A DNA stretch of 64,000 nucleotides from Pontivivens nitratireducens (GTDB lineage Bacteria > Pseudomonadota > Alphaproteobacteria > Rhodobacterales > Rhodobacteraceae). Position numbers and translations under genes: made by a program. The stretch covers positions 248,001 to 312,000 of the forward strand of contig NZ_JACJUQ010000001.1 of assembly GCF_014235845.1 (NCBI RefSeq). Reading direction: 5' to 3'. Below the pieces are notes generated by a model. That model was given only the letters and a program-made list of their open reading frames with translations, made no database searches and had not been told where the DNA came from. Of the stretch, positions 1 to 64,000 are shown in pieces (position 1 is the stretch's first letter; every line of letters starts with the position of its first letter).

Positions 1-494
1 CGACGTGGCAGCCGCGGCCCCAAAGCGAAATCGATGCGATGGCGGAGCTTGTCCGCGCCGCAGTGGGTTTCGATGCAGCGCGCGGCGACGTTCTGACGAT
101 CGAATCGATGCAATTCCCCGAACGCGGTGAGGTAGGGACCCTCGCCAACGCGCCTGCATTTATCGGGGGTACGATACCGTTGAGCCTGATCTTGCAACTC
201 GGCGTTCTCTCGGCCGTCGTATTGCTTCTGGGTCTGTTCGTCCTGCGTCCAATTCTGCTGGCGCGGCGCGACCTGGATACATTGCCCAATCCGGCTGAGC
301 TGCCGTCACCTGAAAACGGGGCGGCTATCTCGCCAGAACTTCTGATGCTGGAGAACATGCCCAGCGAGCAGGAGGCCGAGAAACCTGAGACTCCACTGGC
401 GCGTCTTCGCGGGACGGTCGAGGGCAGAAAACCTGAATCCGTCGATCTGCTGCGCAACTGGATCGACAGCGGAATGACCGAAGGAGCGTCGTGA
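1..494 (+). CDS. fliF: Flagellar M-ring protein FliF, C-terminal part (5' end outside window)
   Basis: Open from the window edge in the frame starting at base 3. FliF forms the MS ring of the flagellar basal body in the inner membrane and is the platform for the C ring. The visible 160 or so residues hold the end of the periplasmic part, one membrane helix (about bases 180-265, ending in LFVLRPILL) and a cytoplasmic tail ending DLLRNWIDSG, the type of acidic/Trp-containing tail that binds FliG. The stop overlaps the next start (TGATG at 492-496), so translation is probably coupled. The following fliH-, fliN-, fliP- and fliG-type genes support the call. Truncated only by the window. Confidence 0.9.
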   Translation, partial: TWQPRPQSEIDAMAELVRAAVGFDAARGDVLTIESMQFPERGEVGTLANAPAFIGGTIPLSLILQLGVLSAVVLLLGLFVLRPILLARRDLDTLPNPAELPSPENGAAISPELLMLENMPSEQEAEKPETPLARLRGTVEGRKPESVDLLRNWIDSGMTEGAS

Positions 495-1090
495 TGAGTG
501 CCCGATTGTTCCGCCTTGATGACATCGAACGTCCCGCCGCCGCTGCTGCCGCCACCGAACCGGTTTGCGGTGAGCAATTGCGCAAGGCTTATGATGAGGG
601 GTACGCCAAGGGGTTCACCGACGCAGCCACGCGCGCGGCCGAAGCGGCCACACAACAATCCGAACGCGTGACCACCGCGATATTCGAAGCTGTGTCCGAC
701 GCCCAGATCACAATGCAAAGCGCACGGGCAACGGCGGAGGCTGATCTTCTCGATCTGATCTCGGAGATAGCACGGACTGCGTTGTCCGATGCTGCGGCAC
801 GCGATTTTTCCGAGCAGGTCGCAACGGCGGTAAGGCACGAACTCGATCTCGCACCTGGGACCAGCATCACGGTCAGCCTTTGCCCCGAAGAAGCCGGTAT
901 GATCACGGAGGCTATTCCTGAAGGTATCGTTATCCGCAGCGAACCTGACCTGTCGCCGGGATGTGCGACCATCGCCACCGATAGCGGACTTACCAAGCTC
1001 GACATCTCTGCCGTCCTCGCCCGCATCTCGCAGACGCTTTCCCCAAATCCGACACAGGAACCTGAATATGACCAGCGAAACCACGCCTGA
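494..1090 (+). CDS. FliH-like flagellar assembly protein
   Basis: 198 residues. FliH is the cytoplasmic stator/regulator of the export ATPase FliI. Visible support: an N-terminal YDEGYAKGFTDA segment of the kind seen in FliH, a long alanine-rich helical middle, and a C-terminal half with DLSPGCATIATDSG and a following KLDIS, typical of the FliH C-terminal domain. The ATG at 494 overlaps the fliF stop (TGATG) and is preferred over the GTG at 491. It sits between fliF and fliN, where alphaproteobacteria often carry a divergent FliH. The family is poorly conserved, so the name rests partly on position. Confidence 0.72.
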   Translation: MSARLFRLDDIERPAAAAAATEPVCGEQLRKAYDEGYAKGFTDAATRAAEAATQQSERVTTAIFEAVSDAQITMQSARATAEADLLDLISEIARTALSDAAARDFSEQVATAVRHELDLAPGTSITVSLCPEEAGMITEAIPEGIVIRSEPDLSPGCATIATDSGLTKLDISAVLARISQTLSPNPTQEPEYDQRNHA

Positions 1091-1406
1091 GGCAAATGAC
1101 ATGAACCGCCTGGGGGAGATTGAAACACTCACCCCCCGGCGCAGTGGCGGCCCGTCGCCGCAAGCCTTTCGCGGCGTTCCGATCGAGGTGATCGTCGCTG
1201 TGGGGCGGGCCCGCCCGATGATCGCGGACCTCGCACGATTGCGGCGCGATTCTGTGCTGTCGCTGGATACGACACTGACCGACCCGGTCGATCTGTATGT
1301 CGGGGATCGGCTGATCGCGCGGGGCGAGTTGCAGGAAATGGAGGACGGAAGCGGCAGACTGGGTGTGCGGCTGACCGAAGTGGCGGATCTGGAAGATGCG
1401 GTTTAG
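1068..1406 (+). CDS. fliN: Flagellar motor switch protein FliN
   Basis: 112 residues, a single SpoA/surface-presentation-of-antigens domain (residues about 35-105) with VPIEVIVAVGRARP and DPVDLYVGDRLIARGEL, the standard FliN core. FliN builds the lower part of the cytoplasmic C ring together with FliM and FliG and binds FliH during export. The ATG at 1068 lies inside the end of the FliH-like gene (23-base overlap); upstream in-frame starts would add a low-quality arginine-rich extension. The 3' end overlaps fliP by 11 bases. Length matches short FliN proteins (about 100-140 residues). Confidence 0.88.
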   Translation: MTSETTPEANDMNRLGEIETLTPRRSGGPSPQAFRGVPIEVIVAVGRARPMIADLARLRRDSVLSLDTTLTDPVDLYVGDRLIARGELQEMEDGSGRLGVRLTEVADLEDAV

Positions 1407-2109
1407 CGCCGCCGTCCTGTTTCTGCTGCTTCTGACGGCTCCGGGTCATGCGCAAAGCATCGCTGTCGACCTCGGCGGCGACAGCGTTTCGATGCGCACG
1501 GTGCAGCTCTTCCTCATGGTGAGCGTGTTGAGCCTGGCGCCGGGGCTGGCGGTGATGGTGACCTGCTTTCCGTTTATCGTGACGGTCCTGTCGATCCTGC
1601 GGCAGGCGATCGGCGTTCAGCAGGCGCCGCCGAACATGCTGATCGTCAGCCTCGCATTGTTTCTGACCTGGTTCGTAATGGAACCAACGCTGCAGGCTGC
1701 GTGGGAGCAGGGAATATCGCCCGTGATCGAGGGCACGCTTGAGGTGCGGGACGCCATTCCGATCACGATCGAACCCTTTCGCGGCTTCATGCAGGCGCGA
1801 GTAGACGTGGACACGCTCGATACACTCGCGGATGCACGCGGGATCACGCTGGAGGAGGGCGCGCCCCCGCTTCACATGCTGGTGCCCGCGTTCATGCTGA
1901 CGGAGGTTCAGCGCGGGTTCGAGGTGGGCTTTCTGATCTTCCTGCCCTTTCTGGTCATCGACCTGGTGATCGCCGCAATCCTGATGTCGATGGGAATGAT
2001 GATGGTGCCGCCTGCCGTCGTCGCGCTGCCCTTCAAGCTGGCCTTTTTCGTGCTCGCCGACGGTTGGGCCCTGCTGGCGGGCGCACTGATAAGGAGTTAT
2101 GCCCCGTGA
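1396..2109 (+). CDS. fliP: Flagellar type III export protein FliP
   Basis: 237 residues. FliP is a core subunit of the FliP5Q4R1 export gate in the flagellar type III secretion apparatus. The N-terminus is a cleavable signal peptide (MRFSAAVLFLLLLTAPGHAQS), as usual for FliP. Conserved blocks are visible: FLMVSVLSLAPGL, FPFIVTVLSILRQAIG, QAPPNMLIVSLALFLT, the periplasmic loop, then FEVGFLIFLPFLVIDLVIA and MGMMMVPP near the C-terminus. The start overlaps fliN by 11 bases and the stop (TGA 2107-2109) overlaps the fliG GTG. Full length for the family. Confidence 0.96.
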   Translation: MRFSAAVLFLLLLTAPGHAQSIAVDLGGDSVSMRTVQLFLMVSVLSLAPGLAVMVTCFPFIVTVLSILRQAIGVQQAPPNMLIVSLALFLTWFVMEPTLQAAWEQGISPVIEGTLEVRDAIPITIEPFRGFMQARVDVDTLDTLADARGITLEEGAPPLHMLVPAFMLTEVQRGFEVGFLIFLPFLVIDLVIAAILMSMGMMMVPPAVVALPFKLAFFVLADGWALLAGALIRSYAP

Positions 2110-3152
2110 GCACAAAATTGGCACACGCTTTGCCTGTTCCCGACCGGGCTCAGCTCGACTTCACTCCTACGCAAAAGGCCGCAATCATTCTCGCGGCACT
2201 CGGCCCGGAACAGTCAGCGCCTTTGATAAGCGACTTGAACGAGGCTCAGCTGCGCCGGTTCGCCGTGACGATCAGCGGATTGAAGCGCATTCCTCAATCC
2301 GCAATTCTGGATGTGATCGACGAATTCATGGCCACGCTCGGTGATGGTGCGGACATCTCTGGTGGCGCCGAGGTAGCCCGGCGGATGCTGGAGGGGGCAC
2401 TCGATTCCAAGCAGGTCAATCGCATCATGGGCGATGTAGACAGCTCGATGAACCGTTCATTGTGGGACAAGATGGGCCTGGCCCCGGCGGCGGCCGTTGC
2501 CCGGTTCCTTCAGAATGAACACCCGCAGACCGCGGCAGTGGTGTTGAGCGAATTGAGATCGGACCGTGCCGCGGCAGTTCTGGAACTGCTCGACAGCACA
2601 TTTGCGCAGAACGTGGTGTTGCGGCTGTCGCGGGCGCCGCGGCTGGAGCCGAAGGTCGTTGCGATGGTGGAATCCGTCATCATGCGCGACTTCCTGTCCA
2701 TCGCGCTGGAAGGGGGCAACACCCGCAGCCCGGCTGACTTGATCGCTGGGTTAATGAACAATGTGTCCGGGACCGTGCGCGGCGACATGCTGGGCCATCT
2801 GGAAAATCGTGACCCGGAGCTGACGACGGAAGTGAAGCGCGTGATGTTCACCTTTGCGGACATCGTGAAAAGGGTGGAGCCGCGTGACGTGGGCAACGTC
2901 GTACGCAACATGGATGAGGCCGTTCTGCTCGCGGCACTGAAATCAGGTCAGACGGTCAGTCGCGAAAGTGTGGAGTTCATTCTGTCCAATATCTCCAAGA
3001 GACTCGCGGAAAGGTATGTCGAGGAGATCGGACAGATGCAGGACATCAAGATCAAGGACGGAGAGAAGGCGCAAGCCGACTTGATCGCGGAAATTCAGTC
3101 ACTGGCGCAAAAGGGCGATCTGACGCTGATCATGCCCGACAGCGACGGCTGA
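2106..3152 (+). CDS. fliG: Flagellar motor switch protein FliG
   Basis: 348 residues, the normal size for FliG, the C-ring protein that transmits torque from the stator. Seen in order: N-terminal domain (TPTQKAAIILAALGPE), middle domain with the EHPQ motif (NEHPQTAAVVLSELR), and the charged C-terminal torque helix region (LAERYVEEIGQMQDIK). The start is a GTG at 2106 that overlaps the fliP stop (GTGA), with AAGGAG at 2092-2097 as ribosome binding site; an upstream frame extension would lie inside fliP. fliG normally follows fliF directly; here it ends the run after fliP. Confidence 0.95.
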   Translation: MSTKLAHALPVPDRAQLDFTPTQKAAIILAALGPEQSAPLISDLNEAQLRRFAVTISGLKRIPQSAILDVIDEFMATLGDGADISGGAEVARRMLEGALDSKQVNRIMGDVDSSMNRSLWDKMGLAPAAAVARFLQNEHPQTAAVVLSELRSDRAAAVLELLDSTFAQNVVLRLSRAPRLEPKVVAMVESVIMRDFLSIALEGGNTRSPADLIAGLMNNVSGTVRGDMLGHLENRDPELTTEVKRVMFTFADIVKRVEPRDVGNVVRNMDEAVLLAALKSGQTVSRESVEFILSNISKRLAERYVEEIGQMQDIKIKDGEKAQADLIAEIQSLAQKGDLTLIMPDSDG

Positions 3153-3182
3153 TAGGCCCTGTGGCAAGTCCTTCGCGAAGGG

Positions 3183-3219
3183 CCAGTGAAACGCGTTCGC
3201 ATCAGAACGCAAGCACTGG
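3183..3219. terminator. Imperfect palindrome between fliG and tRNA-Ser
   Basis: Outer arms CCAGTG (3183-3188) and CACTGG (3214-3219) with an inner GCGTTC/GAACGC pairing. It lies between the fliG stop and the 3' end of the oppositely oriented tRNA-Ser. There is no clear U-tract on either strand, so it may stabilise or help end both transcripts, but termination is only a guess. Confidence 0.3.
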
Positions 3220-3224
3220 TAAAA

Positions 3225-3312
3225 TGGCGGAGCCGATGGGATTCGAACCCACGGAACCTTTCGGTTCACACCCTTAGCAAGGGCGCGCCTTCGACCACTC
3301 GGCCACAGCTCC
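3225..3312 (-). tRNA. tRNA-Ser (anticodon GCT)
   Basis: On the minus strand a full class II cloverleaf can be read: acceptor GGAGCTG pairing with CGGCTCC, D-arm GGCCGAGTGGTCGAAGG, anticodon loop with GCT flanked by TT and AA, a long variable arm (GGTGTGAACCGAAAGGTTCC), T-arm GTGGGTTCGAATCCCAT, discriminator G and an encoded CCA (3225-3227). The long variable arm and the GCT anticodon identify serine, reading AGC/AGU codons. It lies downstream of the ThDP enzyme gene on the same strand. Confidence 0.97.
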
Positions 3313-3387
3313 GCAGATGGGTCTATCAGGGGTATCGTGCGGAGAACAAGGGCCAAAATGCGCTAATTTTCAGGAATGCGCACTTCT

Positions 3388-5040
3388 CTACTTTTGCGCG
3401 GCTGCACGCATTTGCGATATGGTCTGACTAGGTGTCAGAGCCTCCGTTGCGATATCGAGATGCAGCACAGCCGCTGTTCCGCTGTTACAGGCATCGGCAA
3501 ACGCGCTGGCGAAATCCGCGGTCTGCGTCACGCGACGTCCGAACAGTCCGCATGCCTGCGCGAAGGCCGCGAAATCGGGATTTTTCAGATCGGTGCCGCT
3601 TACCCGAGCGGGATAAGTCCGCTCCTGATGCATCCGAATGGTGCCGTAGGTCTGATTGTCCAGGACGAGGATGATCGGTGTCGCGCCTTCCTGGGCGGCG
3701 GTGGCCAGTTCCATACCTGTCATCTGAAAATCGCCGTCACCGGCGAAGCATATGACGCGGCGGTTCGGTGCCTCGATCGACGCAGCGATCGCGGCGGGTA
3801 TGCCATATCCCATTGCGCCCGATTGCGGCGCGAGCAGGCGACGCGCCCCCCCGACTGGGATGTGCCGTGAGGGCCAGACCGCGAAATTACCCGCGCCATT
3901 GGTCAGGATCGCATCGTCGGGCAGGACTTCGCGCAGATGGGAGCACACTTCGACCATATCGACGGGGGAGGGTTGCGCGCGCGTATCGAGGACCGCTTCG
4001 ACGCCGGATCGGGCCTGTGTGCGCCAGGTGGACCGCGCATCGCTGTCGGACAGGTTCATATCCTTCAGCGCGGCGATCATGCGGTTGGGCCCGGCATGAA
4101 GGGTGAGAGTCGCCGCATAGACCTTGCCCAGTTCGCTATCTGCTGCTTGGCTATGGATCAGCGTCTGATCCGGGCGCGGCACGCGCAGCAAGGTGTAGCC
4201 GTCTGTCGTCATTTCCCCGAACCGGGCATTGATCGCAAGAATCACATCGGCTTCGCGCAGCAGGTTCGCGGTGGCGGGCGTCATGCCGACGCCGGCATCA
4301 CCGGCATAGCAGGGTGAGGTGTTGTCCATCAGGTCCTGCCGACGGAACGAGACGACGACAGGCAGGTCCAGCCGCTCGGCCAGATGTTTCAGATCATGTC
4401 TGGACGCATCGGACCATCCGGCACCGCCGGCCAGCAGGATCGGGCGTTCCGCCTGGTCGAGCAGGGCGGCGATCCGCGCAATATCGGTCGGGTCCGGGGC
4501 GGCCTCGACATGGGGGAGGGCGGGAACCGGGCTGGCGTCCACTTCGGCACGCAGAATATCCTCGGGCAGGGCGATGACGACCGGACCGGGTCGGCCACGC
4601 GTCGCAACGGAATAGGCGCGGGCGATGATTTCGGGAATGCGGCGGGCGTCCTCGATCTCGACCGCCCATTTGGCCATGCTGCCGAAAACGGCGCGGTAGT
4701 CGAGCTCCTGAAACGCCTCGCGTCCCTTCATGTCGCTGCCGACTTGACCGACAAACAGGATCATCGGGGTGGAGGCTTGCATGGCCGAATGCACACCGAT
4801 GGCGGCGTTGGTGGCACCGGGGCCGCGCGTGACGAAGCACAATCCGACCTGACCTGTCAGTTTGGCCCAAGCTTCGGCCATGAACGCGGCACCGCCTTCG
4901 TGGCGTGCATTGACGAAACGGAAATCGCGGTCGTGCATGGCGTCGAGCACAGCAAGATAGCTTTCCCCGGGCACACCGAATCCGATATGCGCCCCTTGTG
5001 CCAACAGACACTCCATCACCATTTCGCCGCCGGTCATCAT
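3388..5040 (-). CDS. Thiamine-diphosphate-dependent enzyme, acetolactate-synthase-like
   Basis: 550 residues with the three-domain layout of the ThDP enzyme family: N-terminal pyrimidine-binding domain with the activating glutamate (ARHEGGA, Glu48), central domain (about 190-330), and C-terminal pyrophosphate domain with GDGDFQMTGMELATA followed by VLDNQTYGTI, the Mg/ThDP motif. Start ATG at 5040 has GGGGAG just upstream; it is divergent from the racemase-like gene at 5164. The family includes acetolactate synthase, glyoxylate carboligase, benzoylformate decarboxylase and others. No small regulatory subunit gene (ilvN) lies nearby, so a catabolic role is more likely than branched-chain amino acid synthesis. 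Substrate unknown. Confidence 0.85.
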   Translation of the reverse strand: MMTGGEMVMECLLAQGAHIGFGVPGESYLAVLDAMHDRDFRFVNARHEGGAAFMAEAWAKLTGQVGLCFVTRGPGATNAAIGVHSAMQASTPMILFVGQVGSDMKGREAFQELDYRAVFGSMAKWAVEIEDARRIPEIIARAYSVATRGRPGPVVIALPEDILRAEVDASPVPALPHVEAAPDPTDIARIAALLDQAERPILLAGGAGWSDASRHDLKHLAERLDLPVVVSFRRQDLMDNTSPCYAGDAGVGMTPATANLLREADVILAINARFGEMTTDGYTLLRVPRPDQTLIHSQAADSELGKVYAATLTLHAGPNRMIAALKDMNLSDSDARSTWRTQARSGVEAVLDTRAQPSPVDMVEVCSHLREVLPDDAILTNGAGNFAVWPSRHIPVGGARRLLAPQSGAMGYGIPAAIAASIEAPNRRVICFAGDGDFQMTGMELATAAQEGATPIILVLDNQTYGTIRMHQERTYPARVSGTDLKNPDFAAFAQACGLFGRRVTQTADFASAFADACNSGTAAVLHLDIATEALTPSQTISQMRAAAQK

Positions 5041-5163
5041 CCGCTCCCCATCTTGATTGCAACACACAAGGGCGCACTGACGGTCGGGTCAAGCCCCAGT
5101 GATAGAGGGCCTTGTAGATGCGGTCAGGATGGGTGACGTTAAACGAAAAAGGGGAGGCGACAT

Positions 5164-6243
5164 ATGGGTCCGCTCAAGGGTATTCGGGTTGTAGAGTTTG
5201 CAGGTTTGGGTCCGGGGCCGTTTGCCGCGATGTGGCTGGCCGATATGGGGGCCGATGTGGTGCGCATCGACAGGCCCGACGGGCGCGACCCGTTTCCGAT
5301 GAAATACGACGTGCTGGCCCGCGGCCGCAGGTCCGTCACCGCAGATCTGAAAACGGACGAAGGACGCGCCCGTGCCGCTAGCCTGATGCAGGCGGCCGAC
5401 GTAGTGATCGAGGGATACCGCCCCGGCGTGATGGAGCGTCTGGGTCTGGGACCGGAGGAGATCTGCGCGAAGAACCCGCGCTTGATCTATGGCAGGATGA
5501 CCGGCTGGGGGCAGGATGGACCTCTGGCGGAAACCGCCGGTCACGACATCAATTATATTGCCCTGACCGGCGCGTTGCACGCGATCGGTGAGGATCGACC
5601 GCTGCCGCCTCTCAATCTGGTCGGGGATTTCGGCGGCGGATCAATGTACTTGATTGCAGGCATTCTGGCCGCACTGATCGAAAGGGGCGTGTCAGGCAAA
5701 GGGCAGGTCGTGGATGCGGCGATCGTCGATGGCACCGCGCACATGATGGCGATGATCTACGGTATGCAGGGAAATCGACTGTGGCGGGATGCGCGGCAGG
5801 CGAATTTCCTGGACGGCGGCGCGCATTACTATCGCTGCTATGCCTGTGCTGACGGCCAGTGGCTGGCGGTGGGGGCGATAGAGCCTCAGTTCTACGCCCT
5901 CCTTTTGGAGCATAGTCAGGCCGAAGGAATCGAAGGTCAGCTCGATCCTTCCGATTGGGCGCGCAGTGCCGCAGTGTTGGAGGAAGTCTTCCGCAGTCGC
6001 CCGCGCGACGAATGGCTGGATCTGATGGAGGGGACGGACGCCTGTGTCGCGCCGGTCCTGTCCCTGCACGACGCCCCCGAGCATCCGCACATGGCCGCAC
6101 GGCAGATATTCGAGCGGCGCGACGATATCGTTCAGCCCGCACCCGCGCCGCGCCTGTCGCGTACGCCCGGCGCATTGAATCGCCCCCCGCCGCAGAAGGG
6201 CGCCGACCTCGCCGATGTCCTGCACGAATGGGGAATTGAATGA
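5164..6243 (+). CDS. CaiB/BaiF-family protein, alpha-methylacyl-CoA racemase-like
   Basis: 359 residues, the length of short family III CoA-transferase fold racemases. The N-terminus ([20 protein letters not shown]) and the pair GHDINY (His127) and [10 protein letters not shown] (Asp155) match the catalytic His/Asp positions known in alpha-methylacyl-CoA racemases, which epimerise 2-methyl branched acyl-CoAs. A CoA-transferase would instead use an Asp in a different context, so racemase is favoured. Ribosome site GGGGAGG precedes ATG 5164. The stop overlaps the next gene (ATGA). Genes: a ThDP enzyme divergent upstream and a TIGR03084-like gene coupled downstream suggest an acyl-CoA or branched-acid pathway. 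Confidence 0.85.
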
Positions 6244-7034
6244 AGCAGGAGGCTCTTGATTTCCTGCAAGAGGCCCGCGCCCTGCACCGCCTGATCGCGG
6301 CGCGACCCACGACATTTCTGAACGAGGCGACCCTGTTCAAGGGCTGGACCGTCGAGGAGATCGTGCGTCACCTGCATGTCTGGAATGTGATGGCCGATCT
6401 TTCGCGGACCGATCCGGAGGCCTTTGCCGCACAGATCGGGCATGTGGGGGCAGGCATCATGTCGGGTACGACGCGGCAGGTGGAGCGTCAGGTCTGTACA
6501 CTGCACGGGCGACCTCTCATCGTGGCCTGGCAGGACCGGTATGAGCGTATGGGCGCTGAATGGGCCTTGGTGGACCCCCGCTTGCGCCTGAAATGGGTCG
6601 GTCCCGATCTGTCGGCGCGGACTTCGATCTCCGCCAGTATCATGGAGGTGTGGGCGCATGGACAGGCTGTGTTCGACATCGCTGGCGTTTCGCGCAGCCC
6701 CACACCCCGGTTGTGGAATATCGTGGCGCTGGGCCTCAATACGTTCGGGTGGAGCCATCAGGTCAACGGTTACGACGTGCCGCCCGCCATGCCCCTGGTG
6801 CGTTTGACATTGGGGCAGGAGGTGCGCGAATGGGGCGACCGGACGGTCGGCCGGGTCGAGGGCCCGGCAGAGGCTTTTGCCCAGGTCGTCACCCAGACGC
6901 GCAGCATCGCAGATGTCCCGCTGACAGTTATGGGTGACGTGGCGCAGCGGTGGATGCAGATGGCGCAGTGTTTTGCCGGTCCGCGCAATGCGCCGCCTTC
7001 CGCGGGTACGCGGCATATCGCTCAGACGGGATAG
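6240..7034 (+). CDS. TIGR03084-like (DinB/MDMPI fold) protein of unknown function
   Basis: 264 residues. The N-terminal half resembles the four-helix DinB/mycothiol-dependent maleylpyruvate isomerase fold, with [17 protein letters not shown] giving a histidine pair that could help bind metal, and a second conserved segment ([19 protein letters not shown]) that supplies another histidine. This is the pattern of the TIGR03084 family. Start ATG 6240 overlaps the racemase stop by four bases, so the two are translationally coupled and likely act on related substrates. The biochemical role is not known; the match to TIGR03084 is from memory of the family pattern. Confidence 0.7.
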
Positions 7035-7517
7035 TCAAACGGGGTAGGGGGCACCGGATGCCGCCCACTCATATTGTGCGCGCGTCTCGACCGCACAGGG
7101 ACGAACGGCGCGCAAACGTTTCAGGGCGGTGTCGGCCTCCTCCCCACGTTCCACCAGTAGCCGCAGAAGGATCATTCCCGACCGTCCGCAGCCGCCGCGA
7201 CAATGCACGATGACACCTTCACCGGCATCGAGGCGGGCACTGATATCCTTAGCCATTTTCGCCCAGTTCTGACGGGTCTGCGGGGCGGGTGCACCGAAGT
7301 CGGGGATGGGCAGATGCGCCCATGACGCCCCAATCGCAGCGAGAGCCGGCGCAAGCGGACCACCCATTTCGCGCATGGTCGTCAACGACACCACCAGCGT
7401 CGCGCCCCAATTGGCGATGTCCTGCATCGTTTCTTCGTCCGGCAGGGGCATGATGCCGATGCGTCCTGCACCGGCAGTGATCGTGGGTATCCCGAAATGC
7501 ACGCCGTCCCTCACCAT
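7035..7517 (-). CDS. Protein tyrosine / dual-specificity phosphatase-like protein
   Basis: 160 residues with the cysteine phosphatase signature HCRGGCGRSG (Cys106, Arg112) and a likely general-acid Asp73 in IPDFGAP. Length and arrangement fit small CDKN3/dual-specificity type phosphatases, cytoplasmic enzymes with phosphotyrosine, phosphothreonine or small phospho-substrates. It begins two bases after the glpK stop on the same strand, so it is the last gene of a GST-glpK-phosphatase operon. Its stop abuts that of the convergent gene at 7034 with no gap. Substrate cannot be told from sequence. Confidence 0.83.
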   Translation of the reverse strand: MVRDGVHFGIPTITAGAGRIGIMPLPDEETMQDIANWGATLVVSLTTMREMGGPLAPALAAIGASWAHLPIPDFGAPAPQTRQNWAKMAKDISARLDAGEGVIVHCRGGCGRSGMILLRLLVERGEEADTALKRLRAVRPCAVETRAQYEWAASGAPYPV

Positions 7518-7519
7518 GT

Positions 7520-9016
7520 TTAAGTGGTGGAAAGTGTTCTGCGTACGGCATCACGCCAACCAGCATATTTGCGGTTTGCGGTTTCGGTATCCATCTGTGG
7601 CGTGAATTGCTTGTCACGTTGCCAGCTCTTGGCGAAATCCTCGGGTGGACCGGCGATATCGCTCTGCATCGCGGCGAGGTAGGCGGCGCCCAGCGCCGTA
7701 GTCTCCCGCACGATGGGGCGATCGACGGGGGCCTGCAATTGATCCGCCAGCGCCTGCATGGTCCAGTCACTGGCCGTCATGCCGCCATCGACGCGCAGAA
7801 CGGTGGCATCGGTCGCGGCACCGTCCTTCTTCATCGCCTCGAACAGGTCGCGGGTCTGATAGGCCACGCTTTCCAACGTTGCCTTCGCGATTTCCTTGGG
7901 CCCCGTGTTGCGCGTCATGCCGAAAAGGGCACCGCGTGCGTCCGCGTCCCAGTAGGGTGCGCCCAGGCCCGTGAAGGCCGGAACCAGATAAACGTTCTGA
8001 TGGGGATCGGCGTCCTGCGCCAGACCGCCTGTCTGACCCGCCGATCCGATCAGACCCAGCCCGTCGCGCAACCACTGCACCGCCGCCCCGGCGATGAAGA
8101 TCGATCCTTCCACCGCGTAGGTCGGCTTGCCCCCGATTTGATATCCGATGGTCGTCAGCAGGCGGTTTTGTGACCGCACGGCCGTATCGCCGGTGTTGAG
8201 CAGGGCGAAACATCCCGTGCCGTAGGTCGATTTCATCATGCCCTTCTCGAAACAGGCCTGACCCACGGTCGCGGCCTGCTGATCACCGGCGACACCCCGG
8301 ATCGGAACGGAGGCACCCAGCGCCTCACCACTGGTCATGCCGAATTCGGCGGCGCAGTCCATCACCTCGGGCATCATCGAGAGGGGGATGTTCCACATGT
8401 CCAGCATGTGGTCGTCCCATCGCCCCTCGTGAATATTATAGAGCATTGTGCGGGCCGCGTTCGTCGCGTCCGTTACATGACGCTTGCCGTCCGTAAGATT
8501 CCAGATCAACCAGGTGTCGATCGTGCCGAAGGCCAGACGCCCCTCTCGCGCCGAGGCGCGCGCGCCCTCCACATTGTCGAGCAGCCAAGCCAGTTTCGAG
8601 GCGGAAAAATAGGGGTCCAGCAACAGGCCGGTGCGGGTGATGACCTCTTCCTCATGCCCCTCGTCCCGCAGGCGGTCGGTGGTCTGCGCGGTGCGCCGGT
8701 CCTGCCAGACGATGGCGCGGTGGATCGCTTCGCCGGTGTCCCTGTCCCAGACCACGACGGTTTCGCGCTGGTTCGTGATGCCGATGGCGGCGATCTGGCG
8801 TGGGGTCAGGTCTGCATCGGCCAGCGCGGTGCTGACGGCCTTGCGAGTTGTGGCCCAGATTTCCTGGGCGTCATGCTCCACCCATCCCGATTGCGGGAAA
8901 TGCTGGGTGAATTCGTACTGCCCGGTCGCGATGGGCCGCAGCTTGTCATCGAACACGATCGCGCGTGAGGACGTGGTGCCCTGATCCAGGGCGAGGATAT
9001 GCTCACCGTTTTTCAT
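7520..9016 (-). CDS. glpK: Glycerol kinase
   Basis: 498 residues, exactly the typical size. It phosphorylates glycerol to sn-glycerol 3-phosphate with ATP in the cytoplasm. FGGY-family features: [16 protein letters not shown] at the N-terminus, [33 protein letters not shown] and the C-terminal [15 protein letters not shown]. The ATG at 9016, with AAGGGGAAAG upstream, is chosen over longer in-frame starts that would overlap the GST gene. Its start overlaps the GST stop (ATGA). No glpF, glpD or glpR lies next to it in this window, which is unusual compared with glp operons in many bacteria. Confidence 0.97.
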
Positions 9017-9729
9017 GCGTCTTTCCCCTTCTGACCGAACAGGACGCCGTGCGTCTCCTTCTTGTCCTGAAGGTTGCCGCGCAGATCCAGCCTCAACCTG
9101 CGGCCGCGATCCAGTGCGGGACGGGCGCCACAACGATCCAGCCAGGCTTGCATGTGGGGGGTTGAGGCGATGTCGTGCTGCTGCCCCTCCCACAGCGAGG
9201 CCCAGGGCCAGATCGCCATATCTGCGATGGAAAAGAAATCTCCGGCAACATAATCACGATCCGCCAGCCGTCGATCCAGCACCCCGTAGAGGCGCGAAGT
9301 CTCCTTGCGGTAGCGATCCTTGGCGTAAGGGATGTCGTTGGGCGGTTCCATCGCCGGCGCGTATTTCAGGAAATGATGCGCCTGTCCCGCCATCGGGCCC
9401 AGTCCGCCCATCTGCCACATCAACCATTGATCGACCTCGATACGCTGACGCTGGGTGTCGCCGCAGAACGTGCCGGTCTTGCGGGCCAGGTATTGCAGGA
9501 TCGCGCCGCTTTCAAAGATCGAGATCGGCTCACCATCCGGCCCGTCGGGGTCGATGATAGCAGGCATGCGGTTGTTGGGCGCGATCTTCAGATATTCCGG
9601 CGCGAACTGGTCGCCTGCGCCGATGTCGATCAGATTGACGTTGTAGGGCAGTCCCATTTCTTCGAGCGCGATGGATACCTTCCATCCGTTCGGGGTCGGC
9701 CAGTAATACAGCTCAATGGGTCTGCTCAT
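9013..9729 (-). CDS. Glutathione S-transferase family protein (YfcG/Nu-class-like)
   Basis: 238 residues: N-terminal thioredoxin-fold domain starting [20 protein letters not shown] and including [12 protein letters not shown] and [10 protein letters not shown] (the cis-Pro and the ES glutathione-contact motif), then an all-helical C-terminal domain. The TPNGWK motif matches the Nu-class/YfcG group, whose members have disulfide-bond reductase activity with glutathione. Start at ATG 9729 with GGAGGAA upstream; a further upstream ATG is less well placed. It heads the operon with glpK. Function with glycerol kinase is unclear. Confidence 0.9.
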
Positions 9730-9806
9730 GTCTTCCTCCGCACAGGTCGGGTTCAGCATGCCGAGGATGAGACGACGTGCAACCCCCTGATGTTAGCGAA
9801 GCTAGC

Positions 9807-10763
9807 CTACGCGCCGCGCATCCTGTTGGTCGGCAGCAAGGCGCTGAGCGTCGAGACCACCGCGTTGCGTGCGGTTTGCTGCGCAGGGGCGGGTTCGTCA
9901 GGCAGTGCCGCGATCCTGTCGGCAGTCCAGATCCCCGGCTGGTCCAGCAACGCGGCGTAGAGAGGGCCGGTGCCCGGACGGGTATAAAAGCTCCAGTGAC
10001 AACGACCACGGGACGTTGCGCCAAGGGGGAGGCCCCGTGCCTGCAACGCCTGCTCGGTTCTGGGATCGTCCAGAGTAAGCGTCGCCACGCCGTCCACAGG
10101 CCCGACCGCACCCAGGGCGGGACCCTGACCGGGGGCGGCCCATTCGAACATCCGGTCGAACGGGGCGTTGGTGCGGGCGCGGACATTGATGATTTCGGTG
10201 CGTCCGGTGCCCCGCTCGATATGCATCCGTGCGATCGTCGCGCGTTCCGCGGCCCCCCACAGCAGAATGCGCCCCGGCTCAGCCAGCTTCATGTGGGGCA
10301 GAGACGCAAGGGCGATGCGCCCACCCAACGAATGACCGATCAGATCAATCCGGCGATCCGGGTCGAGGGCGGCGATACGGTCGGCAAGACGGGCAACCTG
10401 CCGCGCGATGGAGTCCGCGCGCGCATACACTTCCGCAAAACCCCGGATTGAGTTCAGCGTGCCGTGACCCGAGTGCATCCCCGGCCAGCCGATCCCCAGC
10501 GTCGGACCCGCCCGGTCGAGCATCCCGGGCCAGCTGATGATCCTGTCACAGGTGGTTTCCGGTGTTTCGGCGTAGATCAGGCGATGCGGATCGCGCAATG
10601 TCGGATCGGCGGCGCTGGGCTGGTGAAACGGGCAGTATTTGTACCCATGCAACAATAGCGTAACCGGACCGGCCTGACGGTTCAGAAGCCTGTCCAGCGC
10701 CGGTTCCAGCGGCGCACCTGCGGCATCCGCCGTCAGATGCTCGGGTGTCGCCACACATTGCAT
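9807..10763 (-). CDS. Alpha/beta-fold serine hydrolase of unknown specificity
   Basis: 318 residues. It has an oxyanion-hole LLLHGYKYCPF segment and the nucleophile elbow GHSLGGRIAL, typical of alpha/beta hydrolases such as lipases and esterases. No signal peptide is evident, so a cytoplasmic enzyme is likely. A downstream Asp/His pair cannot be assigned with certainty (GRCHWSFYTRPG offers a candidate histidine). It is divergent from metZ across 233 bases and sits upstream of, but separated by 77 bases from, the GST-glpK operon on the same strand. No specific substrate can be named. Confidence 0.78.
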   Translation of the reverse strand: MQCVATPEHLTADAAGAPLEPALDRLLNRQAGPVTLLLHGYKYCPFHQPSAADPTLRDPHRLIYAETPETTCDRIISWPGMLDRAGPTLGIGWPGMHSGHGTLNSIRGFAEVYARADSIARQVARLADRIAALDPDRRIDLIGHSLGGRIALASLPHMKLAEPGRILLWGAAERATIARMHIERGTGRTEIINVRARTNAPFDRMFEWAAPGQGPALGAVGPVDGVATLTLDDPRTEQALQARGLPLGATSRGRCHWSFYTRPGTGPLYAALLDQPGIWTADRIAALPDEPAPAQQTARNAVVSTLSALLPTNRMRGA

Positions 10764-10860
10764 CGTACCTGCCTTGGGTCGAGTTGCTGTTTACTGAGGG
10801 GTAGAACGAATGTGCGACGGAAAGGTTCAGATTCGATGAAGATGCCGTGACTGCGGGCCG

Positions 10861-10889
10861 TTGACCGGGCAGGGGCACAGGCGTAAACA
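10861..10889 (+). promoter_or_regulatory. Predicted sigma-70 promoter of metZ
   Basis: TTGACC (10861-10866), 17-base spacer, TAAACA (10884-10889). Same form as the nuoA and tRNA promoters of this window. Transcription would start near 10896, which is the first base pair of the SAM-II aptamer; that fit supports both calls. Confidence 0.65.
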
Positions 10890-10893
10890 CGTC

Positions 10894-10950
10894 CCGTGGC
10901 GATTTGTAGAACCGGATTGCGGGCCACGTTAAACACGCCGCTAAAGAGGT
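10894..10950 (+). ncRNA. SAM-II riboswitch (metA motif) in the metZ leader
   Basis: The P1 stem is CGTGGC (10895-10900) with GCCACG (10923-10928). The loop starts GATTTG and contains ACCGGATTGC, and after P1 comes TTAAACA (10929-10935) and the signature GCTAAAGAGG (10940-10949). These are the conserved blocks of the SAM-II pseudoknot, known in alphaproteobacteria upstream of methionine biosynthesis genes such as metA, metC and metZ. S-adenosylmethionine binding is expected to hide the translation start region or reduce expression of metZ at 10997. The aptamer begins at the predicted transcript 5' end. Confidence 0.92.
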
Positions 10951-10996
10951 CGGACCCCGTGCGGCCCGATCATTCGCGCAGGGAAAGGACCCCCCC

Positions 10997-12193
10997 ATGA
11001 CTGAACCGACAAAGACTCACGCCTCGTGGAATGATCAGACCAAGCTGGTGCATTCGGGCGCCCGCCGCTCGCAATACGGCGAAGTGGCCGAGGCGATCTA
11101 TCTAACGCAAGGCTTCGTCTATCCCAGTGCGGAGGCTGCCGAGCAACGCTTCGTCGAACTGGGTGAGGATGAATTCATCTATGCCCGCTACGGCAACCCC
11201 ACCGTCGCCGCGTTCGAGGACCGCATCGCCGCGATCGAAGGGGCCGAGGCCGCCTTTGCGACCGCATCGGGTATGGCTGCGGTCAATGGCGCGCTGTTTT
11301 CCATGCTTCGCGCGGGGGATCACATCGTCAGTTCCCGCGCGCTTTTCGGCTCCTGCCTGTATATCGTGGAGAACCTGTTGCCACGCTTCGGTGTCGAGGT
11401 GACATTCGTGGACGGCACCGATCTGGACGCTTGGCGCGAGGCGGTGCGTGACGACACGAAACTGGTGTTTTTCGAAACGATGTCGAACCCGACGCTGGAG
11501 GTGATTGACATTGCCGCCGTGTCCGAAATCGCCCATGCGAAGGGTGCGATGGTCGTGGCGGACAACGTATTCGCCACGCCGGTTCTGATGCGCGCTCTGA
11601 CGCTGGGTGTGGACGTCCTGATCTATTCCGCGACCAAGCATATCGACGGGCAGGGGCGCTGTCTGGGGGGTGTCGTGCTCGGCTCCGAGGACTTCATTCG
11701 CGGGACGCTGGAACCCTACCTCAAGCATACGGGCGGGGCGCTCAGCCCGTTCAACGCCTGGGTAATGCTCAATGGTATGACGACGCTGGATCTGCGGGTG
11801 CGTGCGCAGGCGGCCAGCGCGGCGCGGCTGGCCGATACGCTGGCGGGCCATTCCGCAGTCGAGCGGGTGATCTATCCCGGTCGCGCGGATCATCCGCAGC
11901 ACGCGGTTTCCTCCCGTCAGATGGAGACGGGGGGCACGATGCTGGCGCTGATCCTGGCCGACAAGGCGGCGGCGTTCCGGTTCCTGAACGCGTCGAACAT
12001 CGCGGTAATCTCCAACAACCTGGGCGATGCGCGCAGCATCCTGACGCATCCATCCACCACGACCCATCAACGGTTGAGTGAGGAGACCCGCGTGGAGCTT
12101 GGCATCATGCCGGGCCTCGTGCGCTTCTCCGTCGGGTTGGAGGGCGTCGCGGATCTGGAGGCAGACCTGCTCGCGGCCCTCGATCAGGTGTGA
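10997..12193 (+). CDS. metZ: O-succinylhomoserine sulfhydrylase
   Basis: 398 residues, a PLP-dependent Cys/Met-metabolism family enzyme that makes homocysteine from O-succinylhomoserine and sulfide. The PLP lysine is Lys214 in SATKHIDGQGR, and CLGGVVLG follows; this DGQGR form is characteristic of MetZ rather than cystathionine gamma-synthase. Other family blocks: YARYGNPT, ATASGMAA, ETMSNPTLE, VADNVFATP. Start ATG 10997 has GGAAAGGA upstream. Expression is very probably set by the SAM-II riboswitch in its leader, giving feedback by the end product of the methionine pathway. Confidence 0.96.
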   Translation: MTEPTKTHASWNDQTKLVHSGARRSQYGEVAEAIYLTQGFVYPSAEAAEQRFVELGEDEFIYARYGNPTVAAFEDRIAAIEGAEAAFATASGMAAVNGALFSMLRAGDHIVSSRALFGSCLYIVENLLPRFGVEVTFVDGTDLDAWREAVRDDTKLVFFETMSNPTLEVIDIAAVSEIAHAKGAMVVADNVFATPVLMRALTLGVDVLIYSATKHIDGQGRCLGGVVLGSEDFIRGTLEPYLKHTGGALSPFNAWVMLNGMTTLDLRVRAQAASAARLADTLAGHSAVERVIYPGRADHPQHAVSSRQMETGGTMLALILADKAAAFRFLNASNIAVISNNLGDARSILTHPSTTTHQRLSEETRVELGIMPGLVRFSVGLEGVADLEADLLAALDQV

Positions 12194-12244
12194 TCGCGGC
12201 GTTCGGATCTCGCGCGCGGGTTCGCAAATGCGGCGAAATGCGCC

Positions 12245-12250
12245 TATATT
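12245..12250 (+). promoter_or_regulatory. Possible -10 element for folE
   Basis: TATATT at 12245-12250, with a weak TTCGCA 18 bases upstream, lies in the 139-base gap between metZ and folE. This is the only promoter-like sequence noticed there; confidence is low because the -35 matches the TTGACA consensus poorly. Confidence 0.3.
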
Positions 12251-12332
12251 GCTCGAAACCCGTCGGGATCGGTGATCCGTGACGATGCGCTTGCCGTATC
12301 AGTGGTATAAATTCGAATTCAGGAATCCCGCC

Positions 12333-12962
12333 ATGAATGTTCATGATCCTCAGTCCGACAGTGACGATATCTCCGGGTCTCGTCCCACCCGTGAACAGGC
12401 CGAGGAAGCTGTGCGCACCCTGTTGCGCTGGGCCGGCGACGACCCCAACCGGGAGGGGCTGCTGGACACGCCCAAGCGGGTGACCAAGGCCTATGGCGAA
12501 TGGTTTCGCGGCTATGATGAGGACGCCGAGCAATTGTTGCAACGCACCTTCGAGGAGGTCGAGGGATACGACGAAATGGTCGTCTTGCGTGATATTAGAT
12601 TCGAATCCTATTGTGAGCACCACATGGCCCCTATCGTCGGCAAGGCGCATGTCGGCTATATTCCGCAGGGGCGCGTTGTGGGAATCTCGAAGCTGGCGCG
12701 GGTCGTCGATGCCTTTGCCAAGCGGCTGCAAGTGCAGGAGAAGATGAACGCGCAGATCGCGCAGGTCTTGATGAACACGTTGCAACCGCAAGGTGTGGCC
12801 GTCGTGCTGGAGGCGGAGCATCATTGCATGGCCACCCGTGGCGTTCATAAGCCTGGTGTCAGCATGGTCACCTCCACGATGCTGGGCGCGTTCCGCGAGG
12901 ATCCGGCAACGCGCAAGGAATTCCTGTCGGTAATCGGCAATCCTACAAACCGGATGAGCTGA
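12333..12962 (+). CDS. folE: GTP cyclohydrolase I
   Basis: 209 residues from ATG 12333, close to the size of bacterial FolE. It converts GTP to 7,8-dihydroneopterin triphosphate, the first step of folate/pterin and also queuosine synthesis. Zinc ligands are seen as Cys94 and His97 in YCEHHMAP and Cys165 in HHCMATRG; the core also has [10 protein letters not shown] and [18 protein letters not shown]. The ATG at 12333 with AGGAAT upstream is preferred; a GTG at 12279 in the same frame would add 18 residues and is possible. The tgt gene (queuosine) lies 19 kb away. Confidence 0.95.
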
Positions 12963-12975
12963 CTTCGACCGCGCC

Positions 12976-13008
12976 GCCCCATGTGTGCCCCATGTGTGCC
13001 CCATGTGT
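12976..13008 (+). repeat. Three tandem copies of an 11-base repeat
   Basis: GCCCCATGTGT is repeated three times without spacer (12976-12986, 12987-12997, 12998-13008) just after folE and 82 bases before trkH. An 11-base unit shifts the reading frame with each copy, so it is probably non-coding and could vary in copy number by slippage. Confidence 0.85.
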
Positions 13009-13090
13009 GGACGGGCGAAAGGGCAACACAGCCGGGCGGTCACGATCCCGCCCGCTTGACAGCATGGTGCGCGGCGGCGAAGGCTCCCTG

Positions 13091-14542
13091 ATGATCTCCT
13101 TTAGACCCATCGGTTACGTTGTCGGGATGTTGGTGCTCGCGCTCGCGGCGTCCATGATGCTGCCTATGCTGCTCGATCTGCTGGATGGTCAGCGGGGTGA
13201 GGCGGTGGCGTTCGCCATCTCGGGTATCGTCACGGCAATGGTCGGTGCGATGTTGTACCTGGGGTGTTCCGACAGCCGATCCATGGGATTGACGATCCGA
13301 CAGACTTTTCTGCTGACCGTGGCCTGCTGGATCACGCTGCCTATCTTCGGCGCGTTGCCATTCTGGATCGGCCCGGCTCAGGTCAGTTATACCGATGCGT
13401 TTTTCGAGGCGACCAGCGGGCTGACGACCACCGGCGCCACGATATATCCCGATCTCGATGTCCTCAGCCGGGGGCTTCATCTGTGGCGCGGTCTGATGCA
13501 GTGGATGGGCGGCATCGGGGTGATCGTGTTCGCGGTGGCGTTCCTGCCAATGCTGAAGGTCGGCGGCATGCAGCTGTTCCGCTCGGAAGCATTTGATACA
13601 TTTGGAAAAATTCTGCCCCGCGCGGCGGAGATTGCAGGCTCGATCTCCACCATATACCTGTCCATGACCCTGGTTTGTGCGATCATCTATAGCTGGTCGG
13701 GGATGGACCTCTTCGAATCCGTCGTCCATGCGATGACGACGATCAGCACGGGCGGTTTCGCAAGTGAGAATGCATCGTTCGGAGCCTTCAGCGCGCAGGC
13801 GGAATATATCGCCACTGGTTTCATGATCCTCGCCAGCCTGCCATTCGTTCGCTATGTGCAACTGGTCGCAGGCTCCGCCACGCCATTGCTGCGCGACACC
13901 CAGATCCATGCCTTTCTCGCCATTCTGGGAACCGTAGTCCTGATCCTGACCGCGTGGCAAATCGTCATGAACGATCAGTTGAGCGAACTGGCCTTTCGCA
14001 AGGCGCTGTTCAACGCCACATCCATCATTACCGGCACCGGCTATGCCAGTGCCGATTATGGCAGTTGGGGCAGCTTTTCGGTCACAGTCTTCTTTCTGAT
14101 AGGGCTGATCGGCGGATGCGCGGGTTCGACCTGCTGTTCGGTCAAGGTGTTTCGCTACCAGCTTCTGGTGGCGGCACTCGTGACCCAGATCAGACAGTTG
14201 CACCATCCCGCCGGAGTGTTTCGCCCCCGATACCAAGGGCGCGCCATTGAGGAGGACGTGATTTCTTCCGTCATGGCGTTTTTCGTGATGTTCGTGATCT
14301 CGCTGGCCGGGGTCACGGCGATTCTTGGCCTGATGGGGCTGGATACCATGACCGCGCTAAGCGGTGCGGCCTCCGCGCTGGCCAATGTCGGGCCGGGGCT
14401 GGGGCCAGAGATCGGCCCCGCCTCTACCTTCGCCGGGTTGCCCGATCAGGCGAAATGGGTGCTCGCCTTCGCCATGCTGATCGGACGGCTGGAGTTGCTG
14501 AGCGTCTACGTCTTGTTCACGGCGGCGTTCTGGCGCGGGTGA
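13091..14542 (+). CDS. trkH: TrkH-type potassium uptake protein
   Basis: 483 residues, multi-spanning inner-membrane protein with the four pore-loop repeats of the TrkH/KtrB superfamily: TSGLTTTGATIYPDL, TTISTGGFAS, TGTGYASADYG and ALANVGPGLGPEIG. The glycine in each (TGA, TGG, TGY, VGP) forms the K+ selectivity filter. The protein normally works with a cytoplasmic NAD-binding TrkA subunit, which is not in this window. ATG 13091 is chosen because the membrane helices start right after it; the upstream region holds repeats and a cysteine-rich frame with no coding character. Confidence 0.93.
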   Translation: MISFRPIGYVVGMLVLALAASMMLPMLLDLLDGQRGEAVAFAISGIVTAMVGAMLYLGCSDSRSMGLTIRQTFLLTVACWITLPIFGALPFWIGPAQVSYTDAFFEATSGLTTTGATIYPDLDVLSRGLHLWRGLMQWMGGIGVIVFAVAFLPMLKVGGMQLFRSEAFDTFGKILPRAAEIAGSISTIYLSMTLVCAIIYSWSGMDLFESVVHAMTTISTGGFASENASFGAFSAQAEYIATGFMILASLPFVRYVQLVAGSATPLLRDTQIHAFLAILGTVVLILTAWQIVMNDQLSELAFRKALFNATSIITGTGYASADYGSWGSFSVTVFFLIGLIGGCAGSTCCSVKVFRYQLLVAALVTQIRQLHHPAGVFRPRYQGRAIEEDVISSVMAFFVMFVISLAGVTAILGLMGLDTMTALSGAASALANVGPGLGPEIGPASTFAGLPDQAKWVLAFAMLIGRLELLSVYVLFTAAFWRG

Positions 14543-14617
14543 GCGTGCCCCTGCCGCATTGACCGTCCGGAGGCGCAGGGGCATAAGGGCGGCGATTTTG
14601 AAGCGGAGTTCGCACCC

Positions 14618-15553
14618 ATGACCGCCCCAACAGCCACCGACCGTCCCCGCTCGTTTCAGGAGATCATCCTGCGCCTGCAAGCCTATTGGGCCGCGCATGG
14701 CTGCGCGATCATGCAGCCCTATGATATGGAGGTCGGGGCAGGGACCTTCCACCCGGCGACGACCCTGCGTTCGCTCGGCACGAACCACTGGGCGGCCGCC
14801 TATGTGCAGCCCTCGCGCCGTCCGACGGATGGCCGCTACGGCGAGAATCCCAACCGCTTGCAGCATTACTACCAGTATCAGGTGCTGATCAAACCCAGCC
14901 CGCCGAACTTGCAGGAGCTGTATCTGGGTTCGCTCGAAGCGATCGGCATCGACATGCAGTTGCACGACATCCGCTTCGTCGAGGATGATTGGGAAAGCCC
15001 GACCCTTGGTGCCTGGGGCCTGGGGTGGGAGGTCTGGTGCGACGGTATGGAGGTCAGCCAGTTCACATATTTCCAACAGGTCGGCGGCCACGACTGCAAA
15101 CCTGTCTCGGGCGAACTGACCTATGGGTTGGAGCGGTTGGCGATGTACGTTCTGGGTGTCGATCACGTGATGGACATGCCCTATAACGATCCCGACGCGG
15201 CCATCCGGCTCAGCTATGGCGACGTGTTCAAGCAGACCGAGCAGGAATATTCCCGCTGGAATTTCGACATCGCCGATACCGACGTTCTGCTGCGCCATTT
15301 CGAGGAGGCGGAGGTCGAATGCGCCCGCATCCTGGACGCGGCAGATGACGACCCCAAGACCGGCAAGCGCATCGTCATGGCGCACCCGGCCTATGACCAG
15401 TGCATCAAGGCCAGCCACATCTTCAACCTGCTCGACGCGCGGGGCGTGATTTCCGTGACCGAACGGCAGGCCTATATCGGGCGTGTCCGCACATTGGCCA
15501 AGGCCTGCGCGGATGCCTTCGTCCGCACGACTGCGGGGGGGTACGCGGCATGA
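14618..15553 (+). CDS. glyQ: Glycyl-tRNA synthetase alpha subunit
   Basis: 311 residues, standard for the alpha subunit of the bacterial (alpha-beta)2 GlyRS. It carries the class II catalytic core: [51 protein letters not shown]-type segment ([14 protein letters not shown]) and [20 protein letters not shown]. It charges tRNA-Gly together with GlyS. AGCGGAG lies upstream of ATG 14618. Its stop overlaps the start of the small gene at 15550 (ATGA), which in turn overlaps glyS, so all three are translated as a coupled unit. Confidence 0.97.
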
Positions 15554-15996
15554 ACGGCAAGTGGCTCGTCGGCATATCCGGCATCGTCATCGCGGCGCTG
15601 GGCGCTGGGATGTATTATGCGCAGGTCTATGCGTATTACGAGGAAACTCAGGCGGATGCGGTCACGGTCGCGGGGCGGGAGGTTCCCGTTTCCGACTGGC
15701 AGGGCATTGACGCGGGCACCTCCCCGAACAAGATCCGCGCCTGCTTTACCGTCGATCCTGCGGTGTTTGAGGGGGTCGCACTGGCCCCTTACCCCGAACC
15801 GCTGCTGGCCCCCGGCTGGTTCGACTGTTTCGACGCGCGGACCATCGCCGCCGACCTCGAATCCGGTGCCGCCACCGCCTATCTGGCCGAGGATGAGACT
15901 CCCGCCGGTGCCGACGACTACGAAATCCTCCGCATGATCGCCGTCTACCCCGATGGCCGCGCCTATATGTGGCGCCACTACCGCGAGCAAAGCTGA
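15550..15996 (+). CDS. DUF6446-like membrane-anchored protein between glyQ and glyS
   Basis: 148 residues with one N-terminal membrane helix ([24 protein letters not shown] split by the start of the helix at residue 5) and a periplasmic domain with a cysteine pair region ([10 protein letters not shown] and GWFDCFDAR). Resembles the DUF6446 family that I recall lying between glyQ and glyS in Rhodobacteraceae. Start ATG 15550 overlaps the glyQ stop, and its own stop overlaps the glyS start (TGATG). The function is unknown; coupling to GlyRS subunits need not mean a role in translation. Confidence 0.75.
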
Positions 15997-18242
15997 TGTC
16001 CGACCTGCTGATCGAACTGTTCTCCGAGGAGATCCCCGCCCGCATGCAGGCCAAGGCGGCCGACGATCTGCGCCGTCTGATGACCGACGGCATGGTCGAG
16101 GCCGGGCTGACCTATGGCGGGGCCGCCGCCTTTGCCACGCCGCGCCGTCTGACCCTGGCCGTCGAGGGGCTGACCGAAAAAAGCCCCACCGTGCGTGAGG
16201 AGCGCAAGGGCCCGCGCACCGACGCCCCGGAAAAGGCGCTGGCGGGCTTCCTGCGCTCCACCGGTTTGACCAAGGATCAGCTGGAGGTGCGCGACGACAA
16301 GAAGGGTCAGGTCTATTTCGCGGTGATCGAGAAGCCGGGCCGCCCCGCGGCGCAGATCGTGGCCGAAACGCTCGAGTCCACGATCCGCAATTTCCCGTGG
16401 CCCAAATCCATGCGCTGGGGCAGCGGCTCCCTGCGCTGGGTGCGTCCGCTACACTCCATCCTGGCGATCCTGACGGATGAGGAGGGGGCGCAGGTCGTCC
16501 CGCTCGACGTTGATGGCATCGCGTCCGGCGACACCACGCGTGGGCATCGCTTCATGGCGCCCGACACGATCAAGGTGAACTCGTTCGAGGATTACGCCAG
16601 CAAGCTCAAGCGCGCCCATGTCATTCTGGATGCCAAGGAACGCGCCGACATCATCTGGGGCGAGGCGACGAACCTGGCCTTCGCGCAAGGGCTGGAAGTG
16701 GTCGAGGACAAGGGCCTGCTGGCCGAAGTCGCGGGTCTGGTCGAATGGCCCGTGCCGCTGATGGGCAGCATCGGTGAACAGTTTCTGGACCTGCCGCCCG
16801 AGGTGCTGCAAACCTCGATGAAGGAGCATCAGAAGTTCTTCTCGGTCCGCGATGGCACTGGCAAGATCGTGAAATACGTCACCGTCGCGAACCGCACCAC
16901 GGCGGATGATGGCGCGACGATTCTGGCGGGCAACGGCAAGGTCCTGACCGCCCGCTTGTCCGACGCCAAGTTTTTCTGGGAGAACGACCTGCAAACCGTG
17001 CGGGAGCGCGGGTTGCAGGGGATGGCCGTCCCGCTGGCCAACGTCACCTTCCACAACAAACTCGGCTCTCAGGCGGAGCGGATCGCGCGCATCGCCGCGC
17101 TTGCCCGCGAAATCGCGCCGCTGGTCGGCGCGGACGCGGATATGGCGGAGCAAGCGGCGCAGATCGCCAAGGCCGACCTGTCGTCCGAGATGGTCTATGA
17201 ATTCCCCGAACTGCAAGGCCTGATGGGCCGCTACTACGCCGAAGCCGCCGGCCTGCCGCAGGAGGTCGCGAACGCCGCGCAATACCACTACTCCCCGTTG
17301 GGGCCGAGCGACGATGTGCCGACGGAGCCGGTTTCGGTGGCCCTGGCGCTGGCAGATAAGCTGGACACCCTGACGGGTTTCTGGGCGATTGATGAGAAGC
17401 CGACCGGATCGAAGGATCCTTATGCGCTGCGGAGAGCTGCGCTGGGTGTCATTCGGTTGGTGTTGGAGAGTGGTTGCTCGCAGTACTTGAGGGGCGTGGT
17501 CGCATTAGCGTCCAATCTGCATTACTGGCAGCGCCATGAAAATGTTATGAACCAAATTGACGAGCATGATGCCTACATTTCCACGTATTTAGGTATAGAT
17601 AAATTCACCTTACAAAGTATCAAAGATAAAATTTCGAGACCAAATAAGTCCGAGAAAAAACAGGGTCTATTTGAGAAGATTATGAATACGACTACCTCGG
17701 CGATTATTGACCCAAATCAGAATCTCCTCTCCTTCTTCGCAGACCGCCTCAAGGTCCACCTCCGCGCCGAGGGCGTTCGCCATGACGTGATCGACGCCGC
17801 GCTCCCCGAAAACTGGGACGGGGATATCGTGCTTCTGGTCAACCGGGTGCGGGCGCTGCAAGCGTTTCTTGATACCGAGGATGGGGCGAATCTGCTTGCC
17901 GCCTATACCCGCGCGTCGAATATCCTGCGGGCGGAGGAGGCGAAGGACGGGGTTGAGTACTCCCTCGATCCCAATCCCGATCTGGCCGAGAATGACAGCG
18001 AGAAGGCGCTTTTCGCCGCTCTCGACGCCACCGACCCGCAGATCGACGCGGCCTTGGCAGCCGAGGATTTCGCCGCCGCCATGGCCGCGATCGCCGCGCT
18101 GCGCGGGCCGCTGGATGCTTACTTTGAGGCGACGCTGATCAACTCCGACAACCAGATCATCCGCCGCAACCGCCTGTGCCTGCTGAACCGGGTCCGCACC
18201 CTGTTCGCGCGCATCGCGGATTTCGGGCGGATCGAGGGCTGA
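15996..18242 (+). CDS. glyS: Glycyl-tRNA synthetase beta subunit with an AT-rich insertion
   Basis: 748 residues, about 50-60 longer than usual (E. coli 689). The N-terminus LLIELFSEEIPARMQ, the PRRLTLAVEGL and DKLDTLTGFWAIDEKPTGSKDPYALRRAALG blocks and the C-terminal anticodon-binding DALR-like region (LLNRVRTLFARIADFGRIEG) define GlyS, which binds tRNA-Gly and supports charging. Between the PYALRRA block and LLSFFADRLKVHLR lies an enlarged segment, residues about 487-578, encoded by DNA of only about 36 percent GC at 17521-17700 and with lysine/asparagine-rich codons unlike the rest. The frame stays open, so the protein is probably functional. Start TGATG overlap with the preceding stop. 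Confidence 0.94.
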   Translation: MSDLLIELFSEEIPARMQAKAADDLRRLMTDGMVEAGLTYGGAAAFATPRRLTLAVEGLTEKSPTVREERKGPRTDAPEKALAGFLRSTGLTKDQLEVRDDKKGQVYFAVIEKPGRPAAQIVAETLESTIRNFPWPKSMRWGSGSLRWVRPLHSILAILTDEEGAQVVPLDVDGIASGDTTRGHRFMAPDTIKVNSFEDYASKLKRAHVILDAKERADIIWGEATNLAFAQGLEVVEDKGLLAEVAGLVEWPVPLMGSIGEQFLDLPPEVLQTSMKEHQKFFSVRDGTGKIVKYVTVANRTTADDGATILAGNGKVLTARLSDAKFFWENDLQTVRERGLQGMAVPLANVTFHNKLGSQAERIARIAALAREIAPLVGADADMAEQAAQIAKADLSSEMVYEFPELQGLMGRYYAEAAGLPQEVANAAQYHYSPLGPSDDVPTEPVSVALALADKLDTLTGFWAIDEKPTGSKDPYALRRAALGVIRLVLESGCSQYLRGVVALASNLHYWQRHENVMNQIDEHDAYISTYLGIDKFTLQSIKDKISRPNKSEKKQGLFEKIMNTTTSAIIDPNQNLLSFFADRLKVHLRAEGVRHDVIDAALPENWDGDIVLLVNRVRALQAFLDTEDGANLLAAYTRASNILRAEEAKDGVEYSLDPNPDLAENDSEKALFAALDATDPQIDAALAAEDFAAAMAAIAALRGPLDAYFEATLINSDNQIIRRNRLCLLNRVRTLFARIADFGRIEG
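17475..17725 (+). other. Low-GC in-frame insertion within glyS
   Basis: Base counts of 17521-17700 give 65 G+C of 180 (36 percent), against roughly 60 percent or more on both sides. Encoded residues include many Lys, Asn, Ile and Thr (for example DKFTLQSIKDKIS and SEKKQGLFEKIMN). It interrupts the linker between the catalytic body and the C-terminal helical domain of GlyS. No terminal inverted repeat, no stop and no intein motif was found. Confidence 0.8.
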
Positions 18243-18261
18243 ACTACGGTTTCAGAACGAT

Positions 18262-18281
18262 GCCCGGCCACCGCGCCGGGC
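18262..18281 (+). terminator. Possible weak terminator after glyS
   Basis: Perfect 7-base stem GCCCGGC (18262-18268) and GCCGGGC (18275-18281) with a 6-base loop, followed by GTCGAATTTT. The U-run is short and displaced, so termination may be partial. It lies in the 105-base gap between glyS and the PPDK-like gene. Confidence 0.4.
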
Positions 18282-18347
18282 GTCGAATTTTCGGGTCACG
18301 CGCACTTTCCGCATGACCCGGCAGGGGCCGCGGCCTACTGTCCGGTC

Positions 18348-20990
18348 ATGGACATTCCTCACGATTACATCCGCCTGCACGACGTTCCTGAAGGCTGCCT
18401 CCTGTCGCCGGAAAGATGGGGTGCGCGGGGCGCGCGTCTGGCCCGGCTGGCCGGACTTGGCCTGCCGGTGCCGCGCGGTCTGTTGCTGACCACCGATCTG
18501 ACCCGACAGATCGCGCAGGACGGTGCGCGCACGCATTTCGATGGCGTGTTGCGCGATACCTTCCAGACCCTGGGGGATGAGGTTCTGCTCAGCCTGCGCG
18601 CCTCACCCCCGCGCCCCGAATGGGGCGGGCCGGAGGCGCTGCTCAACATCGGGATCACCGACGCGCGGCTGCCCGCACTGATGACCCGCGTGGGCAAGCC
18701 CGGCGCGCTGGAGTTGTATTTCCGCCTGATCGAGGGCTACGCCACGATGGTGGAGGGGGTGGACCCCGAGGATTTCGAGAATCTGATGGCCGATCAGGTG
18801 AAATACTGGTCCGTCGCCTCCGAGGGGGACCTGCCCGAGGACGCGCGCGTCACCCTCGTCGATCAGGCCAAGGCGCTGTATCTGGACGAGGTGATGCAAC
18901 CGTTCCCGCAGGATCCGGTGGAGCAGTTATGTGCCGCCGTGGATGCAATGGCGCGCGGCTGGAACGGCGTCAGCGCCCGCATCCTGCGCGAAAGCCATGG
19001 CGCGCCGCCCGAGGCCGGGCTGGGCCTGATCGTGCAGCGGATGGCGTTCGGCATCGGGCAGGGTGTGTGCGGCGCAGGTGTCGTGCATCTGGTGGATGAG
19101 CGGACCGGCACGCCCGCGCTCTCGGGCCGGTTCCTGACCCAGGCGCAGGGCTATGACGCACTGATGGGGATGCGCACGCCGCACCTCATCACGCGTGAGG
19201 CGCGTGAGTCAGCCCGCCAATCTGCCCCTTCTCTGGAGGAGATTGCCCCCGACGCCCTGACCGATCTGCGAACGCATGGCAGCACCGTCGCCGCCGGTCT
19301 GGGCGACATTCACGGGTTCGAGTTTACGCTGGAGGACGGCAAGCTGTGGTTGCTCGATGCCGTGTTGACCCCTCGCTCCGCCCGCGCGGCCGTGCGCATC
19401 GCGACCGATCTGGCCCGCAACGGCGCAATATCGCGTGATGATGCGCTGTTGCGGATTGAACCGCGCACCTTGATCGAACATCTGCACCCGCAGATCGACC
19501 CGCGCGCGCCGCGCGATGTCTTCGGCTCCGGCCTTCCCGCCAGCCCGGGTGCCGCGACGGGCCGCATCGTTTTCTCACCCGAGGCGGCGATGCAAGCCGA
19601 GGCTCAAGGCGACAATGCCGTTCTGGTGCGCATGGAAACCAGCCCCGAGGATATTCGCGGCATGCACTCCGCCTGCGCGGTTCTGACAGTGCGTGGCGGC
19701 ATGACCAGCCATGCGGCGGTGATCGCGCGGGGGCTGGGCCTGCCTTGTGTGGTCGGCGCCGGGGATCTGCGCCTCGACATCCGCAACCGCCAGATCATCA
19801 GTCAGGACGGGCGCAGCTTCACCGAAGGCTCCCTCATCACGATCGACGGCACGCGTGGCGAAGTGCTGGCCGGCGCGCCCGAGATGATTCAGCCGGAACT
19901 GGACGGTGCGTTCGCCACCTTGATGAGCTGGGCCGATCAGGCGCGCGAAATGGGGGTCAGGGCCAATGCCGACACCCCGCAGGACGCCCGCGTCGCCCGC
20001 GGGTTCGAGGTGGACGGAATTGGCCTGTGCCGCACGGAGCACATGTTTTTCCAGGAGGATCGCATCACCTCGATGCGTGAAATGATCCTGGCCGATTCTT
20101 CCGAGGATCGCCGCCGCGCGCTGGCCGCACTCCTACCGATGCAACGGGGCGATTTTGTCGATCTGTTCGACATCATGCGCGGTTTGCCCGTCTGTATTCG
20201 CCTGCTCGACCCGCCCTTGCATGAGTTCCTGCCGCACAGTCGTGAGGAGATGCACGATCTGGCGGAGGCGATGGATATTCCCGTTTCGCAGGTTGTCGAG
20301 CGGGCCAAGGCGCTGGGGGAGTTCAACCCGATGCTGGGCAAACGCGGCGTACGTCTGGGCGTTACCATGCCCGAGATCTACGAGATGCAGGCCCGCGCGA
20401 TTTTTGAGGCCGCCGCCATCGTGAACACCCGCAATCTGGAACAGATCGTGCCCGAGATCATGATCCCCCTCGTATCCGCCAAGCGTGAGGTCGAGGTGGT
20501 CCGCAAGAATATCGAGGCTGTGGCAGCACAGGTCATGGCGGAGAGGGAGGTCACGTTGACCTATAAGCTCGGCATCATGGTCGAGACCCCGCGCGCCGCC
20601 CTGCGTGCCGGCGATCTGGCCACCGATTCGGCCTTCTTTTCCTTCGGTACGAACGATCTGACGCAAATGACCTATGGCCTCAGCCGGGACGACGCTGGAC
20701 GTTTCATGCGTGATTACGTCAATCTGGGCGTCTTTGCGGAGGATCCGTTCCACTCCCTCGACATCGAGGGGGTGGGAGAATTGCTGTTAATTGCCGCAAA
20801 ACGCGGTCGTAAGACGGATCCAGACCTTGTGCTTGGGCTGTGCGGGGAGCATGGTGGGGATCCGGGCTCGATTCACTTCTGCAAGCTTGCAGGCTTCGAT
20901 TACGTGTCTTGTTCACCCTTCCGTGCGCCCATAGCACGGCTCGCTGCTGCACAGGCGACATTGCTGTCGCGGAAGTCCGGTCAGGCATGA
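18348..20990 (+). CDS. Pyruvate phosphate dikinase-like protein with altered ATP-binding half
   Basis: 880 residues, PPDK length. The PEP/pyruvate half is intact: swivelling phosphohistidine His455 in GGMTSHAAVIAR, GLCRTEHMFF, RLLDPPLHEFLP, GTNDLTQMTYGLSRDD and Cys832 in GLCGEHGGDP. His455 and Cys832 keep the spacing known for PPDK. The N-terminal ATP-grasp half is divergent: usual GGKG is GARG, the region after SVR (normally GARASMPGMMDT) reads ASPPRPEWGGPEA, FTRNP is replaced by HLVDERTG, and GE(Y/F)LxNAQGED reads GRFLTQAQGYD. It may therefore not use ATP/AMP in the normal way. It follows glyS by 105 bases. Called PPDK-like rather than ppdK for that reason. Confidence 0.82.
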   Translation: MDIPHDYIRLHDVPEGCLLSPERWGARGARLARLAGLGLPVPRGLLLTTDLTRQIAQDGARTHFDGVLRDTFQTLGDEVLLSLRASPPRPEWGGPEALLNIGITDARLPALMTRVGKPGALELYFRLIEGYATMVEGVDPEDFENLMADQVKYWSVASEGDLPEDARVTLVDQAKALYLDEVMQPFPQDPVEQLCAAVDAMARGWNGVSARILRESHGAPPEAGLGLIVQRMAFGIGQGVCGAGVVHLVDERTGTPALSGRFLTQAQGYDALMGMRTPHLITREARESARQSAPSLEEIAPDALTDLRTHGSTVAAGLGDIHGFEFTLEDGKLWLLDAVLTPRSARAAVRIATDLARNGAISRDDALLRIEPRTLIEHLHPQIDPRAPRDVFGSGLPASPGAATGRIVFSPEAAMQAEAQGDNAVLVRMETSPEDIRGMHSACAVLTVRGGMTSHAAVIARGLGLPCVVGAGDLRLDIRNRQIISQDGRSFTEGSLITIDGTRGEVLAGAPEMIQPELDGAFATLMSWADQAREMGVRANADTPQDARVARGFEVDGIGLCRTEHMFFQEDRITSMREMILADSSEDRRRALAALLPMQRGDFVDLFDIMRGLPVCIRLLDPPLHEFLPHSREEMHDLAEAMDIPVSQVVERAKALGEFNPMLGKRGVRLGVTMPEIYEMQARAIFEAAAIVNTRNLEQIVPEIMIPLVSAKREVEVVRKNIEAVAAQVMAEREVTLTYKLGIMVETPRAALRAGDLATDSAFFSFGTNDLTQMTYGLSRDDAGRFMRDYVNLGVFAEDPFHSLDIEGVGELLLIAAKRGRKTDPDLVLGLCGEHGGDPGSIHFCKLAGFDYVSCSPFRAPIARLAAAQATLLSRKSGQA

Positions 20991-21123
20991 CTGGTGGCTA
21001 TGTCTTGCGCGCAATGCTCAAGGGTAGACTTTTTTGGAAAAAACCGTAAAACAGCGGAAATTGTCCCGGCCCTATCCGTTATGGGCCTCAGCGCCTTCTA
21101 GGTAAAACCCGGATCGATCGCCC

Positions 21124-21879
21124 ATGTTTGTACTACGGATTGTGAAATCTGCGCTTGCCGCAGCTATTGTTTCTTCTGCTTTCAGCGTGCCAGTGTTGGC
21201 GCAACAGCAGGTTGAGGATCAGATCAGTCGCCAGATTTCGCAGATGCTGACCCAGGAGCGGGCGGTGCTCAATGCCACCACGTCCGACCGTCTGCGTGAG
21301 CTGGGTGGCGCGGGGGATGCGCGAATCAGTGTGTCGCTGCCGACCGATGCCGCGATCGGCGCGGATGTGCGCAGTGAGCTTGCCCTTGAAATGCAGGACG
21401 ACGCCAACGGCTTTGCCGAACGGAGTATAACGGTCATACAGCCGATGGATCTGTTAACCCTCGACGCCATGCCCGCTGCCACCGGTGACGCGGAGTGGGA
21501 GTGTCTGGCAAAGGCGCTCTATTTCGAAGCACGTGGGGAGACGATCGCCGGTCAGATCGCGGTGGCCGAGGTTATCCTCAACCGGGTCGATCATTCCCGC
21601 TATCCCAACTCCGTCTGCGGTGTCGTCTCGCAGGGGTCCAGCCGCATGAACGCCTGCCAGTTTTCCTTCATGTGCGATGGTCGCAACGAAGTGATGAGCG
21701 AGCGCGCCGCGTGGGAGCGTATGGCGAAGATCGCCCGCGTCATGCTGGACGGCCGCCCGCGAATGCTGACGGCTGGCGCAACACATTACCATGCCGTCTC
21801 CGTCAATCCCGGTTGGGCAAGCCGGTTGGAGCAGACTGTCTGGATCGACGATCACAAATTCTACCGTTTCCCGACCTAG
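21124..21879 (+). CDS. Secreted cell wall hydrolase, SleB/CwlJ family
   Basis: 251 residues. A signal peptide ends near VPVLA (about residue 26), a helical stretch follows, and residues about 128-245 form a Hydrolase_2 domain starting [15 protein letters not shown], with [22 protein letters not shown] and [15 protein letters not shown]. SleB-type proteins cleave peptidoglycan; outside spore formers they are remodelling enzymes of the periplasm. The glutamate of YFEARGE is the likely catalytic acid. Cysteines in SVCGVV and NACQFSFMC could form disulfides. The stop is shared on the opposite strand with the ABC gene through a CTAG. Confidence 0.9.
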
Positions 21880-23624
21880 GCGTCGCTGCGAAACTGGGTG
21901 TCGTGCAGGTGGCGATAAAGCCCGCCTGACGCCATCAGCGCGTCGTGATCGCCGCTTTCGACCAATGCACCTTCGTTCAGAACGTGAATGACATCCGCAT
22001 CGCGGATCGTGCTGAGCCTGTGCGCGATGACGACCACCGTACGTCCATGCATCAACCGTTCGATCGCTTCCAGAACCTTGCGCTCGGACATGGTGTCCAA
22101 GGCGGCGGTCGGCTCATCCAGCAGTAGGATCGGCGCGTTCTTGAGCATGGCGCGCGCAATAGAGATCCGTTGTCTCTGCCCGCCGCTCAACCGACCACCC
22201 CCTTCACCGACGGGCGTTTCATAGCCGAGGTTTTGGCGCATGATGAAGTCGTGCGCGTTTGCGGCCCGTGCGGCCTCCTCAACCTCTGCGTCCGTTGCGT
22301 CCGGCCGGCCCATGCGGATGTTGTCCGCAATGGTGGTGTCGAACAGGAACGCGTCCTGACCCACCAGCGCCACATTCCGGCGCAGGCTGTCGGTCGTGAC
22401 CGCGGAGACGTCCTGATCGTCGATGGCGATGCGCCCCGACTGCGCCTGGTGCAGGCGTGATATCAGGGACAGCACCGTCGACTTTCCGCCCCCCGACGGC
22501 CCGACCAACGCTGTTACCTTGCGGGCGGGTATGGTCAGGGACAGGTCGTGCAGCACAGCCTGCTCACCATAGGAAAACCGGGCGTTCTCGATGACGATTT
22601 CACCCTCACGCACTTTCAGATCAGCCCCGTCCATGCGTTCGCTGCTGTCTGGCGCGGTGTCGAGGATGTCGTAGACCATGCGCACACCGACAAGATGTTT
22701 CTGGTAATCCACGTTGAACTTGCCCAAGCGTTTCGCGGGTTCGTAGACCAGCATGAATGCGGTGATGAACGAAAACAGCGATCCCGCGTCCAATTCACCG
22801 GCGGCGATCTGCGTGCCGCCATATAGGATGATCGCCGCAAAGGCGAACCCGCCCAACATGTCCATGATTGGAGAGGTCGCATTGCTGAGCCGGGCGATCT
22901 TGTTGTTCAGTTTGCGCACCCGCTCAACCACCTGTTCCATGTCATTGGCAAGCCGCTGTTCGATGCGGAACGACTTGATGACACGCGCGCCCAGCACGAC
23001 CTCCTTCACCAGTCCGATCAAACGACCGACGGATGCGAATTCGGTGCGCGCGACGGTGGTCATCCGACGCATCACGGTAACGATTACGAAGATGGCGGGT
23101 GGTGCCACGAACAACGCGATGAACGCCATGATCGGGTCCTGATAGAACATTATTCCGACCAGACCCGCCATGGTCAGCAGATCGCGCCCGACCGATTGTA
23201 CGAGAACCTGAATGGCCTGCCTGACGGCGGTCACGCCTGTCTGGAACCGCACAACCAGATCACCGATATCCTGCGCGTCCACCCAGCTTAACGACTGGGC
23301 CTGCGTTCGCTCGAACATCCGCAATTGCATGTCGGCCACGATACGGTTGCCGATACGGGCCAGCACGATTGCGGCGGCGTAGGTGGTCACACCGCGCAGG
23401 ATGAAAATCACGATGACACTGATCGCCACGGTCCAGACCAAGGCCGGCTGCGGGTCGATGAAGACGTTGTTGATCACGTCCTCCATCACATAGGCAACCA
23501 ACGCCGTCATGGCGGAGGAAACAGCCAGCAACACGAAGCCCACCATATAGCCGACCCAGTGTTGCCGGGCGTTTTCCCCCAGCAATCTGCGTGTCAGGGC
23601 CCAGGTCGGGACATCGTTCTCCAT
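21876..23624 (-). CDS. ABC exporter, fused permease and ATPase
   Basis: 582 residues. A six-helix exporter transmembrane domain (residues about 20-310) is followed by an ATPase domain with Walker [12 protein letters not shown]-loop, signature [14 protein letters not shown], Walker [13 protein letters not shown] and H-loop VIAHRLSTI. It is a half-transporter that would dimerise, of the MsbA/LmrA type that exports lipids, drugs or peptides. ATG 23624 is chosen for its AGGAAAGAG site; another ATG lies 24 bases upstream. It is followed (on the plus side) by guaA on the same strand, 60 bases upstream of it. Substrate not evident. Confidence 0.92.
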
Positions 23625-23684
23625 CGGGCGCTCTTTCCTGTGTGACATGGCACTTCAGATGGTCATGGGGTGGGGATTATCCAG

Positions 23685-25247
23685 TTATTCCCACTCGATG
23701 GTGCCCGGAGGTTTCGAGGTAATGTCATAGGTCACGCGATTGATGCCCGGAACCTCGTTGATGATCCGTGTCGCGGTCTCACCCAGAAAATCGTGGCTGA
23801 ACGGATAGTAATCCGCGGTCATGCCATCGACACTGGTGACGGCGCGCAGGGCGCAGGCGAAATCATAGGTTCGCCCGTCGCCCATCACGCCCACCGTGCG
23901 CACGGGCAGGATCGCGACGAAGGCCTGCCAGATCTCATCGTACAGGTTATGTCTGCGGATCTGATCGATATAGACCGCGTCCGCCTCACGCAGGATGTCG
24001 AGTTTCTGGCGTGTGATCTCACCCGGGCAGCGAATGGCGAGGCCGGGGCCGGGGAAGGGGTGCCGACCGATGAAGGCATCGGGCAGGCCCAGTTCATGCC
24101 CCAGCGCACGAACCTCATCCTTGAACAGTTCGCGCAGAGGCTCGACCAGCTTGAGGCCCATCTTCTCAGGCAGACCGCCTACATTGTGGTGCGACTTGAT
24201 GGTGACACTGGGGCCGCCGCTGAACGAGACGCTCTCGATCACGTCGGGGTAGAGGGTGCCCTGAGCCAGAAACTTCGCCCCGCCGACCTCCGCCGCGTGT
24301 TTCTGGAACACGTCGATGAACAGCTTGCCGATTATCTTGCGCTTGGTTTCCGGGTCGGACACGCCGTCCAGCTCACCCAGGAACAGGTCCTGCTCATCCG
24401 CGTGGATCAGGGGCATGTTGTAGTGGTCGCGGAACATCTTCACGACTTCTTCCGCCTCCCCTTTTCGCAGCAGGCCGTGATCCACGAACACGCAGGTCAG
24501 CTGATCGCCGATCGCTTCGTGGATCAGCACGGCCGCGACGGAACTGTCCACGCCGCCGGACAGGCCGCAGATGACCTTTGCATCACCGACCTGTTCACGG
24601 ATCAGGCGGATCGCCTCATCCTTGTAGGCGTCCATCGTCCAGTCGCCGGTGAAGCCTGCCAGCTTGACGAAGTTCTCGTACAGCGTCTTTCCGTTCGGGG
24701 TGTGGTGCACCTCGGGGTGGAACTGCACGGCGTAGAACTGACGCTCCAGATCGGCGGTCACGGCGAAAGGTGCGTTGGGTGACGTGCCGTAGACGGCAAA
24801 TCCGGGCGCAAGCTCACTGACATGGTCGCCATGGCTCATCCAGACCTGCTCCCGCGTGTCCAGGAACCAGCCCGTCAGCAGGTCGATCCGTTGTTCCGCC
24901 GGGGTGACGTAGGCGCGACCGAACTCAGACGTGCCGTGCCCGCGCAGGACTTTCCCGCCCAGCTCCTGCATCATCACCTGTTGGCCGTAGCAAATGCCCA
25001 GGATGGGAACGCCCAGCGTGAACACGCTCCGGGGCGGGCGGGGCGAATTTTCGTCCATGACACTGGCCGGACCCCCTGACAGGATCACGGCCTTGGGGGC
25101 GAACTCCTGCAAGAACGCGTCGGTCACGTTCTGGAAGGGGTGGATTTCGCAAAAGACGTTCAGCTCTCTCAGGCGACGCGCGATCAGCTGCGTAACCTGT
25201 GATCCGAAGTCGATGATGAGAAGGCGGTCATGGGCGATGTCTGTCAT
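23685..25247 (-). CDS. guaA: GMP synthase (glutamine-hydrolysing)
   Basis: 520 residues. It aminates XMP to GMP using glutamine and ATP. Class I glutamine amidotransferase domain with the nucleophile loop [17 protein letters not shown] region and HPE motif ([10 protein letters not shown]); ATP pyrophosphatase domain with the P-loop [13 protein letters not shown]-terminal dimerisation domain ending [10 protein letters not shown], the classical GuaA terminus. Start: M at 25247 ([10 protein letters not shown]) or two codons upstream (25253); no strong ribosome site separates them. Divergent from the IscA-type gene across a 277-base region. Confidence 0.97.
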
Positions 25248-25438
25248 GGGCATCCGATACGGTGCGGCGCGGATTCGGGCAAGGCCGCGATGCGCCCGCA
25301 GACGCTTTCCCAGCAGAATTCCCGTATGGTAAAGTCGGATCGGTTGCAGCGGAGCGCGTAGCGTTCATATTTTCGCAGTCCTGCGCACCACGGGTTACAG
25401 GGCGATCCTCGGACGCAATCCTGCAAACGTTCCGCCCG

Positions 25439-25458
25439 GTTCGCCGCTTACGCCGAAC
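25439..25458. promoter_or_regulatory. Imperfect inverted repeat upstream of the IscA-type gene
   Basis: GTTCG at 25439-25443 and CGAAC at 25454-25458 with additional partial symmetry between them. A possible promoter (TTGAGG 25467-25472, 16 bases, TTATCT 25489-25494) lies just downstream. It may be an operator or a simple hairpin; the regulator is unknown. The rest of the 277-base guaA/IscA gap shows nothing else I can name. Confidence 0.3.
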
Positions 25459-25524
25459 GGAGGGGGTTGAGGACTGCCGCCCAGCATCTTATCTTTCTGG
25501 TCAGGTATTTTGAGGAGTTCGCCC

Positions 25525-25875
25525 ATGTTCGCCATACCCGGCAAGCAGGCCGTCACCATCACAGATCGCGCCGCGTCGCAGATCCGCAAGTTGATGCAGA
25601 AGGGGGAGACGAAGGGTCTCCGCGTCGGTGTCAAGAAGGGCGGCTGTGCAGGCATGGAATACACCATGAACTACGTGGATGAGGTCGACCCTCTGGATGA
25701 GGTGGTCGAGCAGGACGGCGCACGGGTCATGATTGCCCCGATGGCGCAGATGTTCCTGTTCGGGACCGAGATCGACTATACCACATCGCTGCTCGAATCC
25801 GGCTTTGCGTTCAACAATCCCAACGTGACGGAAGCCTGCGGCTGCGGTGAATCGATCAAGTTCGCCGATATGTGA
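25525..25875 (+). CDS. HesB/IscA-family iron-sulfur cluster assembly protein
   Basis: 116 residues. A-type carrier that accepts and passes on Fe-S clusters. The three conserved cysteines are present: one in KKGGCAGMEY and two in EACGCGESIKF. Length is a little over the usual 105-110. The sequence ITDRAASQIRKLMQKGETKGLRVGVKKGGCAG looks closer to SufA/IscA of alphaproteobacteria than to the ErpA group, but this is not certain, so no symbol is given. ATG 25525 has GAGGAG upstream at 25512-25517. A second Fe-S assembly protein (DUF59) lies at 31355. tpiA follows 84 bases later. Confidence 0.93.
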   Translation: MFAIPGKQAVTITDRAASQIRKLMQKGETKGLRVGVKKGGCAGMEYTMNYVDEVDPLDEVVEQDGARVMIAPMAQMFLFGTEIDYTTSLLESGFAFNNPNVTEACGCGESIKFADM

Positions 25876-25959
25876 GGCGCGCCACGCCCTCAGTCCAGGG
25901 TGCAATTCCGGATGCGCTGCGCTAAGTATGTCGCAACGCAATGAACCCAAGGACCGACC

Positions 25960-26703
25960 ATGCCGCAAATTCGCCCTCTCGTCGCTGGAAACTGGAAGAT
26001 GAACGGCCTGCGCGCCGCCTTGAGCGAGGTTGAGGCGCTCGCCTCGGCGCATTCTTCACCCGCCTGCGATGTCTTGTTGTGCCCGCCTGCAACGCTGATC
26101 GGTGCGATGGTCGATGCGGCGCAGGGCAGCCCGATCCAGGTCGGCGGGCAGGATTGCCACGCGGCGCAATCGGGTGCCCATACCGGCGATATCGCGGCGG
26201 AGATGATTGCGGATGCGGGCGGCACGGCAGTGATCGTCGGTCATTCCGAACGCCGCGCCGATCACGCCGAGGATGATGCGACGGTCAAGGCGAAGGCCGA
26301 GGCCGCATTGCGGGCCGGTCTGCTCGCCGTGGTCTGTGTCGGAGAAACGGAGGCGGACAGGGATGCGGGCCGAACGCTGGACGTCGTTCTGGGCCAGCTC
26401 GCCGGTTCGCTGCCCGACGGTGCATCGGCGGAGAATACCGTCATCGCGTATGAGCCGGTCTGGGCCATCGGTACGGGTCGCGTGCCTCAGATCTCGGACA
26501 TCGCACAGGTTCACGATGCCCTGCGCGGCGCGCTCACCGATCGTTTGGACGATGGTGCTTCGGTTCGCCTGCTCTATGGCGGGTCGGTCAAGCCGTCCAA
26601 TGCCGCGGAGATTTTCGCGGTCGAAAACGTCAATGGTGGTTTGGTCGGCGGCGCCTCGCTGAAGGCCGCCGATTTCGGTGGGATCATCGCCGCAACGGCG
26701 TGA
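25960..26703 (+). CDS. tpiA: Triosephosphate isomerase
   Basis: 247 residues, the standard TIM barrel size. It interconverts glyceraldehyde 3-phosphate and dihydroxyacetone phosphate. Catalytic lysine in AGNWKMNG, histidine in VIVGHSERR and glutamate in [12 protein letters not shown] are all present, as are the phosphate-binding LYGGSVKP and GGLVGGASL. Start ATG 25960 has AAGGA upstream. It may be cotranscribed with the IscA-type gene, 84 bases upstream. The convergent gene ends 6 bases away. Nearby glpK supplies glycerol 3-phosphate that feeds into this step, but there is no operon link. Confidence 0.97.
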
Positions 26704-26709
26704 TCGCGA

Positions 26710-27171
26710 TCAGGTGCGCTGCCCCATCAGGGCGCGCGCCTGACCGACCCAGTCGTCACGGACCGGGCGGTCGCGGAAGGCGGTGAGGTTTTCGCTCAAC
26801 TCAGCGATATTCGCCTCGGTCATCTGTGCCAGCTGCGCGAAGGAGGTCAGACCCATCGCATTCAGTTCAGCTGCCATCTTGGGGCCGACACCTTTCAACG
26901 CGGTCAGATCGTCGGCTTCGGCGGCCTCGACAGCCTTGGCCTCTTCCTCGGCTTCCTCCAGATCCTCATCATGCAGGTCGCCCTCGGTCAGAACGACCGA
27001 TCCGGCCATTGCCGGTGTCGATGCCATGTCGGGCATGACCTCACGAAACAGGGGGGAGAACCGCCATTCGAGACCGAACACCGGTGCGACAGGCGACATG
27101 CTCATCCAATAGTCGATTACCGTTTCACCCTTTTGCGGAACGAGCAGGGCGGGGAGCGTTTGCATCATCAT
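26710..27171 (-). CDS. Small protein with C-terminal helix-hairpin-helix domain
   Basis: 153 residues. The N-terminal third (DYWMSMSPVAPVFGLEWRF) is unrecognised; an acidic linker (HDEDLEEAEEEAK) follows; residues about 90-150 hold a helix-hairpin-helix-like domain beginning DDLTALKGVGPKMAAELNAM and ending DDWVGQARALM. The same domain ends the protein encoded at 42389 inside the nuo operon (DDLKRIKGVGPKLEQ to DEWVAQAQTL), so the two are paralogues in that part. Start ATG 27171 with AGAAGG upstream is the first of three in-line ATGs. No function is assigned; HhH motifs often bind DNA, but this type is also found in complex I associated proteins. Confidence 0.75.
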   Translation of the reverse strand: MMMQTLPALLVPQKGETVIDYWMSMSPVAPVFGLEWRFSPLFREVMPDMASTPAMAGSVVLTEGDLHDEDLEEAEEEAKAVEAAEADDLTALKGVGPKMAAELNAMGLTSFAQLAQMTEANIAELSENLTAFRDRPVRDDWVGQARALMGQRT

Positions 27172-27240
27172 GGCGATACCTTCTGGATATGCTGCACCGC
27201 AACAATACAGCACTTTCTGCTGCGGTGCAACTTTAGGATA

Positions 27241-28353
27241 TCAGGCCATGTGCCGATTGGCCTGAACCAGGCCATAATGCCGTGCGAGACGTCCCAGCGC
27301 GATTTTCAGAACGACCTTTCCCGACCGTGCCGACCACCCCATTCGACGTTCGGCGGTTTCCAGCCCCTCCAGAAAACAGCAGCACCGCATGGTTATATCG
27401 GCGAGCCCCGGCCCGAGGGCGCTGAACGCCTCCGTCACGCGGTTCCGCGCATCCTGCGGACCGGCCAGGCGGTCACCGCCGCCGGACATTCCGCCATCGT
27501 GCACGGTCAGGAACCGGTCCCAGTTCTGCCCGACGCGCGGGCCCATTTGCGCCCGCTCGAATTCCTCGCGCAGGCGCTCACCGGCCTCAAGTTCCACGGG
27601 GTCCAGGAACGGCTTGCCGTCGCTGCCCTTGCGACGTGCCAGCAGGGCGAGGGGGCTTTCCGCCAGATTGACGCGCATTGTGCGCGTGCTGCCGTCTTCC
27701 TCCATCACCAGACGTTCACCGGAAACCTGATGAGGAGCCGCTTCCGCCCCCCTCTTGCGCGCGGCGTCGCCCTCCAGCAGTCGGGCCAGCGCCGTGCGAC
27801 CCGGGGCGGTGATGGCATAGCGCATGATCTTTCCGCGACCGGTAGGGGCGATCCAGTCGCGCAGGCGAAAGGCCTCGACTACGGTAACGGGGCAGGTGGC
27901 GATACGAGTGGTGGTGGTGCCGGACTTGCGGAACACCACGGCCAGTTCCATGCCGCCACTGACGGCGAGGAAGGCACCGGTCTCGCTCAACCGGCGCAGG
28001 ATACGACGGGCCTCCCGCTCGATCTGCGAATCCGAGAGAGGCGTGGCGAGTGCTTGCGTGGTCATGGTCATGATCTCCTCGAACGGAAGATCGCTCACAT
28101 CGGTCCTGCCGGGCAGATTCGCTGTGGCACGGTCGAGACAACGGTCGAGGATCGGATCCTCTCGCAATTGTTCGATACGCCGCATGGCGCGGGAAAAGGA
28201 GGACGCATGGCGCCCGGTTTCGCGCGCCAACCTGCGCAGCGGCACCGACAGGCCGACATGCGCAAGATAGCCGAGATAGCTCGCGGACGGGCAACCGGTA
28301 AATCCGGCGCACGCCTTCGCATCGGCTGCGATGGCAAGAGGGGGAATGAGCAA
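27241..28353 (-). CDS. DUF6456 helix-turn-helix protein
   Basis: 370 residues. The N-terminal part (YLGYLAHVGLSVPLRRLARETGRHASSFSRAMRRIEQ split around a likely helix-turn-helix at residues about 35-60) looks DNA-binding; the C-terminal region with GERLREEFERAQMGPRVGQNWDRF is typical of DUF6456. These are alphaproteobacterial regulators whose targets are mostly not characterised. The start is a TTG at 28353 with no good ribosome site, so a downstream start is possible. It is divergent from the small gene at 28549 across an AT-rich 195-base region. Confidence 0.8.
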   Translation of the reverse strand: MLIPPLAIAADAKACAGFTGCPSASYLGYLAHVGLSVPLRRLARETGRHASSFSRAMRRIEQLREDPILDRCLDRATANLPGRTDVSDLPFEEIMTMTTQALATPLSDSQIEREARRILRRLSETGAFLAVSGGMELAVVFRKSGTTTTRIATCPVTVVEAFRLRDWIAPTGRGKIMRYAITAPGRTALARLLEGDAARKRGAEAAPHQVSGERLVMEEDGSTRTMRVNLAESPLALLARRKGSDGKPFLDPVELEAGERLREEFERAQMGPRVGQNWDRFLTVHDGGMSGGGDRLAGPQDARNRVTEAFSALGPGLADITMRCCCFLEGLETAERRMGWSARSGKVVLKIALGRLARHYGLVQANRHMA

Positions 28354-28548
28354 GGGTCTAACCGTTCTGAAATTTAAAAAGTGATAAAAAGGCTTCTAAA
28401 AATGTCGGTAATCCATGGGTAACCGCCGAATCCTTCCAAAGTGTTAACGCGACCGCACAACCGCGCGCTGAACGATATTCAGGCGCAACACCCGTGTGAG
28501 GCGGACGATGATCCCGGTATTCAAACGCATATTCCGGAAGGTCATTTC

Positions 28549-28773
28549 ATGAAGATCATCGCTCAACCCACCCTGCGCCGCCCCCGTTCCCTGATCGCCG
28601 CCGCCACGCAGGTCGCGGCCGCCCTCAAGGGGCAGGGGTCGGATATTACCTCCCTGACGCAGCGCGAGGGGCATCTGGATCAGTTGCGTCGCATGGGCGA
28701 TGCCGCCTATTCGCCGCTCGCCCATGTGACCGCGCTGGCCCGATTGCTGGCCGCGCGTCGCTGTCTGCTTTGA
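28549..28773 (+). CDS. Small DUF6477-like protein
   Basis: 74 residues, basic. It contains TLRRPRSLIAAATQVAAAL near the N-terminus and a helical C-terminus (LAHVTALARLLAARR), a pattern I associate with the DUF6477 family of Rhodobacteraceae, partly from memory. GGAAGG precedes ATG 28549. It is divergent from the DUF6456 regulator and convergent with mttB (3-base gap). A longer frame start upstream (GTG 28441) is unlikely. Function unknown. Confidence 0.65.
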   Translation: MKIIAQPTLRRPRSLIAAATQVAAALKGQGSDITSLTQREGHLDQLRRMGDAAYSPLAHVTALARLLAARRCLL

Positions 28774-28776
28774 GGG

Positions 28777-30333
28777 TCAGCCGAACGCGTCCGGTTCGCT
28801 CGCCTTGCGTCGATCGATATAGTCCTGCAAGCCCTCAGCGATGCTCTGCTCGATGGGGGGGGCGACATATTCGTCGAGCATGCGTTGCACCCGCACACTG
28901 GCCAAAGCTTGCGAATCCGGTCCTCCGCCATCGACCCACGTCTCATAGGGCCGATAGTCGAGCACGTCGGAGCGCCAGAACGCATCCTTGAAATTCGCCT
29001 GCGTGTGGGCACAGCCGAGGTAGTGCCCCCCCGGGCCGACCTCACGGATTGCATCCATCGCCTGACCGTTTTCGCTGACATCCACACCGGCGGCGATGGA
29101 ATGCAGGATGCCGAGCTGATCGGCGTCCAGCACGAATTTCTCGAAGCTGGCGACCAGACCGCCCTCCAGCCAGCCGCAGGCGTGCAACATGAAGTTCACA
29201 CCGCCCAAAAGGGAGGCATTCAGCGTATTGGCGGTCTCATAGCCCGCCTGCGCATCGGGCAGCTTCGATCCGCACAGCCCGCCGCCGGACCGGAACGGCA
29301 GGTTCAGCCGCCGTGCGAGTTGGCCTGCACCCCACAGGATCTTGGACGCCTCGGGCGTGCCGAAGGTCGGTGCGCCGGAATTCATGTCGATCGAGGTCAC
29401 GAACGCACCGAAGATTACCGGCGCTCCGCGACGCACCAACTGGGAATACGCGATTCCCGCCAGCGCCTCCGCCAGCACTTGCGTCAAGGTGCCCGCAACC
29501 GACACAGGCGCCATCGCACCGCCCACGATGAAAGGGGAGATGATGCAGGCTTGCATATTCTCGGCATAGATCTCCAACGCGCCCATCATGGTGTTGTCGA
29601 AGGTAAGGGGGGAGTTGACGTTGATCAGGGACGTCATGTGAGGGGCCTCGGTCGCGGCGTGCCCGAACAGGATCTTGCACATCTCCACCGAGTCGGTGGC
29701 TCGGATCGGCTCCGTCACACTGCCCATGAAAGGTTTGTCCGACAGCGTCATATGCGCCTGCAACATATCCAGATGCCGCTTGTTCACTGCGATATCCGTC
29801 GGCTCGCAGACCGTACCGCCGGAATGGTGCAGCCATTTCGACATGTAGCCCAGCTTCACGAACTTGCGAAAATCGTCCATCGTCGCGTATCGCCGCCCGC
29901 CATCGGTATCGCGCACGAAAGGCGGGCCGTAGACCGGGGCGAGGACCAGTGATTTTCCGCCAATCACCACGTTGCGATCGGGATTGCGGGCATGCTGGGT
30001 GAATTGTGCGGGGGCAGTGGCGCACAGAGCACGGGCCAGCCCACGCGGAATGTGCACCCGCTCGCCCTGCACATCGGCCCCGGCCTCGCGCCAGCGGTCC
30101 AGGGCCGCCGGATTATCTACGAAGGCGACGCCGATCTCCTCCAGAATGGTCTCGGCGTTGTGCTCGATTATTTCGATGGCTTCGGGGGTGAGAATCTCGA
30201 AATTCGGTATGTTCCGTTCGATATATCTTGCGGCTTCGATACGGGGGGCTGTCCTCTCGGCTCGGCGCGCGGCACCACCGCCGCCCCGCCGTCCGGTTCG
30301 CCGTGCACCCTGAACGTCTGCCATATCCGTCAT
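28777..30333 (-). CDS. MttB-superfamily methyltransferase without in-frame UAG
   Basis: 518 residues from ATG 30333. It resembles trimethylamine methyltransferase (MttB) family proteins: FEILTPEAIEIIEHNAETILEEIGVAF near the N-terminus, GGKSLVLAPVYGPPFV, and a GGVNFMLHACGWLEGGL segment. True MttB reads through a UAG as pyrrolysine; here the frame is open with no UAG, as in the large non-pyrrolysine group to which glycine betaine methyltransferase belongs. Such enzymes demethylate quaternary amines to a corrinoid protein. The first about 30 residues are Gly/Arg-rich (RRTGRRGGGGAARRAE). No corrinoid protein gene is nearby in this window. Confidence 0.85.
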   Translation of the reverse strand: MTDMADVQGARRTGRRGGGGAARRAERTAPRIEAARYIERNIPNFEILTPEAIEIIEHNAETILEEIGVAFVDNPAALDRWREAGADVQGERVHIPRGLARALCATAPAQFTQHARNPDRNVVIGGKSLVLAPVYGPPFVRDTDGGRRYATMDDFRKFVKLGYMSKWLHHSGGTVCEPTDIAVNKRHLDMLQAHMTLSDKPFMGSVTEPIRATDSVEMCKILFGHAATEAPHMTSLINVNSPLTFDNTMMGALEIYAENMQACIISPFIVGGAMAPVSVAGTLTQVLAEALAGIAYSQLVRRGAPVIFGAFVTSIDMNSGAPTFGTPEASKILWGAGQLARRLNLPFRSGGGLCGSKLPDAQAGYETANTLNASLLGGVNFMLHACGWLEGGLVASFEKFVLDADQLGILHSIAAGVDVSENGQAMDAIREVGPGGHYLGCAHTQANFKDAFWRSDVLDYRPYETWVDGGGPDSQALASVRVQRMLDEYVAPPIEQSIAEGLQDYIDRRKASEPDAFG

Positions 30334-30500
30334 GTCTGCCCCCGAAGGTCCGATGCCGTTCTCTGAAGATATCTTAAAGGTTACCGCGACGGATCCGGCG
30401 AGGAATGCGGCTTTCCGCATGTCGGAAGCGACATGGACGCAACCACCTGACACGTTCATGCGTTGAGCGATGAACGACATCATTTTGAATCGGAGATTTC

Positions 30501-31253
30501 ATGCGCCGCACCGCCCTGATGCTGACAGTCGCGTCCCTTGCCCTCGCCGGATGTTGGGAGGACGAGGACGAAGCCGCCGAAACCCAGACCACACAGTCCA
30601 CCGAGGAACTGGCCGCGTCCGAAGGCCAGCAGGAAACGCAGGAACTCGACGGAGAATTGCCTATTGAGACCGTAACCGCTGAGGAAGAACTGCCGGATCC
30701 AGAGGCAGAGGCCTTGTCGCAAGCGCTGGCCGATGCGGATGAGGAGCGTGAGGCTTTGATCGCGCAACGTGTCGCCCTGGAAGACGAAATCGCGGCATTG
30801 AGGGCTGAATCCGCGTCGCGTGCCCGTGAATTACAGGCCAGCCGGACGGACGCAGACGCGCGTGAGGCTGCCATCCGCGCCGAGCTTGCGGCACAACGGG
30901 CCGAAAATGCCTTGGCCGAGCTTCGCACATCCGAAGCTGATGCCGATACAACAGCGCCCGCCAGCACGAACACAGCCGAAGACCTCGCACCAGAGCGGCT
31001 GAAACCATATCTGGGGGCGTGGGCACAGGATGCAGATGCGCAAACGCCCGACTGGGTGATCGGACCGGACTTCCTGATTTGGAGCGACGGCGCCTGCACC
31101 ATTACGCCCACAGAAACCACAGCTCGTTTCGAGTTGAGCGATTGTCGTGGCGGCGCGGAAATCGATGTCGTTGATCTGCGGATCGCGGACGATGTTCTGA
31201 CCGTGATTGTGAATGATCGGGATTACGTTCTGAACGAAGTGCAGATTCGATAG
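30501..31253 (+). CDS. Predicted lipoprotein with coiled coil
   Basis: 250 residues. A lipobox LALAGC at residues about 13-18 marks lipid attachment at Cys18. An acidic Glu/Gln/Thr-rich stretch is followed by a long coiled coil (residues about 75-135, with regular Ala/Leu/Glu spacing) and a globular C-terminal domain (from APERLKPYLGAWAQ) containing a probable disulfide pair (GACTITPT and LSDCRGGAE). It is divergent from mttB across 167 bases. I do not recognise the family; a structural or envelope role is a guess. ATG 30501 has GGAG upstream. Confidence 0.8.
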   Translation: MRRTALMLTVASLALAGCWEDEDEAAETQTTQSTEELAASEGQQETQELDGELPIETVTAEEELPDPEAEALSQALADADEEREALIAQRVALEDEIAALRAESASRARELQASRTDADAREAAIRAELAAQRAENALAELRTSEADADTTAPASTNTAEDLAPERLKPYLGAWAQDADAQTPDWVIGPDFLIWSDGACTITPTETTARFELSDCRGGAEIDVVDLRIADDVLTVIVNDRDYVLNEVQIR

Positions 31254-31290
31254 ATTCGACGCATTTTGACGACACTGCATTCTCACGACA

Positions 31291-31315
31291 AAGGCCGCGC
31301 TAATTGCGCGGCCTT
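31291..31315. terminator. Bidirectional terminator between lipoprotein and DUF59 genes
   Basis: Perfect 10-base stem AAGGCCGCGC (31291-31300) and GCGCGGCCTT (31306-31315), loop TAATT, with AAA before and TTT after, so it can work on both strands. It lies between the two convergent genes ending at 31253 and 31355. Confidence 0.85.
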
Positions 31316-31354
31316 TCGCATTTCGATGGGTCTTCCGACACCGCAGAAGCAGGC

Positions 31355-31714
31355 TTACATGAAGCCGAGTTCCAGCCGTGCCTCATCCGACAGCATTTCC
31401 ATGCCCCAGGGCGGCTCCCAGATCAGTTGGACATCGACCGTTTTTACCCCGGGCAGCGGGGCGACGGCGTCGGCGACCCAGCCCGGCATCTCACCCGCGA
31501 CGGGACAGCCCGGCGCGGTCAGCGTCATCAGGATATCGACCGCTCCGTCCTCCGCGATCTCGATGGTGTAGACCAGACCCAGGTCGTAGATATTGACCGG
31601 AATTTCAGGGTCATGCACGGTTCGGCACGCCTCCACGATGGACTCGTAAAGCGGATGATCGGTGCTGGATGGTTTGATGAGGGGCGTACCCTCCATCGGT
31701 GCCTCGGCGTTCAT
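31355..31714 (-). CDS. SUF-type DUF59/MIP18 family Fe-S assembly protein
   Basis: 119 residues. DUF59 domain with HDPEIPVNIYDLGLVY, MTLTAPGCPVAGEM (the conserved cysteine) and PPWGMEMLSDEARLELGFM at the C-terminus, as in the SUF-associated proteins (SufT group) needed for Fe-S protein maturation. Start ATG 31714 has GAGGAG upstream; longer starts would run into AT-rich regulatory DNA. A promoter with an inverted repeat over its -10 region lies just upstream, suggesting control by an Fe-S regulator. No other suf genes are in the window. Confidence 0.9.
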   Translation of the reverse strand: MNAEAPMEGTPLIKPSSTDHPLYESIVEACRTVHDPEIPVNIYDLGLVYTIEIAEDGAVDILMTLTAPGCPVAGEMPGWVADAVAPLPGVKTVDVQLIWEPPWGMEMLSDEARLELGFM

Positions 31715-31728
31715 GCGCGGCTCCTCAA

Positions 31729-31752
31729 CTATATACCTGAGTGAATATATAG
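31729..31752 (-). promoter_or_regulatory. IscR-like inverted repeat over the promoter of the DUF59 gene
   Basis: CTATATA (31729-31735) and TATATAG (31746-31752) form a perfect 7-base inverted repeat with a 10-base spacer. On the minus strand a promoter reads TTTACG (complement of 31768-31773), 16 bases, TATATA (31746-31751), so the repeat covers the -10. Plus-strand ATACCTGAGT (31733-31742) resembles the left half of the E. coli type 1 IscR consensus (ATASYYGACT) in 9 of 10 positions. Binding by IscR is inferred. Confidence 0.45.
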
Positions 31753-31910
31753 GAAACGTCGCCCCATCGTAAAGGTGCGCTTTTATCGCGACGTCGCAGC
31801 CTCCGGCGGGGATATTTGGGGAAAGTGAAATATTTGATGAGAGTGAACTGGCAGGGCAGTTGACGGCGCGCGGCGCGCACGGCATCCCCGCTACAGATCG
31901 GGAGAGTACC

Positions 31911-33038
31911 ATGAGCCGTTTCAGCTTCACCATCGCCGCCACCGATGGCAAGGCCCGCACCGGGCAGATCGACACGCCGCGTGGAGAGATCCGCACCCCC
32001 GCCTTCATGCCCGTGGGCACGGCGGCAACGGTCAAGGCGATGCTGCCCGAAAATGTCCGCGCCACCGGTGCCGACATTCTGCTGGGCAACACCTATCACC
32101 TGATGCTGCGTCCGGGAGCCGAGCGCGTGGCCAATCTGGGCGGTTTGCACAAATTCATGAACTGGGACCGCCCGATCCTGACGGATTCCGGTGGCTTTCA
32201 GGTCATGTCGCTGGCCGATCTGCGCAAGATGAGCGAGGAGGGCGTGCGCTTCAAATCCCATATCGACGGGTCCGAGCATTTCCTCAGCCCCGAGCGGAGC
32301 ATGGAGATACAAAAGCTCCTCGGCTCCGACATCGTGATGTGTTTCGATGAATGCCCGGCCTTGCCCGCGGATCGTCCTGCGATTGAAAAGAGCATGGAAT
32401 TGTCGATGCGCTGGGCGCAGCGCAGCCGCGATGCCTTTGGCGATCGTCCCGGTCATGCCCTGTTCGGCATCCAGCAGGGCGGACTGGAGCAGGACCTGCG
32501 CGCCAGATCGGCGGAGGCACTGACCGCCATCGGCTTTGACGGCTATGCGGTGGGCGGCCTGGCCGTGGGGGAGGGACAGGACGCGATGTTCGGCTGTCTG
32601 GACTATGCGCCGGACCAGTTGCCGGCGGACAAGCCCCGCTATCTGATGGGTGTGGGCAAGCCGGACGACATCGTCGGCGCGGTCCAGCGTGGCATCGACA
32701 TGTTCGACTGCGTGCTTCCTTCCCGCTCCGGTCGTACGGGGCAGGCGCAGACCCGCTTTGGTCAGGTCAACATTCGCAACGCCCGCCATGCCGACGATCC
32801 GCGCCCGCTGGACCCGGAATGCACGTGCCCTGCCTGTAGCAATTATTCGCGAGCCTATCTGCACCACGTCAACAAGGCACAGGAGATCATCGCCTCGATG
32901 CTGCTGACCTGGCACAACCTGCACTATTATCAGGAGCTGATGCAGGGTCTGCGCGACGCCATTTCGGCCGGAAATCTGGACGATTTCGTCGCGGCGTTTC
33001 ATGCCAGGCGCGCGGATGGGGACATGGAGCGTCTGTAG
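31911..33038 (+). CDS. tgt: Queuine tRNA-ribosyltransferase (tRNA-guanine transglycosylase)
   Basis: 375 residues. It exchanges guanine 34 of certain tRNAs (Asp, Asn, His, Tyr) for preQ1 on the way to queuosine. Seen: [30 protein letters not shown], the nucleophile region [18 protein letters not shown], the [13 protein letters not shown] active-site loop, and the zinc ligands in [16 protein letters not shown]. Start ATG 31911 has GGGAGAG upstream. The two tRNA-Asp genes of this window (GTC anticodon) are substrates of the modification. Divergent from the DUF59 gene. Confidence 0.97.
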
Positions 33039-33193
33039 GTCCCTTGTCGCCGCGATCCCCACAGCGCAACATGCCCCGATGACTCGCCGCGCCTCTTGAA
33101 CGCACCGTGAACGAAGCACAGTTACATTTGCATGATGGAGGAGCCTGCGTTGCCGATGATCGGGACCGGGCCCCTTGCTAGAAAGGACATTTT

Positions 33194-35593
33194 ATGACCG
33201 AGACTCCGAAAATTACCCTTCCGGTCCTTCCCCTGCGCGACATCGTCGTCTTTCCGCACATGGTCGTCCCGCTGTTCGTAGGCCGCGAACGGTCGGTCAA
33301 GGCATTGGAAGCCGTGATGACCGGTGACAAGAAAATCCTGCTGGCCGCGCAGCGCGATCCGGCCGAGGATGAGCCGACCGAGGCGTCGATCTACACCACC
33401 GGCGTGCTGGCCAGTGTTCTGCAACTGCTCAAACTGCCGGACGGCACCGTCAAGGTTCTGGTCGAGGGGCAGACCCGTCAGAACCTCGATACCATCCGCG
33501 ACGCCGGTGAATATTTCGAGGCCGATGCCACGCAGATCATCGAAACGCGCGAGGATGAGGACGCCATCGAGGCGCTGACCCGCAACATCGCCGCCGATTT
33601 CGAACGCTATGCCAAGCTGAACAAGAACATTCCTGACGAAGCGGTCGCTGCCGTAGGTGAGATCGCGGAGGCGCAGAAGCTCGCCGACACCGTCGCGGGC
33701 CATCTGGGCGCAAAGATCGAGCAGAAGCAGGACCTGCTGGAAACCGCTGACCTTGGTGCGCGGCTGGAGAAGATCTTCGGCATGATGCAGGGTGAGATTT
33801 CCGTCCTGCGCGTGGAAAAGAAGATCAAATCCCGCGTCAAGACACAGATGGAGCGTACCCAGCGCGAATATTATCTGAACGAGCAGATGAAGGCGATCCA
33901 GAAGGAACTGGGTGACGGCGACACGAACGAGGACGCCGTAGCCGAGTACGAGGAAAAGATCGCCGCGACCAAGCTGTCCGACGAGGCGCTGGAAAAGACA
34001 TTGGCGGAGCTGAAGAAGCTCAAGAACATGTCCCCGATGTCTGCCGAGGCGACGGTCGTGCGCAACTACCTCGACTGGATGCTGTCGATCCCGTGGGGCA
34101 AGAAATCCCGCGTGAAAAAGGATCTGGGCAAGGCCGAGGCGGTTCTGGACGCGGATCATTACGGGCTTGAGAAGGTCAAGGAACGCATCGTCGAATACCT
34201 CGCCGTGCAGCAGCGCAGTCAGAAACTGCGCGGGCCGATCCTGTGCCTCGTGGGCCCTCCCGGCGTCGGCAAGACGTCGCTGGGCAAATCCGTGGCCAAG
34301 GCGACGGGGCGCGAGTTCATTCGCATCTCGCTGGGCGGTGTGCGCGACGAATCCGAGATCAGGGGCCACCGCCGCACCTATATCGGCTCGATGCCCGGCA
34401 AGATCATCCAGTCGATGAAAAAGGCGAAGACCACGAATCCGCTCATTCTGCTCGATGAGATCGACAAGATGGGGCAAGACTTCCGTGGCGATCCCGCCTC
34501 CGCCATGCTGGAGGTGCTGGACCCGGAGCAGAACGCGACCTTCAACGACCACTACCTCGAAGTGGACTACGACCTGTCCAACGTGATGTTCATCACGACG
34601 GCCAATTCGTACAACATGCCCCGGCCGTTGCTCGACCGGATGGAGATCATCTCCGTCGCGGGTTACACCGAGGACGAAAAGGTTGAGATCGCGCGTCGTC
34701 ACCTGCTGCCAAAGCAGGAAAAGGGCCACGGTCTGCGCAAGAAGGAGTTCGCGCTGACCGATGACGCCCTGCGCGACATCGTGCGCTACTACACGCGTGA
34801 GGCCGGTGTGCGGAACCTTGAGCGGGAATTGGCGAAGCTGTGCCGCAAGGCCGTCACCCAGCTGGTGAAGAAGGAAACGGACAGGGTCGAAGTCACCTCC
34901 GACACGCTGTCCGATTTCCTGGGCGTGAAGCGGTTCAAGTTCGGTCTGGCCGAGGAGGAGGACGTTATCGGCGTCGTCACCGGCCTCGCCTGGACGGAGG
35001 TCGGCGGTGATCTGCTGTCGATCGAAGCGCTGCGCCTGCCGGGCAAGGGTCGGATGAAGACCACGGGCAAGCTGGGCGACGTGATGAAGGAAAGCATCGA
35101 CGCCGCGTCGTCCTATGTCCGTTCGCGCTCCGTCTCGCTGGGGGTCAAGCCGCCCGAGTTCGAGAAGATGGACATCCACGTCCACGTTCCCGAGGGCGCC
35201 ACGCCCAAGGATGGACCCTCCGCCGGGATCGGCATGGTTACATCCATCGTCAGCGTGCTGACCCAGATCCCGGTGCGCCGCGACGTGGCCATGACGGGAG
35301 AGGTAACGCTGCGCGGTAATGTCCTGCCCATCGGCGGGTTGAAGGAAAAGCTGCTGGCCGCCCTGCGCGGTGGCATCAAGACTGTCCTGATCCCCAAGGA
35401 TAACGCAAAGGACCTCGTGGACATTCCCGACACCGTGAAGGACGGAATGGAGATCATTCCCGTCGCCAACGTGACGGAGGTTCTGAACATCGCGCTGACG
35501 CGCAAGCCCGAACCGGTGGAGTGGGACGAGACGGCTGAACTGGTCGCTTCGTCCGGGTCCAGCAAGAACGAACACGGACTGGCTGCCCATTAA
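33194..35593 (+). CDS. lon: ATP-dependent protease Lon
   Basis: 799 residues, LonA type. N-terminal substrate domain ([26 protein letters not shown] start), coiled middle, AAA+ module with Walker [10 protein letters not shown] (Lys360) and Walker [11 protein letters not shown], and C-terminal serine-lysine protease domain with Ser676 in PKDGPSAG and the lysine in [10 protein letters not shown]. It degrades misfolded and regulatory proteins. Ribosome site AAAGGA precedes ATG 33194. A CTTGAA at 33095-33100 upstream resembles a heat-shock -35, but no good -10 partner follows. A terminator lies after the gene. Confidence 0.98.
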
Positions 35594-35629
35594 TTGCTCT
35601 CGTTTGCGTGAGTATAGTTGACATGCGTG

Positions 35630-35669
35630 TGGAGCGGGTGCTTGTGGAAAGCAGCCGCTCCATTTTTTT
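35630..35669 (+). terminator. Intrinsic terminator after lon, in the leader of the HU-like gene
   Basis: Stem TGGAGCGG with CCGCTCCA, with inner pairing TGCTT/AAGCA, followed by seven T (35663-35669). It ends 22 bases before the HU-like start. It most likely ends the lon transcript, but a TATAGT at 35613-35618 just upstream means it could also lie at the 5' end of the HU-like message. Confidence 0.85.
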
Positions 35670-35691
35670 GACCAACTGGAAAGAATGCCAA

Positions 35692-36015
35692 ATGACGGAC
35701 AACGACGACATCAACGACGTTCCCGCCGATGAGACCGCGATCGAGGCAGAAGAAACCGCCATGCTGCGCAAGCGTGAGATCGTGGCGCACGTGGCACAGG
35801 AAACCGGGCAGAGCAAGGCAGACGTGCGCCTGATCCTCGACTCCGCGTTGGGCTACATGCGGCAGGGCTTGCTGGACGGAAACGAACTGCACTACCCGAC
35901 ATTGGGGAAAATCCGTATCAAGTATCCGAGCCGTGAGGGCGCGAAGCCTATGTACCGGCTGGTTCCGGCAAAGGATGCGCGTATCGCCGCCATGCAAGAG
36001 TCGGATGACGACTGA
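35692..36015 (+). CDS. HU/IHF-family DNA-binding protein
   Basis: 107 residues, of which about the last 85 form an HU-like fold: LRKREIVAHVAQETGQSKADVRLILDSALGYMRQGLL then LHYPTLGKIRIKYPSREG, with a C-terminal DDD end. An acidic N-terminal extension (MTDNDDINDVPADE) is not present in standard HU. HU proteins bend DNA and organise the nucleoid. ATG 35692 with GGAAAGAA upstream is chosen; a start 84 bases upstream would translate through the terminator hairpin. The promoter may overlap the terminator of lon. Confidence 0.85.
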   Translation: MTDNDDINDVPADETAIEAEETAMLRKREIVAHVAQETGQSKADVRLILDSALGYMRQGLLDGNELHYPTLGKIRIKYPSREGAKPMYRLVPAKDARIAAMQESDDD

Positions 36016-36109
36016 CCCGAGCGGCACAGCCGTGCATCGTTCCGCGTGATGATTTTCGCGCGGTTTCAGACTTGGACCGCGCAAACTGGTCCCCACGTGA
36101 ATTTGCCGC

Positions 36110-36138
36110 TAGACGTGCCCGTTAGGGTGTCATAAACA
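36110..36138 (+). promoter_or_regulatory. Predicted promoter of tRNA-Val
   Basis: TAGACG (36110-36115), exactly 17 bases, TAAACA (36133-36138). Matches the form before tRNA-Asp, nuoA and metZ with one change in the -35. Ten bases separate it from the tRNA. Confidence 0.55.
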
Positions 36139-36148
36139 TCGCCTCCAA

Positions 36149-36224
36149 GGGCGGTTAGCTCAGTTGGTAGAGCAATTCGTTTACACCGAATGGGTCGGGG
36201 GTTCGAGCCCCTCACCGCCCACCA
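36149..36224 (+). tRNA. tRNA-Val (anticodon TAC)
   Basis: 76 bases including an encoded CCA (36222-36224). Acceptor GGGCGGT/ACCGCCC, D-arm GCTCAGTTGGTAGAGC, anticodon arm ATTCG-TTTACAC-CGAAT with TAC, T-arm GGGGGTTCGAGCCCCTC. Reads GUN-type valine codons GUA/GUG. A protein-coding frame starts 20 bases after its 3' end. Confidence 0.97.
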
Positions 36225-36244
36225 TTCCTCACTCCTCCTTCCGC

Positions 36245-36880
36245 ATGGCGGAGCTTATCTTGTCACTGACCGGCATCCTGGATATCGAAAAATGCACCTT
36301 CGTCGCAGCGGGGTCATTGCGTGAGGTCTATGTCCATCCGGACGATGACGACGTGCTTGTCAAAGTGGTCCGTGCCGATGTGGTTGGTCCTGACGGGCAC
36401 CCGGTGCAGCGCAATGGGAAACGCCGGCGACCCTGGGGGGTGTATCTGTCGTTTCGACGGGAAATCGACGAATATCTGATCGCGGCGCGCAACCAGATCT
36501 CGACACCGGATTTCAGGCTGCCATTCGCTCGGCCGCTCGGCCTGGCGGCGACGACGCGGGGACTTGGGCTGTTGGTCGAGCGGATTTCGGACCATGGTGA
36601 GACGGTTCCGACCCTTGCGAGTTTGCACAAGGATGGCAAGCTGACGCAGGAACATATCGCGGCGCTGCATCGCTTCTTTGAATATTGTATCGAACACCAC
36701 ATCGTTCTGGGCGATGCTCATCTGGGCAATCTGGTCGTGGATCCGCAGGATTCGGATCGTTTGATCTGTATCGACGGTTTTGGGGAAAAGACCTTGATCC
36801 CGGTTCACAGATATTCGCGGCGGCTCAATGAGCGGATGCTCAGACGCAAGATGGCTCGGGTTCTGGCAAGCATAGGCTAG
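36245..36880 (+). CDS. YrbL-like kinase-fold protein
   Basis: 211 residues. It has the layout of the PhoP-regulated YrbL family, a short protein-kinase-like fold: a strand pair with FVAAGSLREVYVHPDDDDVLVKVV (ATP-lysine candidate in VLVKVV), a catalytic-loop-like VLGDAHLGNLVVD, and ICIDGFGEKTLIPV, matching the conserved (D/N)xxGExTLIP of the family. Kinase activity has not been assigned in the family that I know of. ATG 36245 is chosen over a 5' extension running through tRNA-Val. Its base composition looks slightly lower in GC than its neighbours. It could be cotranscribed with the tRNA. Confidence 0.8.
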   Translation: MAELILSLTGILDIEKCTFVAAGSLREVYVHPDDDDVLVKVVRADVVGPDGHPVQRNGKRRRPWGVYLSFRREIDEYLIAARNQISTPDFRLPFARPLGLAATTRGLGLLVERISDHGETVPTLASLHKDGKLTQEHIAALHRFFEYCIEHHIVLGDAHLGNLVVDPQDSDRLICIDGFGEKTLIPVHRYSRRLNERMLRRKMARVLASIG

Positions 36881-36900
36881 GGAAGGGCACCAATGGCGGT

Positions 36901-38043
36901 TCAGACCGGTTCGTTCAACAGGATCGAATCCGCCTGAAGTTTGTAGAAAAAGCCATTCGGCCCAAACCCCTTGTCCAGCGTTCCACCCAGTTCCATCGGG
37001 ATGATACGGTACAACAACGTACTGCCAAAGCCGACGCGATGCCGGTCCGATTGCGTTTCGTCACATTGCGGGACGTGGGCAACGGTATTTTCGACCCATT
37101 CGATATGGAATCGGGACTCATCCTGACGCCATGACAAGTTCACCCGCCCGTCCGCATCGCGCAAAGCGCCGTGCTTCAGGGCGTTCGTGCCCAGTTCATG
37201 TATCATCAATGCGATGGACATCGCGCTGCGGGGATTGATCGAGCAGGGCGCACCATCGATCACGATCCGTTCCGACGCGCCGTGAGTTCCGCCGAAATCA
37301 CGCACGGCGTCACCGACGAGGGCAGACAGATCGGTGGAGCGGAAATCACGCTCCGCCAGTCGCCGTTGCGCATGTGCCATCATGTTGACCCGGTTTTGCA
37401 ACTGCGTGCTGAAATCCTCACGCGAGGCCAGCCCGTCATCCGAATTGCGGATCAGTGCCGCTACATTGGTGTAGAGGTTGCCCATGCGGTGCTTCAATTC
37501 AGCGATGACGATCTCCTGATCGGCCATGGCCTGCACCCGCTTGGAATCCTTGGTATGGGCCTCAATCTCAAGCGTCAGGGTCTGCGCCAGATCTTCCAGT
37601 TCGCGAAGCCCGGTCAGTTCGCCACCCGAACGCGGTTTCCGGTCGATCACGCACAGCGCACCGATACAGTGACCGCTGGACAGCCACAGCGGCACGCCCG
37701 CATAGAAACGAATGAATGGATCACCCGTGACGAGGGCGTTGTTGACGAACCTGGGGTCCTTCAGCGCGTCCTCGACGATCATGAGATTCTGGCCGCGAAT
37801 GGTGTAGTCGCAGAACGCGTCGGAGCGTGGCGTCTGCTCCACATCCAGCCCGACACGGGATTTGAACCACTGTCGCTTGTCATCAAGCAGCGTAATCAGC
37901 GCGATTGGGCAATCCGTTAGCGCGGAGGCAAGGCGCGTGTAACGATCGAACCGCTCATCCTGCGACGTGTCGAGCAGGCCGGTCTCAACCAGCGCAGCTA
38001 TGCGATCCGCTTCTATATCAGACGTATAATTCATAATAGCTGG
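36901..38043 (-). CDS. GAF-domain sensor histidine kinase, HWE/HisKA_2 type
   Basis: 380 residues, no membrane segment, so a cytoplasmic sensor. Residues about 25-155 form a GAF domain (DCPIALITLLDDKRQWFKSR, RFYAGVPLWLSSGHCIGALCVID). The histidine box is ELKHRMGN (His186) and the N-box MIHELGTNALKHGAL (about 282-296) is the HWE/HisKA_2 form, found in many alphaproteobacterial stress and light sensors. No response regulator gene is adjacent. Start: ATG 38043, with AGGGG three bases upstream; a TTG at 38064 and an ATG at 38034 are alternatives. Convergent with the YrbL-like gene. Confidence 0.87.
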   Translation of the reverse strand, partial: PAIMNYTSDIEADRIAALVETGLLDTSQDERFDRYTRLASALTDCPIALITLLDDKRQWFKSRVGLDVEQTPRSDAFCDYTIRGQNLMIVEDALKDPRFVNNALVTGDPFIRFYAGVPLWLSSGHCIGALCVIDRKPRSGGELTGLRELEDLAQTLTLEIEAHTKDSKRVQAMADQEIVIAELKHRMGNLYTNVAALIRNSDDGLASREDFSTQLQNRVNMMAHAQRRLAERDFRSTDLSALVGDAVRDFGGTHGASERIVIDGAPCSINPRSAMSIALMIHELGTNALKHGALRDADGRVNLSWRQDESRFHIEWVENTVAHVPQCDETQSDRHRVGFGSTLLYRIIPMELGGTLDKGFGPNGFFYKLQADSILLNEPV

Positions 38044-38343
38044 CATGATCCCCTGGTCCGCCAAACCCCAATTGACGTGGCAGAACCATACTTCATTTTC
38101 ACTCGGATTGTTAGTGCGTTACGATACCGTATCTGTGAAATTCGTGACCTTGACGCAGCAACAATTCTCTTTTCCTAGCATCGTTTGGGAATTGCGACAG
38201 TACACCCCCGTAGGTGCGTCACAAATTATGTGAAGATAATTCCACAGCGCTGTAGATCACGGTGCTTTCGCGCTTGACGGTGCTGCCCCTCGATTCTAAA
38301 CACCCCCACACCAAGGCGACACCGGTTTCCATGGTCGAGGCGA
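38044..38343. other. 300-base non-coding region between histidine kinase and tRNA-Asp
   Basis: More AT-rich than its surroundings (for example 38130-38250). It must carry the promoter for the histidine kinase on the minus strand, but none stands out. On the plus strand the tRNA-Asp promoter is at 38274-38302. No open frame with good coding character, repeat or RNA gene was found in the rest. Confidence 0.6.
38274..38302 (+). promoter_or_regulatory. Predicted promoter of tRNA-Asp copy 1
   Basis: TTGACG (38274-38279), 17 bases, TAAACA (38297-38302), 41 bases before the tRNA. The block CGCTTGACGGT is shared with the promoter of copy 2. Confidence 0.65.
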
Positions 38344-38420
38344 GCGGTTGTAGCTCAGTTGGTTAGAGTGCCGGCCTGTCACGCCGGAGGTCGCGGGTTC
38401 GAGCCCCGTCAACCGCGCCA
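38344..38420 (+). tRNA. tRNA-Asp copy 1 (anticodon GTC)
   Basis: 77 bases with encoded CCA. Acceptor GCGGTTG/CAACCGC, D-arm GCTCAGTTGGTTAGAGT, anticodon arm CCGGC-CTGTCAC-GCCGG with GTC, T-arm GCGGGTTCGAGCCCCGT. Identical in sequence to the copy at 38585. A substrate for Tgt in the same window. Confidence 0.97.
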
Positions 38421-38530
38421 TCGCCTCATCTTATCTCCATGTTTTATCGCGCTACAGAACCGTTGAATCCGGGCTGGTGATGCGGTTCCCCCCGTCCGCA
38501 ATATCTTGTGGATTTGTGCCCAGAAACCGC

Positions 38531-38559
38531 TTGACGGTCCAACGGTGTCTGACTAAACC
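38531..38559 (+). promoter_or_regulatory. Predicted promoter of tRNA-Asp copy 2
   Basis: TTGACG (38531-38536), 17 bases, TAAACC (38554-38559), 25 bases before the tRNA. It gives the second copy its own start of transcription. Confidence 0.65.
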
Positions 38560-38584
38560 GCCCCCATCCCCAGCAGGGGATTGC

Positions 38585-38661
38585 GCGGTTGTAGCTCAGT
38601 TGGTTAGAGTGCCGGCCTGTCACGCCGGAGGTCGCGGGTTCGAGCCCCGTCAACCGCGCCA
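38585..38661 (+). tRNA. tRNA-Asp copy 2 (anticodon GTC)
   Basis: Same 77-base sequence as copy 1, 164 bases downstream, with its own promoter. The DNA between the copies is not repeated except around the -35 box, so the duplication covers little more than the gene. Confidence 0.97.
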
Positions 38662-38679
38662 CTTTACCCCCGAAATTTA

Positions 38680-38694
38680 TCCCGAACTTCGGGA
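38680..38694 (+). terminator. Possible hairpin after tRNA-Asp copy 2
   Basis: TCCCGAA and TTCGGGA around a central C at 38680-38694, followed by CTGACTGGTTTTGG. The U-run is weak, so this is a low-confidence terminator for the tRNA transcript; the nuoA promoter lies 112 bases further on. Confidence 0.3.
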
Positions 38695-38805
38695 CTGACT
38701 GGTTTTGGACACACCCACGCGCCTGAATTTCGTCCTTCACATCGGTTTGAACGTGATTTCGCGTGCCGTGCGCACATACCGCACATGAAACGCCACGCCT
38801 ATGCG

Positions 38806-38834
38806 TTGACCCCCACCGGGCACGGGTTTAGACC
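38806..38834 (+). promoter_or_regulatory. Predicted promoter of the nuo operon
   Basis: TTGACC (38806-38811), 17 bases, TAGACC (38829-38834). The expected 5' leader before the nuoA ATG at 38876 is about 35 bases and includes GAAAGGA as ribosome site. No regulator site was recognised around it. Confidence 0.65.
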
Positions 38835-38875
38835 AGCCTAAAGAGATTACGGTTCGAGACGAAAGGAATCGCGGT

Positions 38876-39253
38876 ATGGATGGTCTGCTTCGCGAATATC
38901 TGCCAATCCTGATCTTTCTGGGGCTGGCCATCGCACTGGGCCTCATCCTTATTTTCGCGGCCCTCGTCATTGCGGTGCGCAATCCGGATGCGGAAAAGGT
39001 TTCGGCCTATGAGTGTGGATTCAACGCCTTTGACGATGCGCGGATGAAGTTCGACGTGCGGTTCTATCTGGTTTCGATCCTGTTCATCATCTTCGACCTC
39101 GAAGTTGCTTTCCTGTTTCCCTGGGCCACGTCCTTTGCTGAACGTGCGCAGTCGGGGGACATGACCGGCTTTTGGTCCATGATGGTTTTCCTCGGCGTTC
39201 TGACCGTCGGGTTCGTCTACGAATGGAAGAAAGGGGCCCTCGAATGGGAGTGA
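38876..39253 (+). CDS. nuoA: NADH-quinone oxidoreductase subunit A
   Basis: 125 residues, three membrane helices. Small membrane subunit of complex I near the quinone site. Family blocks: [57 protein letters not shown] broken here at [17 protein letters not shown] and [15 protein letters not shown], with the conserved ECG cysteine loop near the quinone channel. First gene of the operon; the nuoB start lies inside its last ten bases. GAAAGGA precedes the start. Confidence 0.97.
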
Positions 39254-39777
39254 GCACCGCAGTCAATACCGCAGGCGGCGATCGTGAGGTCGCGACGCGG
39301 CAATTGTCCAACGAGTTGGCGGACAAGGGGTTTCTGCTGACCTCTACCGATGACATCATCAACTGGGCGCGGACGGGTTCGCTGCACTGGATGACGTTCG
39401 GTCTGGCGTGTTGCGCGATCGAGATGATGCACACCTCGATGCCGCGCTACGATCTGGAAAGGTTCGGCACCGCTCCCCGTGCATCGCCGCGCCAGTCTGA
39501 CCTGATGATCGTGGCGGGCACCTTGACCAACAAGATGGCACCGGCCCTGCGCAAGGTTTACGATCAGATGCCTGAGCCGCGCTATGTCATTTCGATGGGA
39601 TCCTGTGCGAATGGGGGTGGCTACTATCACTATTCCTATTCCGTGGTGCGTGGCTGCGACCGGATCGTTCCTGTCGATATCTACGTTCCCGGCTGCCCTC
39701 CCACGGCGGAGGCTTTGCTGTACGGCATCCTTCAGCTTCAGCGGAAAATGCGCCGTACCGGCACGATTACGAGGTAG
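39244..39777 (+). CDS. nuoB: NADH-quinone oxidoreductase subunit B
   Basis: 177 residues. Carries the terminal [4Fe-4S] cluster N2 that reduces quinone. Ligands are in [13 protein letters not shown] (adjacent Cys pair), [12 protein letters not shown] and [18 protein letters not shown] 39244 overlaps nuoA by 10 bases and gives the standard N-terminus; longer frames are implausible. Peripheral arm subunit at the membrane interface. Confidence 0.97.
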
Positions 39778-39780
39778 GTC

Positions 39781-40395
39781 ATGTCAGACGCGCTCAACGA
39801 ACTCTCCGCCCATATCGCGGCCCATCAGGGCGATGCCGTGCTGGACGCCGCGATCCGGAATGACGAGCTGACGATCACGGTCGTACCGTCTTCTCTGGCG
39901 AAATTCCTGTCGTTCCTGCGGGGGGACACGTCGTGCCAGTTCCAGACCCTCATCGACATCACGGCGGTCGATTGGCCGGGTCGTGAAAAGCGTTTCGATC
40001 TGGTCTATCACCTGCTGTCGATGACCCAGAACATCCGCATCCGGGTTAAGGCCGGCGTGCGGGAGAAGGAAATCGTGCCGTCGATCACCTCCGTCTACCA
40101 ATCCGCCGATTGGTATGAGCGTGAGATCTTCGATATGTTCGGAATCCTGTTTTCGGGCCATCCGGATCTGCGCCGTATCCTTACGGATTACGGATTTCGC
40201 GGCCATCCGCTGCGCAAGGATTTTCCGACCACGGGCTATACCGAGGTTCGGTATGATGAGACCACGAAGCGGGTGGTCTATGAGCCGGTGAACCTGACGC
40301 AGGATTACCGCAGCTACGATTTGATGAGCCCTTGGGAGGGTGCCGAATACATCCTTCCCGGTGACGAGAAAGCGCCCGAAACCCCCAAGGGGTGA
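39781..40395 (+). CDS. nuoC: NADH-quinone oxidoreductase subunit C
   Basis: 204 residues, 30 kDa subunit of the peripheral arm that packs against NuoD and NuoB. Family motif [21 protein letters not shown] with [14 protein letters not shown], followed by [11 protein letters not shown]. NuoC and NuoD are separate here, unlike the NuoCD fusion of enterobacteria. Starts three bases after nuoB. Confidence 0.96.
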
Positions 40396-40464
40396 GGCCA
40401 AGAGTGTCCGCCGCAGCGCAGCCGCAGCGCAGCCAGTGATTTTAGGCCTGAGGAGGGCTGACAG

Positions 40465-41679
40465 ATGGACGGTTCGAAATTCGACGACGTGCTGACCGGC
40501 GAGCAGCAGATTCGCAATTTCAACATCAATTTCGGTCCGCAACACCCGGCGGCTCACGGCGTTTTGAGGTTGGTCCTCGAACTGGACGGTGAGATCGTGG
40601 AGCGGTGTGACCCGCATATCGGCCTGCTGCATCGCGGCACCGAAAAGCTTATGGAATCGCGCACTTACCTGCAGAATCTGCCTTATTTCGATCGGCTGGA
40701 CTACGTGGCCCCGATGAATCAGGAGCATGCATGGTGCCTGGCGATCGAGAAGCTGACCGGTACGCCTGTGCCGCGCCGCGGCTCGCTGATCCGTGTGCTG
40801 TTCTGCGAAATCGGCCGCATTCTCAATCACTTGCTGAACGTGACGACGCAGGCTATGGACGTCGGTGCGCTGACTCCGCCGCTGTGGGGCTTTGAGGAAC
40901 GTGAAAAGCTGATGATCTTTTGCGAGCGGGCCTGCGGTGCGCGACTGCACGCGGCTTATTTCCGCCCCGGCGGAGTGCATCAGGATCTGACCCAGCAATT
41001 GTGCGACGATATCTGGCAGTGGACGGAGGAGTTCCACCATACGCTTGACGATATCGACGGCCTGCTGACCGAGAACCGTATCTTCAAGCAGCGCAACGTC
41101 GATATCGCTGTCGTGTCGCAGCAGGAATGCTTCGATCTCGGCTTCTCCGGGGTGATGGTGCGCGGCTCGGGGCTGGCGTGGGATTTGCGCCGGGCGCAGC
41201 CTTATGAATGCTACGACGAGATGGATTTCCAGATTCCCGTCGGAACACATGGCGATTGCTATGACCGGTATCTGTGCCGGATGATGGAGATGCGCGAGAG
41301 CGTGAAGATCATGCGCCAATGCCTTGAAAAGATGGAACTCGTCAAGGGCGAACCGGTTCAGACGAAGGGCAAGATATCCCCGCCGCCCCGGGCCGAGATG
41401 AAGACCTCCATGGAAGCGTTGATCCATCACTTCAAACTCTACACCGAAGGGTTTCATGTGCCGGAGGGCGAGGTTTACGCCGCCGTTGAGGCCCCCAAGG
41501 GTGAATTCGGCGTGTACCTCGTGGCCGACGGTTCGAACAAACCTTACCGCGCCAAGATTCGGGCCCCCGGTTTCGCGCATCTCGAAGCGATGGACCATTT
41601 GTGCAAGGGCCACCAACTCGCTGATATTTCCGCTATTCTCGGTTCGCTCGACGTCGTGTTCGGCGAAGTCGATCGCTGA
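40465..41679 (+). CDS. nuoD: NADH-quinone oxidoreductase subunit D
   Basis: 404 residues, 49 kDa subunit that forms much of the quinone-binding cavity with NuoB and NuoH. Typical blocks: [20 protein letters not shown] start, [30 protein letters not shown] and the C-terminal DVVFGEVDR. The 69 bases before it include two copies of GCCGCAGCGCA, probably an accidental short repeat; no gene is called there. Confidence 0.97.
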
Positions 41680-41696
41680 AGCCAAGGAAGACCGAC

Positions 41697-42374
41697 ATGC
41701 TCCGCAGACTTCACAAGAACCAGCCCGACAGCTTCGCCTTCACCGAGGCGAACCTCGCTTGGGCCGAAAAGCAGATCGCCAAATATCCCGAGGGTCGTGC
41801 CGCATCCGCCATCATCCCGTTGCTGTGGCGCGCGCAGGAGCAGGAGGGCTGGCTGAGCCGTCCCGCGATCGAGACTGTGTGCGAAATGCTCGGTCTGGCA
41901 AATATTCGCGGGATGGAGGTCGCGACCTTCTACTTCATGTTCCAACTGCACCCCGTCGGCGATATCGCCCATATCCAGGTTTGCGGAACCACGTCCTGCA
42001 TGATCTGCGGTGCGGAGGACCTGATGGCCGTCTGCAAGCAGAAAATCGCGGCGAACGCCCACGAACGGTCCCCGGATGGCAAGTTGAGCTGGGAGGAGGT
42101 CGAATGCCTCGGCGCCTGTTCGAACGCTCCCATGGCGCAGATCGGCAAGGATTATTACGAGGATCTGACAGCGGAGAGCTTCGCCCAGATCATTGATGAA
42201 CTTTATGCCGGTAAGGTGCCGGTGCCCGGTTCGCGCAACGGCCGCTTCGCCTCGGAGCCGAAATCCGGCCTGACCTCGTTGACCGAGCATGGTGAGAACC
42301 GGCAGGCTGCGAACATGTCCGTGACGCTCGCCACCGAAAAGGGTGACAGCATCGCGCGGATCACCGAAGGCTGA
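41697..42374 (+). CDS. nuoE: NADH-quinone oxidoreductase subunit E
   Basis: 225 residues. Holds a [2Fe-2S] cluster (N1a) with ligands in [11 protein letters not shown] and [11 protein letters not shown]. Forms the NADH dehydrogenase module with NuoF. The C-terminus runs about 40 residues past the core with a Gly/Ser-rich tail and ends before the separate helix-hairpin-helix gene; in some Rhodobacterales (R. capsulatus, as I recall) NuoE is much longer and carries such an extension. GGAAG precedes ATG 41697. Confidence 0.96.
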
Positions 42375-42388
42375 ACAGGGAGCGAACC

Positions 42389-43099
42389 ATGTCAGACGAT
42401 AACCCATTCACGGCCTCGAAATTGCCATTCGCGTTGCTGGTCAGCGTCGCGGTATCGTTCATCCTCGCCGTGATGCTGATGTTCGTTCTGGGCCTGTCGG
42501 GCATGCTGGCGATTTTCGCCGGGGTGATGATCCTGATCGTGCTGTTCGCGGTGCTGATCTATTTCCTGGGCGACGACGACACCATTCATAAGGCGGAGGA
42601 GGTTTTGGGCGTCAAGTTGACGGACCCCGAGCCGGTTGCGCCCTCTGATCCTGTGGTTCCCGCGGAACCCGCACCGGCGGTCGCGCCGACCGAGGCCGGG
42701 GCCGATCCGGCTGCCGCGCCTGTGGCGGACCCCGCCGAGGTGCCCGAACCGCGCGGCGCAGAGGAAGAGGTCGCGCCGGTCGCATCCTCCGCACCCGCGC
42801 CTGTGGTTGAGGAGGACACGGCCCCGTCGCTAGGGGGTAAGCCCGAAAGCCTCTCCGCCCCGCGCGGCGGCGAGGCCGACGATCTGAAGCGCATCAAGGG
42901 CGTGGGTCCCAAGCTGGAGCAAATGTTGAACTCCATGGGGTTCTGGCATTTCGATCAGATCGCGTCATGGTCCGAGGCCGAGGTGGCATGGATCGACGCG
43001 AATCTCGAAGGTTTTAACGGTCGGGTTTCGCGTGACGAGTGGGTCGCGCAAGCGCAAACGCTAACCTCCGCGAAGGCGGACGATGGCGGGGCCTCCTGA
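42389..43099 (+). CDS. Membrane protein with C-terminal helix-hairpin-helix domain, nuo-operon insert
   Basis: 236 residues. Two membrane helices at residues about 12-60 (LLVSVAVSFILAVMLMFVLG, then MLAIFAGVMILIVLFAVLIYFLG), a Pro/Ala/Glu-rich linker of about 80 residues, and a C-terminal domain with KRIKGVGPKLEQMLNSMGFWHFDQIASW and VSRDEWVAQAQ. The last domain is shared with the protein encoded at 26710. It sits between nuoE and nuoF and looks like a detached form of a NuoE C-terminal extension plus a membrane anchor; role in complex I assembly or stability is inferred. GGGAG precedes ATG 42389. Confidence 0.85.
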   Translation: MSDDNPFTASKLPFALLVSVAVSFILAVMLMFVLGLSGMLAIFAGVMILIVLFAVLIYFLGDDDTIHKAEEVLGVKLTDPEPVAPSDPVVPAEPAPAVAPTEAGADPAAAPVADPAEVPEPRGAEEEVAPVASSAPAPVVEEDTAPSLGGKPESLSAPRGGEADDLKRIKGVGPKLEQMLNSMGFWHFDQIASWSEAEVAWIDANLEGFNGRVSRDEWVAQAQTLTSAKADDGGAS

Positions 43100-43106
43100 G
43101 GGTCCG

Positions 43107-43331
43107 ATGAACGAGGAACGGAACGCCAGCCTGAAACGGCAAACCCGCCAGGCATCGATTGTGATCGTTGCGGGATTTCTGGGCTGGATGGCGTTTCAGC
43201 TGGTGGGTGGAGCGATCGGGTTGCCGGTGCGTTTCGCTTTTCTGGCGGATTTGGCGATGCTGGCCGCACTGGCCTGGGCATTGTTCGTATTGATAAATGT
43301 CTGGCGTGCACGCCGGAGCGAAGGGGACTGA
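43107..43331 (+). CDS. DUF5337-like small membrane protein in the nuo operon
   Basis: 74 residues from ATG 43107 (GAGGG upstream); an ATG at 43083 would add 8. Two predicted membrane helices ([20 protein letters not shown] and [20 protein letters not shown]) and basic ends ([14 protein letters not shown]). Resembles the DUF5337 family, which I recall in Rhodobacteraceae nuo operons. Stop is one base before nuoF. Possible accessory or assembly factor of complex I. Confidence 0.75.
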
Positions 43332-43332
43332 A

Positions 43333-44628
43333 ATGCTGACCGATCAGGATCGCATCTTCACCAACATCTACGGCATGGCCGATCGCAGCCTGAAGGGTGC
43401 TCAGTCGCGCGGAGCCTGGGACGGAACCGCCGATATCATCGGCAAGGGCCGCGATTGGATCATCAACGAGGTAAAGGCTTCGGGCCTGCGCGGGCGGGGT
43501 GGTGCAGGTTTCCCGACGGGGTTGAAGTGGTCCTTCATGCCGAAGGAAAGCGATGGCCGCCCGTCCTATCTGGTTGTCAATGCGGATGAGTCGGAGCCCG
43601 GCACCTGCAAGGACCGTGAGATCATGCGGCACGACCCGCATCTGTTCATCGAGGGCTGTCTGATCGCGTCCTTCGCGATGAACGCCAACACCTGCTATAT
43701 CTACATCCGGGGCGAGTACATTCGTGAGCGTGAGGCAATGCAGATCGCCATCGACGAGGCGTATGATGCAGGGCTTCTGGGCAAGAACGCCTGCGGGTCC
43801 GGCTGGGATATGGACATCTACCTGCACCACGGTGCCGGCGCTTATATCTGCGGTGAGGAAACCGCGCTGCTGGAATCGCTGGAGGGTCGCAAGGGGATGC
43901 CCCGGCTCAAGCCGCCATTCCCTGCGAATACCGGCCTTTACGGCGCGCCGACGACGGTGAACAACGTGGAATCCATCGCCGTGGTACCGACGATCCTGCG
44001 TCGGGGCGGCGCGTGGTTCGCGGGTTTCGGGCGCGAAAACAACGCGGGCACGAAGCTGTTCGCGATCTCCGGCCATGTTGAAAACCCCTGTGTGGTCGAG
44101 GAAGCGATGTCGATCCCGTTGCAGGAACTGCTGGAAAAGCACTGCGGCGGCGTACGCGGCGGCTGGAAGAACCTCAAGACGGTGATCCCCGGCGGATCGT
44201 CGGTGCGCTGCCTGCCGCACACGATCTGTGACGAGGCGATCATGGATTTCGACTGGCTGCGCGGGCAGGGCTCCGGCCTCGGCACGGCGGCGGTCATCGT
44301 GATGGATCAGAGCACGGATGTCATCAAGGCGATCTGGCGGTTGTCGAAATTCTACAAGCACGAAAGCTGCGGGCAATGCACCCCGTGTCGTGAGGGCACC
44401 GGCTGGATGATGCGCGTGATGGACCGTCTGGTGACCGGCGACGCGGAGGTCGAGGAAATCGACATGCTGCTCGACGTGACCAAGCAGGTCGAGGGCCACA
44501 CGATCTGCGCGCTCGGTGACGCCGCGGCCTGGCCTATTCAGGGTCTGATCCAGCATTACCGTGACGAGATCGAGGATCGCATCAAGCACAAGCGCACGGG
44601 CCGCGTGTCCGCTGTCGCTGCGGAGTAA
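43333..44628 (+). CDS. nuoF: NADH-quinone oxidoreductase subunit F
   Basis: 431 residues. Binds NADH, FMN and a [4Fe-4S] cluster (N3). NADH/FMN segments: [36 protein letters not shown] and [15 protein letters not shown]; cluster ligands in [17 protein letters not shown] plus a later Cys in [15 protein letters not shown] 43333 with AAGGGG upstream. Electron entry point of complex I. Confidence 0.97.
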
Positions 44629-44632
44629 CAAT

Positions 44633-46648
44633 ATGTCCGACCTACGCAAAATGATCATCGACGGGGCTGAGATCGAGGTCGATCCGGCGCTGACCATCCT
44701 TCAGGCCTGTGAGCAGGCGGGCATCGAGGTGCCGCGCTTTTGCTATCACGAACGGCTGAGCATCGCGGGCAACTGCCGCATGTGTCTGGTCGAGGTTGTC
44801 GGCGGCCCGCCGAAGCCTGCGGCCTCTTGCGCCATGCAGGTGCGCGATCTGCGCGGCGGTCCCGATGGTGAGCCGCCCGAGGTGAAAACCAAATCGCCGA
44901 TGGTCAAGAAGGCGCGTGAGGGGGTGATGGAATTCCTGCTCATCAACCACCCGCTGGACTGTCCGATCTGCGATCAGGGCGGCGAATGCGATCTTCAGGA
45001 TCAGGCGATGGCCTATGGCGTCGATTTCTCACGCTTCCGCGAGGAAAAACGCTCCGCCATTGATCCCGATCTGGGCCCGCTGGTCGCCACGAAGATGACG
45101 CGCTGCATTTCTTGCACGCGCTGCGTCCGCTTTACCACCGAGGTTGCCGGTGTGTCCGAGATGGGCCAGACGGGGCGCGGTGAGGACAGTGAGATTACCT
45201 CCTATCTGGGCCAGATGCTGACCTCCGAATTGCAGGGCAACGTCATCGACCTGTGCCCGGTCGGCGCGTTGACGTCGAAGCCATACGCCTTTACCGCACG
45301 CCCGTGGGAGTTGTCCCATACTGAGAGTATCGACGTGATGGATGCGCTCTGCTCGAACATTCGGGTCGATACGCGCGGGCGTGATGTCATGCGTTTCCTG
45401 CCGCGCAACCATGATGGTGTGAACGAGGAATGGCTGTCGGACAAATCGCGCTTCGTCTGGGACGGATTGCGCCGTCAACGGCTGGATCGCCCCTATGTGC
45501 GCAAGGGCGGCAAGCTCACCCCCGTAGGCTGGAACGAAGCCTTCGCGGCAATCGCATCGGCGGCAAATGGCAAGAAAATCGCCGGTATCGCGGGCGATCT
45601 GGCCCCGGTCGAGGCGATGTTTGCGCTCAAGCAACTGGTCGAGGGGCTCGGCGGCGCTGTGGAATGTCGGACCGATGGCGCGAAGCTGCCTGCGGGCAAC
45701 CGCTCGGGCTATGCCGGCACCGCCCGGATCGAGGATCTGGATGAGGCGGAGAAGGTGCTGCTGATCGGCACCAATCCCCGTATCGAGGCACCGGTCCTGA
45801 ACGCCCGTATCCGTAAGGCCTGGCTGCGCGGCGCACAGATCGCGCTGGTGGGTGAGGCGGCGGACCTGACCTACGATTACCACCATGCAGGCGATACCAC
45901 GGCCGCGTTGACCAAGATGATCGACGAGGGTGTCACCGACGAGGAGAAGGGCAAGCCCTCCGTCGTCGTGATCGGTCAGGGCGCCCTGATTGGCGATGAC
46001 GGGACCGCCAATCTGGCAGGCGCGATGCGTATGTGCGAGGTTCTGGGTGCGAAGTTGCTGGTGTTGCATACTGCGGCCAGCCGCGTGGGGGCCATGGATA
46101 TCGGCTTTACCAATGACAGTGCTCTGGGCGTGATGAACGACGCTGACGTGATCTGGAACCTGGGCGCGGATGAGATCGAGATCGGCGCGGGTGCCTTCGT
46201 GATCTATCAGGGCAGCCATGGCGACCGGGGCGCGCATCGTGCGGATGTGATCCTTCCCGGCGCTGCGTGGACTGAGGAAAACGGCCTGTTCGTCAACACC
46301 GAAGGCCGCCCGCAGCGGGCCAACCGGGCGGGATTCGCCCCGGGTGAGGCGCGCGACAACTGGGCGATCATCCGCGCAGCGTCGGCCCATCTGGGCCAGA
46401 CCTTGCCCTATGACAACCTGCTCGCGCTGCGAAAGGCTCTGTTCGAGGCTGTGCCGCATCTGGCCAGCATCGACAGCGTTCCCGAAAATGAGTGGCAGCA
46501 GGTGCAGGGCGGGCAGGGCGGTGAGCAGCCCATGCGCAGCCCTGTCGAGGATCATTACCTTACCAACCCGATCACCCGCGCATCCGAGGTGATGGCGGAG
46601 CTGTCGAAGTTGGCTCACGAACGCGCGCTGCCGATCGCGGCGGAGTAG
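44633..46648 (+). CDS. nuoG: NADH-quinone oxidoreductase subunit G
   Basis: 671 residues. Three Fe-S binding sites are visible: a [2Fe-2S] at [21 protein letters not shown] split as [17 protein letters not shown], a His/Cys site in [20 protein letters not shown]-type sequence, and a [4Fe-4S] in [15 protein letters not shown]. The rest is the molybdopterin-oxidoreductase-like fold without a Mo site. The start lies five bases after the nuoF stop; the C-terminal part is shorter than in E. coli NuoG. Confidence 0.97.
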
Positions 46649-46769
46649 ACATGACCCGTCATGCCCTTTCCCCGCCGGATTTTGGCAAGGGATGTGCGAC
46701 GGTGAGGGATGGCTCAAGACGTATCTGTGCCGCCATCCCGGCACAAAATGAGTGGCGGAGAAGTGGATC

Positions 46770-47147
46770 ATGAGTATTTTTGCGCGTGTACTGATCGTGG
46801 CAACCCTCGCGCTCGGCGCATGTGCGACGAGCCAGAGCAACAATTTCGCGGGTGAGCCGATCGAACGGGTTGCCCGCAAGATCGGCTTTCCGACAAGGGT
46901 GATGGAGTTGCCGGACGGTCGCCGAACCTATCAGTGGGACATTACGCAGACTGCTCAGGTCGGGCCGCTGCGGCCATCCCTGCGAGGTTTAGTCCTCAGC
47001 ACATCCGGTGATGCCGGTGTCGGAATTGGGCTGGACCGCGATACCGTGACGACGGGCGTGTGCACCTATACCCTGACCGCGGCACCGGTCGGGGAGACCT
47101 ATATAGTGGAACCATTTCCGGTCGGAAATCCCGGCTGTCTGTCCTGA
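46770..47147 (+). CDS. Predicted small lipoprotein between nuoG and nuoH
   Basis: 125 residues. Signal peptide with lipobox LALGAC (Cys at about residue 18), then a small domain with GEPIERVARKIGFPTRVMELP and YQWDITQT, a pattern of small outer-membrane or periplasmic proteins related to OsmE/SmpA-like folds, but I cannot name it. Four cysteines in all. GGAG lies upstream of ATG 46770. It sits inside the nuo operon, where a complex I function is not known. Confidence 0.75.
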   Translation: MSIFARVLIVATLALGACATSQSNNFAGEPIERVARKIGFPTRVMELPDGRRTYQWDITQTAQVGPLRPSLRGLVLSTSGDAGVGIGLDRDTVTTGVCTYTLTAAPVGETYIVEPFPVGNPGCLS

Positions 47148-47248
47148 TTGGGCAACATCGGCAAATCTGGGCAAGGTTTCACTGGAAGACGGCGCGGAAT
47201 TGACTTAGCACCGCGCTAGAACGACGACGGCGAGACGAAGGAAGACAC

Positions 47249-48283
47249 ATGGATTTCTGGGACGGCAATTTCGGGGTTTTCCTGATCATCCTGGCGCAAT
47301 GTCTGGCGGTCACGGTCAGCGTGCTGGTCGCGCTGGCGTTCCTGATGTACGCGGATCGCAAGGTCTGGGCCGCGGTGCAGATGCGCAAGGGGCCCAACGT
47401 CGTCGGCGTCTTTGGCCTGCTGCAAAGCTTCGCGGATTTCATCAAGTATATCGTGAAGGAGGTCGTGATTCCCGCCGGGGCGGACAAGACGGTCTTCTAC
47501 CTCGCACCGATGATCGCATTCGTTCTGGCGGTCATCTCGTGGGCCGTCATTCCCTTCGCAGATGGCTGGGTGGTGGCCAATCTGAATATCGGCATCCTGT
47601 ATATCTTCGCGATCTCGTCGCTCGAAGTCTACGGCGTCATCATGGGTGGCTGGGCCTCGAACTCGAAATATCCGTTTCTCGGCTCGCTCCGCTCGGCGGC
47701 GCAGATGATTTCCTATGAGGTGTCACTGGGCCTGATTATCGTCGGCGTGTTGATTTCGACCGGATCGTTGAATTTGACGGAGATCGTGCGGGCGCAGGAC
47801 GGATCGTTCGGCTTGTTCTCATGGTACTGGCTGCCGCATTTCCCGATGGTCTTCCTGTTCCTGATCTCCGCGATGGCGGAAACGAACCGCCCGCCCTTCG
47901 ATTTGCCCGAAGCGGAGTCCGAACTGGTGGCCGGTTATCAGGTCGAGTATTCCTCGACCCCGTTCCTGTTGTTCATGATCGGCGAGTTGATGGCCGTCGT
48001 GCTGATGTGCGCGCTGACCACCTTGCTGTTCTTCGGCGGCTGGTTGAGCCCGGTCCCGTTCCTGCCCGATGGCGTCCTGTGGTTCGTGCTCAAGGTCCTG
48101 TTCTTCTTTTTCATTTTCGCGCTGACCAAGGCGGTCGTTCCCCGGTTCCGTTACGACCAGTTGATGCGGGTCGGTTGGAAGGTCTTCCTGCCGCTGTCGC
48201 TGGGCTGGGTGGTACTCGTCTCGGTTTTCGCACAATACGGTTGGTTCTGGGGTGCCTATGCGCGCTGGACCACGGGGGGCTGA
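47249..48283 (+). CDS. nuoH: NADH-quinone oxidoreductase subunit H
   Basis: 344 residues, eight or so membrane helices. It forms the bottom of the quinone chamber and contacts NuoB/D. Family blocks: [31 protein letters not shown] type segment, [30 protein letters not shown] split at [17 protein letters not shown], and [27 protein letters not shown] upstream of ATG 47249. Confidence 0.97.
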
Positions 48284-48286
48284 TTC

Positions 48287-48778
48287 ATGGCATTTACCTA
48301 CACACGCGCCGCAAAATATTTCCTGCTGGCTGATTTTTTCGGCGGATTCAAACTGGGGCTCAAGTATTTCTTCGCCCCCAAGGCGACCCTGAACTATCCG
48401 CATGAGAAGGGCCCCTTGAGCCCGCGCTTTCGCGGAGAGCACGCTCTGCGCCGCTATCCCAACGGTGAGGAACGGTGCATCGCGTGCAAATTGTGCGAGG
48501 CGATCTGCCCTGCGCAGGCGATTACCATCGAATCCGAACCACGCGAGGACGGATCGCGCCGTACGACGCGTTACGACATCGACATGACGAAATGCATTTA
48601 TTGCGGTTTCTGTCAGGAGGCCTGCCCGGTCGATGCCATCGTCGAGGGGCCGAATTTCGAATTTTCGACCGAAACGCGTGAGGAACTGTTCTACAACAAG
48701 GACAAGCTGCTCGCGAACGGGGAACGTTGGGAGGTCGAGATCGCACGCAACCTCGAACTCGACGCGCCGTATCGCTGA
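48287..48778 (+). CDS. nuoI: NADH-quinone oxidoreductase subunit I
   Basis: 163 residues. Two [4Fe-4S] clusters with ferredoxin motifs [16 protein letters not shown] and [16 protein letters not shown], between NuoG and NuoB in the electron path. An N-terminal amphipathic helix docks on the membrane. Starts three bases after nuoH. Confidence 0.97.
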
Positions 48779-48792
48779 AGGACTACCCACTG

Positions 48793-48809
48793 CCCCGGAC
48801 TTGAGCCGG
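48793..48809. repeat. Degenerate palindrome in the nuoI-nuoJ gap
   Basis: CCCCGGACTTGAGCCGG in the 126-base gap resembles a degenerate form of an intergenic palindrome (CCCCGGACTTGATCCGGGG type) that I recall as repeated in many alphaproteobacterial genomes. A short stem CCGG/CCGG is possible. The rest of the gap holds the nuoJ ribosome site. Confidence 0.35.
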
Positions 48810-48904
48810 AGCGGTCGCCACGTTAGAGAGACGCCGAACCGGCGCAACACACCGCAAGGGCGACTCTCGTGTTCGCCTGTACCGGCCAAGACCAAGGGAC
48901 TGCC

Positions 48905-49519
48905 ATGACCGTCGCAGCCGTCATCTTCTACCTCTTCGCCTGCACGGCGGTGGCCTCCGGGCTGCTCGTCGTCCTGGCACGCAACCCGGTACACTCGGTA
49001 TTGTGGCTGATTCTCACGTTCTTCTCCGCCGCGGGGCTTTTCGTGCTGATGGGGGCGGAGTTCGTCGCCATGCTGCTGCTGATCGTCTATGTCGGTGCGG
49101 TGGCGGTGCTGTTCCTGTTCGTGGTGATGATGCTCGACATTGATTTCGCCGAACTGCGGCAGGGCATGGCCCAGCACATGCCGGTTGCGCTGTTGATCGG
49201 TATCATCCTGATCATGGAGCTGGTCCTGATCATCGGCGGAACATTGTGGGCCGACGACTCCAGCCCGCTGCGCGTCGCAATCGCCCCCGCGCCCGAGATG
49301 GTCGAGAATACCAGGGCCCTGGGCAGCATCATCTATACCGATTTCATCTTCATGTTTCAGACCGCCGGTCTGATTCTGTTCGTGGCCATGATCGGCGCGA
49401 TCGTTCTGACCCTGCGCCATCGCGCGGATGTGAAGCGTCAGAACGTCGTGCAACAGATGCATCGTGACCCGGCCGAAGCCGTGGTGATGAAAGACGTGAA
49501 ACCGGGACAAGGACTGTAA
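48905..49519 (+). CDS. nuoJ: NADH-quinone oxidoreductase subunit J
   Basis: 204 residues, five membrane helices. [51 protein letters not shown] is the typical core, cut here as [35 protein letters not shown]; the pi-bulge helix lies in it. ATG 48905 with AAGGGA upstream is preferred to an upstream in-frame start. Confidence 0.96.
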
Positions 49520-49521
49520 TC

Positions 49522-49617
49522 ATGGACAACGCGATCTTCTACATTCTGATCATTGCAGCCGTGGTCGTCGGCTACGGTCTGGGACGGCTGACCGGCAACA
49601 AGGACAAAAACGAATGA
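49522..49617 (+). CDS. 31-residue one-helix ORF between nuoJ and nuoK
   Basis: ATG 49522 to TGA 49617. The peptide is a single membrane helix (residues about 5-20, [15 protein letters not shown]) followed by a charged tail (TGNKDKNE). AAGGA sits upstream at about 49509-49513. Its stop overlaps the nuoK start (ATGA, 49614-49617), so translation is probably coupled to nuoK. No other reading of this stretch is needed, since nuoJ ends at 49519. Such genes escape standard length cut-offs. A small complex I subunit or assembly peptide is inferred, not shown. Confidence 0.7.
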
Positions 49618-49919
49618 TCGGGCTTGCTCATTACCTGATCGTGGCGGCCTTGCTGTTCGTCACCGGGATTTTCGGGATCTTTCTCAACCGCAAGAACATC
49701 ATCGTCATCCTGATGTCGATCGAGCTGATGTTGCTGGCGGTAAATATCAACATGGTCGCGTTTTCCGTGCACCAGGGCGATCTGGTGGGGCAGGTGTTCA
49801 CCCTGTTCATCCTGACCGTCGCTGCGGCCGAGGCTGCTATCGGTCTTGCGATCCTCGTCTGCTTCTTCCGCAACCGCGGGACGATTCAGGTCGAAGACGT
49901 CAACGTGATGAAGGGCTGA
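49614..49919 (+). CDS. nuoK: NADH-quinone oxidoreductase subunit K
   Basis: 101 residues, three membrane helices. [35 protein letters not shown] is the family core, cut as [20 protein letters not shown]; the Glu of SIEL is in the proton path. Starts in the stop of the 31-residue ORF. Confidence 0.96.
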
Positions 49920-49920
49920 C

Positions 49921-52038
49921 ATGTATCAGATCATCCTGTTCGCGCCGCTGATTGCGGCAATCATCGGCGGTTTTGGCTGGCGCATCATCTCCGAGAAGGG
50001 AGCGATGGTCCTGACGACCGGTGCGGTAATGCTGGCCGCATTGCTGAGCTGGATCGCCTTTCTGGGCGCGGATGCGGAGCTGGAGATCATCCCCATCGCC
50101 CGCTGGATCGACAGCGGATCGATGGTGGCGGACTGGGCGATCCGGGTGGATATGCTGACCAGCGTCATGCTGGTCGTCATCACGACGGTATCGGCGCTCG
50201 TTCATCTGTATTCCTTCGGCTACATGGATCACGATCCGCAATGGCGTGAGGGCGAGACGTACAAGCCGCGCTTCTTTGCCTATCTGTCGTTCTTCACCTT
50301 TGCGATGCTGATGCTGGTGACGGCGGACAATCTGTTACAGATGTTCTTCGGCTGGGAGGGCGTCGGCGTGGCGTCCTATCTTCTGATCGGTTTCTACTGG
50401 CGCAAACCCACGGCGGGCGCTGCGGCGATGAAGGCTTTCATCGTGAACCGGGTCGGTGATTTCGGATTCATCCTGGGCATCTTCGCGCTGTACATCCTGA
50501 CCGACAGTGTCGATTTCGCGACGATCTTCGGTGAGATGGACCGCTTGACGACAACGTCGATCAGCTTCCTCGGGCTCGATCTGCCGGCACTCGAAGTGGT
50601 CGGATTTCTTTTGTTCATCGGTGCGATGGGCAAGTCGGCGCAGTTATTTCTGCACACATGGCTGCCCGATGCGATGGAGGGGCCGACACCGGTTTCCGCG
50701 CTGATCCACGCGGCGACCATGGTGACGGCGGGCGTCTTCCTGGTCTGTCGGATGTCACCCGTTTATGACGAGGCGATCTATGCCGCCGGGTTCATCACGA
50801 CGATCGGTGCGCTCACCGCATTCTTCGCCGCCACCGTCGGTCTGGTGCAAAACGACATCAAGCGCGTTATCGCCTATTCCACCTGCTCGCAGCTCGGTTA
50901 CATGTTCGTGGCAGCGGGCGTCGGCTTCTATCAGGCGGCGATGTTCCACCTGTTCACACATGCCGCCTTCAAGGCGATGCTGTTCCTGGGCGCGGGTTCC
51001 GTGATCCATTCCATGCATCACGAGCAGGACATGAGAAACTATGGTGGACTGCGCAAGAAAATCCCCATGACCTTCTGGGCCATGATGTTGGGCACGCTGG
51101 CCATCACCGGCGTGGGCATTCCGTTCAGCTACGATCTGTTCGGCGTACCGATCGGCTTTGCCGGGTTCGTCTCCAAGGACGCAATCATCGAGGGTGCGTT
51201 CGCCGGTCACGCCTATTTCGCCTTTACGGCGCTAGTCATCGCAGCACTGTTCACCAGCTTCTACAGCTGGCGCCTGATGTTCCTGACCTTCTATGGCAAG
51301 CCGCGCGGGGATGCGCATACGCACGATCATGCGCATGAAAGCCCGTGGGTCATGACCGTTCCGTTGGGTGTTCTGGCCATCGGCGCCGTCTTTGCCGGGA
51401 TGGTCTACTACAACAGCTTCGTCGGGCACGACGCCGAGGAATTCTTCGGTGATGCGATCGGTGGACCGGCTGTAATGGCCGCTGACGGTCATGGCGTCGT
51501 CGCCGATGGACATGAACCTATGGTCGATAGTCATGGTGAAGAGATCGAGGGCGAAGACCTCCTCGCGGATGGCAGCAATGCGGTCGATACCGCGCACGGT
51601 TCCGAGGGGGCGCATGACGAATCTGTCCTGCATTCCTATCACGACGTGCCGTGGCTGGTTGCCCTGTCACCGTTCATCGCGATGCTGGTCGGGCTGTTGA
51701 CGGCGTGGATGTTCTACATTCGCAATCCGCAGACACCTGCACGTCTGGCGTCCGCGATGCCTGGGCTGTACCGGTTCCTGCTGAACAAATGGTATTTCGA
51801 CGAGATCTACGACGTCCTGTTCGTGCGCTCGGCGAAATGGCTGGGTCGGTTCCTGTGGCGCAAGGGCGATGGCAGGGTTATCGACGGCGGCATCAACGGC
51901 CTGGCCATGGGTATCGTGCCGTTTCTCACTCGTATTTCCGGGCGTGCTCAATCCGGTTACGTCTTTCACTACGCCTTTGCGATGATAGCGGGTCTGGTCG
52001 CCATCATCACATGGTTCGCAATCCGCGGAGCCTCCTGA
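49921..52038 (+). CDS. nuoL: NADH-quinone oxidoreductase subunit L with His-rich loop
   Basis: 705 residues, an antiporter-like proton-pumping subunit with the long lateral helix at its C-terminus. Core blocks: [41 protein letters not shown] and [23 protein letters not shown] loop at residues about 466-575 is enlarged and rich in His/Asp/Gly: [10 protein letters not shown] at 466-473 and [22 protein letters not shown] further on, possibly metal-binding. NuoL is normally about 610-680 residues, so the extra length is in that loop. Confidence 0.97.
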
Positions 52039-52039
52039 T

Positions 52040-53599
52040 ATGGAAATTCCATTGCTTTCATTCGTGACGTTCCTGCCTGCGCTGGGGGCGGTCGCAATGG
52101 GCCTGCTGCTGCGGGGCAACGATGAATGGGCCGTGCGCAACAGCAAGATAATGGCGCTGTTCGTCACCACGATCACCTTTCTGCTGTCGCTGTTCATCCT
52201 CGCCGGGTTCGATCCATCGTCGAGCGATTTCCAGTTGGTAGAAGATCGCGAATGGCTGGGCGGTTTGCGCTATCGCATGGGTGTGGATGGCATCAGCATT
52301 CTGTTCGTGATGCTGACCACCGTTCTGATGCCGTTGGTCATCGGGGCGAGCTGGAACGTTTCGCACCGGGTCAAGGAATACATGATCGCGTTTCTGATCC
52401 TGGAAACCCTGATGATCGGCGTGTTCTGCGCGCTCGACATGATCCTGTTCTACCTGTTCTTCGAGGCTGGCCTGATCCCGATGTTCTTCATCATCGGTAT
52501 CTGGGGCGGCAAGGATCGCGTTTACGCGGCGTTCAAGTTCTTCCTCTATACGCTTCTCGGCTCGGTCCTGATGCTGATCGCGATGATGTACATGATCGCG
52601 GAGGCAGGCACGTCCGACATCGTGGCACTGTTGGGGACGGAGTTCAGCTTCGCGACCTTCGAATTTGCCGGGATTGAGATCGTTGGCGGGGCGCAATTGC
52701 TGCTCTGGCTGGCCTTCTTCGCCAGCTTCGCGGTCAAGATGCCGATGTGGCCGGTCCACACCTGGTTGCCCGACGCACACGTTCAGGCACCCACAGCGGG
52801 TTCGATCGTTCTGGCGGCGATCCTGTTGAAAATGGGCGGCTACGGGTTTCTGCGGTTCAGTCTGCCCATGTTCCCGGTGGCCTCCGACATCATGGCGAAC
52901 TTCGTCTTTGCGTTGTCGGTTATCGCGATCATCTACACCTCGCTGGTCGCGCTGGTGCAGGACGACATGAAGAAGCTGATTGCCTATTCCTCGGTCGCGC
53001 ATATGGGCTTCGTGACGATGGGTATCTTCGCGGCGAACCAGCAGGGCGTCGATGGGGCGATTTTCCAGATGATCTCTCACGGGTTCATTTCGGGTGCGCT
53101 GTTCCTTGCCGTCGGGGTGATCTACGACCGGATGCACACGCGTGAGATTGCGGCCTTCGGTGGTCTGGTAAACCGGATGCCGGCGTTCGCGTTGATCTTC
53201 CTGTTGTTCACGATGGGCAATGTCGGCCTGCCGGGGACGTCCGGTTTCGTCGGGGAATTCCTTACATTGTCGGGGGCGTTCCAGGCGAACACCTGGGTCG
53301 CGTTCGGCGCGGCAACCGGGGTGATCCTGTCCGCCGGATATGCGCTGTGGCTGTATCGTCGCGTGGTATTTGGCGATCTGGTCAAGGAAAGTCTGAGCAC
53401 GATCACGGATATGGATCGGCGCGAGAAGCTGCTTTTCGTCCCGTTCGTGTTCTTCACCCTGCTGTTGGGCGTTTACCCCAGTCTGGTGACCGACATCATC
53501 GGGCCGAGCGTCGAGGCCTTGCTCGACTCCTATAATTTCGCGCTGGAGGAGGCAGGTATGGTTGCCGATACCGCGCCACATATGACGACGGGACACTGA
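52040..53599 (+). CDS. nuoM: NADH-quinone oxidoreductase subunit M
   Basis: 519 residues, antiporter-like proton-pumping subunit. Blocks: [71 protein letters not shown]. Membrane-embedded throughout, with a short C-terminal tail. Two bases after nuoL. Confidence 0.97.
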
Positions 53600-53600
53600 G

Positions 53601-55043
53601 ATGTTGAGCGAAAACCTCACGATTGTTCTGCCTGAGCTGCTGCTCGCCGGATTCGCGATGATCGCGCTGATTTTCGGCGTCTTCGCGGGCAAGGACAAGC
53701 AGGCGGAATTCATCCTCTTCGCAACAGTTGCGGTGCTCGCAATTCTGGCGCTGGTCGTCGGTACGCGGTCCGAGGGAACGCATATCGCGTTCAACGGGGC
53801 GTTCGTCGATGACGGCTTTGCGCGTTTCACCAAGGTGACGTTGCTGCTGGGCGCGTCGATCATGCTGTTGCTCAGCCGGGAATACCTCAAGCGTTATGAC
53901 TTGATGAAGTTCGAGTTCCCGGTGCTGATCGCGCTGGCTTGCGTCGGCATGATGATGATGGTGTCAGCGGGCGATCTGATGTCGCTGTATATGGGCTTGG
54001 AATTGCAATCCCTCGCACTTTACGTCGTGGCCGCATTCCGGCGCGACAGCCTGCGCTCGACCGAGGCGGGATTGAAATACTTCGTGTTGGGTGCGCTCAG
54101 TTCCGGTTTGCTGCTCTACGGGGCGAGCCTGGTCTACGGCTATACCGGCACCACAGTTTTTGCGGGGATTTCTGCCATTATCGTGGACGAAGGCATCTCG
54201 ATGGGTCTGCTGATCGGTCTGGTCTTCCTGACCACCGGTCTGGCATTCAAGATTTCTGCCGCGCCGTTCCATATGTGGACGCCGGACGTGTACGAGGGCT
54301 CGCCAACGCCGGTGACGGCGTTTTTCGCAACCGCGCCGAAGGTCGCGGCGGCCGGGATGTTCGCGCGGGTGCTGCTCGATGGGTTCGGCGCAGCGGTGGC
54401 GGATTGGCAGCAAATTCTGACTTTCCTCGCCATCTTCTCGATGTTTCTCGGCTCCATCGCGGCCATTGGTCAGACCAACATCAAGCGCCTGATGGCCTAT
54501 TCCTCCATCGGTCATATGGGATTTGCTCTCATCGGGTTGGCGGCGGGGACACAGGCGGGCGTCGCGTCCTTGCTGATTTACATGGCGATTTACGTGGTCA
54601 TGAATGTCGGCACGTTCGCATTCATTCTGAACATGGAGCGTGACGGCCGCCCGATCACGGATATCGGGGCGTTGAACCAGTATTCGACCGTGGCGCCGGG
54701 CAGGGCCTTCGCACTGGCCATTCTGATGTTCAGTATGGCGGGCATCCCGCCGATGCTTGGCTTCTTCTCGAAATATTACGTGTTTGCCGCCGCTGTGGAC
54801 GCGGGAATGATCCCATTGGCGATCCTGGGCGTCGTGGCCAGCGTGATCAGTGCATTCTACTATCTGCGCATCGTGAAGTTGATGTATTTCGGTGAGGATA
54901 TCGATCCGCTGACGGGGCGCATGCCGCTGGCGCATGGGATCGCTCTGACGGCATCTGCTGTGGTGCTGCTGCTCGGCTCATTCGTGCAGATGTTCGGAGT
55001 AGAAACCTTGGCCGTACAGGCCGCCGCCTCGCTGTTCAACTAG
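53601..55043 (+). CDS. nuoN: NADH-quinone oxidoreductase subunit N
   Basis: 480 residues, third antiporter-like subunit and last of the 14 core genes. Blocks: [42 protein letters not shown] (cut before the second Ala), [40 protein letters not shown]. The stop is directly followed by birA. Confidence 0.97.
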
Positions 55044-55784
55044 ATGATGGGGTGGCCCGAGGGCACCGCGCGCGTCGTTCTGGAGGAGACCGACAGCACG
55101 CAGACACAGGCGTTCGCCCGCAGCGAGGACGCGCCGGTCTGGGTTCTGGCGCATCGTCAGACCAGTGGAACGGGCCGGCGGGGTAGGCCGTGGCAGATGC
55201 CGACCGGCAACTTCGCCGCCACCCTTGCCCTGCGCCCGAAAGACGCGGTTCATCGGCGTTCCTTACGGTCGTTCACAGCGGCGCTTGCCTTGCGTGATGC
55301 CCTCAGCGAACTGACCGGACAGCCCGCCTTGTTTTCGCTCAAATGGCCCAATGACGTGCTGTGCCGAGGCCGGAAGCTGGCGGGAATTTTGCTTGAAAGC
55401 CGCGGGGATGTCCTACTGATCGGAATCGGGATCAATCTGGCCGCCGCCCCGGCGCATTCCGTGCTGGAGCAGGGCAGCACCGCCCCTATAGATTTGTTGA
55501 GCGCGAGCGGCCAATTGATTGGCGCGGAAGATATGCTCGATGCCCTTGCGCCAGCCTTTGCGGAGCGTGAGGCCCGGCTGCTGCGGGAGGGGTTTGACCC
55601 GCAACAGGCTGAATGGATGCGAGGCGCCACCCGTTTGGGGGAACCTATTGTGGCCCGCTTCGCCCATCATGAACTGTCTGGCAGGTTTGACGGGATCGAC
55701 GCTGACGGCGCATTGCTACTGTCCACGGCGGAGGGCATTCAGCGATTGCCCGCGGCTGAAATCTACTTCAACGAAGCGGGGTAA
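55044..55784 (+). CDS. birA: Biotin--[acetyl-CoA carboxylase] ligase, monofunctional
   Basis: 246 residues. It biotinylates the carrier domains of carboxylases. Catalytic-domain blocks: LEETDSTQTQAFARS, QTSGTGRRGRPW (biotinyl-AMP loop), LKWPNDVLCRGRKLAGIL and GIGINLAAAP. There is no N-terminal helix-turn-helix, so it is not a BirA repressor. Start ATG 55044 abuts the nuoN stop (ATG 55047 is also possible). Follows nuo in Rhodobacterales, with coaX. Confidence 0.94.
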   Translation: MMGWPEGTARVVLEETDSTQTQAFARSEDAPVWVLAHRQTSGTGRRGRPWQMPTGNFAATLALRPKDAVHRRSLRSFTAALALRDALSELTGQPALFSLKWPNDVLCRGRKLAGILLESRGDVLLIGIGINLAAAPAHSVLEQGSTAPIDLLSASGQLIGAEDMLDALAPAFAEREARLLREGFDPQQAEWMRGATRLGEPIVARFAHHELSGRFDGIDADGALLLSTAEGIQRLPAAEIYFNEAG

Positions 55785-55787
55785 GTG

Positions 55788-56573
55788 ATGCTTTTGACCG
55801 TCGATGTCGGCAATACGAACACGGTTTTCGCGGTCCATGACGGCCAGTCGTTTCTGGGCGAATGGCGCTGTTCAACCTATGCCGCGCGAACGGCGGATCA
55901 GTATTATGTCTGGCTGCGGCAGTTGCTGGAATTCCACGGGCTGAACATCGCGATCGACAGCGTGGTCATCTCCTCCGTCGTGCCACAAGTTGTGTTCAAC
56001 CTGCGTCTGCTTTCGGATCGGTATTATCATTGTCGGCCACTGGTTGTGGGCAAGCCCGATTGCGAATTGCCCGTCGACGTGCGTGTGGATGAGGGGACGA
56101 TTGTCGGCGCGGACCGTCTGGTCAACACCGTTTCCGGCTATGACAAGTTCGGCGGCGATCTGATCGTGGTGGATTTCGGCACCGCCACCACCTTCGATGT
56201 GATCGATACTGACGGAGCGTATATCGGCGGCGTTATCGCCCCCGGTGTTAATCTGAGCATCAAGGCCCTACATGAAGCGGCAGCGGCTCTTCCGAACATA
56301 GATGTGACGAGGCCCCAGCGGGTTATCGGGACCAACACCGTGGCCTGCATGCAATCGGGCGTCTTCTGGGGCTATGTCGGCCTGATCGAGGGCATCTGCA
56401 AACAGATTAGAGGCGAACGCGACCGCCCAATGAAGATTGTCGCGACCGGTGGATTATCCACGCTATTCGATCAGGGAACCGAAATTTTCGATCATATCGA
56501 TACGGAACTGACCATGCATGGTCTCGTCCTGATCAATGAACACAACAGAAAGACTATGAATGAGCAAGAATGA
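55788..56573 (+). CDS. coaX: Type III pantothenate kinase
   Basis: 261 residues. It phosphorylates pantothenate, the first step of CoA synthesis, and is not feedback-regulated by CoA in known members. ASKHA-fold motifs: LLTVDVGNTNTVFAVHDG at the N-terminus, GADRLVN, VVDFGTATTFD and GGVIAPG. ATG 55788 preferred over GTG 55785. It overlaps the start of rnj by 14 bases. Confidence 0.95.
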   Translation: MLLTVDVGNTNTVFAVHDGQSFLGEWRCSTYAARTADQYYVWLRQLLEFHGLNIAIDSVVISSVVPQVVFNLRLLSDRYYHCRPLVVGKPDCELPVDVRVDEGTIVGADRLVNTVSGYDKFGGDLIVVDFGTATTFDVIDTDGAYIGGVIAPGVNLSIKALHEAAAALPNIDVTRPQRVIGTNTVACMQSGVFWGYVGLIEGICKQIRGERDRPMKIVATGGLSTLFDQGTEIFDHIDTELTMHGLVLINEHNRKTMNEQE

Positions 56574-58236
56574 CAGCCTCGTCTATGTAGCCCTCGGTGG
56601 GGCAGGCGAAATCGGAATGAACATGTACCTCTATGGCTATGGACCGGAGCGTAAGCGCCGCTGGATCATGGTCGACGCGGGCGTGGCGTTCCCGGATATG
56701 GACAGCTCTCCCGGTGTTGATCTGATCACTGCCGATCCCGAGTTCATCACCAGCAAGGCACACGCGCTGGACGCGATCTTCATCACCCATGCGCATGAGG
56801 ATCATGTCGGCGCGATCGGACGCCTGTGGCCACAGTTGAAGGCCCCGGTCTATGCGCGTGAATTCACAGCCGAGATCGCGCGCGGCAAGATGGAGGAAGC
56901 GGGCGTCAACCCCGATGAGATCCGCACCGTCGGCGCCTGGCCCGAGGTCGTGGAGGTCGGACCGTTCAAGGTGGGCTTCCTGCCGATCAGTCACTCGGTC
57001 CCGGAAAGCTCCGCCCTGGTTATCGACAGCCCCGCGGGCCGCGTGATCCACACAGGCGATTTCAAGATCGATGCAAATCCGCAGGTTGGGGAGCCGTTCA
57101 GCCCCGAGGCGATCATGGACGTGTCGAAGGACGGCGTGCTGGCGCTGGTCTGCGATTCCACCAATGTGTTCTCGAAGTCACCGGGGCGTTCGGAATCCGA
57201 GCTGGTCGGCCCGATCACCGAACTGCTGCGCTCGCAGCCCGGCATGGTCGTGGCAACGACATTCGCATCGAATGTGGCGCGTCTGCGCACGCTGGCGCTG
57301 GCCGGAAAGGCTGCGGACCGGTCCATCGTCGTCATCGGACGCGCGATGCACAAGATGATCGGGACGGCGCGCAAGGTGGGCCTGCTGACCGACTTCCCCG
57401 ACATCGTGGACGTGAATGACGCAGCAAACCTGCCGGCGGAGAACGTGATGGTCCTGGCCTCCGGCTCACAAGGGGAGCGGCGGGCGGCCTCGGCCCAATT
57501 GGCGCGCGGTGGCTATGGAAAGCTGAGCATGAAGGACGGCGATACGTTCCTGTTCTCCTCCAAGGTCATCCCGGGGAATGAGATCGGCGTCGCCTATATC
57601 GAGAACCAGTTCGCAATGCAGGGCGTTGATGTGATCGGGGATGAGGGCGGATTGTACCACGTATCCGGCCACGCGAACCGTCCCGATCTGGAGACGATGC
57701 ACAATCTGGTCAAGCCGCAGTTCCTGATCCCGATGCACGGCGAATACCGTCACCTGCGCGAGCACGCGAAGCTGGGCGCGGCGGGCGGTTACAGCCCCGT
57801 GGTTGCCCCGAACGGCGCCCTTGTCGAGCTGACCGGTAACGAGCCGAAGATCGTCGAGATGATCGAAACCGGGCGTCGCTACGTCGATGGAACGGTGATG
57901 TACGGTGCGATGGACGGCATCGTGCGGGATCGTCTGCGCATGGCCATGCGCGGCATGTTGGTCGTGAACATCGTGTTTGATGAGAACAGCGATCTGGTCG
58001 GCGATGCCTGGGTCGAGGCGAAGGGCCTGTTCACCAGCGTGAACGGCAAGGAAGCCGCGCTTCAGGCCGAGTTGGAGAAGGGCATCACGCAGGAGCTGGA
58101 GCGCGCAAAGAAGAAGCTGCGCTCAGATGACGAAGCGGTGGAGAAGCTGGTAACGCAGGCTGCCTCGAACCGCACCAACCGCATGATCGGCAAGAAGCCG
58201 GAAGTCATCGTGATGATTAACCGCCTCGAAGACTGA
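56560..58236 (+). CDS. rnj: Ribonuclease J
   Basis: 558 residues, metallo-beta-lactamase/beta-CASP nuclease with endonuclease and 5'-3' exonuclease activity on RNA. Metal site HAHEDH (77-82) in ITHAHEDHVGAIG, further His in DFKIDANP region and PMHGEYRHL, beta-CASP motifs in CDSTN and the C-terminal domain. The start ATG 56560 lies inside coaX. It ends the nuo-birA-coaX-rnj run at the terminator 58254-58289, and its convergent neighbour is a DEAD-box RNA helicase, fitting an RNA-turnover theme. Confidence 0.95.
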   Translation: MSKNDSLVYVALGGAGEIGMNMYLYGYGPERKRRWIMVDAGVAFPDMDSSPGVDLITADPEFITSKAHALDAIFITHAHEDHVGAIGRLWPQLKAPVYAREFTAEIARGKMEEAGVNPDEIRTVGAWPEVVEVGPFKVGFLPISHSVPESSALVIDSPAGRVIHTGDFKIDANPQVGEPFSPEAIMDVSKDGVLALVCDSTNVFSKSPGRSESELVGPITELLRSQPGMVVATTFASNVARLRTLALAGKAADRSIVVIGRAMHKMIGTARKVGLLTDFPDIVDVNDAANLPAENVMVLASGSQGERRAASAQLARGGYGKLSMKDGDTFLFSSKVIPGNEIGVAYIENQFAMQGVDVIGDEGGLYHVSGHANRPDLETMHNLVKPQFLIPMHGEYRHLREHAKLGAAGGYSPVVAPNGALVELTGNEPKIVEMIETGRRYVDGTVMYGAMDGIVRDRLRMAMRGMLVVNIVFDENSDLVGDAWVEAKGLFTSVNGKEAALQAELEKGITQELERAKKKLRSDDEAVEKLVTQAASNRTNRMIGKKPEVIVMINRLED

Positions 58237-58253
58237 GGCGGGATTTATCTAAG

Positions 58254-58289
58254 AAAAAGGCCTCGGCGAGCAATCGCCGAGGCCTTTTT
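58254..58289. terminator. Strong bidirectional terminator between rnj and helicase gene
   Basis: 16-base arms (AAAAAGGCCTCGGCGA and TCGCCGAGGCCTTTTT) around a GCAA loop. The A-run on one side and T-run on the other let it end both the nuo-birA-coaX-rnj and the helicase transcripts. It is the best terminator of the window. Confidence 0.93.
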
Positions 58290-58311
58290 CATGGAACAGT
58301 GAACCGTCGTA

Positions 58312-59943
58312 TCAGGCAGCGGCACCCTCAGAACCGTTATCGGTGGACGGCTCGTCCTTATCCTTCGCTGCGGCCCGGGTCTGGCTGGGCAGCTTGATCT
58401 CTCGCAACATGAAGGCGGGAACGTGGTCGCCCATGCCGACGACGCGGTTGTCGTCACCGCGTCCCCCGCGCCCGCGGCCACGGTTGTTGCCGCGATCTTG
58501 CCGGTCGTTGGTGTTACGATCGTTCGTGTTGTTCCGCTCCGCCGATGCGTTGCGGTTTGCGTCCTGCTGCTGGTCCGCATTGCGGTTGCGACCGCGCCCG
58601 CCACGAGGCTTTTCCTGAGCGGGCTTCTGCTCCGGTGCGTCCTGTTTGGTTTGTTCGGCGGGTTCCGCCTTGTGCTCGACGGGGGAGGTCGTCTGTTCGA
58701 CCGGCTTGTCCTCCGTCTTGCGCGATCTGCTGCGCGAACGGCTGCGGGTGGGTTTTTCCTCGGTCTCGGCGGCGTCGGGGGCAGGGGCCTTGTCCGACTT
58801 CAGCGGGCTTTCCAGACGGGGGATCGGCTTTTTCACCAGCTCCTCGATCTTGTCGAGGTATTTTTCCTCATGCGGGAAGCACAGCATGATCGCCTTGCCC
58901 TTGCGCCCGGCACGACCGGTGCGGCCGATACGGTGGACGTAATCCTCGGAATGGATCGGCACGTCGTAGTTGAAGACATGCGAGACGTTCGGAATATCGA
59001 GACCGCGTGCCGCCACATCGGAGGCGACCAGCAGCTTCAATTCGCCATCGCGGAACCCTGTGAGCGTCTTCATGCGCACGCTCTGGTCCAGATCGCCGTG
59101 GATCGCAGCCGCGTCCATGCCGTGCTTTTTCAGCGATTTCGCAACGATATCGACGTCGCGCTTGCGGTTGCAGAAGATGATGCCGTTGGTCAGCTCGGTC
59201 TCCGCCTCGATCACCCGGCGCAGGACGTCACGCTTTTCGGCGTCTGCTCCGGTGCGGCCAGCCGGGCGGTGCAGCACGACGGCCTGTTCGATCGTCTCGG
59301 ACGTGGTTGCCTGACGGGCCACCTCAACCCGCACGGGATTGTGCAGGAATGTCTCGGTGATGCGGGTAATTTCCGGCGCCATGGTGGCGGAGAAGAACAG
59401 CGTCTGCCGGGTAAACGGCGTCAGGCCGAAGATCCGTTCGATATCGGGTATGAACCCCATGTCGAGCATCCGGTCGGCCTCATCCACCACCATGACCTGC
59501 ACGCCGGTCAGCATCAGCTTGCCGCGCTCGTGATGGTCCAGCAGACGGCCCGGTGTCGCGATCAGAACGTCCACGCCGCGGTCGATCAGCTTGTCCTGAT
59601 CCTTGAAGCTGACGCCGCCGATCAGCAGGGCCATGCTCAACTTGTGATATTTTCCGTAGGTCTCGAAATTCTCCGCCACCTGGGCGGCGAGTTCCCGGGT
59701 GGGGCACAGAATCAGCGAACGCGGCATCCGCGCCTTTGCCCGACCCTGTGCAAGAATGGTGATCATCGGCAGGGTAAAGCTGGCCGTCTTGCCCGTGCCG
59801 GTCTGGGCGATGCCCAGCACGTCCTTGCCCATCAGGGCGTGGGGAATCGCCTGCTCCTGAATCGGCGTGGGCACGGTATAGCCGGCTTCGTCGATAGCCT
59901 TGAGGACCTTCTCATCGAGATGCAGATCGGAGAATTTTGTCAT
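58312..59943 (-). CDS. DEAD-box RNA helicase with long basic, RS- and RGG-like tail
   Basis: 543 residues. Helicase core with Q-motif region, Walker A AQTGTGKTAS, DEAD in VVDEADRMLDMGF, SAT in LFFSATMAPE, and motif VI HRIGRTGRAGRKG. From about residue 375 a disordered tail with SRSRSRSRK, Gln/Pro stretches and RGGRGRNRN and RGRGRGGRG repeats; near the end GMGDHVPAFMLREIKL recalls a short motif in other alphaproteobacterial RhlE-type helicases. RhlE family by core. It may join an RNA degradosome, as DEAD-box helicases do in R. capsulatus. Divergent from fpr over 238 bases that show nothing else I can name. Confidence 0.92.
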   Translation of the reverse strand: MTKFSDLHLDEKVLKAIDEAGYTVPTPIQEQAIPHALMGKDVLGIAQTGTGKTASFTLPMITILAQGRAKARMPRSLILCPTRELAAQVAENFETYGKYHKLSMALLIGGVSFKDQDKLIDRGVDVLIATPGRLLDHHERGKLMLTGVQVMVVDEADRMLDMGFIPDIERIFGLTPFTRQTLFFSATMAPEITRITETFLHNPVRVEVARQATTSETIEQAVVLHRPAGRTGADAEKRDVLRRVIEAETELTNGIIFCNRKRDVDIVAKSLKKHGMDAAAIHGDLDQSVRMKTLTGFRDGELKLLVASDVAARGLDIPNVSHVFNYDVPIHSEDYVHRIGRTGRAGRKGKAIMLCFPHEEKYLDKIEELVKKPIPRLESPLKSDKAPAPDAAETEEKPTRSRSRSRSRKTEDKPVEQTTSPVEHKAEPAEQTKQDAPEQKPAQEKPRGGRGRNRNADQQQDANRNASAERNNTNDRNTNDRQDRGNNRGRGRGGRGDDNRVVGMGDHVPAFMLREIKLPSQTRAAAKDKDEPSTDNGSEGAAA

Positions 59944-60181
59944 GTGTTTCCTTCGCGCGGTTCAAATGCGACACCAGATGGGCCGCCTTCAACTGCAGCG
60001 ACCGGAGCCACCCGTATCGGTGGCGCTTTCGTAACTGGGCGCGTCATGCCTGTTGATCGTGGAATTGTCAATGAAACTTGCTGGTTTGGAGCGTTTTGCG
60101 ACGATTTTGCCGCGAGAGTACGGGACATCGGCTTGCGCGAACCGCCGGGGGCGGTTAATTGCGCGGCATAAGGAGCCCGCG

Positions 60182-60994
60182 ATGACCTACTCTTCCGCCA
60201 CACCGCTCGAAGATCTGCCCAGGGGATTGCAGGGGGTGGTCTTTCTGAAGGTCACGTCCGTTACGCACTGGACCGATCGGACCTTCAGCTTCACCTGTGA
60301 GCGGCCCGAAACGCTGCGCTTCAGATCGGGTGAGTTCGCCATGATCGGCTTGGTGGATGGGGAAAGGCCCCTGCTGCGGGCCTATTCGATCGCCAGCCCT
60401 GCCTGGGACGACGAGCTAGAATTCTACTCGATCAAGGTAGAGGAAGGGCCGCTGACATCGCGCCTTCGCCATCTCAAGGTCGGGGATGAGATCGTGATGC
60501 GGGCCAAGCCTGTGGGAACGCTGGTCCATGATGCACTGACGCCGGGCAAGCGGCTGATCCTGTTTTCAACGGGAACGGGTATCGCGCCCTTTGCCAGCGT
60601 GATCCGTGATCCCGAAACCTACGAGAAGTTCGACGAAGTGATCCTGACGCAGACCTGCCGGGAGGTGGCCGAACTGGACTATGGCCGGCACCTGATTTCG
60701 GGCATTGCCGATCATGAATTCCTGCCGGAGATTGTCGGGAACAAACTGCGCTTCATCGGAACCACCACGCGCGAGCCGTCGCAACTGATGGGGCGGATGA
60801 CCGACTGGTTGCGCGATGGCCGCTTCGCGGAGGCGACAGGCGCCCCGCTGGACCCGGCGACGGATCGCGTGATGATCTGCGGATCGCTGGACATGCTCAG
60901 GGATCACAAGCAGATCTGCGAGGATGCCGGCATGCGCGAGGGTTCGAACTCCGCGCCCGGCGATTTCGTGATCGAGAAGGCCTTCGTCGATTGA
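60182..60994 (+). CDS. fpr: Ferredoxin/flavodoxin--NADP+ reductase
   Basis: 270 residues, size of bacterial class II FNR (R. capsulatus FPR about 272). FAD-binding RAYSIASPAW, NADP-binding STGTGIAPFAS and MICGSLDMLRD; it has the C-terminal acidic ending (VIEKAFVD) of this subclass. It exchanges electrons between NADPH and ferredoxin or flavodoxin. ATG 60182 with AAGGAG upstream is preferred over a longer start. Confidence 0.94.
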   Translation: MTYSSATPLEDLPRGLQGVVFLKVTSVTHWTDRTFSFTCERPETLRFRSGEFAMIGLVDGERPLLRAYSIASPAWDDELEFYSIKVEEGPLTSRLRHLKVGDEIVMRAKPVGTLVHDALTPGKRLILFSTGTGIAPFASVIRDPETYEKFDEVILTQTCREVAELDYGRHLISGIADHEFLPEIVGNKLRFIGTTTREPSQLMGRMTDWLRDGRFAEATGAPLDPATDRVMICGSLDMLRDHKQICEDAGMREGSNSAPGDFVIEKAFVD

Positions 60995-61139
60995 AATTCA
61001 CCTGCGCCACAATTCGTGCGTTTTTTACTCTCAGGTTGAGTTGGCTGAACGAATGCAGGGGAATCGTAGCTTGAACGGCGTCTGCTGCGGCAGGGGCGTT
61101 AGCCTCCCGGCTGAAAATAGGACGTCGCGCGATGAAATG

Positions 61140-61153
61140 TGTGAATTTTCACA
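61140..61153. promoter_or_regulatory. Symmetric 6-base arms TGTGAA/TTCACA upstream of the small membrane gene
   Basis: TGTGAA (61140-61145), TT, TTCACA (61148-61153), 29 bases before the start at 61183. It looks like an operator, for example for a GntR or Crp/Fnr-like protein, but the spacing (TGTGA-N4-TCACA) does not match Crp (N6). No promoter stands out. The 188-base gap holds nothing else I can support. Confidence 0.35.
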
Positions 61154-61182
61154 GACCGTAACCTCCTCCAACTGAAACGCAT

Positions 61183-61461
61183 ATGGACATGGAAGACATC
61201 GACGAACATATCGGCCATCGCTACGTGCCGGGGCACGAGCGTGAGCATTGCGATTGGGTATGTGACGTCCTTCAGACGTCGATGCAGTTCTGGGAAACCA
61301 TCGCCATCGTTGTCGGCGGTGTGCTGGTTTTCAGCATCCTTTATGGCATTCGGCGGCTAATGAAGGCCATGGCGGAGGAACGCACGGCCGTGCGCCCGCG
61401 TACGGATCAGGAAAAACAGGAGCATCTGCGCACGCTGCGTGAAATGCGGAAAAACCGCTAG
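61183..61461 (+). CDS. Small membrane protein of unknown function
   Basis: 92 residues. An N-terminal Asp/Glu/His-rich segment with a cysteine pair (HEREHCDWVCDV), one membrane helix (about residues 38-57, TIAIVVGGVLVFSILYGI) and a basic C-terminal tail with RPRTDQEKQEHLRTLREMRKN as a likely coiled helix. The HxxxHCxxxC content might bind a metal. I do not recognise a family. Ribosome site weak; a later ATG at 61189 is possible. Convergent with prfC (5-base gap). Confidence 0.6.
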   Translation: MDMEDIDEHIGHRYVPGHEREHCDWVCDVLQTSMQFWETIAIVVGGVLVFSILYGIRRLMKAMAEERTAVRPRTDQEKQEHLRTLREMRKNR

Positions 61462-61466
61462 TCCGC

Positions 61467-63074
61467 TCAGACCATCATCTGCTTGATCGCTGTCAGTTTC
61501 AGGTCTGGCCAGTCCCTCTCCACCCGGTCGATATCCCATTGCAGGCGCGTCAGGAAAACCGGATCGCCATCGTGGTCCATCGCCATGTGGCCCTTGTTCG
61601 CATTTGCGAAACGGTCGATCTCCGCCTGCGGACCGCCGATCCAGCGGGCGGAGGTGAATTGGGACGGCTCGAACCGGACGGGCAGGCCGTATTCCAGCTC
61701 GATGCGGCTGGCCAGAACCTCGAACTGCAACTGGCCGACAACGCCGACAATCGCTCCGGAACCGATCATCGGTTTGAAGATCTTGGCCGCGCCTTCCTCG
61801 GCGAACTGTTGCAGGGCCTTGTCCAGATGCTTGGCTTTCAACGGGTCGCCCGCCCGCACGCTTTGCAGCAATTCCGGCGCGAAGGAGGGGATGCCGGTGA
61901 ATTTCAGGTCTTCCCCCTCGGTCAGGGCATCGCCGATGCGCAACTGGCCGTGGTTGGGAATGCCGATGATGTCACCAGCCCAGGCTTCCTCGGCCAGTTC
62001 GCGGTCGCTCGCCAGGAACATGACGGGGTTCGAGACGGCCATCGGTTTCTTGCTGCGCACATGATGCACCTTCATCCCGCGTTTGAAGTGGCCGGAGCAC
62101 AGGCGGACGAAGGCCACGCGGTCGCGGTGCTTGGGGTCCATGTTGGCCTGAACCTTGAACACGAAACCCGCGACCTTGTTCTCATCCGGTGAAACGGCGC
62201 GCGGCTCTGCCGGACGAACCTGCGGCTCCGGTCCGAAATCGCCGATCCCCCGCATCAGTTCGCGCACACCGAAGGAGTTGATGGCGGAGCCGAACCAGAT
62301 CGGGGTCAAAGTCCCGTCGAGGAAATTCTGGCGGTCAAAGGCCGGCAGCAACTCGCGCGCCATCTCCACGTCCTCGCGCAGCTTCTCCAACAGGTCGGCG
62401 GGGATGTGCTGTTCCAGTTTTGGATCGTCCAGCCCTTCGATGGAAATGCTTTTCGCCACCGTGTTGCGATCGGCGCGGTCCATCAGTTCAAGCCGATCGT
62501 TGAGCATGTCGTAACAGCCCAGGAAATCGCGCCCGACGCCGATTGGCCAACTGGCGGGTGTCACGTCGATGGCGAGGTTTTCCTGAATCTCGTCGATGAT
62601 CTCGAACGTATCGCGGCTTTCCCGGTCCATCTTGTTACAGAAGGTCAGGATCGGCAGATCGCGCAGGCGGCACACCTCGAACAGTTTCTGGGTCTGGCTT
62701 TCCACGCCCTTGGCCCCGTCGATCACCATCACGGCGGCATCCACGGCGGTCAGCGTGCGATAGGTATCCTCCGAGAAGTCGGAGTGGCCCGGGGTATCGA
62801 CCAGATTGAACCAGAACGTCCCGAACTCGAACGACATGGCGGAGGCGGAGACGGAAATGCCCCGGTCCTTTTCCATCTGCATGAAGTCGGACCGCGTGCG
62901 CCGCGCCTCACCCTTCGCCCGGACCTGTCCGGCCATCTGGATCGCGCCGCCATACAGCAGGAACTTCTCCGTCAGGGTCGTCTTTCCCGCATCGGGGTGC
63001 GAGATGATGGCAAAGGTCCGCCGCCGGGCAATCTCGGCAGGCAAATCAGGTTTGTTATGGGCGCGATCCAACAT
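61467..63074 (-). CDS. prfC: Peptide chain release factor 3
   Basis: 535 residues. Translational GTPase that releases RF1/RF2 from the ribosome. P-loop ISHPDAGKTTLTEKFLL, switch I-type RGISVSASAMSF, VDTPGHSDFSEDTYRTL, NKMDRESRD, and SAINSFGVRELM. ATG 63074 gives the usual N-terminus; ATG 63083 is possible. RF3 is not universal in alphaproteobacteria but is common in Rhodobacterales. Confidence 0.96.
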   Translation of the reverse strand: MLDRAHNKPDLPAEIARRRTFAIISHPDAGKTTLTEKFLLYGGAIQMAGQVRAKGEARRTRSDFMQMEKDRGISVSASAMSFEFGTFWFNLVDTPGHSDFSEDTYRTLTAVDAAVMVIDGAKGVESQTQKLFEVCRLRDLPILTFCNKMDRESRDTFEIIDEIQENLAIDVTPASWPIGVGRDFLGCYDMLNDRLELMDRADRNTVAKSISIEGLDDPKLEQHIPADLLEKLREDVEMARELLPAFDRQNFLDGTLTPIWFGSAINSFGVRELMRGIGDFGPEPQVRPAEPRAVSPDENKVAGFVFKVQANMDPKHRDRVAFVRLCSGHFKRGMKVHHVRSKKPMAVSNPVMFLASDRELAEEAWAGDIIGIPNHGQLRIGDALTEGEDLKFTGIPSFAPELLQSVRAGDPLKAKHLDKALQQFAEEGAAKIFKPMIGSGAIVGVVGQLQFEVLASRIELEYGLPVRFEPSQFTSARWIGGPQAEIDRFANANKGHMAMDHDGDPVFLTRLQWDIDRVERDWPDLKLTAIKQMMV

Positions 63075-63190
63075 GACCGGCATATAGCGCCGCGCGGGTG
63101 CGGGCGCAATCGGCGGGTTCGGGCCTTCGACGCATATGGCAATCGGCTGTCAGTGATCCTGGATCAGGCCGAACCTCAGCCGCCGACCGG

Positions 63191-63658
63191 TCACAGCCAG
63201 CGGCGCGTCTTGTCGAGGTATTCGGCATAGGGTGCGCCGAATTTCGCGGTCAGATACGCTTCTTCGCGCAGAACGACGCCATAGTGCAGCGCCGCCAGCA
63301 CCAGCGGTGCAATAATGACGGACCAGTCGAGCGAGGCCGCCAGTCCAAGGCCCAGTTGGAAGAGCGCAATTCCCAGATACATCGGGTTGCGGGTGAACCT
63401 GTACGGCCCATTGGTGACCACGATCAGCGCGGAGGCGTGCGGGCTGACATTCGTGCCCGCCCGCTTGAACGCAACGATCCCCCACAGGCCGAGGGTCATC
63501 GCCACGATCAGGATCACGAAGCCGGCGGCGATCTGAATCGGCCCCTTGCCCAGGATGTCGAGCGGTATGATCCAGTCCAGTATCATCGCCGCGATAGGCG
63601 CGCCCGCGAACAGCACCGGCGGATAGAATGCGACATCGGGGGCATCGTGACGGGGCAT
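63191..63658 (-). CDS. Isoprenylcysteine carboxyl methyltransferase-like membrane protein
   Basis: 155 residues with about four membrane helices. The C-terminal motif NGPYRFTRNPMYLGIAL followed by EEAYLTAKFGAPYAEYLDKTRRW is typical of the ICMT/PEMT family that binds SAM at the membrane. Substrate unknown; many bacterial members are uncharacterised. Ten bases separate it from the ccmB stop, on the same strand, but a link to cytochrome c maturation is not established. Confidence 0.85.
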   Translation of the reverse strand: MPRHDAPDVAFYPPVLFAGAPIAAMILDWIIPLDILGKGPIQIAAGFVILIVAMTLGLWGIVAFKRAGTNVSPHASALIVVTNGPYRFTRNPMYLGIALFQLGLGLAASLDWSVIIAPLVLAALHYGVVLREEAYLTAKFGAPYAEYLDKTRRWL

Positions 63659-63668
63659 CGCAGCACTC

Positions 63669-64000
63669 CTATCTGAGGTTCACGCGCAGCGCGGCGGCTG
63701 CGACGAAGGGGCCTGCGGACAGGCTGAGCAAAGATATTCCGGCAAGGAACGGCAGGGAGGCACCTGCCTCCAGCCCATCACCTGCCCGGCTGGCGATTTG
63801 CGCACCGAAGATCAGCGTGGGAACATAGAGCGGAAGTACCAGCAGCGACAGCAGCAACCCCCCCCGCCGCAGACCTACGGTAATCGCGGCGCCCACCGCG
63901 CCGATTGCGGACAGCGCCGGCGTGCCGATGGCAAGCCCGAGGATCAGCATCGGCTGGGCCGCTTCGGGCATGTTCAGCGTCAGGGCCAGCACGGGCGCGG
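63669..64000 (-). CDS. ccmB: Heme exporter protein CcmB, C-terminal part (5' end outside window)
   Basis: About 110 C-terminal residues are visible, with three or four membrane helices and the segment RRGGLLLSLLVLPLYVPTLIFGA, typical of CcmB. CcmB is a membrane subunit of the CcmABC transporter for cytochrome c maturation. The frame is open to the window edge, so the start lies beyond base 64000; a GTG at 63992 is internal. CcmB is normally about 220 residues. Confidence 0.9.
   Translation of the reverse strand, partial: APVLALTLNMPEAAQPMLILGLAIGTPALSAIGAVGAAITVGLRRGGLLLSLLVLPLYVPTLIFGAQIASRAGDGLEAGASLPFLAGISLLSLSAGPFVAAAALRVNLR

Follow-up and report, generated by a model that had tools for sequence, protein, structure and literature searches.

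A one-helix reading frame overlapping nuoK in Pontivivens nitratireducens is very likely a small membrane gene of the complex I operon

Introduction

Bacterial complex I is usually seen as an enzyme of 14 core subunits with a few extras. KdpF, a peptide of about 29 amino acids with one helix, is a case of a very small peptide whose gene belongs to the operon of its membrane complex (KdpFABC), and its likeness to the peptide described here is an analogy. CydX, CydY and CydZ are, like the peptide described here, short single-helix peptides from the operon of a respiratory membrane complex, and the operons related to cytochrome bd hold further small families (PMC4325964, PMC6005532; here and below, papers are cited from excerpts of their text). 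CydX is 37 amino acids in length, 80 of the 306 CydX homologues in the table of one paper were unannotated (PMC4325964), and the peptide tolerates much sequence change (PMC6005532). In cyanobacterial NDH-1, a relative of complex I, NdhP and NdhQ are single-transmembrane proteins of <5 kDa (PMC4131877). The extra subunits named for the complex I of Paracoccus denitrificans are NDUFS4, NDUFS6, NDUFA12 and a PIMT (PMC11522691).

The locus described here lies in a window of 64,000 nucleotides of P. nitratireducens DNA (the whole stretch that was analysed), in which a first-pass annotation had singled out a small frame between nuoJ and nuoK as a possible extra membrane subunit or assembly peptide of complex I. 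Among open-licence papers, none was found that is evidently about a small ORF between nuoJ and nuoK. The original Paracoccus and Rhodobacter operon papers are said to list unidentified reading frames, and the nuoJ–nuoK ORF may already be drawn in them.

Results

The nuoJ–nuoK spacer and its translation signals

The genes nuoJ (48905..49519; Oxidored_q3, Pfam PF00499, E 7.3e-40) and nuoK (49614..49919; Oxidored_q2, Pfam PF00420, E 4.4e-31) both lie on the forward strand and are separated by a spacer of 94 bases (49520-49613) that runs from the nuoJ stop codon at 49517-49519 to the nuoK start at 49614. Ninety-two of these bases are taken up by a forward-strand frame of 31 codons at 49522..49617 (ATG...TGA, the coordinates including the stop), recognized from the reading frame, its codon usage and dN/dS and referred to here as the J-K ORF, which encodes a peptide of 31 residues and whose stop codon overlaps the start of nuoK in the ATGA at 49614..49617 (forward strand). 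A hydrophobic helix, placed by the Kyte-Doolittle maximum, occupies residues 4-21 (49531..49584, forward strand) and ends in GYGLG. With a maximum 17-residue Kyte-Doolittle mean of 2.53, the J-K peptide has the composition of a protein of <50 amino acids with one transmembrane helix. The start codon, the coordinates, the 94-base gap, the single helix and the ATGA overlap were all as the first-pass annotation had described them. From the charge of D2 as opposed to those of R22, K27 and K29, the predicted topology of the peptide is N-out/C-in.

An AAGGA Shine-Dalgarno-like site, which the first-pass annotation had counted in favor of the ORF, is indeed present 8 nt ahead of its ATG (49509..49513, forward strand) and lies inside the nuoJ codons for PGQGL; the equivalents in congeners are G-rich. 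In the two nearest genera by nuoJ + nuoK (G018 and G149), the PGQGL tail adjoins nuoK directly, the spacers measuring 4 and -4 nt and lacking an ORF, and because the same NuoJ tail precedes nuoK in these ORF-less genomes, the upstream site is by itself weak evidence. A second AAGGA site, for nuoK, is encoded by the charged tail of the ORF at 49600..49604 (forward strand), 9 nt ahead of nuoK and within the codons for NKD (AAC AAG GAC). The charged tail to which the annotation had drawn attention is there, but its residues are poorly conserved. Readings of the spacer as an RNA structure or a promoter were rejected, given that the spacer RNA has no unusual fold (z = 0.49) and that 48700-50000 was free of promoter-like sites. 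The same region had four terminator-like matches, compared with 0.9 expected, and none of them was within the spacer.

Coding signal and conservation within the genus

A codon table was built from 15 ORFs of the window and log-odds were scored per codon. The mean codon log-odds of the J-K ORF was 0.80, whereas known genes averaged 0.53 over stretches of 31 codons, and among several thousand sampled wrong-frame stretches the fraction that reached its score was 0.0000. The genus sample consisted of four genomes, that of the window (G000) and G001, G002 and G003. The frame, its start position and the overlap with nuoK are kept in three of these four species, the window's included: the 31-residue orthologue of G002 likewise overlaps nuoK by ATGA, and that of G001, MEPYIYYALIVAALVVGYAIGRKSSQGEDK, overlaps it by GTGA. 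The Shine-Dalgarno-like site of nuoK is AAGGA in G002 and AAGGAG in G001. Loss of the frame while the flanking DNA still aligns, which the first-pass annotation had named as evidence against a gene, was not found within the genus. In G003 (L085) there is a different one-helix ORF, MTRKQRGWFAIILAIAVAIFVAITD, which ends 30 nt before nuoK and is either a replacement of the J-K peptide or an extreme divergence of it. The G003 ORF has a basic N-terminus and reversed charge, hence a predicted topology opposite to that of the J-K peptide.

The annotation had proposed dN/dS across homologues as a check, and the comparison of G000 with G002 gave dN 0.16 and dS 1.41, for a dN/dS of about 0.11 that is approximate in view of a dS near saturation and a set of only three sequences. 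The 25 nucleotide differences between these two genomes are distributed 7/1/17 over the codon positions, and the fraction of random placements with as few amino acid changes was P = 0.0004. For G002 and G001 (25 codons), 0 of 20000 shuffles changed as few amino acids, and for G000 and G001 (25 codons) the result was not significant (P = 0.059, or 0.088 over more codons). The first two of these comparisons point to purifying selection on the J-K peptide and hence to its conservation as a protein. Four residues, G17, Y18, G21 and R22, are invariant in the three orthologues, with G17 and G21 forming a GxxxG.

Two origins for the peptide were considered. An origin from the 5' end of nuoK was rejected, as the orthologues matched the NuoK N-terminus no better than shuffles did (P 0.18 to 0.48). 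Comparison with the NuoL N-terminus gave scores of 32 to 41 (P about 0.01 each), with the target having been picked after seven proteins were viewed, and an origin there is not claimed.

Reach of the peptide beyond the genus

In a six-frame peptide search of 295 genomes of the family (G001 not among them), only G000 and G002 were matched at E < 0.01; the next best match (E 0.0145) was a long frame on a contig other than that of nuoK. The search in relatives that the first-pass annotation had suggested has a divided outcome, in that the frame is kept inside the genus but the peptide was not found outside it. On a rough nuoJ+nuoK tree the three J-K members need one change, with a branch support of only 29. 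The J-K peptide may be genus-specific, or it may be evolving too fast for recognition further out. Pfam gave it no match above the curated cut-off, NCBIfam none at E up to 1, and the PDB no matching chain (E up to 10, a search run without a positive control); across these three resources homology to a known supernumerary subunit family was not found, and the Pfam and NCBIfam scans gave neither a CydX-type nor an NdhP/NdhQ-type match.

One-helix ORFs in the nuoJ–nuoK spacers of Rhodobacteraceae

The closest named relatives of the window by nuoK are mostly Rhodobacteraceae, which was taken to be its family. Among the 295 same-family genomes, nuoK was located in 283, and nuoJ–nuoK regions were taken from 281, of which 277 were usable. 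The spacers were <45 nt in 59 genomes, 45-130 nt in 113, 131-300 nt in 36 and longer in 69. The survey counted ORFs of 20-45 amino acids in the spacer with a hydropathy of at least 2.0, a threshold that misses some members (e.g., L192) and may admit a few false ones. A one-helix ORF was found in 31/277 genomes, or 29/275 minus the window and G002 (rows that are not independent by descent), and was absent at this threshold from 246/277. Within spacers of 45-300 nt, 27 of 149 contained such an ORF versus 0 in the antisense direction, and 100 dinucleotide shuffles of these spacers yielded a mean of 0.04 and a maximum of 1.

The peptides were placed into groups by eye. These were the following: group D, the window's own; group A with its variant A2 (..VANGYF.., ..AFGYFNR..), A being found also in P. 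denitrificans (L013); group B (MSxNTIxVxVVVxxxxGGY..); group C (MNLWLIIGVAMI.., with a basic tail); and group E (..APLLPL..RRRREKKKRFEG..). For the within-group pairs outside D, 18/25 had fewer amino acid changes than random placement (P about 0.01 or less), made up of 3/3 pairs in C, 6/6 in A2, 2/3 in A, 2/3 in E and 5/10 in B, a sign of purifying selection in several of the groups. A single family for all J-K peptides was rejected, as the group profiles cross-match only at an E of at least 1, about level with reversed decoys, the one exception being two C members found by the E profile (E 0.017 and 0.045). A GY at the end of the helix is recurrent, as judged by eye, in A, B and D. The recurrence of one-helix ORFs at this junction is a more interesting finding than the window's peptide.

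Other contents of nuo junctions and of the window

Larger, secreted-looking proteins were identified by eye between nuoJ and nuoK at L026, L034, L057, L160, L187, L189, L206 and L252, in several genera, with the common signature THxSHGGE...GRVxWxxWWSQEG...CACAA.YP, and at L187 and L206 a second, unlike ORF is beside the secreted-looking protein. The larger spacer proteins have no evident tie to complex I. A short helix family of the LLLSPAGLAAYAxFWALKL type occurs soon after nuoJ at L051, L121, L123, L138, L158, L190 and L209, also in several genera, and at L145 a peptide of the SPAGLAAYAxFWALKL type appears to be followed by one like those of group A.

The nuoJ–nuoK junction was rejected as uniquely variable, as the nuoI–nuoJ junction is variable too: among 79 named loci (L002-L081, with the window and some non-Rhodobacterales included), the nuoI–nuoJ spacer was at least 300 nt in 48, with a median of 400. 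Because the window's nuoI–nuoJ spacer is 126 nt (48779-48904), there may have been gene loss at that junction.

Elsewhere in the window, two ORFs lie ahead of nuoF, one at 42389-43099 whose N-terminus has hydrophobic stretches and which gave a weak, sub-threshold helix-hairpin-helix match, and one at 43083-43331 encoding a DUF5337 protein (PF17272, E 1.5e-24). Between nuoG and nuoH there is a 131-codon ORF (46752-47147) that has a lipoprotein-like start by eye (ATLALGACA) and no Pfam match. The same genome has, at L086 (G000:C9:41013-41297), a second NuoK-like gene that is 37% identical and has a NuoJ-like match upstream; this locus may represent another complex I or some related cluster. A plasmid search returned two matches, at chance level.

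Comparison with Paracoccus

P. denitrificans (L013) has a one-helix J-K ORF of 26 codons with a TTG start. The selection test was not significant between the two Paracoccus loci compared (P = 0.07), and was significant for each of them against L125, which belongs to another genus (P 0.0002 and 0.0004). The PDB has no chain that matches the product of the Paracoccus ORF (E up to 10, again without a positive control), and no mention of a J-K product was found in the main text of the 2.3 Å complex I paper, as excerpted (PMC11522691). The argument from Paracoccus in the first-pass annotation points in both directions: NDUFS4, NDUFS6, NDUFA12 and CI-PIMT are extra proteins of an alphaproteobacterial complex I, as the J-K peptide would be, but none of these four extras named in the excerpted text is a one-helix peptide from between nuoJ and nuoK (PMC11522691).

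The P. denitrificans model was built from the sequences of known subunits and the PIMT (PMC11522691), and because of this an unsuspected helix could be left out of it. A fully occupied extra helix should, we would expect, be visible in the 2.3 Å nanodisc map. In Paracoccus, Nqo7 and Nqo11 escaped trypsin-based mass spectrometry (PMC8115037). A loose, substoichiometric or assembly-stage peptide would fit better than a fixed subunit, provided that the Paracoccus ORF is translated and that its product has the same job.

Discussion

Conservation in the genus, dN/dS, codon usage and the family survey lend strong support to the view of the first-pass annotation that the operon has a real, tiny membrane gene here, and the J-K ORF is very likely a small, lineage-specific membrane gene of the complex I operon. 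That its product would serve complex I as a subunit or in assembly is plausible. Our leading reading, which takes about half of our confidence, is that the ORF is translated into a single-pass inner-membrane peptide of 31 residues that is coupled to NuoJ and NuoK and is most likely an accessory of the complex I membrane arm. The nuo mRNA would yield the peptide in concert with NuoJ and NuoK, with the Shine-Dalgarno site in the nuoJ tail positioning ribosomes for the ORF and with the ATGA overlap and the site in the peptide's own tail passing them on to nuoK. Its conserved GxxxG face would then most likely pack against the membrane arm, probably near NuoJ and NuoK, and the peptide would aid assembly or stability while being dispensable and restricted to its lineage, an accessory comparable to CydX in cytochrome bd and NdhP in NDH-1. 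We infer a partner within complex I because the ORF is situated between two membrane subunits and shares translation signals with them; any role would be dispensable, given that the ORF of G003 is a different one and that the nearest genera lack an ORF here. It counts against the accessory reading that most same-family genomes are without such an ORF and that the spacer also houses larger proteins that are not obviously connected to complex I. Speaking against a tightly bound subunit in particular is that the ORF exists in Paracoccus, yet there is no PDB chain for it and no mention in the excerpted 2.3 Å paper (PMC11522691).

The same larger proteins, together with the SPAGLAAYAxFWALKL-type family, would be expected if the peptide were a real membrane microprotein with a partner other than complex I and the nuoJ–nuoK junction were a tolerant site for small membrane or secreted genes expressed with the operon. 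The long nuoI–nuoJ spacers and the failure of the profiles of groups A to E to clearly find each other are also in keeping with such a site. We regard it as possible but rather unlikely, as one-helix peptides of <45 amino acids recur in the spacer far above chance, and as all three orthologues overlap nuoK, so that their dose is linked to complex I. The recurrence also raises a wider interpretation, which we put forward tentatively and hold to be unlikely: that the nuoJ–nuoK junction of Rhodobacteraceae is a standing slot in which at least five groups (the window's own together with A, B, C and E) arose separately, or drifted apart past recognition, and share one function at a single site of the membrane arm, as an overlooked class of accessory subunit of bacterial complex I.

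The overlap is open to a different explanation, in which the ORF is a bridge or leader that carries ribosomes from nuoJ to nuoK and keeps the mRNA at the membrane, with the peptide as a by-product. This would account for the ATGA or GTGA overlap, and for the location of the nuoK Shine-Dalgarno-like site within the ORF, that are seen in each of the three species with the ORF, but we consider it distinctly doubtful. Conservation was not confined to the signals, as the amino acids of the helix are conserved and not just the signal-bearing tail (codons 1-23 of G000 and G002, dN 0.06 versus a saturated dS of 2.3). Furthermore, 21 of the 31 surveyed one-helix ORFs stop 3 to 583 nt before nuoK with no overlap, nuoJ and nuoK are almost adjacent with no ORF in the nearest genera, and the RNA has no unusual fold. 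That the frame is a chance opening in spacer DNA and not a gene is highly improbable, and a chance peptide was rejected on dN/dS, codon usage and the antisense and shuffle controls, even though there are three orthologues only and the frame is absent from one species of the genus and from neighboring genera.

A one-helix gene within the operon, with unlike sequences at the same junction in some relatives, implies that small membrane partners could go unnoticed in annotation, in trypsin-based mass spectrometry and in models built from known sequences. CydX is a proven component of its oxidase, whereas the partner of the J-K peptide is proposed from the layout of the operon (PMC4325964, PMC6005532). 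Similarly, NdhP has been demonstrated within its complex, whereas membership of complex I is for the J-K peptide a prediction; the N-terminus of NdhP is predicted to face the lumen, which is the topology predicted here for the J-K peptide (PMC4131877). As judged by the Pfam, NCBIfam and PDB scans, CydX and NdhP are analogies and not homologies of the J-K peptide. If the nuoJ–nuoK junction does prove to be a standing slot for one-helix accessories, the class would parallel the single-transmembrane subunits of mitochondrial complex I.
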